This document shows, in pieces, positions 1 to 41,217 of a stretch of DNA of 41,217 nt. Source of the DNA: Ignavibacterium sp. (GTDB taxonomy: Bacteria; Bacteroidota; Ignavibacteria; Ignavibacteriales; Ignavibacteriaceae). The notes under the pieces are model-generated. The model saw only the letters and a list, made by a program, of their open reading frames with translations, was not told where the DNA came from and ran no database searches. Both the position numbers and the translations under genes were made by a program. The stretch lies in contig JANWVQ010000137.1 of NCBI GenBank assembly GCA_025056745.1, positions 1-41,217 of the forward strand, given 5' to 3'. The stretch's first letter is position 1; every line of letters begins with the position of its first letter.

Positions 1-801
1 TATTTCATACATTTTCTCAAGTCCACCAAGATTAAGCAACCATTTAGTAACCAATTTAATTATGTAAATTCCAAAAGTATTTGGAGTATTATAAAGTGAA
101 TCATTTTCAGCGTGAATTTTATAATTCAGCATTGTGTGTAATGAATCCTGGCTTCTTTCAATTAAATCTTTTCTGATAATTACAAGTGTGACACCCGAAG
201 GCCCCATATTTTTCTGTGCACCGGCATAAATTAAACCATACTTTCTTACATCAATTGGTTTACTAAGAATATCCGATGAAGCGTCGCAAACAAGAGGAAC
301 ATTTCCAACTTCCGGTTCTTTGTGCCATTCAACGCCTTCAATAGTTTCGTTAGATGTAAAATGAACATATGCCGCATCGGGATCTAGTTTAAGTTCCTCT
401 TGTCTTGGAACTCTTTTATATTTTTCAGATTCCATATTTGCAGCTATGTTAATAGTTCCAACCCTTTTAGCTTCTTTCAATGCTTTTTTACCCCAGCTAC
501 CGTGAATGATATAATCAGCTTTATTTTTAGGAGGCATCAAGTTGAGTGGAACCATTGAAAATTGTAATGAAGCTCCACCTTGTAGGAATAAGATTGCGTA
601 ATCATCTGGCACATTAAGAAGTTTTTTTATTCCTTCTTTCGCTTCTTGATGAATTGCATCATAAGTTTTTGATCGATGAGAAATCTCGAGAATTGACATT
701 CCCACTCCGGGGAGTGCAAATAAATCTTTTTGAGCTTCAAGTAACACTTCTTCCGGTAAAACTGCCGGACCAGCACTGAAGTTATAGATTCTGTTTTCCA
801 T
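1..801 (-). CDS. serC: Phosphoserine aminotransferase, 3' part outside the window
   Basis: This is the N-terminal 267 residues of SerC, the PLP enzyme that turns 3-phosphohydroxypyruvate and glutamate into 3-phosphoserine in cytoplasmic serine synthesis. The family is about 360 residues long, so roughly 90 C-terminal residues lie beyond base 1. The protein opens with the typical MENRIYNFSAGPA, has ISHRSK near 40-45 and FLQGGAS near 72-78, and carries the PLP-binding lysine (K197) in GAQKNMGPSG. The start ATG at 801-799 follows an AAGGAAAAA ribosome site. The gene lies 86 bases downstream of the DUF1015 gene on the same strand, a pairing that is common in Bacteroidota-like genomes. The assignment is secure. 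Confidence 0.95.
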   Translation of the reverse strand, partial: MENRIYNFSAGPAVLPEEVLLEAQKDLFALPGVGMSILEISHRSKTYDAIHQEAKEGIKKLLNVPDDYAILFLQGGASLQFSMVPLNLMPPKNKADYIIHGSWGKKALKEAKRVGTINIAANMESEKYKRVPRQEELKLDPDAAYVHFTSNETIEGVEWHKEPEVGNVPLVCDASSDILSKPIDVRKYGLIYAGAQKNMGPSGVTLVIIRKDLIERSQDSLHTMLNYKIHAENDSLYNTPNTFGIYIIKLVTKWLLNLGGLEKMYEI

Positions 802-857
802 AATTTTTTCCTTTTAAATTTATTTTCCTTAGTGAATCATATTGTTTTCTTGCCTTT

Positions 858-879
858 GTGGTTAAAAAGAATTAACCAC
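858..879 (-). repeat. Hairpin between the DUF1015 gene and serC
   Basis: An 8-base perfect inverted repeat (gtggttaa / ttaaccac) with a 6-base loop starts 9 bases after the DUF1015 stop codon. No T-run follows in the direction of transcription, so it is not a standard intrinsic terminator. It may protect or partly separate the two messages; that role is an inference. Confidence 0.4.
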
Positions 880-887
880 TCAAACAC

Positions 888-2135
888 TTAGATTAAATGA
901 GTTAATAATCCATCTCTTAATTTGGGTTCAAACCAAGTTGATTTTGGTGGCATTATTTCTCCTGCATCTGAAATGTTCATTAAATCATCAAGACTGACAG
1001 GATAAAGCGAGAATGCAACCGCTGCTTTTCCGCTATCGACAAGTTTTTCAAGTTCTTTCGTCCCACGAATTCCACCAATAAAATCTATTCTGTTACTTGT
1101 TCTCGGATCATCAATTCCCAAAACAGGATTTAATAGGAAGTTTTGAAGAATACTAACATCAAGTTTTTCACCAACTGATTTTTCAAGTGATAAACTTGCC
1201 AAGACAGAATCTCTCGCTTTAAGATTATACCACTGATGATCAAGATACATACAAAATTCTTTTTGATTTTTCGGTTCTTTCTGCTCAGTTAAGCTAACCT
1301 CGAATTTTTCACTAATTGCATTTAAGAAATCTTCTTTACTCAAACCGTTCAGATCAAAAACAACTCTATTATAAGGAAGTATTTGTAATTGCTCTGCAGG
1401 AAAAATAACTGCAATGAAATAATTGTATTCTTCATCACCCTTATGGTTAGGATTTGATTTCATTTTTTCTTCTCTTGCTCTACTCGCACTTTTAGCACGA
1501 TGATGTCCGTCAGCAATATATAGTTTATTTATTTTTTCAAATTCTGAAATTATTGTTTGATTGTATTCATCGGGTAATATCCAAATTGTATGTTGAATTC
1601 CATCAGGAGCAATAAAGTCATATTCAGGCTGAAGAGTTTGTATAGTATGATCAACTATTTCATTAATTGATTGAACTCCACGATAGGTAAGAAAAACAAC
1701 TCCTGTTTGTGCATTTGTTGTAATAATATGATTTGTTCTATCGTCCTCTTTTACCTTACGAGTTTTTTCGTGTTTGAGAATCACATCATTATCATAATCA
1801 TCAACTGAGAAAGTTGCAGCAATTCCAGTTTGAGCTCTTCCATTCATAATTAATCTATAAAGATAAAAATGTGGTTCCTCATCCAAGACGAGAGGAGCAT
1901 TATTAATCAGATTATCAAGATTTTCTTTTGCTTTTTGATAAACTTCGTTTGAATATACATCAATATTTTCAGGCAAATCGATCTCTGAGCGAGTAACGTG
2001 CAAAAAACTTAATGGATTATCTTTAGCTAATTCTTTTGCCTCTTCAACATTTATTACGTCATAAGGAACGCTTGCAACTAAATGAGCATTTTCTTTGGTT
2101 GGTCTGAGTGCTTTGAATGGTCTGATTACTGCCAT
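888..2135 (-). CDS. DUF1015 family protein, possible ParB/Srx-type serine kinase relative
   Basis: This 415-residue cytoplasmic protein belongs to the DUF1015 family (Pfam PF06245), whose biochemical role is not settled as far as I know. It starts MAVIRPFKAL, with PYDVI at 25-29, a charged block HEKTRKVKEDDRTNH at 122-136 and the family hallmark IADGHHRAKSASR at about 207-219. The DGHHR motif resembles the nucleotide-binding motif of ParB/sulfiredoxin-fold enzymes, including the archaeal free-serine kinase SerK. The gene sits directly upstream of serC on the same strand, which points to serine or phosphoserine metabolism. The start ATG follows GGAGAAATC. Family membership is firm; the kinase idea is an inference from motif and context. 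Confidence 0.85.
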   Translation of the reverse strand: MAVIRPFKALRPTKENAHLVASVPYDVINVEEAKELAKDNPLSFLHVTRSEIDLPENIDVYSNEVYQKAKENLDNLINNAPLVLDEEPHFYLYRLIMNGRAQTGIAATFSVDDYDNDVILKHEKTRKVKEDDRTNHIITTNAQTGVVFLTYRGVQSINEIVDHTIQTLQPEYDFIAPDGIQHTIWILPDEYNQTIISEFEKINKLYIADGHHRAKSASRAREEKMKSNPNHKGDEEYNYFIAVIFPAEQLQILPYNRVVFDLNGLSKEDFLNAISEKFEVSLTEQKEPKNQKEFCMYLDHQWYNLKARDSVLASLSLEKSVGEKLDVSILQNFLLNPVLGIDDPRTSNRIDFIGGIRGTKELEKLVDSGKAAVAFSLYPVSLDDLMNISDAGEIMPPKSTWFEPKLRDGLLTHLI

Positions 2136-2481
2136 GATTTCTCCAAATTTTTTATTTTATTAACTTCAAAAATCTCTAAAAAAAGACTAATAACAAATAA
2201 TAAAAGATTTTCATAGTAAGTAAAACCACATATTAAAAGCCTTTTTAATTATCAAAATATGATTTGACAGCTTTTTGTTTCAGAAGAACTATTTTATGAT
2301 AAAGCCTACAAAATAAATCAATGATAAAAAGTCTTGATATTTAATCAGGAGTCAAATTTTAGGTTTTGAAAGAAATTTTATATGAGAAAGCAGACTATGA
2401 ATGAAATTTATTGGCAGTAAATTATAAAAGGGAAGTTGCAACCTTTGTAAAAAATAGGTTGCAACTTCTCAAAGCTAAATT
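2136..2481. other. Intergenic stretch of 346 bases
   Basis: No coding region is supported here. The right end holds the hairpin at 2432-2468, the likely terminator of the GGGP-synthase operon. The left part should hold the promoter of the DUF1015-serC unit, but I find no convincing TAnnTTTG element on the minus strand. The rest is AT-rich sequence with no structure I can name. Confidence 0.5.
2425..2468 (-). terminator. Intrinsic terminator of the GGGP-synthase/gmhA operon
   Basis: A perfect 13-base inverted repeat (gaagttgcaacct at 2432-2444, aggttgcaacttc at 2456-2468) has an 11-base loop. Read on the minus strand it is followed by CCTTTTATAAT, a short T-run. It begins 13 bases after the stop of the small secreted protein, the last gene of the operon. 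Confidence 0.8.
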
Positions 2482-2847
2482 TTATTTGAGTGATTTACCA
2501 ATATCTTCAACTGACAACAGTCTAACTCCACCATTAGAGTATTGTTGACCTTTAATGAACACCTGCATACCAAGATATGGTTCTAATACACTATAAAGAT
2601 TTCTATTAACAGCACTTGGAATTAAAATTACGATTTTATTTGATTTACTTTCTAATAATGCAAAAGTGCCGCCTTTCATCAGGCCTTCTTTTGTAACTTC
2701 TAAACCTGCTGGGCTATTTGGTTTAATTTTATCAACAACAAAAGTTTTTAATTCAATTATTTCACCTGTCAAAGTAGCTGCTTTTTGGGCAAAAGAAGCA
2801 GAGTTCATTATGAACAATATGGATACGATTGATAATAATAATTTCAT
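2482..2847 (-). CDS. Small secreted protein of unknown function
   Basis: I do not recognise the family. The 121-residue product has a clear Sec signal peptide (MKLLLSIVSILFIMNSASFA, cleavage near AQ at 20-21), so it should be periplasmic or outside. The mature part of about 100 residues is rich in beta-forming stretches and glycines, compatible with a small beta-barrel fold such as an OB fold, but this is only an impression. No cysteines or catalytic motifs stand out. It is preceded by a strong AGGAGG ribosome site that overlaps the end of the FN3 lipoprotein gene 17 bases upstream, and it is the last gene before the terminator. It may work with that lipoprotein. Confidence 0.75.
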   Translation of the reverse strand: MKLLLSIVSILFIMNSASFAQKAATLTGEIIELKTFVVDKIKPNSPAGLEVTKEGLMKGGTFALLESKSNKIVILIPSAVNRNLYSVLEPYLGMQVFIKGQQYSNGGVRLLSVEDIGKSLK

Positions 2848-2864
2848 TTTAACTATCCTCCTGA

Positions 2865-3791
2865 CTATCTTGTTTTTGAAAATCTGTTATACGGAACTGA
2901 CTGATAAGAGATTCTAACCTGAATGTATTGTTCTGGCGAACTACCCCATATTAAAGTGCCATTAGCTGGATTTCTTTCCAAAAGAATTCGACCATAATTT
3001 CCATTGTTGCCTTTGAAATAAAGCACCTTAGAAGTTGAAACTGCTACAGAGTCAATTCTCCATTCTGTTTTTGTGTAAGTTGTTGTATCTGGTGGAGCAT
3101 TGCGAGGATCATTCAAAGTATTAACATCGTAAGAGACAGTTGAAAATCTTGTAATTTTTCTGCTTGGTCTAAATAAATGGGAACTTCTTAATTCAACATT
3201 ACTTGAATTAGGGACAGTGTATAGATAAACATCAATTAAAGAGCTATCAGCGCTGAGCAAGGAAACTGTCTTTGGTTGTTGAGTTGATGGATTGTAAAAA
3301 ATTAATCCACTTGCAAAACCTGTTGAACTTGAGCTCTCATAAATTTTTATTGGGATAGTACCTTCAAGATCAAATCTCCAAGCTGGGGACCATTGAATAG
3401 AAATGGTATCTGAGTTAATGTATTTAGTTGAATTTGACTGAGCCTTTGCAACTATTTGAAAATTATAAATTGTTCCTGCTGTTAAATTATCTGCTGCTAA
3501 GCTATCTAAGCCTTTGCTAACTGTTCGTTCTCTTACTACTGAACCAGTTGTTGTCAAGATTCTAACCAAATAACCGTCAAAGTCAGCGAGATTTTCATCT
3601 TGACTTCTTGTCCATTTAACAACTACTGTTGTATTATTCAATGAATAAGCCAATGGATTTGTGGGGGCCTTAATTTTAGACTTTGGTGTTGGCTGTGGAG
3701 AAACAGGATCTTCTTCTTTGCTACAACTCATCAAGACTAATAGTGAAAATGAAATAGTTAGTATTGAGAAAATCAACTTTAAATTTTTCAT
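2865..3791 (-). CDS. Lipoprotein with a fibronectin type III domain
   Basis: The protein has a lipoprotein signal with lipobox LMSC (MKNLKLIFSILTISFSLLVLMSC) and a charged, proline-rich linker. A fibronectin type III domain follows, with PTNPLAYSLN early in it and VVVKWTRS and YNFQIVAKAQ as typical strands. The remaining 190 or so residues are beta-rich and unassigned. I chose the ATG at 3791 because it follows AGAGG and begins the signal peptide exactly. A longer reading frame to 3848 would add 19 residues before the signal and overlap gmhA. The product is expected on a membrane surface, probably binding protein or glycan; its ligand is unknown. It lies 25 bases after gmhA in the same operon. 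Confidence 0.8.
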   Translation of the reverse strand: MKNLKLIFSILTISFSLLVLMSCSKEEDPVSPQPTPKSKIKAPTNPLAYSLNNTTVVVKWTRSQDENLADFDGYLVRILTTTGSVVRERTVSKGLDSLAADNLTAGTIYNFQIVAKAQSNSTKYINSDTISIQWSPAWRFDLEGTIPIKIYESSSSTGFASGLIFYNPSTQQPKTVSLLSADSSLIDVYLYTVPNSSNVELRSSHLFRPSRKITRFSTVSYDVNTLNDPRNAPPDTTTYTKTEWRIDSVAVSTSKVLYFKGNNGNYGRILLERNPANGTLIWGSSPEQYIQVRISYQSVPYNRFSKTR

Positions 3792-3816
3792 ATATACCTC
3801 TCTGTTTGTTATTAAT

Positions 3817-4404
3817 TTATGAAAAAAGAATATGCTCAACCGATTCACAAATAATATGTGCTATTGTAATATGACCTTCCTGAATTCTTTGTGTACTATT
3901 AGAAGGAATAATAATTGGTAAATCAACCATTTCTTTAAGTTTTCCTCCTGAACCACCGAGAAAACCAATAACCTTCATATCTTTTATTTTAGCCATCTCA
4001 ACTGCTTTAATTAAATTTGGTGAATTTCCACTTGTAGAAATTACTAAAAGTATATCGCCTTTTTTACCAAGTCCTTCTACATTTCTTGCAAAAACATTTT
4101 CAAAACCAATATCATTTCCACCTGCAGTTAAATTTGAAGAGTCTGTTGTTATCGCAAAAGCCGGTAGAGCTGGTCTCTGTAAATGATGACTTAATCGAAT
4201 AACAAATTCAGTTGCAATATGTTGCGAATCTGCTGCACTACCACCATTCCCACATATTAATAACTTATTTCCTTCTTTAAAGCATTCAACTATCATATCA
4301 ATTGCAGACTTAACATCATCATACAAATTCTCTTTCATCTTTAATTTCATTAAATAGCTTTCTTCCAAAGAACTCAAGAAAAACTCTTTGACATCAAAAG
4401 GCAT
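3817..4404 (-). CDS. gmhA: Sedoheptulose-7-phosphate isomerase (SIS domain)
   Basis: This 195-residue protein matches GmhA, which isomerises sedoheptulose 7-phosphate to D-glycero-D-manno-heptose 7-phosphate, the first step to ADP- or GDP-heptose for lipopolysaccharide core or S-layer glycans. The SIS motifs are plain: CGNGGSAADSQH at 51-62, STSGNSP at 123-129 and the C-terminal RIQEGHITIAH at 173-183, holding the catalytic-type Glu and His. Length is typical of the family. The start ATG overlaps the last base of the GGGP-synthase stop (TAATG), so translation is probably coupled. No other heptose gene is in the window. A general phosphosugar isomerase is the only serious alternative. Confidence 0.9.
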   Translation of the reverse strand: MPFDVKEFFLSSLEESYLMKLKMKENLYDDVKSAIDMIVECFKEGNKLLICGNGGSAADSQHIATEFVIRLSHHLQRPALPAFAITTDSSNLTAGGNDIGFENVFARNVEGLGKKGDILLVISTSGNSPNLIKAVEMAKIKDMKVIGFLGGSGGKLKEMVDLPIIIPSNSTQRIQEGHITIAHIICESVEHILFS

Positions 4405-5162
4405 TATACGATAACTCCTTTTCTAAAATGAATAGCCGATGAAAAATCTTTAATTAAATTCCAGTTATTTTCATTTTCGAAAAAATTTCCCATAATGATC
4501 ACAGATGCACCATTGCTGACTTTTTCAGATACATCATCAATAGTACGCAATCCTCCGCCAACAATAATAGGAATTGAGCAGGCTTTAGAAACTAGTTTCA
4601 CCATTTCACTTGGTACCGAATATTGAGCGCCACTTCCTGCCTCTAAATAGATTAGTTTCATACCCAAGTATTCAGCAGCTAAAGCGGTTGCAACAGCAAT
4701 TTCAGGTTTGTTTCTTGGAATTGGTAAACTGCCACTAATGTAAGTTGCAGTTGTATTAGTACCAGATTCAACAAGAATGTACCCTGTTGCAAGTGGCTCT
4801 ATGTTTGCTTTTTTTATCAATGGTGCAGCTAAAACTTGCTTTCCAATTAAATGCTCTGGGTTACGCCCACTAACAACAGATATAAATAAAATCGCATCCG
4901 CAAAACTTGAAACTTGAGTTATACTCCCAGGAAAAATTATAATTGGTTTTGTGCTATGAATTTTTACTTCTTTAATGAATAGTTCAAAATCCCCGCTCAT
5001 AATTAAACTTCCGCCAATTAAGAAACCATCCACTCCAGAACTTTCAGCATAAGTTACAAAATCTTTTATTCTGTTTATTTCAAGTTTATCAGGATCAAGA
5101 AGGATGAAAAAAGAAGAACCCTTTTCCTGAATAATTGATTTTATATAGTTATAAACTTTCAT
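4404..5162 (-). CDS. Geranylgeranylglyceryl-phosphate synthase family protein (PcrB/GGGPS)
   Basis: This 252-residue TIM-barrel prenyltransferase belongs to the GGGPS/PcrB family, which joins a polyprenyl diphosphate to sn-glycerol-1-phosphate, the first ether bond of archaeal-type lipids. Visible family motifs are LLDPDK at 21-26, the IGGS block at 49-52, FPGS at 77-80, YLEAGSGA at 172-179, VGGGLR at 201-206 and MGNFFE near 225-230. The phosphate-binding glycines and DPD are all present, so it should be active. Bacterial members occur in Bacteroidota relatives and in Bacillus (PcrB). Chain length cannot be decided from this reading. It is the first gene of a four-gene operon, 109 bases after gyrA, and overlaps gmhA by one base. 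Confidence 0.92.
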   Translation of the reverse strand: MKVYNYIKSIIQEKGSSFFILLDPDKLEINRIKDFVTYAESSGVDGFLIGGSLIMSGDFELFIKEVKIHSTKPIIIFPGSITQVSSFADAILFISVVSGRNPEHLIGKQVLAAPLIKKANIEPLATGYILVESGTNTTATYISGSLPIPRNKPEIAVATALAAEYLGMKLIYLEAGSGAQYSVPSEMVKLVSKACSIPIIVGGGLRTIDDVSEKVSNGASVIIMGNFFENENNWNLIKDFSSAIHFRKGVIV

Positions 5163-5271
5163 AAGAGATTGAATTTGCTCTGCGTGAATATAGATAATTC
5201 AGCATAAAGATGAAAGTTTATGTGACATTTCATACACGACTAAAATTTTAAGATTTAGTTAAATTATTTGT

Positions 5272-7719
5272 CTAATCACCATTTACATCATCATCTTCAG
5301 GGATGATTCTTGCTATATCAGCAATTGAATCGCCATCATTTAATTTAATAAGTCTTACACCTTGAGTGTTTCGACCCATTACTCTGAGCTCTTTAACAGC
5401 TTGTCTTATCACCATACCTTGAGTTGAAATTATAATCAATTCATCCTTGTCAACAACTTCCATCAATGCTATCATTTTTCCGACTTTATCAGTTGTTTTG
5501 ACAGTGATAACGCCTTTACCACCTCTTTTTGTAATTCTATAATCATTTATGTCGGAGCGTTTACCATAACCTTTTTCTGTAACTACTAAGACACTTGTCT
5601 GAGGATGTTTTATTACTAAGAGACCAACGACTTTATCTCCTTTTTGTAACTTGATTCCCCTTACACCAGTTGCCGTTCTTCCCATATCACGAACATCTTT
5701 TTCATTAAATCTTATTGCAAAGCCATTTCTCGTCCCTATAACTATATCATTATTTCCATCTGTCATTTTTACTTCAATGAGTCTGTCGCCTTCAACTAAG
5801 TTTATTGCATTTATACCCCCACGCCTTACATTTCCATAAGCTGAAAGCACTGTCTTTTTGACAGTTCCTTGTTCTGTAACCATAATCAAATATTGATTAT
5901 CGGTAAATTCTTTAACTGCTACAAATGCTGTAATTGACTCATCTTTTTCTTTTTCAATCAAGTTAATGATAGACCTTCCTCGAGCGGTTCTTCCACCTTC
6001 AGGAACTTCGTGAACTTTTAACCAGTAACATCTTCCTTTATCTGTAAAGAAGAGAATATATTGATGTGTTGAGGCAATAAACATATGTTCGATAAAATCA
6101 TCATCTTTTGTGCTTACTCCAGTAATTCCTTTTCCACCTCTTGATTGTCTTCGATAACCACTAACTGGAAATCTTTTAATAAATCCTTGATGAGATATGG
6201 TTACAACAACATCTTCTTCTGCAATAATATCTTCTAAAGAAAATTCTTTGTAATCATAAATTATCTCTGTTCTTCTTTCATCTGCATATTTTTCTTTGAG
6301 TTCTAATAATTCGTCTTTGATAATTTGTTTTCTTTTTTGTTCACTTTCTAAAATGCCTCTTAATCTTTCAATAAGTTTAATAGTTTCTTTGTATTCGTCT
6401 TCAATTTTCTTTCTTTCAAGTCCAGTGAGACGTTGTAAACGCATATCAAGAATTGCTTTTGCTTGAATCTCACTAAGCTTGAATTTTCTCATCAAATTAT
6501 TTTTTGCAGTTTCAACGTCTCTCGATTTTTTAATTGTTTCTATTACTTCATCAATGTTATCAAGAGCAATTATATATCCTTCAAGAATATGAGCTCTTTT
6601 TTCAGCGGCATCTAGTTCATACTTTGTTCTTCTGATTAGAACATCCATTCGATGATCGAGGAAGTGCTGCATCATCTCTTTGAGGTTAAGAACCTTCGGA
6701 ACACCATTTACTAAAGCAAGCATTATAACTCCGAAGGTAACCTGCATTTGAGTATGTTTGAAGAGTTGATTTAGCACTACTGCAGGTTGAGCATCTCTTT
6801 TAAGTTCAATTACTATTCGAAGTCCATCTCTATCTGATTCATCTCTAATGTTTGATATATCATCAAGTTTTCCTTCTCTTACAAGCTCTGCAATCTTCTC
6901 AATTAAATTTGATTTATTAACCTGATAAGGAATTTCTGTAATTACAATATTTTCTCTGTCATTTTTAAGGGTTTCAATATTTGCTTTTGCTCTAAGAATG
7001 ATTCTTCCTCGACCAGTAGTATAAGCCTCTTTAACACCTTCATAGCCATATATTATTCCACCAGTAGGAAAATCAGGAGCTTTAATGTATTTGATCAACT
7101 GCTCAGAATTTAGATTTGGATTATTTATCAGAGCGATGAGTCCATCAACTACCTCACCAAGATTATGTGGTGGAATATTTGTAGCCATTCCAACAGCAAT
7201 ACCACTCGAACCATTAACTAAAAGATTAGGTAAGTAAGATGGTAGAACTAATGGTTCTTGTAATGAATCATCGAAATTAGGACCGAAGTCAACAGTGTTT
7301 TTGTCAAGATCTCTTAATAGTTCTTCAGATATTTTTGCGAGACGAGCTTCTGTATATCTCATTGCTGCAGGAGAATCGCCATCAATCGAGCCAAAATTTC
7401 CTTGTCCATCAATCAAAGGATATCTTAAAGAGAAATCCTGAACCATTCTAACCATCGTGTCGTAAACTGCACTATCTCCGTGTGGATGATATTTACCTAA
7501 AACTTCTCCGACAATTCTTGCAGATTTTTTAAATGGTCTGTTATAAGCCAAACCTAATTCGTGCATTCCATATAGAACTCTTCTGTGAACTGGTTTAAGT
7601 CCATCTCTAACATCTGGCAATGCACGAGCTACAATAACACTCATTGCATAATCAATGTAAGAGGATTTCATTTCCTCTTCTAAAGTAACAGGTACTATTT
7701 TTTCAAACATTGTTGTCAT
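5272..7719 (-). CDS. gyrA: DNA gyrase subunit A
   Basis: The 815-residue product is the breakage-reunion subunit of gyrase, which introduces negative supercoils with GyrB. The catalytic tyrosine is Y122 in AMRYTEARL. The quinolone-contact region reads [10 protein letters not shown] with Ser83 and Asp87, the same numbering and residues as sensitive Escherichia coli. The C-terminal beta-pinwheel carries the GyrA box in the form QSRGGKG rather than QRRGGKG, which marks it as GyrA rather than ParC, with one substituted position. The tail is acidic (DDDVNGD). It follows gyrB by 36 bases and is the last gene of the dnaN cluster. A start at M4 is possible because no clear ribosome site separates them. 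Confidence 0.98.
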
Positions 7720-7755
7720 TTTCTTTTATTATTTATTTCTGATTAATTAATTGAA

Positions 7756-10036
<2,281 letters not shown>

Positions 10037-10039
10037 TTT

Positions 10040-11128
10040 TTAATTAAGATTAATTATTAAATCTGAATTTGACTTAGAAAGAAAGCTCATATTAGACAAA
10101 TCAGTTAAAGTTATAAAAGCCTGTCCTACTTTTTGAAGATATTCACTTACTTTTTTTGAACGAAAACTATCAAGCTCTCCGAAAACATCATCAAGCAGGA
10201 AAATTGGCGTTTCTTCGTTAAATTCTTTTAAGTAAAAAAACTCAGCGAACTTCAATGATATTTGAAAAGTTTTATTTTGACCTTGAGAACCAAACTTTTT
10301 AAGATTTATACCATTTATTTCAAATACAAAATCATCTCTATGCGGACCGAATAAATTTGTATTTCTTATAATTTCCTGATGTTGATTTTCATTTATTAAT
10401 TTCTTTAATACCGTTTTTTCATCGAAGACTTTCTCATTTGAAATGGTTTGATATCTAATTGATGGTATTTCTTTTTCGCCCATTATTTCGATGTAGGAAT
10501 TCAACAGATAGGAGTTAAAATCTTCCAAAAATTTTTTTCTGTATTTAATTATTTGCGAGCCTTTATCAACAAGATTTTCTGTCCAAGAATCCAATTCATC
10601 TAGAAGAGATGGAGTTTTTCTTTCTGATAATTGGGTCAAAATTACTGCACGATGTTTTAATATTTTGTTATAATCAATTAAATAATCAAGATACGTTTTA
10701 TTAGCTTGAGAGAATACAGAGTCGAAAAATTTTCTCCTGTCTGAAGGCGTTCCTAAAGTTATTTTATGATCATCAGGAGTAAGAGTAACAAAAGGGAACT
10801 TACCAATAATCTCACTTGATTTGTTAATTTGTTTTCCGTTCAAAATAAAATATTTCTTATTTTCCAAAATGCTAAAGTAAACTCTAACTTTATTTACATT
10901 TTTATTTCTAAACATTCCCTCCACAGTAAAATTATCAGCATTGAAACTAACCACTTCGCTATCCTTTGCAAATAAACTTTTAGTCGAACATAAGTAGTGA
11001 ATCGCTTCAAGAACGGAGGTTTTTCCAACACTGTTTTGACCGACTATATAATTTAATCCTTCAGAAAATTGAAAACTCGCATTGATGTGTTTTCTAAAAT
11101 TTGATACTGATAAAGAAGAAAGAAACAT
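10040..11128 (-). CDS. recF: DNA replication and repair protein RecF
   Basis: The 362-residue product is an SMC-like ABC ATPase that binds gapped DNA and helps RecO and RecR load RecA. The Walker A motif is GQNSVGKTS at 30-38, the N-terminal strand LSSLSVSNFRKH is typical, the signature-type region is FGSQGQNKTF, and Walker B plus D-loop is IFLLDDVFGELD near 308-319. Length is normal for the family. It starts 2 bases after the dnaN stop, with no separate ribosome site, so it probably depends on translational coupling. Confidence 0.96.
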   Translation of the reverse strand: MFLSSLSVSNFRKHINASFQFSEGLNYIVGQNSVGKTSVLEAIHYLCSTKSLFAKDSEVVSFNADNFTVEGMFRNKNVNKVRVYFSILENKKYFILNGKQINKSSEIIGKFPFVTLTPDDHKITLGTPSDRRKFFDSVFSQANKTYLDYLIDYNKILKHRAVILTQLSERKTPSLLDELDSWTENLVDKGSQIIKYRKKFLEDFNSYLLNSYIEIMGEKEIPSIRYQTISNEKVFDEKTVLKKLINENQHQEIIRNTNLFGPHRDDFVFEINGINLKKFGSQGQNKTFQISLKFAEFFYLKEFNEETPIFLLDDVFGELDSFRSKKVSEYLQKVGQAFITLTDLSNMSFLSKSNSDLIINLN

Positions 11129-11130
11129 TT

Positions 11131-12240
11131 TTAATTATTTAATCGCACCGGCATTAACAACATCAAAATCTCTTCATTTTCCGAAGTTTGTCCTGGTTCA
11201 ATTAAACAGGCTTTAGTTGGAGAATGAAGTTTGAAAATTAATTTTTCAGAGTCTATGTGAGTAACAATATCATTTAAGTAGAACACATTAAAACCTATAA
11301 CCATTGGCTCACCATTATATTCACAATCAATTGTCTCTGTTGCACTTGCTGATGTATCAACATTCTCTATTGAGATACTTAAATCAGTTGAGTTAATATT
11401 TAATTTTATTTGTTTATTTCCCTCCGTTGCAAAGACCATCATCCTTCTAATTGTAGATAATAAATCAGCACGATTGATTGTCAATAAATTTTCATTTTCC
11501 AGTGGAATTACACTATTGTAATTAGGATATTTATCACTTATCAGCTTAGTGACTAATTCAATATCAGAGAATTTAAATGAAGCAAGATTTTTTGTGAGAT
11601 TAATCTTGACCTCACTATCAGTTAAAAACTTTGAAATAATATGTATCGCTTTTCTCGGTATGATATATCTTTCAAGAAGTTCAGTTTGATATGATTTTTT
11701 TAAGTATTTAACTAATCTGTGTCCATCAGTTGCGACAAATCTCAATCCATCTTCAGCAAAGTCAAGTAAAATACCTGTCATTGCTGGTCTAATGTCTTCA
11801 TCACTTGCAGCAAAAGAGGTAATGTTAAAAGCTCTGTTAAGATCATCGGCAGATATGATTATTTCATTTCCACTTTCTATAACTGGAATTTCAGGATAAT
11901 CTTTGGTTTCGAAATAATTCAGATTATAAGTTCCTCGATCAGTTTTTAATTTTAATTGTTGATTATTCTCAAGAGAAATAGTAACGATAGTGTCAGGAAA
12001 TTCTCTGATTGTATCAAATAATAATTTAGCAGGGACAACAAATTGTTTATTTTTATCAGAAGCAATGTCCATTTGAGATTTAATGGAAACTTCCAAATCA
12101 GTAGCATAGACAGTTAAAAGTCCATCGTTTATATCAAATAAAAAATTAGTCAAAATAGTCATCGGCGTCTTTGACGGAATAGCTGGAATTACTTTAGACA
12201 AAAGTTTTTCAAGGTTTCTGCTGTTTACCCTAAATTCCAT
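11131..12240 (-). CDS. dnaN: DNA polymerase III sliding clamp (beta subunit)
   Basis: The 369-residue product is the beta clamp that tethers polymerase III to DNA as a ring-shaped dimer. The three clamp domains can be followed: N-terminal FRVNSRNLEKLL and TPMTILTNFLF, central DIRPAMTGILLDF with ATDGHRL, and the C-terminal end EEILMLLMPVRLNN, the usual M-P-[VM]-R tail. A good AAGGAGA ribosome site lies 8 bases before the ATG, and a promoter candidate is at 12264-12294. It is the first gene of the replication cluster. dnaA, its usual upstream neighbour, is absent. Confidence 0.97.
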   Translation of the reverse strand: MEFRVNSRNLEKLLSKVIPAIPSKTPMTILTNFLFDINDGLLTVYATDLEVSIKSQMDIASDKNKQFVVPAKLLFDTIREFPDTIVTISLENNQQLKLKTDRGTYNLNYFETKDYPEIPVIESGNEIIISADDLNRAFNITSFAASDEDIRPAMTGILLDFAEDGLRFVATDGHRLVKYLKKSYQTELLERYIIPRKAIHIISKFLTDSEVKINLTKNLASFKFSDIELVTKLISDKYPNYNSVIPLENENLLTINRADLLSTIRRMMVFATEGNKQIKLNINSTDLSISIENVDTSASATETIDCEYNGEPMVIGFNVFYLNDIVTHIDSEKLIFKLHSPTKACLIEPGQTSENEEILMLLMPVRLNN

Positions 12241-12470
12241 ATAATTTCTCCTTTTGAATCAAACAAAAATACTAATTATTGACAGGATTCTCAACCTTTT
12301 GAATGTAAAAATATTCTGGATATTGAATTTTTAGAAGTTCAAAATGACATTTGAAAATTCTCAAATTTTTGATTCGAGGATAAACTTTTTTCTTAAAAAT
12401 TTAATTAAATCTTGTTTATTTGAACTATTAGCTTATATATTTATGTAATTTTTAATGAAGACAATAAGAT
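12241..12470. other. Intergenic gap upstream of dnaN, no dnaA and no clear origin
   Basis: In many relatives dnaA or the origin lies upstream of dnaN. These 230 bases contain the dnaN ribosome site and a promoter candidate but no match to the DnaA box TTATNCACA on either strand. The closest is GTTTATCCTC on the minus strand near 12376-12385, which is poor. The sequence is AT-rich without strong hairpins. Confidence 0.5.
12264..12294 (-). promoter_or_regulatory. Bacteroidota-type promoter candidate for dnaN
   Basis: On the minus strand, TTG (12294-12292) is followed after 20 bases by TATTTTTG (12271-12264), matching TTTG-N19/21-TAnnTTTG except for one base of the -33 element. Transcription would begin near 12257, giving a short leader with AAGGAGA before the ATG. 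Confidence 0.4.
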
Positions 12471-12950
12471 TCATTCAATATTCAATTCTTTTTTAACTTG
12501 GAGTTTCAATTCAATTATGGTTTTATGTTCTAAATTCAAAGTTGAGGCAATCTTTTTTATTAGGCTATCTTCATAAGTATTCAATTTCTTATCCATAAAA
12601 ATCAGACGCCAGAGATTTTTAATTACAGATTCTTTTTCAGATTGATTTAAGAGTTCATTTAATTCAGTTGTAAATTCATAAATGCTTATACTTTTTTCTA
12701 CTTTTTGCTCAGCTAATTCTATCATTGCTTCAACTTCTGATTCATTTAATTTGAAACATTCTTTCATAGTTGATATGATAAAGTCTCTTTCTTCATTTGA
12801 GAAATTACCATCAGCTTTTGCCAACTCAATAAACAATGCACAAGTAGCAACTTCTAATTTGTGTTTTTTATCTTCATCTTTTTGTGTTTCTGGTTGAGAT
12901 ATGTTGTTTTCCTGTTCACCGAAAAGAATTTTCTTTAATTTTTCTATCAT
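12471..12950 (-). CDS. TerB-like protein
   Basis: This is a 159-residue soluble protein. After a charged linker of about 35 residues, it contains an all-helical TerB-like domain with the hallmark ALFIELAKADGNFSNEER near 38-55, where the acidic DG-x-F-S-x-E-E-R turn is the family metal-binding type signature. A second half repeats the pattern loosely (FMDKKLNTYEDSLI). TerB domains are linked to tellurite resistance and envelope stress, but most stand-alone members have no known role. It starts directly after the VOC stop with no gap, and is the last gene before the dnaN promoter gap. Another TerB-like gene lies at 30163. Confidence 0.75.
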   Translation of the reverse strand: MIEKLKKILFGEQENNISQPETQKDEDKKHKLEVATCALFIELAKADGNFSNEERDFIISTMKECFKLNESEVEAMIELAEQKVEKSISIYEFTTELNELLNQSEKESVIKNLWRLIFMDKKLNTYEDSLIKKIASTLNLEHKTIIELKLQVKKELNIE

Positions 12951-13436
12951 TTAATCTAACTCCGATAAAAGACTTTTAACATCTAATGATTTTGTAACCA
13001 TAACTACGTTTCCATTTTCGTCTCTTGGCCAATATTCCGGCATCTTATCAGCATATAATTCAACTCCATTTCCATCTGGATCACGCAGGTAAATAGATTC
13101 AGAGACTCCGTGATCAGATGCCCCTTCAATTGGGTAGTTCAATTCCCAAATTCTTTTAAAGATTTTTGCAAGCTCTCTTCTATTTGGATATAAAATAGCA
13201 AAGTGATAAAGCCCTGTGGTACCTTTTGGAGGTGGTGGAGCACCTTTCCCAGCCCAAGTGTTCAGTGCAATATGATGATGATAATTTCCTGATGATAGAA
13301 ACACCGCTGAGTTATTAAATGTAGCTGTAATATTAAATCCTAAAATATCTTTATAAAATGATAATGACTTTTCTAAATCTGAAACTGTCAAATGAATGTG
13401 TCCAATTTTTACGTGAGGATGTATTTCGTAAGACAT
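12951..13436 (-). CDS. VOC-fold (glyoxalase/extradiol dioxygenase-like) protein
   Basis: This 161-residue protein has the vicinal-oxygen-chelate fold as two beta-alpha-beta3 repeats. The first begins KIGHIHLTVSDLEKSLSFY (residues 10-28) and the second GLYHFAILYPNRREL. Metal-ligand candidates are H15, the His in LYHFA and the Glu in GNGVELYAD, the arrangement of catechol 2,3-dioxygenase (CatE)-like proteins. The conserved LRDPDGNGVELY is typical. The substrate is unknown; a dioxygenase or glyoxalase-like activity is possible but not shown. It lies 11 bases after glgP and abuts the TerB-like gene. Confidence 0.85.
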   Translation of the reverse strand: MSYEIHPHVKIGHIHLTVSDLEKSLSFYKDILGFNITATFNNSAVFLSSGNYHHHIALNTWAGKGAPPPPKGTTGLYHFAILYPNRRELAKIFKRIWELNYPIEGASDHGVSESIYLRDPDGNGVELYADKMPEYWPRDENGNVVMVTKSLDVKSLLSELD

Positions 13437-13447
13437 TTTTCTCCTTA

Positions 13448-15949
13448 TTAATATGAATTATTCATTATTAAAGGTTTTACTTTCCATATTTTTTCAGCAT
13501 ACTCTTTGACTGAGCGATCAGAAGAAAATTTCGACACGCGAGCCACATTTAGAATTGATTTAACTGTCCAAGCATCTTTATCTAACCATTCTTTTGATAC
13601 TCTTTCCTGACATTCAATGTAAGATTGATAATCAGCTAAATTGCAGTAATAGTCCACATTCAAAAGTCCAAATATCATATCATTAAAAATTCCGGGTTCT
13701 TTTGGATTAAAATAGTTAAGGTAAATCATATCTATTACCTTTCTAAGTTCAGGATTTTCATAATAATACTTTTTGGGATCGTAGCCTTTTGCTTTAAGTT
13801 CAACGACTTCCTCTGCTTTAAGTCCAAAGATGAAGATATTTTCTTGACCGACTTCTTCACAAATTTCAACATTAGCACCATCTAAAGTTCCTATTGTTAA
13901 AGCACCGTTAAGAGCAAACTTCATATTCCCTGTTCCGCTTGCTTCAAGTCCGGCGACAGAGATTTGTTCAGATAAATCAGCAGCTGGAATTATTTTTTCA
14001 GCTAATGAAACAGAATAATTTTTCAGAAAAACTACTTTTAGTTTATCACCAATTTCTGGATCATTATTTACAACATCCGCAACAGCATTTATTAACTTGA
14101 TAACCATTTTAGCTTGATAATATGCTGGTGCTGATTTACCAGCAAAGATAACCGTGCGAGGGACAAATTTAGCACGTGGATTTTCTTTTATTCGGTTATA
14201 TAAAGTTATTACGTGCAGAACATTTAGCAGTTGTCTTTTGTATTCGTGGAATCTTTTTATCTGGACATCGAAAATAGATTTTGGATTTACTTTGACTTTA
14301 TTTTCTTTTTCAATTAACTCAATAAGAGCTTTTTTATTTTGAGCTTTTATTTCTCTCCATTGCTTCTTAAAGTCTTCATCTTTGACAAAATTTTCAATTT
14401 GCTTGATATGAGTTAAATCTCTAATCCATTCATCACCAATCTTTGAAGTTATTAATTCAGATAGTTTTGGATTAGCGTATCTCAACCATCTGCGAGGCGT
14501 AATTCCATTAGTAATGCAAATAAATTTTTTAGGATAAATTTTATTAAAGTCAGGAAATATTCTTTCTTTTAGAATTTTCGTATGAAGTTCAGCTACTCCA
14601 TTAACCGCAAAAGAGCCGACAATGGCAAGATTAGCCATTCTAACTCTTTTGTCGTCACCAGGTGAGATTATAGAAAGTTTTGAGAGAACGCCTTCATCAG
14701 TAGTATATTTCTTCTTTACTTCCTCTAAAAATCTTCTATTAATCTCATAAACAATTTGAAGATGACGAGGCAAAAGTTCACCAAATATTTTTTCACTCCA
14801 TTCCTCCAATGCCTCAGGAACAACTGTATGGTTTGTATATGCGAAAGTTCTCGTTGTAATATCCCAAGCTTTCTCCCAACTGAGCTTTTCTTTGTCGATT
14901 AATATTCTCATCAGTTCTGGAATTGCAATTACGGGGTGAGTATCGTTTAATTGAATACAAACTTTGTCTGGAAATTCATTAAAGTTCTTATGATTAATTT
15001 TATATTTTCTTATGATGTCTTGCAAAGTAGCAGATACGAAAAAGTATTGTTGTTTCAATCTTAAAAATTTTCCTTCAACATAGGTATCATTTGGGTAAAG
15101 AACTTTTGATATTACTTCTGAATCATTTTTCTTTGCAACTGCTTCAACGTAATTACCTTTATTGAAATCCTGAAATTCAAATTCCGTATGAGCTTTTGCC
15201 TGCCAGAGTCGGAGGTTATTAACTGTTTTAGTTTTATAACCCGGGACAGGAACATCATAAGCAACTGCCATAACATCTTCTGTATCGACCCAATCAAAGC
15301 AATATGAACCATCAGGATAATTTTTTCTTTCAACTCTTCCGTAAAACTTAACTCTATATTGAAGATTTCTTCTCATTATATCCCAAGGATTTCCATTCTT
15401 TAGCCAGTCATCAGCATATTCAACTTGATAACCATTTTCAATCTCTTGATTAAATATTCCATACTCATATCTAATTCCATAACCAAAAGCAGGTAAATTT
15501 AATGTTGCCATTGAGTCTAGATAGCAAGCGGCAAGTCTTCCTAATCCTCCGTTGCCTAAGCCCATATCATTTTCATATTCCATAATTTCTTCAAGGTCAT
15601 ATCCTTCTTCAGCAAGGATTTTTTTACATTGTTCATAGAAGTCATAATTAATCAGATAATTTCCTAAAAGACGTCCCATTAAATATTCAAGGGATAAATA
15701 ATAAACTCTTTTTGAGTCTTGATTAAAAATTTCTCTCTGAGTTCTCAACCATCTTCTTACAAGTCTGTCTCTCACAGATAATGAAAGTGCATAGTATGCA
15801 TCCTCCTTTGTTACAGTAACTTTATCTTTAACAAGGGTAAATTCTAAATGCTCCTTGAAACGATTAGATATTGAATAAGTGGAATAGTCTTCTTTATCTG
15901 TGAAAAAGATAGAACCATTTTCAATGTTTCCATTTCCATTTTTTTTCAT
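13448..15949 (-). CDS. glgP: Glycogen/maltodextrin phosphorylase
   Basis: This is an 833-residue GT35 phosphorylase that releases glucose 1-phosphate from alpha-1,4-glucan ends using phosphate. The PLP lysine is about K677 in EASGTGNMKFALNG. NGGLGRLAACYLDS, the substrate-binding region QLNDTHP and IKRFHEYKRQ are all present, so the enzyme looks complete. Length is typical of the family. A weak AGGGG ribosome site lies 12 bases before the ATG. It follows the BNR protein gene by 46 bases on the same strand. No other glycogen genes are in view, so it may serve storage-glucan breakdown from a separate locus. Confidence 0.96.
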   Translation of the reverse strand: MKKNGNGNIENGSIFFTDKEDYSTYSISNRFKEHLEFTLVKDKVTVTKEDAYYALSLSVRDRLVRRWLRTQREIFNQDSKRVYYLSLEYLMGRLLGNYLINYDFYEQCKKILAEEGYDLEEIMEYENDMGLGNGGLGRLAACYLDSMATLNLPAFGYGIRYEYGIFNQEIENGYQVEYADDWLKNGNPWDIMRRNLQYRVKFYGRVERKNYPDGSYCFDWVDTEDVMAVAYDVPVPGYKTKTVNNLRLWQAKAHTEFEFQDFNKGNYVEAVAKKNDSEVISKVLYPNDTYVEGKFLRLKQQYFFVSATLQDIIRKYKINHKNFNEFPDKVCIQLNDTHPVIAIPELMRILIDKEKLSWEKAWDITTRTFAYTNHTVVPEALEEWSEKIFGELLPRHLQIVYEINRRFLEEVKKKYTTDEGVLSKLSIISPGDDKRVRMANLAIVGSFAVNGVAELHTKILKERIFPDFNKIYPKKFICITNGITPRRWLRYANPKLSELITSKIGDEWIRDLTHIKQIENFVKDEDFKKQWREIKAQNKKALIELIEKENKVKVNPKSIFDVQIKRFHEYKRQLLNVLHVITLYNRIKENPRAKFVPRTVIFAGKSAPAYYQAKMVIKLINAVADVVNNDPEIGDKLKVVFLKNYSVSLAEKIIPAADLSEQISVAGLEASGTGNMKFALNGALTIGTLDGANVEICEEVGQENIFIFGLKAEEVVELKAKGYDPKKYYYENPELRKVIDMIYLNYFNPKEPGIFNDMIFGLLNVDYYCNLADYQSYIECQERVSKEWLDKDAWTVKSILNVARVSKFSSDRSVKEYAEKIWKVKPLIMNNSY

Positions 15950-15995
15950 TTTACTTATACCCCTAAATAACTTTCCTAAAATTATTACACTAAAT

Positions 15996-18900
15996 TTATT
16001 CGAATTTCAAAAATCTTCCTGGAGTCCAGGGAGCTTTCAGTCTGTCCAATTCATTTTCTAAATTTTTGAGATCTGTTTCTGATAATTTTTTCAAAGCTTT
16101 CAAAACATCTGCAAATTCATCTGAAGCTATTTTGTAATTATCTAAATAAGTTTTAGTAGGTGCTGAACTTGTTTGCCACATTCCATAAGTTACTTCACCC
16201 AATCTATCGGATATACTTGGGTAAGTAGGTTCATTTCTATTTGCAATAACTTCATCTCCTGTTAACTTTCTGTAAAGATTTTTATTTTCAAGTTGCATTC
16301 TACTTATTTCTTCAAAAAGAGAAATAGGGACATTTTCCGTTCTTAGCAAGGTGGTTCTAATTATTTCTAATTTGTTTTTCAAATCATTCGATAATTCTAT
16401 TGCTGCACGAACTTGTCTATTCAACTCTGAAACTTTTCTTTGGAAAGCAACTAAATCAGCTCGATTTTGAGCGGGCAGAGTTACATTATTTAAAACTTTT
16501 GCTTCAAATTCTTTTGGTTCAGAAAGCCAAGTCATTTTTCCATTTATCCAAACTGACATTCTAACTTTATATTTACCTGGCATTACAGGATATCCACTTG
16601 CATTTTCTTCCGTTGCATTTTTAACGGGATTAGTTGATGCATATCTCAAATCCCAAGTGATTCTATTTATTCCTGACTTAACGTCTGTTTTTAATTTTCT
16701 AATTACATTCTCGTTTTCATCATAAATTGTAAAAAGTAAATATGGTTTTTCTTCATCATCTTCTTTACGCAATTCATCCCAAGAAGGATAGAAAACTGGT
16801 TTGCCTTCTTTGACTAGTTCCTTTTCTTTTTCTTTTCTTTGCTCTTTTAACGTTTTAGGTGCTTCTTTAACGTAATAAGTAAATGTTGCACCAAATGGCG
16901 GATTTTCAGCTTTGAAGAAAGAAGAACCAAGAGCATTAAAAGTTGCATTTCTGTAAATGAACATCCACGCATCTTTTACATCGAATAATTTATAATTTTC
17001 ATCAATCAGGGTTTTCTCATTAATCTGCTGTAAGGGTGAATAATCATCTAAGATATAAAATCCTCGACCAAAAGTTGAAACTGCTAAATCATTTTCTCGC
17101 CTTTGAATGTCAATGTCTCTAACTGATTGAGTTGGGAAATTTCCTTTTAGCTGAATCCAATTTTTACCACCATTAATTGTAAAGAACACTCCAAATTCAG
17201 TTCCAATAAAAAGTAATTCAGGATTTTTATGATCTTGAATTATTGAATAAACTACAAAAGGTTCTTTTAAATCGCCAGTTATTGATTGCCAACTTTTGCC
17301 TCTGTCTTTACTAACTAAAATATAAGGTTTAAAGTCTGATTTTTTATGATTATCGAAAGTTGCATAAACTGTATTTGCATCAAAACGTGAGGCATATAAA
17401 CAGGATACGTAAGTAGTTTCTGGAACTCCAGGGAATTTATCTATTCTACGCCAATTTTTGCCACCATCCTCTGTAACTTGAATTAACCCATCATCCGTAC
17501 CAACATATAATAGTCCTTCTACTAATGGTGATTCCGTTAAAGAAACAATATTTCCATAAAAAGAAGTTGAAGCATTTTTAGCAACTGCATCAACACTCCA
17601 AATTCTTCCCATAACAGGAAGTTTATTTCTGTCAATTCTTCTTGTTAAATCATCACTTATTGCTTCCCAAGAATTTCCTTTATCAGTGCTTTTGAAAACT
17701 TTATTAGCAGCAGTGTAAATAACATTTGGATTATTAGGACTTATCATCAGAGGAGTATCCCAATTCCATCTATAAGGCTCCTCACCAGCTTTTTCTTGAG
17801 GTTTGATACTCATAATTTCACCACTTTGTAGGTCGTGTCTGGTAAGTCCACCATATTGCCAGAGACAATAAATAATATTTGGATTTGTTGGATCTGTTAA
17901 TGCTTCATAACCATCTCCGCCAACGAGGGGGATCCAATCTGCATTTACAATTCCTTCTTCATTAATTGTGCGTGAAGGAACAATCATACTATTGTTATCC
18001 TGAGTTCCACCCATTACACGATAAAAAGGTTCGTAGTTATCAACACTGATTCTGTAGAACTGAGTGATTGGTAAATTATCTTTGAAATGAAAAGTATTTC
18101 CACCATCAAAAGTTTCGTAAATACCACCATCTCCACCGATGAGATAGTGATTTGTGTTATTTGGATTTATCCATAAAGCGTGGTCATCAACGTGTCTTCC
18201 TTTTGTTGTAATTGGAGTGAATGTTTTTCCACCATCAGTTGTTACTTGAGAGTATGTATCCATTACATAAATTTTATCTAATTGTTTAGGGTCGGCATAA
18301 ATTTCAGAGTAATATTGTGGACTAACGTTTTTATAATTACTCATTTTTTCCCAACTTGCTCCACGGTTAGTGCTGCGATAAAATCCACTTTCATCGTATG
18401 CTGCTTCAATAATTGCATATATATAATCTGGATTGACTGGAGATATTGCTAAACCAATTCTTCCAATATCAACCGAAGGTAATCCATTTGTAAGTTTTGT
18501 CCAAGTTTTTCCTGCATCAGTCGTCTTATAGATTGCGCTTTCAGGTCCTCCATTTAATAACGTCCACACGTGTCTTCTTCTTTGATATGAAGCTGCATAG
18601 AGAACATCAGGATTTCTTGGATCCATAACAACATCTGTTACTCCAGTGTTTGGACTAATGTATAAAACTGAATCCCAAGTAGCACCGTAATTAGTTGATT
18701 TATATAATCCTCTTTGCCCCCCGGGACCCCAAAGAGGACCTTGAGCGGCTACATAAATGACCTTGCTATCTCTAGGATCAATTAAAATTTTCGCAATGTG
18801 CTCAGACTTCTGTAAGCCAATGTTTTTAAAACTTTTTCCACCATCTTCACTTCTATAAACGCCATCTCCCCAAGAGACGCTTCGTTGAGAATTATTCTCT

Positions 18901-19244
18901 CCAGTTCCAACATATAAAACATTAGGATTATTTGGATCTAAAGCTAAACATCCTATTGAATGAGAGCCGTAATTTTCAAAAATCGGTGTCCACGTAGTTC
19001 CAGAGTTTGTAGTTTTCCAAACGTTCCCACAGGCAACAGCAACATAATATTCGTGAATGTTGTTTGGATTAACAGCAAAATCACTAATTCGACCTGATGT
19101 AACCGCAGGACCTAATGAACGAAATTTTAGACCGTTGAATGTTGCTGACTTATACGAATTTTTATCATCTCTCTTGGATTCTTGTGATAAAATCAAATTT
19201 GAGATAACGATAAAAAGAATAGAAAAAAGAAATATTCTTTTCAT
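15996..19244 (-). CDS. Secreted BNR/Asp-box repeat (sortilin/Vps10-like) protein
   Basis: This large 1082-residue protein starts with a signal peptide (MKRIFLFSILFIVISNLILSQ). At least eleven Asp-box turns of the form S/T-x-D/N-x-G-x-T/S-W/F follow, for example TTNSGTTW, SEDGGKSF, TTDAGKTW, STDKGNSW and TEDGGKNW. They indicate two beta-propellers as in Vps10/sortilin and BNR proteins. The last 350 residues are a separate region with a beta part and a helical coiled-coil-like part. Such proteins are common in Bacteroidota and Acidobacteria and are often labelled glycosyl hydrolase, but no catalytic residues of sialidases are evident. It lies after a lipoprotein gene and before glgP. The substrate is unknown. 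Confidence 0.88.
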   Translation of the reverse strand: MKRIFLFSILFIVISNLILSQESKRDDKNSYKSATFNGLKFRSLGPAVTSGRISDFAVNPNNIHEYYVAVACGNVWKTTNSGTTWTPIFENYGSHSIGCLALDPNNPNVLYVGTGENNSQRSVSWGDGVYRSEDGGKSFKNIGLQKSEHIAKILIDPRDSKVIYVAAQGPLWGPGGQRGLYKSTNYGATWDSVLYISPNTGVTDVVMDPRNPDVLYAASYQRRRHVWTLLNGGPESAIYKTTDAGKTWTKLTNGLPSVDIGRIGLAISPVNPDYIYAIIEAAYDESGFYRSTNRGASWEKMSNYKNVSPQYYSEIYADPKQLDKIYVMDTYSQVTTDGGKTFTPITTKGRHVDDHALWINPNNTNHYLIGGDGGIYETFDGGNTFHFKDNLPITQFYRISVDNYEPFYRVMGGTQDNNSMIVPSRTINEEGIVNADWIPLVGGDGYEALTDPTNPNIIYCLWQYGGLTRHDLQSGEIMSIKPQEKAGEEPYRWNWDTPLMISPNNPNVIYTAANKVFKSTDKGNSWEAISDDLTRRIDRNKLPVMGRIWSVDAVAKNASTSFYGNIVSLTESPLVEGLLYVGTDDGLIQVTEDGGKNWRRIDKFPGVPETTYVSCLYASRFDANTVYATFDNHKKSDFKPYILVSKDRGKSWQSITGDLKEPFVVYSIIQDHKNPELLFIGTEFGVFFTINGGKNWIQLKGNFPTQSVRDIDIQRRENDLAVSTFGRGFYILDDYSPLQQINEKTLIDENYKLFDVKDAWMFIYRNATFNALGSSFFKAENPPFGATFTYYVKEAPKTLKEQRKEKEKELVKEGKPVFYPSWDELRKEDDEEKPYLLFTIYDENENVIRKLKTDVKSGINRITWDLRYASTNPVKNATEENASGYPVMPGKYKVRMSVWINGKMTWLSEPKEFEAKVLNNVTLPAQNRADLVAFQRKVSELNRQVRAAIELSNDLKNKLEIIRTTLLRTENVPISLFEEISRMQLENKNLYRKLTGDEVIANRNEPTYPSISDRLGEVTYGMWQTSSAPTKTYLDNYKIASDEFADVLKALKKLSETDLKNLENELDRLKAPWTPGRFLKFE

Positions 19245-19294
19245 AGTTTAATCCTTTGATATGAATTTGAAAATTTCGAGTTCAATATTAGAGT

Positions 19295-19954
19295 TTAATC
19301 TCTTTTTTTTCTGAAGAGATAAAATACCACTACAAGAAAAACTATAGAGGCAAGTATGTATATCCAAATTGGTGTTTCCTTGATTTTGAATGGTTTAAAT
19401 GTCACCGAAATTGTTTTTCCATTTCCAATTTCAGAATAATTATATTCCCAGATTAATTGTCTTTTATCTTCTGAAGTAGCATTGTGAAAAATTATATCAC
19501 CGTGAAAAGTATAAACATATTTGATTTTATAATTATGAGAATCAAAACCAAAACCAGAAGTCAATGGTGGTATAAACTGAGAAAAAACTTTTTGTCCTGA
19601 AGCTCCATCTGTCAAAGAAAATCTATATTGTGAAAAAGACCTTATGAGATTAAGTGAATCAATGTTAGTGAACTCGAACTTTATCTTTGTGTTCATTGTT
19701 GAATCAGTTGAATCAGAGTATGAGATGACTTCAAGATTATTTATAAATGATGCTTGAAATTCTTTTTTCACAGAGTCTGAAACAAAGATATTAAGCTTAG
19801 AAAGATAAGCAAGCGAGGAACTATCTGTTGCTTTCATCCAATAATGAATTTCCATATTACCCGAACCATCAGGATAGATGTAAGTTTTTTGTTCGTAATT
19901 TATGCAACCATTTATTACAAATAACAAAGTGATTACTATTAAAAAATTTTTCAT
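19295..19954 (-). CDS. Lipoprotein with C-terminal membrane helix, function unknown
   Basis: The 219-residue product has a lipoprotein signal (MKNFLIVITLLFVINGC, lipobox VINGC) and opens with YEQKTYIYPDGSGNMEIHYW, which resembles LppM-like proteins that sense or bind lipids. A C-terminal transmembrane helix (PIWIYILASIVFLVVVFYLF) ends in RKKRD. The domain between them should lie outside the cytoplasm, held at both ends. I do not recognise a precise family. It is the first gene of the unit that continues with the BNR protein 50 bases on. A minus-strand TATTTTTG at 19994-19987 could be its -7 element, but no matching -33 box is at the right distance. Confidence 0.75.
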   Translation of the reverse strand: MKNFLIVITLLFVINGCINYEQKTYIYPDGSGNMEIHYWMKATDSSSLAYLSKLNIFVSDSVKKEFQASFINNLEVISYSDSTDSTMNTKIKFEFTNIDSLNLIRSFSQYRFSLTDGASGQKVFSQFIPPLTSGFGFDSHNYKIKYVYTFHGDIIFHNATSEDKRQLIWEYNYSEIGNGKTISVTFKPFKIKETPIWIYILASIVFLVVVFYLFRKKRD

Positions 19955-20036
19955 AATGTATGAAACTTTTGTGTATTATTGTTCATCAAAAATATGCAAA
20001 TTTTGTGAATTAAAAGGAACAAAATAGGGAAACAAT

Positions 20037-20282
20037 ATGCCAAACTATGATTACAAATGTCTTCAGTGCAATGAAACTTTTGAAATTTTTCAATCAATTA
20101 AAGAAGCACCTTTAACTCAATGTCCAAATTGTAATGGGCAATTAAAAAGATTAATAGGTTCTGGGGCTGGAATTATTTTTACTGGCTCTGGTTTTTATCA
20201 AACAGATTATAAAAATAAATCAAACGGTAATTCAAAAGAATCTAAGAAAACCGAAACAAAGCAAGAAAAAATTAGTGCTTGA
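20037..20282 (+). CDS. FmdB-family zinc-ribbon regulator-like protein
   Basis: This 81-residue protein opens MPNYDYKCLQCNETFE and has a second CxxC pair (CPNCNGQ), giving a Cys4 zinc ribbon as in the FmdB family (putative regulatory proteins). The second half has GSGFYQTDYK, also typical, and a lysine-rich tail. Function is not known beyond family naming. AGGGAA precedes the ATG. Its stop TGA overlaps the TTG start of the permease gene by four bases, so the two are probably translated together. Confidence 0.85.
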   Translation: MPNYDYKCLQCNETFEIFQSIKEAPLTQCPNCNGQLKRLIGSGAGIIFTGSGFYQTDYKNKSNGNSKESKKTETKQEKISA

Positions 20283-21226
20283 TAGATAATTTTCTTTTTT
20301 CATTAAATGTTGTTGCCCCCGTTTTCATTTTAATATTAGTTGGATATATTTCAAAAGAACTAAATTTTATTAATGAAAATTTTGTATCTGTAACCTCAAA
20401 GTTTGCTTTCAATATCTCAATGCCTGTATTGATTTTTATGCAGGTATCATCATTAAATTTAAAGCAAGTAGTAAACTTTGAGTTGATTGGATTTATCTAT
20501 CTTGCCACGATTAGCTCTTTCATTTTAATTTGGATATTTTCCATCCCTTTTATTGAAAACACCAAAGATAGAAGTTCTTTCATTCAAGGTGCTTTCAGAA
20601 GTAACTTTGCAATAATTGGATTTGCAATCATATCTCATTTACTTGGTAAAAATTCTCTTGGCAAAGCATCAATACTTTTGGCTTTTGTTCTTCCCCTTTA
20701 CAATATTTTAGCTGTAATAGTTCTAACTTTTCCTCAACGAAAGAAAGAGAATCTTCAGCTGAAAGAAATATTAAATGAAATTTTAATTAATCCACTGATA
20801 ATAGCAGTTGTAATAGGTTTAATTTTTTCCTACTGGAGCTTAAAGTTACCTAAACCTATCTCTGAATCTGGAAAATTGTTATCTGATTTAGCATTACCAC
20901 TTGCGCTTATTGGTATTGGCGGTTCATTAAATCTTAAAGAAATAAAAGAAACTCCTACTTTAGCTATTTCAGCTTCACTAATAAAGATTATTATAATTCC
21001 TTTGGTTTTTACATTTATTGGATATCTATTTAATTTCAAAGGTGAAGATTTGGTTATACTTTTCGTTCTTTTCGCCTCGCCAACAGCAATAGTAAGTTTT
21101 ATTATGGCAGAAGCAATGGGAGCAAATGGTAAACTGGCTGGACATATAATTTTGATTTCAACAATTGGATCAGTTTTTACTTTCGCTATTGGAATAATGA
21201 TATTAAAATCATTCTTTATAATATAG
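20279..21226 (+). CDS. AEC family permease (auxin-efflux-carrier type)
   Basis: The 315-residue protein has about ten hydrophobic segments and belongs to the AEC family of membrane carriers, whose bacterial members move malate or other organic anions. Typical features are VAPVFILILVGYISKELNF at the N terminus, NISMPVLIF near 44-52, the central acidic/basic loop and the SPTAIVSFIMAEAMGANG stretch near the end. The start is a TTG at 20279 inside the FmdB stop region (TTGA overlap), with no ribosome site of its own. The next Met is about 50 residues in, within the second helix. Substrate cannot be told. Confidence 0.85.
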   Translation: MIDNFLFSLNVVAPVFILILVGYISKELNFINENFVSVTSKFAFNISMPVLIFMQVSSLNLKQVVNFELIGFIYLATISSFILIWIFSIPFIENTKDRSSFIQGAFRSNFAIIGFAIISHLLGKNSLGKASILLAFVLPLYNILAVIVLTFPQRKKENLQLKEILNEILINPLIIAVVIGLIFSYWSLKLPKPISESGKLLSDLALPLALIGIGGSLNLKEIKETPTLAISASLIKIIIIPLVFTFIGYLFNFKGEDLVILFVLFASPTAIVSFIMAEAMGANGKLAGHIILISTIGSVFTFAIGIMILKSFFII

Positions 21227-21230
21227 TGGG

Positions 21231-21268
21231 GCTGCTCTAAGAACCTTATATCCTTAAAGCAGCTTTTT
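21231..21268 (+). terminator. Intrinsic terminator after the AEC permease
   Basis: An 11-base inverted repeat with one mismatch (gctgctctaag at 21231-21241, cttaaagcagc at 21253-21263) is followed at once by five T. It sits between convergent genes, 5 bases after the permease stop. The T-run suits the plus strand only. Confidence 0.75.
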
Positions 21269-21271
21269 GGA

Positions 21272-22357
21272 TTAAACTAAAATTTCTTTCTTCTCGACTT
21301 TAAAGACCCAATTTCTTGTGTCCTCTTTTTCACCGGTATGGATATCTGTAAGCTCATTAAACAACTTTAAATCTAGCTCTCCAACTTCACCATTATTGAT
21401 TACCATACGCTTATCTTTATAAGTTAATAACTCCAAGGAAGAAATAATTGCAGCTGTTCCAGTTCCAAAAATTCCAATTAAATTTCCACTATCATAAGCA
21501 TCTATAACTTCTTGCATTGAGATCAACCTTTCTGTTACATTATATCCCCATTCTTTTAATATTTGAATCACTGATCTTCTCGTAACCCCGGGAAGAATAG
21601 AACCAGTCAGCATAGGAGTTGCTATCTCATCTTTAAAGTGAATAAATATGTTCATTGTTCCAACTTCCTCAATGTATTTTTGTTCAACTCCATCTAACCA
21701 TAAAACTTGAGTGTATCCCATTTCTTTGGCTTCTTCGGCAGCAAGTAAACTCGCTGCATAGTTAGCAGAGGTTTTGCAATCACCAAGACCCTTTCGAATT
21801 GTTCTAACATATTTATCTTGCGCTAAGATTTTAACAGGTTTAAATCCCTCAGGATAGTATGCTCCAACAGGAGAAAGTATGATTATAAATTTGTAATCTC
21901 TCGATGGCCTTACACCTAAAACAGGTTCCTTTCCAAACATAAATGGTCTTATATACAAAGCTTCTCCTCTTTTTGTTGGAATCCAATCACTATCAATCGC
22001 TATAAGTTCTTTCATTGCTTCAAGGACAAAATTATTATCTACTTCGGGCATACATAATCTTCTGGCTGAGTTATTCATTCTTTCAATATGAACATCGGGT
22101 CTGAATATTTGAATTTGACCATCAACAGTTTTGAATGCCTTTAACCCTTCAAAGATCGACTGACCATAGTGAATAAAGGATGTAGCAGGATGCAAACAGA
22201 AGTTATTCAGCGGGTGAATTGAGGCATTATGCCAGCCTTTTTCCGGAGTGAAATCCATTTCAAACATATGGTCGGTGAAGTAAATTCCAAATCCTAATTT
22301 ATCGGGAAGGTTAATCTTTTCTGTGCGAGGCTTGATGTTATAAGATATGTTTTTCAT
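21272..22357 (-). CDS. ilvE: Branched-chain amino acid aminotransferase
   Basis: This 361-residue fold-type IV PLP aminotransferase catalyses the last step of valine, leucine and isoleucine synthesis, or the first of their breakdown. It is of the long type (about 350-360 residues, like eukaryotic BCAT). Landmarks are YGQSIFEGLKAF near 63-74, the RPDVHIERMNNSARRL block, the PLP-lysine motif GDCKTSANYAAS near 192-203, and IEEVGTMNIF. The ribosome site AGAAGGA lies in a small dyad AGAAGG-T-CCTTCT at 22358-22370. A minus-strand TATTTTTG at 22433-22426 could be a -7 element without a good -33. It lies 101 bases after the MlaE-type gene. Confidence 0.94.
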   Translation of the reverse strand: MKNISYNIKPRTEKINLPDKLGFGIYFTDHMFEMDFTPEKGWHNASIHPLNNFCLHPATSFIHYGQSIFEGLKAFKTVDGQIQIFRPDVHIERMNNSARRLCMPEVDNNFVLEAMKELIAIDSDWIPTKRGEALYIRPFMFGKEPVLGVRPSRDYKFIIILSPVGAYYPEGFKPVKILAQDKYVRTIRKGLGDCKTSANYAASLLAAEEAKEMGYTQVLWLDGVEQKYIEEVGTMNIFIHFKDEIATPMLTGSILPGVTRRSVIQILKEWGYNVTERLISMQEVIDAYDSGNLIGIFGTGTAAIISSLELLTYKDKRMVINNGEVGELDLKLFNELTDIHTGEKEDTRNWVFKVEKKEILV

Positions 22358-22458
22358 AGAAGGTCCTTCTAATTTTTTGATAATTTTATAATTATAAAGC
22401 TATAAGACTTTTACCTTTTACATTTCAAAAATACAGAGAAAATAAATATGAACTTATG

Positions 22459-23232
22459 CTAAAAGATTAACATCCAGAGCAAATAGTCCAAAATGAGAAT
22501 TAAGGCAGATGAAATAACAAAAGAACGGATAGTAGCTAAACCAACTCCTTCAGCCCCACCTTCTGTTTTAAATCCAATGTGACAGCCTAAAAGCGAAGTA
22601 ACCCCTCCAAAAAATATTGTTTTAATAAGCCCGGCAATTAAATCCCACATTTCAAAAAATCTTTTAACTGAATTAAAAAAAACTGCGAAAGAAACGCCAA
22701 GGAAATAATTTGAAACAATATATGCTCCCAAGACTGCGATGAGATTTGCAAAAATTACCAAAATTGGCATCATAAAAATTGCAGCTAAAAATCTTGGCAT
22801 TGCCAAAAATCTTATTGGACTTATTCCCATCGTCTCAAGTGCGTCAATTTGTTCTGTTACTTTCATTGTGCCTATTTCAGCAGCGATTGAAGCACCTACT
22901 CTTCCAGCAATAACAATTCCAGTTAGAACAGGGCCAAGTTCTGTAATAATTGCTCTACTTGTTGCAGCACCCAAAAAAGAAAGTGGCGCGATGCCTTTTA
23001 ATTGATAGGCTGCCTGCCAAGCTGCTACAGCGCCAGTGAAAACGGCAATAATTAAAACTAAAGGAAGAGAGTTCACTCCAACGTGCTCCATTTGATATAA
23101 GATTAATCTTTTACTTCGAGGGACCTGTGGCATATACTTAATTATGTTCCATAGTAAAATGGAAACTTGCCCAAATTCTTGGAAAAATGATATAGTTTTA
23201 TTGCCAATTTTTTGAATTAAAATGGTTATCAA
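22459..23232 (-). CDS. MlaE-family ABC permease
   Basis: This 257-residue membrane protein belongs to the MlaE family, the permease of ABC systems that move phospholipids or other hydrophobic molecules between the two membranes. The hallmark is GRVGASIAAEIGTMKVTEQIDALETMGI in two parts, near 107-134. An N-terminal amphipathic region and five or so membrane helices follow the family plan, and length matches (about 260). The start appears to be TTG at 23232, with no ATG or ribosome site upstream before the in-frame TAG; the first internal Met would remove the N-terminal helix. MlaF-type ATPase and MlaD-type genes are not adjacent in this window, so it may be an orphan subunit here. Confidence 0.88.
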   Translation of the reverse strand: MITILIQKIGNKTISFFQEFGQVSILLWNIIKYMPQVPRSKRLILYQMEHVGVNSLPLVLIIAVFTGAVAAWQAAYQLKGIAPLSFLGAATSRAIITELGPVLTGIVIAGRVGASIAAEIGTMKVTEQIDALETMGISPIRFLAMPRFLAAIFMMPILVIFANLIAVLGAYIVSNYFLGVSFAVFFNSVKRFFEMWDLIAGLIKTIFFGGVTSLLGCHIGFKTEGGAEGVGLATIRSFVISSALILILDYLLWMLIF

Positions 23233-23332
23233 TTTTATGTTAAAAAATTTTTTATTATGAAATATAATATTCTATGCTTTTTGTTCATTAACCAATAAAA
23301 AAGAAAAAAATCTATTCATAGGATTGGTGGCC

Positions 23333-23346
23333 TTAAAGCGCTTTAA
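23333..23346. promoter_or_regulatory. Perfect 14-base palindrome, LacI-family operator-like
   Basis: TTAAAGCGCTTTAA is a perfect palindrome with a central CG step. It resembles operators of LacI/GalR regulators (the cre site TGAAAGCGCTTTCA differs at two symmetric positions). It lies about 120 bases upstream of the DUF2905 promoter and 101 bases upstream of the MlaE-type start. The regulator is unknown. Confidence 0.45.
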
Positions 23347-23469
23347 TCTCTGATTTTATGCACATAATTTATTACATCTTAAATATTGAAATTATCATTT
23401 TCGGGGTCTAAATTATTACCATTGAAATTATTTTATTTTAATTACACTTGAATTTAATTTTATCTTTTA

Positions 23470-23499
23470 TTGACGAAATAATGTCCAATAGTAACTTTG
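23470..23499 (+). promoter_or_regulatory. Bacteroidota-type promoter for the DUF2905-hydrolase unit
   Basis: TTG at 23470-23472, a 19-base spacer and TAACTTTG at 23492-23499 match the Bacteroidota consensus TTTG-N19/21-TAnnTTTG except for the first base of the -33 element. The start of transcription would be near 23506, some 48 bases before the ATG. Confidence 0.55.
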
Positions 23500-23553
23500 A
23501 ATTTTTCTTAGTGATTTCTTAAATGGTCTTGTAGAATTAGGAGGTATTGAATT

Positions 23554-23766
23554 ATGAGCAACATTCAGAAATATTTAATTGTATTAGGCTTGATAGTTGT
23601 TTTGATTGGTTTGTTCTTTCCATTTATTTCCAAAATTCCATTATTTAGACTACCTGGAGACATCGTCATAGAAAAACCTAACTTTAAATTTTACTTCCCT
23701 ATTGTTTCAATGATTTTAATTAGTATCATTCTTTCATTAATATTTTGGATAATTAGAAAATTTTAA
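23554..23766 (+). CDS. DUF2905 small membrane protein
   Basis: This 70-residue protein has two transmembrane helices, at about 6-26 and 46-66, joined by a short loop with LFRLPGDIVIEKPNFKFYFPI. The LPGDI and FYFPI motifs are the signature of the DUF2905 family of small bacterial inner-membrane proteins. The function is unknown. A strong AGGAGGT ribosome site precedes the ATG. It is followed after 10 bases by the hydrolase gene, so the two share the promoter at 23470-23499. Confidence 0.85.
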   Translation: MSNIQKYLIVLGLIVVLIGLFFPFISKIPLFRLPGDIVIEKPNFKFYFPIVSMILISIILSLIFWIIRKF

Positions 23767-23776
23767 GAGCAATAAA

Positions 23777-25195
23777 ATGAAATATCTTTATATCTTATTA
23801 ATCTCTCTATTTCTTTCTCAAACTATCATCTTTCCTCAAGATATAGATTTATCTGGTAATTGGGTTGGAAAATTAAAATTACCCAATGGAAACGAATTAA
23901 CAGTTGCCTTCAAAATAAGCAAATCAGAGCAACAGAAATATTCTGCGCTTCTTGATAGTCCTGATCAAGGAGTGAAAGATATTCCTTGCGGAAATGTATC
24001 AGTAAAGGATGATTCTTTATTAATAGAAGTTCCGGTCGTTAATGGAATTTTTAATGGCAAGATAAATTGGGACGAAAGAAAAATTGAAGGTTTTTGGAAA
24101 CAGTCAGGTAGTTCACTCGATCTGACTTTGAATTATTCTGAAAATTATTCTGGTCTAAAAAGACCACAAGAGCCAAAACCACCATTCCCTTATAATGTAG
24201 AGGAAGTTTTAGTAGAAAACGAAAAATCAGAGATTTACTTATCTGGAACTCTCACTTATCCCAAAGAAGGTGAAAAATTCCCAGCAGTTATTCTAATAAG
24301 TGGTTCAGGGCCTCAAAACAGAGATGAAGAGATTTTCGGACATAAACCTTTTTTAGTAATTGCAGATTTTTTAACTAAAAATGGTTTTGCTGTTTTAAGA
24401 TATGATGATAGAGGTGTTGGAGCATCAACTGGAGATTTCTCCAAAGCGACAACTTATGATTTTGCTGAGGATGTTCTTTTTGCAATTAAATTCTTAAAAG
24501 CACATAGTAAAATCGATACGAACAAGATTGGTTTAATCGGACATAGTGAAGGCGGAATGATTGCTATGATTGCTGCCGTTCAAAATCCAAATGATATTAA
24601 TTTTTTAGTTATGCTTGCCGGAGTTGGTATTCCCGGAGATGAGTTGATTCTTTTACAAAGTGAAATTATCGCTAAGCTTGAAGGAAGACCTGTAGATGAA
24701 ATTAATAAATCACTGAAAAGTCAAAAGAGTCTTATTGAACTTTTGAAATCTGATAAACCAAATCAAGAAATTGAAGCAGAAATTAAAAAAATTATCTCCG
24801 AGGCTTTTGATGAAATTCCTGAATTATCAAAGGAATCAAAAGAAAACATCGAAAATGTAATTGATCAACAAGTTAAAGTTATTATGTCAGATTGGTATAG
24901 AAATTTTCTTCGATTCAATCCAACTAATTATTTAGAAAAAATTAAAATACCAGTTCTTGTTCTAAATGGAGAAAAAGATGCACAAGTTCCACCAAAAGAA
25001 AACCTTTCTGCTATTGAGAAAGCTTTGATGAAGGCTGGGAATAATAATTTCAAAGTAATTGAATTAAAAGGATTAAATCATCTATTTCAAACTGCGGAAA
25101 CTGGAGCAATATCAGAATATGGAAAAATTGAAGAGACTTTTTCTAAAACAGCTCTGGAAGAGATATTAAATTGGTTAAACACAGTGCTAAATTAA
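23777..25195 (+). CDS. Secreted alpha/beta hydrolase (S33-type) with N-terminal beta domain
   Basis: The 472-residue protein has a signal peptide (MKYLYILLISLFLSQTIIFPQ) and then an N-terminal domain of about 110 residues starting DLSGNWVGKLKLP. An alpha/beta-hydrolase domain begins near 150. Catalytic triad candidates are S257 in GHSEGG, the Asp in LNGEKDAQVP and the His in LKGLNHLFQ. The oxyanion region reads LISGSGPQNRDEE, and YDDRGVGAS is typical of this acyl-hydrolase group. It should act outside the cytoplasm on esters or peptides; the substrate is unknown. It is coupled to the small DUF2905 membrane protein. Confidence 0.88.
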   Translation: MKYLYILLISLFLSQTIIFPQDIDLSGNWVGKLKLPNGNELTVAFKISKSEQQKYSALLDSPDQGVKDIPCGNVSVKDDSLLIEVPVVNGIFNGKINWDERKIEGFWKQSGSSLDLTLNYSENYSGLKRPQEPKPPFPYNVEEVLVENEKSEIYLSGTLTYPKEGEKFPAVILISGSGPQNRDEEIFGHKPFLVIADFLTKNGFAVLRYDDRGVGASTGDFSKATTYDFAEDVLFAIKFLKAHSKIDTNKIGLIGHSEGGMIAMIAAVQNPNDINFLVMLAGVGIPGDELILLQSEIIAKLEGRPVDEINKSLKSQKSLIELLKSDKPNQEIEAEIKKIISEAFDEIPELSKESKENIENVIDQQVKVIMSDWYRNFLRFNPTNYLEKIKIPVLVLNGEKDAQVPPKENLSAIEKALMKAGNNNFKVIELKGLNHLFQTAETGAISEYGKIEETFSKTALEEILNWLNTVLN

Positions 25196-25262
25196 ATCAA
25201 CACTTATTTTAAAGTAAATTTTAGTTACTTTTATTCATAATTTAATTGATAATTAAAAAGGG

Positions 25263-25289
25263 AATTTTAATCTGCTTAAAATTTTTTTT
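25263..25289 (+). terminator. Weak terminator candidate after the hydrolase
   Basis: An AT-only 8-base stem (aattttaa / ttaaaatt, 5-base loop) is followed by a T-rich run. It lies 67 bases after the hydrolase stop. Such AT stems are weak and the match could be chance in this composition. Confidence 0.3.
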
Positions 25290-25371
25290 ATTATTTCAAT
25301 CATTATCTGAAAGTGTTTAATTTTAATTGTAAAAAATTTACTATCAATTAACAATAAATTCGAGAGAGACT

Positions 25372-25989
25372 ATGGAATTCTACGAATTACATCCGCAAAA
25401 TCCACAACAAAGATTCATCAACAAAGCTGTTGAAGTATTGAAAGATGGGGGTATAATTATTTTCCCAACAGATACTTTTTATGGTATTGGATGCGATCTC
25501 TATAACAAAGAGGGAATTGAAAAACTACTATCAATTAAAAATGAAGATAAGAACAAACTTTTTAGTTTCATCTTTTCTGATTTCAAAAACATAAGTAAAT
25601 ATGCCAAGGTATCAGATTATTCATTCAAATTGATGAAGAAACTTTTACCAGGTCCCTATACATTTATTTTACCTGCTGCAAAAGAAATACCTAAAAAGCT
25701 TTGGAGCAAAAGACAAACTGTTGGCATTAGAATACCAAATCATAATATAGCTTTGATGCTTGCTGAGGGACTTGGAAATCCAATAGTCTCAACAACCGCT
25801 TCGAATAGATTGGGAGAACCTTTAACAGATATATTTGAGATAAAAAATGTTTTTAACATTTCTGTCGATTTAATGCTTGCTTCATCAAATGTTAGCTTTG
25901 AACCATCAAGCATTGTTGACTTAAGCGGTGAAGAGCCTGTTATAATCAGAGAAGGCGCAGGTGATTTAAGTATTTTAATCAACAAATAA
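25372..25989 (+). CDS. YciO-like protein (YrdC/Sua5 superfamily)
   Basis: The 205-residue protein has the YrdC fold. Its start, with FYELHPQNPQQRFINKAVE and FPTDTFYGIGC, follows E. coli YciO closely (IHPDNPQQR...) rather than TsaC. The threonylcarbamoyl-AMP synthase motif K-x-R is replaced by SIKNEDKNKLFSF, as in YciO-type proteins, and the Sua5 C-terminal domain is missing. LLPGPYTFIL, VGIRIPNH and VDLSGEEPVIIREGAG are conserved. YciO binds nucleotides or RNA, and its role in threonylcarbamoyl-adenosine formation is weak at best. It lies 12 bases before the GlmU-like gene, as one unit. Whether it can do the TsaC job in this organism is open. Confidence 0.85.
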   Translation: MEFYELHPQNPQQRFINKAVEVLKDGGIIIFPTDTFYGIGCDLYNKEGIEKLLSIKNEDKNKLFSFIFSDFKNISKYAKVSDYSFKLMKKLLPGPYTFILPAAKEIPKKLWSKRQTVGIRIPNHNIALMLAEGLGNPIVSTTASNRLGEPLTDIFEIKNVFNISVDLMLASSNVSFEPSSIVDLSGEEPVIIREGAGDLSILINK

Positions 25990-26001
25990 TCAGGTCTCAA
26001 G

Positions 26002-27504
26002 ATGAATCAACAAAAGCAAGATATTGATTTTTTATTGTCCCATTTATCTGATGAATTTAATCATTCAAAAGAACTTGCAATTATTTTAGCTGCTGGTCAC
26101 GGAAAAAGAATTAAATCCCAACGCTCAAAAATGTTACACAGAATTTGGGAAATTCCAACTGTTGAGAGAGTCTATCGTGCTTGTAAAAGTGGAATTCCAG
26201 ATTGTAATACAATCGTCGTGGTTGGTATAAAAGCCGCCGATGTAATGAACGTGATTGGCAAACGACAATTCAATAAATTTGCTTATCAGAAAGAGCAACA
26301 AGGAACAGGTCACGCAGTTCAAGTTGCTATTTCTGTAATCGAATCTGAAAAAAATTTTGAAACTGTTTATGTATTACCTGGAGATATGGGATTAATCGAT
26401 GGTGATACTATGAAAAAATTCAAAGATGATTTTGATAATTCAAATTGTGATATGATGGTTCTTACAGGTCGATATGAAGGTGATCCAAAGAAAAATTATT
26501 ACGGAAGAATTGTAAGGGTAAAAGAAAAAACAATTGATGGCAAATCATCTGGCGAAGATTTCGGAAAAGTTATAGAAATAATTGAATACAAAGATATTCT
26601 AGCTCTTGATGAAGAAGCACTTTATACAGTTGATTATAAAAATAAAAAATATGGATACACAAAATCTGAGTTATTAGAAATAAATGAATATAACTCTGGT
26701 GTTTATGCATTCAAATATGACAAATTAAAACTACTGATAAATCAACTTACCTCAGATAATGCTCAAAATGAAATTTACATTACTGATCTAATATATCTTT
26801 TCAATAAAAATGGATTTTCCGTCGGGGCTGTCTCTCCTGAGGAGGATTATGTCGTAATGGGCTTTAACGATAAAACAGTCCTTAAAGAAATGGAAGCAAT
26901 TGCACGCAGAAAAGTTTACGATAGATTGAAAAATATTATCGAAATTGCTGATCCAGATGACTTTTTCATTCACGAAAAAGTTGTTGAGCAAATCGAAGAG
27001 ATGGATAAAAAAGGAATTCCACTCGATATTTCTCTTGATAAAGGAGTTTATATAGGTGAAAATGTTAAGTTGAATTACAATAATCATTTTGGAAGAGGAG
27101 TTTTTGTCGATGGTAATGTAGTCTTCGGTGAAAATGTTAAAATTCAAAATATGGTCCATTTATCTTGCTTCCCAAACCAAACTTTAATAATAGGAAACAA
27201 TGTCGAAATCCTTTGGAGTGATATAATCAAAGGGAATATCCAAATTGGAGATAATTCAAGAATTGAATCAAGTGTGAATATAACAGGAAGTGATGAATAT
27301 CCAACTCGAATAGGTAAAAATGTTCTAATAAAAGGGACAAGCTATTTGTTCGGAACTATTGTCGAAGATGGAGTTTTTATTGAACACTCAGTTTTAATCA
27401 AGAAAAAAATAAAAGCAATGAAAGATGAAAACGGAAATATAAGACCAGTTAGATTTTATGTCCCCATTCCTGAAGGAGCTGATTTAGTTAAGGATATCAG
27501 ATGA
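26002..27504 (+). CDS. GlmU-like nucleotidyltransferase with altered C-terminal domain
   Basis: This 500-residue protein joins a sugar-nucleotidyltransferase domain to a left-handed beta-helix. The N-terminal domain carries the GlmU-type loop LAAGHGKRIKS at 29-39, QQGTGHAV near 100, LPGDMGLI and NEIYITDLI, so UTP plus a sugar phosphate is the likely reaction. The C-terminal hexapeptide repeats (IGENVKL, FGENVKI, IGNNVEI, IGDNSRI, IGKNVLI) are present. The GlmU acetyltransferase residues, such as the GAGTITCNYDG block, are not found, so it is probably a one-activity relative, not true GlmU. An extra N-terminal 23 residues precede the fold. It could make UDP-GlcNAc or another UDP-sugar. Confidence 0.85.
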   Translation: MNQQKQDIDFLLSHLSDEFNHSKELAIILAAGHGKRIKSQRSKMLHRIWEIPTVERVYRACKSGIPDCNTIVVVGIKAADVMNVIGKRQFNKFAYQKEQQGTGHAVQVAISVIESEKNFETVYVLPGDMGLIDGDTMKKFKDDFDNSNCDMMVLTGRYEGDPKKNYYGRIVRVKEKTIDGKSSGEDFGKVIEIIEYKDILALDEEALYTVDYKNKKYGYTKSELLEINEYNSGVYAFKYDKLKLLINQLTSDNAQNEIYITDLIYLFNKNGFSVGAVSPEEDYVVMGFNDKTVLKEMEAIARRKVYDRLKNIIEIADPDDFFIHEKVVEQIEEMDKKGIPLDISLDKGVYIGENVKLNYNNHFGRGVFVDGNVVFGENVKIQNMVHLSCFPNQTLIIGNNVEILWSDIIKGNIQIGDNSRIESSVNITGSDEYPTRIGKNVLIKGTSYLFGTIVEDGVFIEHSVLIKKKIKAMKDENGNIRPVRFYVPIPEGADLVKDIR

Positions 27505-27512
27505 GTTTTTAA

Positions 27513-27560
27513 AAGTTTAAGTTTAAGTTCAAGTTCAGGTTCAAGTTCAAGCGCAAGTTT
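27513..27560 (+). repeat. Tandem hexamer repeat, eight copies
   Basis: Eight direct copies of a hexamer with consensus AAGTTC/T (AAGTTT, AAGTTT, AAGTTC, AAGTTC, AGGTTC, AAGTTC, AAGCGC, AAGTTT) start 9 bases after the GlmU-like stop. Two copies are imperfect. They lie between convergent genes, and the length could vary between strains. Confidence 0.75.
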
Positions 27561-27586
27561 AAGAATTTGCAAAAAGAAATACAATC

Positions 27587-27630
27587 ATTCATTCAATCAT
27601 CCAATCATCCATTCATTCAATCATCCAATC
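27587..27630 (+). repeat. Two copies of a 20-base repeat, 24 bases apart
   Basis: ATTCATTCAATCATCCAATC occurs at 27587-27606 and again at 27611-27630, separated by ATCC. The units themselves are built from ATTC/ATCC/AATC tetramers. It is low-complexity DNA, 14 bases before the DUF192 gene end, and separate from the hexamer array next to it. Confidence 0.75.
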
Positions 27631-27643
27631 TTAACATCTCTTC

Positions 27644-28174
27644 TCATAGTTTCACTTTTCCAATCCATTCTATTTTATCACCAATTTGAATTTTGTATTT
27701 ATCTGTAAATCCAGCTACAACTTCAACAACATATTTCGCAGGTTTTGAAGACGGATAACTTTGATCAGATAAAATTTGTGTGTTTTTATGAATTGTAACT
27801 ATAGTTTTATTCGAATCAGCAAAAATCATATCCAGTGAAATAAATGTGTTTCTCATCCAAAAAGATTGATACCTTTCAAAAGGAAAAATGAATAACATCC
27901 CTTGATTTTCTTGCATAGACTTTCTATTCATCAAACCAAGTTCTCTCTGATAATCATCATCAGCAATTTCAATATCAATTTTAACTTTCTGGTTACCTGT
28001 TGAATCTGTAAAAACTAACTCACCTTCTTTTGTGAAAGTGTATTCCATCATAGTGGTTTCTGACTTTATAAAAAAATCCTTTGTAATAAAAAATAAAATA
28101 AGAGTGGAAACTAAAACTATAGATACAATTTTTATAATATTAGAATTCTTCTTGTTGTCAGCTTTTTTTTTCAT
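27644..28174 (-). CDS. DUF192 family membrane-anchored protein
   Basis: The 176-residue product has a basic N-terminus, one membrane helix (IIKIVSIVLVSTLILFFIT near 13-31) and then a DUF192 domain of about 110 residues facing outward. Family landmarks are YQRELGLMNRKSM near 83-95, MLFIFP and FWMRNTFISLDMIFAD, with the usual VVEVVAGF near the end. DUF192 proteins are small beta-barrel proteins with no settled function. Its start lies 13 bases after the M14 peptidase stop on the same strand, so the two are probably co-expressed and may both act in the periplasm. Confidence 0.88.
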   Translation of the reverse strand: MKKKADNKKNSNIIKIVSIVLVSTLILFFITKDFFIKSETTMMEYTFTKEGELVFTDSTGNQKVKIDIEIADDDYQRELGLMNRKSMQENQGMLFIFPFERYQSFWMRNTFISLDMIFADSNKTIVTIHKNTQILSDQSYPSSKPAKYVVEVVAGFTDKYKIQIGDKIEWIGKVKL

Positions 28175-28187
28175 AATTATTCCAACT

Positions 28188-29948
28188 TTATTCTATTATC
28201 ATTATCGGATAAACGTTTAAATTTTTATCCCAGTATGGTGAATTTTTATAAAAGAAATTTAATCTCTCATAAGCACTTTCTCTAAAATCTTTATCAGTTT
28301 TGAGCTTATTTTCAAATTCTTCTTTTAATTTATAGTCTTTTGCCAACATTTCTTCAGCTATTTTTTCCATAACATAAGATTCAAAATATTCTTTTTGTTC
28401 AAAAATAGAGTTCATAAATCCCCATTTAACAAAAGAGTCATCAGATTTTGGTTCAAGCAGGTTAGTTATAACCTTAAGTGTTCTTTGATTAGTTGAAACG
28501 ACAAATGTACCTTTAGGAATAAAAACTTTCTCATAAAATTCCTCGATATCAAAGGAGGGTATAAATCTACTTTCATAAGGCTTGTTAGCAAATTTAACAT
28601 TTTTGAATCTATATTTTTTAACTTCTAAAATTGTATCTCTACTTGTGTTATTTATTTCAATTCCGTGCAATTGCATTCTTTTTATCAACTCCTGATATTC
28701 TATTGGAATTAAATAATATCTTGGCACTTTGACAGAATCAATTGTTTTATGATAACGATAAAATTTTAACTTAAAATCTTTCGGCTTTCCTGTATAGACA
28801 ATTTTTTCTGAACCCGAGATGTTAGATTTTTCTTTATAATACTCTATTCCCTTAAAATCTACTTCATCAAATTGTTCTGTTGATTTGAATTTGATTGGGA
28901 GGAAATTATTCTTTTGATAAAAATCAGAAATAGCTGATTCGTCAGCGTAAAAGTTTAAATCAATGATCTTAGTCGAATTTTTATAAATAAAATCAAGAGT
29001 TGTTTCAATAACTGCTTTAGTTGAATAAACTCTATTTTTATAAGGTTTGAGCATATGAGTTTCAACCAAGAGAGCAGGTCTGTTTTGTAATGCAAAATAT
29101 CCGGTTGACAATCTTGGCGGAGTAACCCAATCAATTAATCCTGATTCAATACCTTTATCCCATTCTTTCAATGCCACATAATCAAAAATTGGAAAACCTT
29201 TGTCCTCAACGTTTGAAATAAGATATGGAATAAATTCATTTTTAAGAAAATCTGATGTCCCCCAAAAAATATTTTGATATTTTTCTATCTGATAAGTAAC
29301 CTCATATTGATAGTCAGCACCATTAGTAGTATGCGTATCAATAATAAAATCTGGCAACCAAGTTGAAAATAAGGATAACATAGCCTGCATTTCAGCAGCA
29401 TCGGCTTTCATCCAATCACGATTTAGGTTCAAGTTAAGTGCATTTGTTCTCCAACCCATTTCCTCAGGTCCGTTTTGATTAATTCGATTATACTTACTTT
29501 TTCGTTCGTGACCATCTACATTGAAAATAGGTATTATTAAAAGGTTCAAACTATCTAATAAGTATTCTTTTTCTTTAGTTATTAAAATTTCTCTAAGCAA
29601 AAGCATTGATGCATCTTTACCTTCAATCTCACCGGAGTGAATTCCATTTATTATTAAAACAATTGGCTTCTCAGTTGGCTTATATCCCATTGAAAAATTA
29701 AAATCAATTAATTTGCGGTTTTCTTTTGTAACAAGTAAACATTTCAGTTCCCGAAATTGATGAGATACTCCAAAATCAAAAAACTCTGCATATTCGGAAC
29801 TATCATCCAAAAGCTTGAAGAAATTCATTGTTTCTTGATAATTTGATGTTGCAACAAAACCTGATTTTTCAAAAACCGTCATAAAATCTGACTGTGAAAA
29901 TATTTTCGAAAAGATTATGATTATTATCAGAAATACTTTTTTGAACAT
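28188..29948 (-). CDS. Secreted M14 zinc carboxypeptidase
   Basis: The 586-residue product has a signal peptide (MFKKVFLIIIIIFSKIFSQ) and an M14 metallocarboxypeptidase domain. Zinc ligands are H103 and E106 in the HSGE motif (NGIHSGEIEGK) and H205 in DTHTTNG. R176 in NLNRDW fits the substrate-binding Arg, and LLVETHML near residue 290-300 contains the likely catalytic Glu. The region after about residue 330 is beta-rich and not recognised. I chose the ATG at 29948 rather than the TTG just before it, because AAGGGAG sits 5 bases upstream. A minus-strand TAGTTTTG at 29995-29988 may be its -7 promoter element. It probably trims peptides outside the cytoplasm. Confidence 0.88.
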   Translation of the reverse strand: MFKKVFLIIIIIFSKIFSQSDFMTVFEKSGFVATSNYQETMNFFKLLDDSSEYAEFFDFGVSHQFRELKCLLVTKENRKLIDFNFSMGYKPTEKPIVLIINGIHSGEIEGKDASMLLLREILITKEKEYLLDSLNLLIIPIFNVDGHERKSKYNRINQNGPEEMGWRTNALNLNLNRDWMKADAAEMQAMLSLFSTWLPDFIIDTHTTNGADYQYEVTYQIEKYQNIFWGTSDFLKNEFIPYLISNVEDKGFPIFDYVALKEWDKGIESGLIDWVTPPRLSTGYFALQNRPALLVETHMLKPYKNRVYSTKAVIETTLDFIYKNSTKIIDLNFYADESAISDFYQKNNFLPIKFKSTEQFDEVDFKGIEYYKEKSNISGSEKIVYTGKPKDFKLKFYRYHKTIDSVKVPRYYLIPIEYQELIKRMQLHGIEINNTSRDTILEVKKYRFKNVKFANKPYESRFIPSFDIEEFYEKVFIPKGTFVVSTNQRTLKVITNLLEPKSDDSFVKWGFMNSIFEQKEYFESYVMEKIAEEMLAKDYKLKEEFENKLKTDKDFRESAYERLNFFYKNSPYWDKNLNVYPIMIIE

Positions 29949-29987
29949 CAATCTCCCTTTTTAATAAATAGACATTTATTTTAATTA

Positions 29988-29995
29988 CAAAACTA
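29988..29995 (-). promoter_or_regulatory. -7 element candidate for the M14 gene
   Basis: The minus-strand octamer TAGTTTTG fits TAnnTTTG exactly and lies 40 bases upstream of the ATG, but no TTTG is found at 19-21 bases. It is a half match only. Confidence 0.3.
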
Positions 29996-30162
29996 AAAAT
30001 AATTTATACAAACTGAATTTTTAATTAAATCTTACGATAATGGTTTTAGGTAAATGATATCTTTTAATTTGAAAACATTAAAAACAAAACACAAAAATTC
30101 TTTCCTTAAAATCAATAAAACCTTTTATTATTTTTATCACATAAAATCGACAAGGGTTAAAT

Positions 30163-30567
30163 ATGAATATTCTTCAATTGGATAAGAGTAATTATCTAAA
30201 AGGTCTTTTCATTGCGGTTAAAATGGATGGGAAAATTCATCAACACGAAAAAAATATTTTACAAGAAGTTTCAGATAAACTTGGGTTCTCAAAAGATTTT
30301 TACGAGGAAACAATTAGATACCTTTTTCAAAATGATAACATTAAACAAGAAGTAATTAAATTTTCATCAAAAGAAATTGCCCTTTCTTTCATAGAGGATG
30401 TACTCAACATTATTTCTTATGATTTATCAGCAAATGAATCGACAAAAAAATGGCTAACTGAAATCGCCAACGCAAATGGAATCAAACCTGAAGAATTAAA
30501 TGAAAAAATCAGTCGTAATTCATCCAACAATGGAAGTAATTATATAGCTTTGTTGTCTATAATTTGA
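30163..30567 (+). CDS. TerB-like protein, short form
   Basis: This 134-residue soluble protein has an all-helical TerB-like core starting LKGLFIAVKMDGKIHQHEKNIL near 13-34, where MDGKIHQHE holds the metal-type acidic turn. The second half (DLSANESTKKWLTEIANANGI) resembles the second arm of the domain. Its role is unknown. It stands alone between the divergent M14 gene and the convergent YqaA-type gene. It is only loosely like the larger TerB protein at 12471. A weak AAGGG ribosome site is present. Confidence 0.7.
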   Translation: MNILQLDKSNYLKGLFIAVKMDGKIHQHEKNILQEVSDKLGFSKDFYEETIRYLFQNDNIKQEVIKFSSKEIALSFIEDVLNIISYDLSANESTKKWLTEIANANGIKPEELNEKISRNSSNNGSNYIALLSII

Positions 30568-30594
30568 ATTTAATTCAATCAGTATCTTCCATCG

Positions 30595-31209
30595 TCACAA
30601 TAAATATTTTATTAAAACAAAGCCACCAATTAACAAAACAGTAAAGGCGATTGCAAGCCAATTAAAATACTTATCTATAAATGATTTTATGGTCGGACCG
30701 AACTTCCAAATCAAAAAGGCAACCAAGAAAAACCTTGCACCTCGGGAAATGATTGATGCTACAATAAAAATAAAAAGACTTATATCAAATGCACCAGAGG
30801 AAATTGTTATGACTTTATACGGAATTGGTGTAAAGCCAGCTGTAAAAACTATCCAAAAGTTATATTCATCATAAAGTTGTTTAACATCATAAAAAGATTT
30901 TTGTGAAAATCCAGGTACATTATCAAAGAAAAAATAAGCAACAGAACTAAACTCATTTGGCGAACTCCACCATAAGTAATAACCAATTGCATATCCCAAT
31001 AAAGCACCTAAAACGGATGCAATTGTACAATTCAAGGCAAATTTAAAGGCTTTAGAAGTTGCACCAAGCACTAATGCTATCAATAGTGCATCTGGAGGTA
31101 TCGGAAATACAGATGATTCTGCAAATGCCAACAAAAATAGAGCTATAGAACCATAAGGTGTTTCCGCCCAATGTAAAACCCAATCGTAAAGTTTTCTTAA
31201 GATTTTCAA
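30595..31209 (-). CDS. YqaA/VTT-domain membrane protein (DedA superfamily)
   Basis: This 204-residue membrane protein has about four or five membrane helices and the VTT (SNARE-associated) domain of the YqaA branch of the DedA superfamily. Landmarks are AESSVFPIPPDALLIALVLG near 29-48, where FPIPPD is the conserved re-entrant motif, and FTAGFTPIPYKVITISSGAF near 122-141, the second one. Relatives are thought to move lipids or to work as proton-linked flippases. The start is TTG at 31209 with a GAGGA ribosome site, since no ATG lies in frame upstream. A minus-strand TAACTTTG at 31246-31239 fits a -7 element. Confidence 0.85.
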   Translation of the reverse strand: MKILRKLYDWVLHWAETPYGSIALFLLAFAESSVFPIPPDALLIALVLGATSKAFKFALNCTIASVLGALLGYAIGYYLWWSSPNEFSSVAYFFFDNVPGFSQKSFYDVKQLYDEYNFWIVFTAGFTPIPYKVITISSGAFDISLFIFIVASIISRGARFFLVAFLIWKFGPTIKSFIDKYFNWLAIAFTVLLIGGFVLIKYLL

Positions 31210-31231
31210 TATTTCCTCAAATCTTTTTTTA

Positions 31232-31246
31232 AACTTTGCAAAGTTA
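31232..31246 (-). promoter_or_regulatory. -7 element inside a 14-base palindrome upstream of the YqaA-type gene
   Basis: AACTTTGCAAAGTT at 31232-31245 is a perfect palindrome. The minus-strand octamer TAACTTTG (31246-31239) fits the TAnnTTTG -7 element, but no TTTG is at the right distance upstream. It may combine promoter and operator for the divergent pair; the operator part is an inference. Confidence 0.35.
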
Positions 31247-31309
31247 CAAAAGTTGAATTAGCCGAAATAAAACAATTCATTTTTTTATAAAAGCCACTAT
31301 AAAAATTCT

Positions 31310-31341
31310 TTTGAACATTCGGCATATAAATATTAAATTTG
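31310..31341 (+). promoter_or_regulatory. Strong Bacteroidota-type promoter for the TPR-efp-accBC-gcvH operon
   Basis: TTTG at 31310-31313, a 20-base spacer and TAAATTTG at 31334-31341 match both elements of the Bacteroidota consensus exactly. The ATG of the first gene follows at 31373, so the leader is about 25 bases and includes an AGGGAA ribosome site. Confidence 0.7.
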
Positions 31342-31372
31342 CCCACGATTTTTAATAATTTCAGGGAATACA

Positions 31373-32062
31373 ATGCTTGCGCAGAAAAAGAAACTGTCGA
31401 AAAAGGAGATTAAACAAGATAGATTAGTAGAGTTATACTATAAAGTAAGTGACTATGTTACTACAAACTCAAGAACGGTACTAATAGCTATAGGGATCTT
31501 TTTAGGTTTAGTTGCTCTCGCATACTTTTATTACAACTATAGAAGCTCAAAAAACTTAGAAGCCGGAGAACTTCTTTCTAAAGTTATGGAACTATATGAC
31601 TCTGGTTCTTATCTCGAAGCTATTGAAGGAAAACAAGGCACTCCACGTATTAAAGGTCTTAAAGAAATTGTAAATGAATTCGGAAGCACTGAAAATGGAG
31701 AAACAGCTAAAATTTATTTGGCTAATTCCTATGCATTTTTAGGTCAATATGATAAAGCTTTGAAATATTATGAAGATTACAATGGAAAAAATGATTTTCT
31801 AAAAGCAACGGCATTAGCAGGCCAAGCTGCATATTACGCAGTTAAAGAGGATTATGCTAAAGCCGCCAAATTTTATAAACAAGCAGCTTTCGTAAACGAT
31901 GTAAATCCTAATAGACCTGATTACTTACTTCAGGCTGGAATTAATTTTATGAAAATAAATAAAAAAGACGAAGCAAAGGAATTATTTCAAATAATAAAGG
32001 ATAATTACAAAGCATCAAACGCTCACGCACAAGTTGATAGATATTTCTTAGAACTAAATTAA
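31373..32062 (+). CDS. Membrane-anchored TPR protein (YfgM-like layout)
   Basis: This 229-residue protein has a basic N-terminus (KKKLSKKEIKQDR), one membrane helix near 37-55 (TVLIAIGIFLGLVALAYFYYNY), then TPR helices facing outward. Repeats can be seen at ETAKIYLANSYAFLGQYDKALKYY, ALAGQAAYYAVKEDYAKAAKFY and LLQAGINFMKINKKDEAKELF. This is the arrangement of YfgM-type ancillary proteins of the translocon. It is a scaffold, not an enzyme. It is the first gene of a plus-strand operon that continues with efp 8 bases later and has the best promoter in the window. The YfgM role is an analogy, not shown. Confidence 0.82.
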   Translation: MLAQKKKLSKKEIKQDRLVELYYKVSDYVTTNSRTVLIAIGIFLGLVALAYFYYNYRSSKNLEAGELLSKVMELYDSGSYLEAIEGKQGTPRIKGLKEIVNEFGSTENGETAKIYLANSYAFLGQYDKALKYYEDYNGKNDFLKATALAGQAAYYAVKEDYAKAAKFYKQAAFVNDVNPNRPDYLLQAGINFMKINKKDEAKELFQIIKDNYKASNAHAQVDRYFLELN

Positions 32063-32070
32063 AATTAATT

Positions 32071-32637
32071 ATGCCAGATACATCAGATTTCAGAAACGGT
32101 TTAATAATAAGATTTAAGAACGAACCATATCAAATCGTTGAATTTTTGCACGTCAAACCTGGCAAAGGAGGTGCTTTCGTCAGAACAACTTTAAAGAACC
32201 TAAAAACTGGTCGTGTTCTCGACAACACCTTTAGAGCCGGCGAGTCAATTGAGATAATAAGAGTTGAACGAAGAAAATATCAATATCTGTATAGAGATGG
32301 TGATTTTTTAGTTGCAATGGATAATGAGACTTACGAACAAATTAACGTTCCTTATGAGTTACTTGGTGAGGCTGGAGCTTATCTCAAAGAAGGGACAGAA
32401 ATTGAAATTCTTTTTGATGGTGATCAAATTATTACTATTGAACCACCCATCTTTGTAAATCTTGAAGTATCACACACAGAGCCTGGATTCAAAGGGAACA
32501 CTGCAACAGGCGCACTAAAGCCAGCTACACTCGAAACTGGGGCCGTCGTCAACGTACCTCTTTTTATAGAAATTGGGGATTTACTTAAAATTGATACCAG
32601 AACCGGTGAATACGTCGAAAGAGTTAAATCTAAATAA
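32071..32637 (+). CDS. efp: Translation elongation factor P
   Basis: The 188-residue product is EF-P, which binds beside the P-site tRNA and rescues ribosomes stalled on polyproline. It opens [11 protein letters not shown]. The loop that reaches the peptidyl-transferase centre is KPGKGGAF with K32 at the tip, the position that EpmA lysylates in some bacteria; no modification gene is visible here. The end ([17 protein letters not shown]) is the usual C-terminus. It starts 8 bases after the TPR gene without a clear ribosome site. The family call is secure. Confidence 0.97.
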
Positions 32638-32648
32638 AGGATTATATT

Positions 32649-33116
32649 ATGGATCTGAACCAATTAAAAAAATTGATAAAAATACTTGAAAACAGCCAAT
32701 TGACTGATTTAGAAATAGAAGAGGCTGGAGTAAAAATCAAGCTCTCAAAAAATGTTCAATTTGTTCCGGCTCCTCAAACCATTCCTAACATCGTTCAGCC
32801 TCAAATTCCTCAGGCTGTATCCGAACAACCTAAGACTGAAGTTAAAAAAGAAGTATCAATTGAAGACGAATCTAAATTCCATACTATAAAATCACCAATA
32901 GTTGGAACATTTTACCGTGCTCCTGCCCCTGACGCTGATCCTTATGTTCAAGTTGGTGACACTGTTTCCGTTGGCACTGTTTTATGTATTGTTGAAGCAA
33001 TGAAATTAATGAATGAAATTGAATCAGATATTAATGGAAAGATCGTTAAAATCCTTGTTGAAAACGGTAAACCAGTTGAATATAATCAACCATTATTTTT
33101 AATTCAACCATTATAG
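32649..33116 (+). CDS. accB: Acetyl-CoA carboxylase biotin carboxyl carrier protein
   Basis: The 155-residue BCCP carries the biotin that moves carboxyl groups between AccC and AccAD in fatty-acid synthesis. The biotin lysine is K119 in VEAMKLMNE, and the thumb motif of the AccB type is present ([17 protein letters not shown]). A variable proline/alanine linker lies at about 39-70, after an N-terminal helical region. AAAGGA is the ribosome site. It precedes accC by 9 bases, the usual accBC pair. Confidence 0.97.
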
Positions 33117-33125
33117 AAATTAAAA

Positions 33126-34475
33126 GTGTTCAAGAAAATACTTATTGCCAATAGAGGTGAGATTGCTTTAAGAATAATCAGAGCTTGCAAAGAGCTTGGT
33201 ATAAAAACTGTTGCAGTCTATTCCGAAGCTGATAGAGACTCACTTCACGTAACCTTCGCAGACGAAGCTGTTTGCATTGGTTCTGTTTACAGCAAAGACA
33301 GTTATTTGAAAATTCCAAATATTATTTCTGCCGCACAAATAACTGGAGCAGATGCAATTCATCCAGGCTACGGATTTTTAGCAGAGAATGCAAACTTTTC
33401 TGAAATATGTACTGAAAGTGACTTAGTTTTTATCGGCCCAACTGCAGAAATGATTTCTGCAATGGGTGATAAATCTCTTGCTAAGGACACTATGAAGAAA
33501 AATGGTGTTCCGGTTATTCCAGGAAGCGACGGAGTAGTCACAGATCTAAAGGAAGCTGTTAAAATTTCTCACGAGATCGGATTTCCAGTAATCATCAAAG
33601 CATCTGCTGGTGGAGGCGGTAAAGGAATGCGCATTGTTCAAGAAGAGAAAGATTTTGAAAAAGCTTTTATAACCGCACAAGCAGAAGCCGAGGCAGCTTT
33701 TGGAAATCCTGCTGTTTATATAGAAAAATATCTCGAGAATCCTCGTCATATTGAGATTCAAGTTGTTGGTGATAAATATGGCAATGTTTATCATTATGGT
33801 GAAAGAGATTGCTCTGTTCAACGTCGTCATCAAAAACTTATTGAAGAAGCTCCTTCCCCTGTTTTAGATGAATCTTTACGTGAAAAAATTGGTGAAGCAG
33901 CTGTTAAAGGTGCAATGTCCGTAAATTATTTAGGTGCTGGCACAGTTGAGTTTCTACTCGATAAATACCACAACTTTTACTTTATGGAAATGAATACAAG
34001 AATTCAAGTTGAACACCCTGTTACGGAATTGGTTAGAGATATCGATTTGATTAAAGAACAGATTATGGTTGCAGCCGGAGAAAAGGCATCTATTCCTTCA
34101 AAAACTATTCACGGCCACGCAATAGAATTTAGAATAAATGCAGAAGATCCTGCAAAAGATTTTAGACCACATCCTGGTAAAATAACTTCTCTTCATTTTC
34201 CGGGTGGCCTTGGAGTCAGAATTGACTCACATATTTATCAAGATTATACTGTTCCACCTTTCTATGATTCACTTATTGCAAAATTGATAATCAGAGGACG
34301 AAATAGAAACGAAGCAATAGCAAGAGCAAAGAGAGCTCTAGAAGAATTCATAATTGAAGGTATAAAAACTACTATTCCATTTCATCTTCAAGTTTTGGAA
34401 GATCCACGTTTCATTAGTGGTAATTTCGACACAGGATTCTTAGAGAATTTTAAGTTTATTCCAAAAGAACAATAA
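33126..34475 (+). CDS. accC: Acetyl-CoA carboxylase, biotin carboxylase subunit
   Basis: The 449-residue product is an ATP-grasp biotin carboxylase that carboxylates the biotin of AccB using bicarbonate. Landmarks are [14 protein letters not shown] near the start, [10 protein letters not shown], the ATP loop [12 protein letters not shown] near residue 160-170 and [13 protein letters not shown] near 290-305. The length matches AccC alone, not the fused pyruvate or propionyl carboxylases. The start is GTG at 33126 with no clear ribosome site, and it is translated right after accB. The carboxyltransferase genes are not in this window. Confidence 0.97.
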
Positions 34476-34487
34476 ATAGAGGTTTAT

Positions 34488-34868
34488 ATGAATATTCCCG
34501 AAAATTTAATATATACAAAAGAACACGAATGGGTTCGTGTTGATGGTAATATCGGAACATTTGGTATTACAGATTATGCTCAAAGTGAATTAGGTGATGT
34601 CGTTTTTGTAGATATCGATGAATCTTTAACTGAAATTTCAAAAGGTACATCTTGCGGAACAATTGAAGCTGTTAAAACAGTAAGTGATTTGTTTGCTCCT
34701 TTTTCTGGTAAAGTAATAGAAATTAACTTAAAGTTAAAAGATTCTCCTGAACTACTTAATTCTGACCCTTACGGTGAAGGTTGGATGATTAAAGCTGAAA
34801 TTTCTAACCCTTCAGATTTAGATGATCTTCTATCTGCTCAAGATTATAGAAATCTCATAGGTCAATAG
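34488..34868 (+). CDS. gcvH: Glycine cleavage system H protein
   Basis: The 126-residue product is the lipoyl carrier H protein. The lipoyl lysine is K63 in IEAVKTVSDL, with the typical starts YTKEHEWVRVDG and FGITDYAQSELGD and the end GEGWMIKAEI. It carries the aminomethyl group between GcvP and GcvT, or can serve as a donor in lipoate transfer. AGAGGT is the ribosome site. It follows accC by 12 bases and is the last gene before the terminator at 34891-34926. GcvP and GcvT are not in view. Confidence 0.96.
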   Translation: MNIPENLIYTKEHEWVRVDGNIGTFGITDYAQSELGDVVFVDIDESLTEISKGTSCGTIEAVKTVSDLFAPFSGKVIEINLKLKDSPELLNSDPYGEGWMIKAEISNPSDLDDLLSAQDYRNLIGQ

Positions 34869-34890
34869 AACAATATCTCGTCAATTTACA

Positions 34891-34926
34891 AAAACAAAAT
34901 CCTTTTGATAGGGATTTTGTTTTTTT
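34891..34926 (+). terminator. Intrinsic terminator after gcvH
   Basis: A stem of at least nine bases (acaaaatcc at 34894-34902, ggattttgt at 34912-34920, nine-base loop) extends by three A-T pairs and is followed by seven T. It ends the efp-accBC-gcvH operon 23 bases after the stop. Confidence 0.88.
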
Positions 34927-34953
34927 ATTTTAAAGTCAACAATCTTTTTAATT

Positions 34954-36495
34954 ATGCTTCACAAGGAAATTATTCTCATAATTGATTTTGGATCCCAATT
35001 CACTCAACTAATTACTCGAAGAGTCAGAGAATCTAAAGTCTACTCTGAAATTTTCCCTCACACAATTACTGTTGAGTCAATTAAAAACATTAAGCCTAAA
35101 GGTATCATCTTATCAGGTGGTCCAATGAGCGTTTATGACCAAGACGCTCCTTCTGTTTCAAAAGAAATTTTTGATTTGAACATTCCAATATTAGGTATTT
35201 GCTATGGCCTGCAGTTTATATCAAAAGAATTAGGAGGAAAAGTTGAAGGTTCATTCGATAGAGAATATGGTAGAACTAAATTTAACATTATAAAAAATTC
35301 AAAATTAACAGAAGGTATTCCAAACCAATCAATCGTTTGGATGAGTCACGGTGATATTGTTAAATCTCCACCCGAAGGATTTGAAATAATCGGAACTTCG
35401 GAACATTCGCCTATATGTGCAATAGAGAATCTCGATAAAAATATCTATGGTGTTCAATTTCATCCAGAAGTTTATCATACAGAATTTGGAGATAGATTAA
35501 TAAAAAATTTTCTTTTCAATATTTGCAAATGCGAAGCTGATTGGACTCCCTCTAATTTTATCTCAAGTTCAATTGAAGAAATAAAAAATAAAGTCGGTAA
35601 CTCAAAAGCAATTTGTGCATTAAGTGGTGGAGTTGATTCTACAGTGGCAGCAGTCCTTGTTAAAAAGGCAATCGGAGAAAATTTACATTGCATTCATATT
35701 GATACTGGTTTGATGCGAAAGAATGAAAGTCAACAAATTGAAAAACTTTTTTCTTCACAACTTGACTTGAATGTTAAATATGTAAATGCTTCTCAAATAT
35801 TTTTACAAAGATTGAAGAATATCACCGACCCTGAGCAAAAAAGAAAAATAATTGGAAATACATTCATCGAAATTTTCGAACAGGAATCAAAAAAAATCGA
35901 AGATGTTGAATTCCTCGTGCAGGGAACTTTATATCCCGATGTAATAGAATCTGTTTCTGTTAAAGGCAAATCTGCTACGATCAAAACTCATCACAATGTT
36001 GGTGGGCTTCCGGAAAAAATGAATTTGAAACTGATTGAACCCTTCAGAGAACTATTCAAAGATGAAGTAAGAAAGGTCGGATATGAGCTCGGAATACCTG
36101 AAGATTTTATTATGAGACACCCCTTCCCTGGGCCTGGATTAGCTGTAAGAATTTTAGGGGAGGTAACTGAAGATAGAATTAAAATTTTACAAGAAGCAGA
36201 TGATATTTTTATTTCAGAGTTAAAAAGAGAAAATCTTTATAATAAAATTTGGCAGGCTTTTGCAGTGCTTTTACCTGTTCAAAGTGTTGGTGTGATGGGC
36301 GATGCGAGAACCTATGAAAATGTTCTTGCGCTTCGGGCAGTCACCTCTGTTGATGGAATGACTGCGGATTGGTATCCATTTGAAAACGAGTTTTTAGCTA
36401 AAGTTTCAAATTTGATTATCAATAAGGTAAATGGGGTCAATCGAGTTGTTTATGATATAAGTTCAAAACCACCTTCAACTATTGAATGGGAGTAA
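34954..36495 (+). CDS. guaA: GMP synthase (glutamine-hydrolysing)
   Basis: The 513-residue product makes GMP from XMP, ATP and glutamine. The class I amidotransferase domain has the catalytic Cys83 in GICYGLQF and the His/Glu pair in VQFHPEV. The ATP-pyrophosphatase loop is [11 protein letters not shown] near 222-232, and the C-terminal dimerisation part includes [15 protein letters not shown] and ends in IEWE. Both halves are fused, as in most bacteria. It starts 28 bases after the gcvH terminator with no obvious promoter or ribosome site. The next gene starts 3 bases after its stop. Confidence 0.98.
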
Positions 36496-36497
36496 GT

Positions 36498-38219
36498 ATG
36501 AAATTTTTATTTAACATCTTTTCCCTAATTGCAATTATTTTTAATCTAACTTTTTCTCAAAACAAAAGTTTACCTGCTGAAATTAATGAAGCAATTGAAT
36601 TAATCGACTCAAAAGAATATTCATCAGCTTTAATACAACTTCAAACGTTGAAAGATAAATTTCCAGAGAGAAAAACTATTATTGAATTTTTAATCATTAA
36701 ATGTTCGGATGAGTTGAATCGTTTTGAAAATGTTGAAAAATATTCTACTGATTTTCTAAAATCTTATCCACAGAGTAAATATTCAGATGATGTTCAAATA
36801 TATTTGATCAAATCCTTAACAAATCAAAATAAGTTTCAGGAAGCTTTTGAATATTCAATTGAATTATTAAAAAGAACTAAATCAATTGCAAAGAAAATTG
36901 AATTAAAAAACTACGTAGAAAATAATATTGCACCAAATTTAGATGAAAGTCTTCTTCAAAAATTATCCGATACGGAAAATGATAAAACAATTCATCCGTT
37001 TATTTTATTTCTTACAGCAAAAAGATTTTACAACATCGGAGATAAAGAAAACGGAGATAAATACGTTAATAAGATTACAACAAGTTATATTACTTCTGAT
37101 GAATATTTGCCAGCTTTGAATTTAAAGTTTGATTCCAAAGATGAAATTAATTATGAATCCGATTTGATAGTTGGTGTGATGTTTCCACTTACAAACCAAG
37201 ATTCAGAAAGAGATGCTATTGTTGAAAAAATTCTTGACGGAGTTAAATATGCTTTTCATGAATTCAATAAAGATAGAGAAAATAAAATTGGGTTAATCAT
37301 TGAAGACACTAAAAATGATTCAACTGAAATCCTAAGAATAATAAAAGAGTTTGATGCAGATAAAAGAATTAAGTGTGTCATTGGTCCTGTTTACAGCACT
37401 GAATGCGCTGACGTCATAAAAAACATCAAATTCACTGATTTGGTTTTTATCTCACCAACTGCAACCGATGAAGATTTAACGGAAAATAACGATCAGTTTT
37501 TCCAAGCGAATCCACCTTTTGATTTACGAGGGAAAGCTCTTGCTCAATATGTTTATTTTGTTGAATCATTGAAAAGATTTGCAGTTATAAATTCAATTGA
37601 AGGTTACTCAACAATTATGGCAAATGCTTTTGTAAATGAGTTTAAAAAACTAGGTGGAGAAATTGTATTCAAAGAAACATTTAGAAACCTTCAAACGGAT
37701 CTTTCCTCAAATATCTCTAAATTAAAAAATGTTGTCAATCAAATTGATGGAATTTACCTCCCTATTTCTCAAAGCAGAGATGCAGAACTATTAATATCTG
37801 AATTAGAAAAACTCAATCTTAAAATTCCGGTTTTTGGAACGCAAGATTGGTTAGAAGCGAAAGGGTTGGAATCATCAACTTTAATTAGCAATCGAATTAG
37901 AATTACATCAGACTATTTTATCGATTATCAAGATAGAAGATTTGTTGAATTCAGCAAGCAATTCTCAGAGCTTTTGAAAAAAGAACCAACTCGATTCTGC
38001 CTATATGGTTACGATACAGCAAAACATTTAATCAACATATTAAAGAATTCTCCTTCATCGAGATATGGTTTTAAGTTAAAATTAAATAGCGACATTAAAA
38101 CTGTTGGATTTAAGAATAATATCTCTTTTGGTAGTAAACGAAGAAATACTTACATAAATGTTTTAAAATTCTCTGATGGAAAATTTTCTTTAATCGAAAG
38201 ATTCAAAGCAAACGAATAG
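36498..38219 (+). CDS. TPR plus periplasmic-binding-fold protein, LpoA/LppC-like layout
   Basis: The 573-residue protein has a signal peptide (MKFLFNIFSLIAIIFNLTFSQ), an N-terminal helical TPR-type region to about residue 195, and a type I periplasmic-binding fold. The binding fold starts LIVGVMFPLT, with CVIGPVYSTECADVI and FISPTAT as ligand-site strands. It is the architecture of LpoA/LppC, the outer-membrane activator of PBP1A, though no lipobox Cys is present. The fold could equally bind amino acids like Leu/Ile/Val receptors. I chose the ATG at 36498, which follows GGGAG and starts the signal peptide, rather than the ATG at 36486 inside guaA. It is followed by radC. Confidence 0.82.
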   Translation: MKFLFNIFSLIAIIFNLTFSQNKSLPAEINEAIELIDSKEYSSALIQLQTLKDKFPERKTIIEFLIIKCSDELNRFENVEKYSTDFLKSYPQSKYSDDVQIYLIKSLTNQNKFQEAFEYSIELLKRTKSIAKKIELKNYVENNIAPNLDESLLQKLSDTENDKTIHPFILFLTAKRFYNIGDKENGDKYVNKITTSYITSDEYLPALNLKFDSKDEINYESDLIVGVMFPLTNQDSERDAIVEKILDGVKYAFHEFNKDRENKIGLIIEDTKNDSTEILRIIKEFDADKRIKCVIGPVYSTECADVIKNIKFTDLVFISPTATDEDLTENNDQFFQANPPFDLRGKALAQYVYFVESLKRFAVINSIEGYSTIMANAFVNEFKKLGGEIVFKETFRNLQTDLSSNISKLKNVVNQIDGIYLPISQSRDAELLISELEKLNLKIPVFGTQDWLEAKGLESSTLISNRIRITSDYFIDYQDRRFVEFSKQFSELLKKEPTRFCLYGYDTAKHLINILKNSPSSRYGFKLKLNSDIKTVGFKNNISFGSKRRNTYINVLKFSDGKFSLIERFKANE

Positions 38220-38229
38220 GAGTAAATAT

Positions 38230-38904
38230 TTGAAAATCAAAGAGCTGCCTTTAGACGACAGGCCAAGAGAAAAACTGATTCTTAGAGGACCACAAAGTTT
38301 AAGCGATGCTGAATTGATTGCTATTTTACTTCGAACAGGGACAAAAGGTAAATCTGTTGTAAATGTTGCTCAAGAACTTTTAAGAGAGAATAATCTTGCA
38401 AATCTTTCCAGCAAATCAGTCTCGGCTTTAACAAAAAATAGTGGAATAGGAAAAGATAAAGCTGCAACTCTTGTTGCTGCTTTTGAGTTAGCTAAAAGAA
38501 TTTTGTATCAACAAAAATTTTTGATTGATAAAAAAATTACATCTCCTGATGAAATCGCTGAGTTGCTAATTCCATTATTGAAAGATGAAATCAAAGAAAA
38601 ATTTATGGTTGTCTGTCTAAATAGAGCTAATAAAATTATTCGTAAAGAATTCATCACAATCGGTACATTAGATACAAGTGTTGTTCATCCAAGAGAAGTC
38701 TTTAAAGTAGCAATTGACAATAATGCTGCAAGCATAATTATAGCTCACAATCATCCAAGTGGAAATCCTGAACCAAGTAACGAAGATATATCTATAACCA
38801 AAAAATTAGTTGAAGCTGGAAAGATTATGGACATTCCTGTTTTCGATCATATAATTATTGCTGGAAATAATTACACGAGCTTTGTTGAGAAAAGACTAAT
38901 TTGA
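38230..38904 (+). CDS. radC: RadC family JAB/JAMM protein
   Basis: The 224-residue protein has an N-terminal helix-hairpin-helix part (NSGIGKDKAATLVAA near 70-84) and a C-terminal MPN+/JAMM domain with the metal motif HNHPSGNPEPSNED at 173-186 (H173, H175, D186). RadC was linked to repair, but a direct role was later withdrawn for E. coli, so function remains unsettled. The start is TTG at 38230 with AGGAG 8 bases upstream. It follows the LpoA-like gene by 10 bases and probably shares its message. Confidence 0.93.
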   Translation: MKIKELPLDDRPREKLILRGPQSLSDAELIAILLRTGTKGKSVVNVAQELLRENNLANLSSKSVSALTKNSGIGKDKAATLVAAFELAKRILYQQKFLIDKKITSPDEIAELLIPLLKDEIKEKFMVVCLNRANKIIRKEFITIGTLDTSVVHPREVFKVAIDNNAASIIIAHNHPSGNPEPSNEDISITKKLVEAGKIMDIPVFDHIIIAGNNYTSFVEKRLI

Positions 38905-38947
38905 AATGATAAGTTTTTAGTGTTAAATGTTTAATGATTAATGAGTT

Positions 38948-39634
38948 TTAAATTTTCAAATAGTTTTCCCAAATTTTATATAATTGATAAGTAGCATAAA
39001 TATCTTTTGAACAATAAACAGCAATGTCTTTTATCCTACCTGCTTCATAGAGAGTTTTTACTTCCATTCCAGAAATATCTTTTGATTTTGGTGATTCAAT
39101 TCCAAATGCGTGACAATAAAAATCGAGATTAAATTTTCTCGATATTCCAAAGAAAGTTAACTGTTCAAGTAAGTCAATGTGTTTATCATTATATCGGTTT
39201 CCTAAAAGATTGATTGAAGGTTTTATTTTCAACATTGCTGAACGTAACATTAAAAATGGCACATCGAAATTTCTACCGTTAAATGTAACAAACTGATCAA
39301 CTTTGTTTGCAATTCTCCAAAATGATTCAAGCATTTCTTTTTCGCTTAAACCTTTATATAATACTTTTTCATCTTCGGATTTCCATTCTTCAAAATTCTC
39401 TGACTCATAATAAACATAAGATTTTTCTTTTTCGATGTCATAAATTCCAATAACAATACACTTAGCTGTAAATGGATATAGACTTGTGTATCGTATTGCT
39501 TCATCAATCATTTGCTGTTTTTTGATTGAGTTAGTTTCTTTTTCTGCATATTTTAACAAATATTCTTGCTGAGTTGGAGCAAGGGTTTCAAATGGGACAG
39601 AGCAAGTTTCAATATCGAATACAATTCTTCTCAT
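38948..39634 (-). CDS. PolB-type 3'-5' exonuclease domain protein
   Basis: The 228-residue protein has the DEDD exonuclease fold. ExoI is VFDIET (D7, E9), ExoII is VTFNGRNFDVPFL and ExoIII is YCSKDIYATYQLY, the Y-x3-D form of DEDDy enzymes. It matches the predicted PolB-like exonuclease family that stands alone, without a polymerase domain. It is likely to digest single-stranded DNA or RNA ends; the partner is unknown. It converges on radC with a 43-base gap and has a good promoter at 39668-39700. Confidence 0.88.
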   Translation of the reverse strand: MRRIVFDIETCSVPFETLAPTQQEYLLKYAEKETNSIKKQQMIDEAIRYTSLYPFTAKCIVIGIYDIEKEKSYVYYESENFEEWKSEDEKVLYKGLSEKEMLESFWRIANKVDQFVTFNGRNFDVPFLMLRSAMLKIKPSINLLGNRYNDKHIDLLEQLTFFGISRKFNLDFYCHAFGIESPKSKDISGMEVKTLYEAGRIKDIAVYCSKDIYATYQLYKIWENYLKI

Positions 39635-39667
39635 AATAAATTTTATTAAAAACTTTAGTTGTTAGAT

Positions 39668-39700
39668 CAAAACTAAAAATTCTTTACATATTTTTACAAA
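39668..39700 (-). promoter_or_regulatory. Bacteroidota-type promoter for the exonuclease gene
   Basis: On the minus strand, TTTG (39700-39697), a 21-base spacer and TAGTTTTG (39675-39668) match both elements of TTTG-N19/21-TAnnTTTG. The leader would be about 25 bases. Confidence 0.6.
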
Positions 39701-39718
39701 AAATTTTATATAATCATT

Positions 39719-41002
39719 ATGAAAAGAAATATTTTTTACTCTATTCTTATTACAAACCTAATTTGCTATCTGTTATTTTATTTGCCATTGAAAGAACCAA
39801 TATTGCTTTTTACTTGGAATTCTATCTTACTTTCTGTTTTATTCATCATAATTGTCATTTTTATCAAGAAGTATGATATAATCAAGAATTCATTAAAGTA
39901 TTTAATATTATTGGGGATTATATATAGAGTTATTCTAATCCCGATTCAACCAATTGCTTCTGATGATTTTTACAGATATATCTGGGATGGCAAAGTACAA
40001 GCAAACGGAATTAATCCTTATACTTATGCTCCGAATGATTCAACACTTAAACATCTTCATTCAGAGCAACTTCCTTCAAAGGTAAACTTTCAACATCTTA
40101 AAACGATATATCCACCTTATTCGCAATGGATTTTTTTATTTGCTTATATAATTGCTGGCGAAAGTTTTTTGGGGTTAAAATTACTTTTACTCATTACCGA
40201 AATTCTTACAATTATATTCATTTTTCTTACTCTCAAAAATTTGAATAAAGATCAAAAGTATACATTGATTTACGCTTTAAGTCCATTACCAATAATGCAA
40301 TTTTTCATTGATGCTCACGTTGATGGATTTGGAATAACCTTATTTGCAGCTTTCTTTTATTTAGTATCAAAAAACAAATGGTTGTATTCGTACTTTGTTC
40401 TAGGATTATCAATTACTTCAAAGTTGATTACAATAATGATTTATCCTTTTCTTTTGAGAGGGAGAAGTATTAAAAATTTTATGGCTTTGATTATTGTACC
40501 TTCAATTACAGTTTGCCTGATCTATGTTCCTTATTCTATTAATGGATTTCCTTTTGAATCACTTTTAATATTTGTTCAGAATTGGTATTCCAATGCTTCT
40601 GTATTTACTTTATTTCAAAAGATATTTAATGATAATTTCCTTTCGAGAATATTTTCGATGGCTTTATTTTTTGTGAGCTTTGTTTGGCTTTACTTCAGTA
40701 AAAAGGAGCTTATTGAAAAATCTTATCTGATCTTCACTTTATTTTTCATTTTCTCTCCAGTAGTTCATCCCTGGTATATAACGTGGGTTGCTTTTCTTAC
40801 TGCAATTAATTTCAGATGGAGTGGAGTTGTTTTTATCTCGACAATTTCTATCTCAAATATTTATGCGATGAATTACATAATAAATAAAAAATGGGAGATG
40901 AATGAATGGTTATTGTTATTTGAATACTTACCAGTAATTATACTTCTTGCAATCGAAGAGATAAGATTAAAAAGAAAAAATCTCAATCTCGAATTATCTT
41001 AA
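39719..41002 (+). CDS. GT-C type polytopic glycosyltransferase (mannosyltransferase-like)
   Basis: The 427-residue protein has about ten to twelve membrane helices and belongs to the GT-C class that uses lipid-linked sugar donors. Its first outer loop carries SDDFYRYIWDGKVQ followed by NGINPYTYAP, close to GT87-like enzymes; D82 or D83 of this motif is the likely catalytic Asp. HPWYITW near residue 350 is also conserved. The product should act at the inner membrane, adding a sugar to a lipid, glycan or protein. The donor and acceptor are unknown. Its 3' end overlaps the convergent thioesterase gene by 20 bases. Confidence 0.82.
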   Translation: MKRNIFYSILITNLICYLLFYLPLKEPILLFTWNSILLSVLFIIIVIFIKKYDIIKNSLKYLILLGIIYRVILIPIQPIASDDFYRYIWDGKVQANGINPYTYAPNDSTLKHLHSEQLPSKVNFQHLKTIYPPYSQWIFLFAYIIAGESFLGLKLLLLITEILTIIFIFLTLKNLNKDQKYTLIYALSPLPIMQFFIDAHVDGFGITLFAAFFYLVSKNKWLYSYFVLGLSITSKLITIMIYPFLLRGRSIKNFMALIIVPSITVCLIYVPYSINGFPFESLLIFVQNWYSNASVFTLFQKIFNDNFLSRIFSMALFFVSFVWLYFSKKELIEKSYLIFTLFFIFSPVVHPWYITWVAFLTAINFRWSGVVFISTISISNIYAMNYIINKKWEMNEWLLLFEYLPVIILLAIEEIRLKRKNLNLELS

Positions 41003-41217
41003 CATTAGGATCAATCTTTTTGACTTTCTCAATAAAATCATCTGGTAGAGTAGTTGATTTTCTAGTTTTGGGATCGACATAAACAACAACTCCTTTTCCA
41101 TCAGCTATTATTTGAGCGGTTTTCTTTTTAACTACTAAATGATCAAATCCAAAGGAAGAATTTTTTATGTATGAAATTCTTGAATAAATCTCAAGCTCAT
41201 CATCATAGTATGCGTGA
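40983..41217 (-). CDS. Hotdog-fold acyl-CoA thioesterase, 5' part outside the window
   Basis: The last 78 codons of a thioesterase are readable (HAYYDDELEIYSRISYIKNS, then SFGFDHLVVKKKTAQIIADGKGVVVYVD). This is the second half of a 4-hydroxybenzoyl-CoA thioesterase/YbgC-like hotdog domain, in which the VVVYVDPKTRKS turn and the PDDFIEKVKK tail are typical. It hydrolyses acyl-CoA or acyl-ACP thioesters in this family. The catalytic Asp would lie upstream, beyond base 41217. Its stop TGA lies 20 bases inside the end of the glycosyltransferase gene. The call is good for the fold, not the substrate. Confidence 0.75.
   Translation of the reverse strand, partial: HAYYDDELEIYSRISYIKNSSFGFDHLVVKKKTAQIIADGKGVVVYVDPKTRKSTTLPDDFIEKVKKIDPNVKIIRD

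Follow-up and report, generated by a model that had tools for sequence, protein, structure and literature searches.

The window, as the whole analysed stretch of 41,217 nucleotides from Ignavibacterium sp. is called here, begins with two genes on the minus strand. The upstream gene of the pair (positions 888-2135) encodes a protein of 415 amino acids, which belongs to the DUF1015 family (PF06245; also COG4198, which we take to be the same family). The Pfam profile is matched over its full length (1-325 of 325) with an E-value of 1.2e-108 and a score of 363.4 bits, the cut-off being 25.8 bits. This is the only Pfam match above cut-off in the protein. HAD, histidine-phosphatase and helix-turn-helix domains were not found in it by Pfam, and it matches no NCBIfam family. 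Taken with an alignment of relatives and a structural model, the reading frame and the Pfam match make the protein a candidate SerK-like phosphoserine/serine phosphotransferase.

The second gene, serC (positions 1-801), follows on the same strand after a gap of 86 bp, and NCBIfam and Pfam assign its product to the 3-phosphoserine/phosphohydroxythreonine transaminases. The gene is incomplete, with 267 codons, because the contig (41,217 bases) stops there; despite the truncation it scores 380 bits against NF003764, for which the cut-off is 253. The pairing with serC given in the preliminary description is thus confirmed. That description had also seen no phosphoserine phosphatase gene nearby, and indeed none was recognized by Pfam among the nine window proteins encoded in positions 1-12,240. 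An Rfam scan of the window returned no elements, T-box leaders and glycine riboswitches included.

Three segments of the DUF1015 protein are of particular concern here, all encoded on the minus strand. The motif DGHHR begins, as previously described, at residue 209 and extends to residue 213 (positions 1497-1511). A His-Glu pair, H122-E123, lies within a K-H-E-x-T segment (positions 1767-1772). The C-terminal segment MPPKSTWFEPK (residues 395-405, positions 921-953) is a hallmark of the subfamily linked to serC and serA.

The neighborhoods of related genes were surveyed in the best 80 of at least 594 matches from named genomes, a sample that is biased to close kin. In 44 of these 80 loci a serC, SerC3-type or serA gene lies on the same strand within 2.5 kb. 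Canonical serC is found at 30 of them, a class-V aminotransferase of the SerC3 type at 11 and serA at 23. Within this best-matching sample, the 44 linked loci comprise 20 with serC only, 10 with serC and serA, 10 with the SerC3-type gene and serA, three with serA only and one with the SerC3-type gene only. The usual gene order is DUF1015-serC in Ignavibacteriota, serC-DUF1015 in Chitinophagaceae and aminotransferase-serA-DUF1015 in Clostridia. The other 36 of the best 80 loci have no such partner; in nine of them a contig end lies no more than 1.2 kb from the gene.

In the phylogenetic tree, the rows linked to serC or serA are spread over several phyla. The linkage labels, which were assigned by hand and count one locus with an adjoining serC (L027) as "other", imply that linkage was gained or lost at least 10 times on well-supported branches. 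As a count of origins this figure is blurred, because some of the unlinked rows are merely truncated contigs.

Predicted fold and conserved residues

The core alignment of 55 rows consists of the window protein and 54 of the best 80 of at least 594 relatives, which are 48-67% identical to it. An AlphaFold model built from this alignment has a pLDDT of 95.9 and a pTM of 0.92. When the model was compared with the PDB by Foldseek, a search which may have overlooked enzymes beyond SerK, SbnI and ParB, nine entries were matched at E ≤ 0.001. These are five structures of SerK from Thermococcus kodakarensis (TK0378; 5x0b, 5x0e, 5x0g, 5x0j and 5x0k), among which 5x0e contains phosphoserine and AMP, the P. 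furiosus homologue 1vk1 and three structures of SbnI (5uje, 5ujd and 6nr6). The SerK entries have E-values between 3.6e-7 and 3.2e-6, and the first match beyond the nine has an E-value of 5e-3 and a probability of 0.14. The PDB results contain no DUF1015 chain.

Superposition of the full model by VIA-align gave Z-scores of 11.6-13.2 for SerK (210-223 residues, rmsd 5.1-6.1), 12.0 for 1vk1, 10.7-11.7 for SbnI and 5.2 for ParB (7bm8). The best match (Z 13.2, 221 residues aligned) covers SerK residues 8-238, which is its whole length, and is loose, with an rmsd of about 5 Å. Residues 85-415 modelled alone (331 residues, pLDDT 94.7) are led in Foldseek by the same nine entries, and the Z-scores of this shorter model are 12.2-14.2 for SerK, 11.7-12.7 for SbnI and 5.8 for Noc and ParB. 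The comparison with SerK and SbnI, which the preliminary description had set as a test, therefore gives a predicted fold of the ParB/Srx type. In these models the protein is nearer to the free serine kinases than to ParB, and its modelled kinship with SerK is a distant one, with a large rmsd and about 12% identity. A phmmer search with the protein and an hmmsearch with the 55-row alignment returned no SerK from the PDB, but noise alone. The kinship with SerK rests on the fold, because sequence methods miss it, besides an hhalign match of 23 columns around DGHHR (77% probability), which leaves the His-Glu half unaligned.

The five residues D209-G210-H211-H212-R213 are invariant in all 55 aligned rows, which were drawn from the best 80 of at least 594 matches. 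H122, E123, T125, D132, R133, R257, D326 and the C-terminal MPPKSTWFEPK are likewise invariant. This degree of conservation led us to reject a chance occurrence of DGHHR. The previously noted likeness to archaeal SerK also holds at the level of single residues: the PDB sequence of SerK reads VDGHHRW at 68-74, so that the DGHHR of the window protein is identical to SerK residues 69-73. SerK has KPHEQL at 27-32, and the window protein has LKHEKT, with the invariant H122-E123, likewise upstream of DGHHR. The spacing between the two motifs is 86 residues in DUF1015 versus 39 in SerK. E30 of SerK is the site mutated in the E30A and E30Q structures, according to their PDB titles, and is presumably the catalytic base. 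Judging by motif and order, H122-E123 is proposed to be the counterpart of SerK H29-E30. In a wider set of 110 rows, DGHHR and HExT are both complete in 90 of the 90 close, high-scoring rows; of the 20 distant, low-scoring rows, 16 have the whole of DGHHR and 16 have the HE pair.

SerK, an ADP-dependent kinase of free serine, thus resembles the DUF1015 protein in its fold (Z about 13 over some 220 residues), in DGHHR and in the preceding His-Glu pair. In some archaea, moreover, serA-like and aminotransferase genes adjoin serK. The two proteins differ in length (about 240 residues in SerK), in an N-terminal extension of DUF1015 that comprises residues 1 to about 88 and contains an invariant PYDV, and in control, which in some clostridia fits the synthesis of serine rather than its use. 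SbnI shares the fold and the His-Glu pair ahead of the motif, but the motif itself is DGVHR (5uje) and the identity is 11-14%. It is a free serine kinase of staphyloferrin B synthesis, a staphylococcal siderophore pathway (PMC12704722), and is named in the PDB as a bifunctional transcriptional regulator/phosphoserine synthase. Both SerK and SbnI have been described as phosphorylating serine, the opposite of the direction that we propose below.

DUF1015 has the same core as proteins of the ParB-CTPase fold, and its GHHR is a P motif of their GxxR type. ParB matches far more weakly than SerK, and Pfam detects no helix-turn-helix domain in DUF1015. A screen of ParB-fold proteins published in 2025 mentions "DU1015" among the domains fused to the fold, within the 50 proteins selected, and the available part of that report does not name DUF1015 among the NTP binders (PMC12704722). 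DGHHR has been reported in ParB-type toxin domains (PMC3482391). A nuclease or toxin role was rejected, a toxin context not being seen, and a plain role in chromosome partitioning was also considered and rejected.

Occurrence of SerB and serine-responsive control

A genome-wide search for serB, which had been suggested beforehand as a test, found no normal serB in the genome of the window, which is 99.83% complete. The best score against TIGR00338, the model of SerB with a curated cut-off of 144 bits, is 34.9 bits. The protein concerned (contig C142) is an HAD-IB protein of the MtnX-like type, with 88.9 bits against a subfamily cut-off of 81.55. An MtnX-like HAD phosphatase of this kind could itself serve as a phosphoserine phosphatase. 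The other HAD proteins of the genome are PpaX-like or Cof-like, apart from one that matches no NCBIfam family. Its three PF00300 proteins are a phosphoglycerate mutase (57.9 bits against the PspA cut-off of 350) and two SixA-like proteins, and none is PspA. The SerA-like candidates (contigs C41 and C111) fall below the cut-off of TIGR01327. Among the control genomes, 7 of 14 are likewise below the TIGR00338 cut-off, because other types of SerB exist.

No serB above cut-off was found in 50 genomes of related loci, taken from the best 80 of at least 594, and 19 of these genomes have weaker HAD matches (E ≤ 1e-8, best 103.5 bits). The same is true of all 147 Clostridia searched, in 14 of which weaker HAD matches occur (E ≤ 1e-15, best 93.8 bits). 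Of these Clostridia, 119 have DUF1015 and 84 have canonical SerC: both are found in 77, DUF1015 only in 42, SerC only in 7 and neither in 21 (Fisher p = 2e-4, kinship ignored). The 42 genomes with DUF1015 only include those with SerC3-type enzymes, such as G131 (locus L021), which are invisible to NF003764.

In the phylum of the window, DUF1015 is found in 105 of 118 genomes and canonical serB in 38. Mutual exclusion of serB and the whole Pfam family fails, since 36 of the 118 genomes have both. The picture is different for the window-type subfamily, defined by a score of at least 420 bits against the window-type alignment, a line that was drawn after the scores had been seen: serB is present in none of 49 such genomes versus 38 of the 69 others (p = 6e-12 by genome). 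Counted by family, the figures are 0 of 13 versus 5 of 18 (p = 0.058). SerB occurs in 3 of the 12 genomes scoring 287-378 bits, in 33 of the 44 scoring 206 bits or less and in 2 of the 13 without DUF1015. At a lax threshold of E ≤ 1e-12, weak SerB-like matches appear in 2 of the 49 subfamily genomes (G074 and G091).

DUF1015 regions were fetched from 20 genomes of this phylum, ten with serB and ten with no serB above cut-off. All ten serB-bearing genomes carry a more distant DUF1015 that has no serC or serA neighbor and is devoid of PPKSTWFEPK, reading MPQKST..YPK in eight and MPPKST.IEPK in two. Where serB is below cut-off, serC stands beside DUF1015 in eight of the ten regions, and serA does so as well in three. 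The Pfam family as a whole is therefore no substitute for SerB. Where serB is lacking, it is the serine-linked subfamily that appears; the role of the distant subfamily is probably a different one. One distant gene (L121) directly precedes genes for homoserine dehydrogenase and a GHMP kinase, and another (L131) precedes that for aspartate kinase. Clostridial regions were also fetched, 20 in number; ten had no ORF matching the window-type profile at 1e-3 and were left unclassed.

Some of the clostridial operons are under the control of T-boxes. Rfam leaders of this type were found upstream of aminotransferase-serA-DUF1015 in 4 of the 11 clostridial loci scanned, a scan that left out several others, for instance L040, L051, L073 and L078. 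There are five leaders in four species, two of them in tandem in L021 and the rest in L031, L046 and L069. The specifier triplet, placed from the Rfam alignment in L021 and from flanking sequence in the other three, is UCC (Ser) in all five leaders. Ser (UCC) T-boxes have also been predicted in C. acetobutylicum and C. tetani (PMC8002221). Because a T-box turns expression on when its cognate tRNA is uncharged (PMC8002221), such an operon would serve the making of serine. A search at E ≤ 0.001 yielded no T-box leader in L018, L026, L035, L041 and L043, and L126-L128 had none at gathering score. The T-box of L129 was rejected as a DUF1015 leader, as it lies on the strand opposite to its DUF1015. 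A glycine riboswitch upstream of COG4198 has been reported in metagenome fragments presumably derived from Firmicutes, the accessible text giving no function (PMC2211319). None was detected at gathering score in the 11 clostridial loci or in the further 20.

The aminotransferase of the four T-box operons is not canonical SerC; it reaches no NCBIfam cut-off, and BhcA/PhnW-like models fit it best. The SerA of L021 has TIGR01327 as its best model, with 333 bits against a cut-off of 454. An aminotransferase called SerC3, encoded in an operon with serA in Clostridium, has been predicted to be a phosphoserine aminotransferase (PMC9026213). From their context, the 11 non-canonical class-V aminotransferases of our sample, including those of all four T-box operons, would be of this SerC3 type.

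Serine-specific T-box control together with the absence of serB favors the conversion of phosphoserine to serine over the kinase direction. The preliminary description had offered a serine kinase or a phosphoserine-utilizing enzyme. Its second half is supported, as structure, gene context, regulation and gene absence all point to a SerK-like use of phosphoserine. The first half fares badly in view of the Ser T-boxes and the missing serB.

Proposed reaction and its alternatives

We consider it probable that the DUF1015 protein has the fold of free serine kinases, works as a phosphotransferase and, in bacteria with SerA and a form of SerC that lack canonical SerB, turns O-phosphoserine into L-serine. 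Its net role after SerA and SerC would then be that of SerB (an HAD enzyme), the histidine phosphatase PspA and YsaA. Neither the HAD domain of SerB nor the histidine-phosphatase domain of PspA was found in it; its function may nevertheless be like that of SerB. Our inferences as to substrate, direction and the parts played by individual residues are as follows. The phosphate of phosphoserine would be held by the DGHHR loop, by analogy with SerK. On the same analogy, E123 would act as an acid/base at the side-chain oxygen of serine and would protonate the leaving oxygen. The N-terminal extension with its PYDV and the C-terminal MPPKSTWFEPK may complete the site. The phosphate would then pass to an acceptor, which might be water, Pi, ADP or AMP, hydrolysis being the simplest case. 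Pi would be a feasible acceptor as long as the level of pyrophosphate stays low; for ADP the transfer would, on textbook energies, run uphill. A nucleotide may nevertheless be the acceptor, because SerK uses ADP as its phosphate donor (PMC5120207).

A bolder version of this proposal, which is possible but doubtful, is that in a large part of the anaerobic and Bacteroidota-like bacteria phosphoserine is not hydrolyzed at the end of serine synthesis. A ParB-fold enzyme would instead transfer its phosphoryl group reversibly, so that the phosphate is saved. The acceptor would in that case be Pi, with formation of pyrophosphate, or AMP/ADP. A single operon could in this way either produce serine or return it to glycolysis.

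The sole close solved relatives, by fold, are serine kinases. The DUF1015 protein might accordingly be a true kinase as well, turning serine into phosphoserine and feeding either 3-phosphoglycerate, through reversed SerC and SerA, or cysteine. In Desulfurococcales, where serK lies beside genes for 3-phosphoglycerate dehydrogenase and an aminotransferase, this arrangement has been read as serine assimilation (PMC5120207). A Ser T-box, however, raises expression when serine is short, and to make more of a serine-consuming kinase at that moment would be perverse. Furthermore, as canonical serB is absent from the sampled subfamily genomes, another enzyme is needed there to turn phosphoserine into serine. 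A kinase is for these reasons unlikely.

Serine might instead be released by a different phosphatase, DUF1015 having an adjacent role such as the sensing of phosphoserine or the regulation of the pathway. The MtnX-like protein of contig C142 has some weak likeness to SerB, YsaA of B. subtilis has phosphoserine phosphatase activity (PMC8002221), and the PDB name of SbnI includes transcriptional regulation. Against such a division of labor stand the retention of DGHHR and HExT in every close relative, the absence of a DNA-binding domain by Pfam and the operon which DUF1015 shares with the aminotransferase and serA; we think it improbable. There is very little probability that the enzyme acts on the phosphate of a related hydroxy-amino acid, such as 4-phosphohydroxythreonine. 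The latter belongs to vitamin B6 synthesis, in which SerC also takes part, as its family name tells. The linkage to serA besides serC and the serine specifier of the T-boxes speak against such a substrate, even if the neighbors in L121 and L131 suggest that other hydroxy-amino acids may be substrates within the wider family.

The conversion of phosphoserine to serine by DUF1015, the reading that we prefer, would fill a gap that is already recognized in print, namely the last enzyme of serine synthesis. SerA and SerC with none of four SerB types have been reported in 450 of 2856 gut genomes (PMC9026213). According to GapMind, C. perfringens grows without serine and has low-confidence SerB candidates only (PMC7311316). 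The complementation of E. coli lacking serB has already served as a test in connection with a different gap (PMC5764234). A search of open-licence full text, with the subscription literature mostly outside it, found no functional assignment of DUF1015.

The family is widespread: it occurs in 119 of the 147 Clostridia and, within the window's phylum, in 105 of the 118 genomes. Only some of these proteins belong to the serine-linked subfamily. If the proposal is true, a single unannotated family would account for the serine prototrophy of many bacteria from the gut and the environment, and a mainstream role in bacterial metabolism would be added to those of the ParB/Srx fold.

Other genes of the window

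The PcrB-family gene of the window (4404-5162; E=7.5e-41) and a SIS-domain gene (3817-4404) share one base. A gyrA-like open frame, which was recognised by eye, gyrB, a gene for a RecF/SMC-type ATPase and dnaN follow one another on the minus strand at 5272-12240. This gene order is typical of a replication-origin region, and the arrangement suggests that the origin may lie here.

Leaders and neighbours in other genomes

In Clostridium luticellarii, two T-box leaders stand in tandem (locus L021, 3415-3875), and the specifiers of both read Ser UCC. They precede an operon consisting of a SerC3-type aminotransferase gene, serA and the DUF1015 gene. A DUF1015 variant adjoins scpA in a serB-bearing genome (L094, 3258-5302), and similar open frames are present in three further loci. 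Another DUF1015 variant, in one clostridium, has cdaA, which encodes diadenylate cyclase, and a ybbR gene downstream of it (L118, 2921-6043).

Motif variants and distant clostridial members

DGHHR is replaced by DGHIR in L118 and L119. Two clostridial open frames with weak matches to the family of about 20 bits each (L117, 2858-4087; L133, 3083-4369) carry DGNHS instead of DGHHR and lack the His-Glu pair. They possibly represent a branch with a different chemistry.

Distant clostridial DUF1015 genes and their neighbours occupy L121 (3199-6736), L123 (462-3978) and L131 (2955-5702). Homoserine dehydrogenase and GHMP kinase genes lie downstream in L121, the nearly identical L123 region has neighbours of equal length, and an aspartate kinase gene lies downstream in L131. 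In all three loci, the next open frame begins immediately past the DUF1015 stop codon. The L121 and L123 proteins retain DGHHR, and their HExT is replaced by HSET. Other hydroxy-amino-acid phosphates, such as phosphohomoserine, may be substrates of the wider DUF1015 family.
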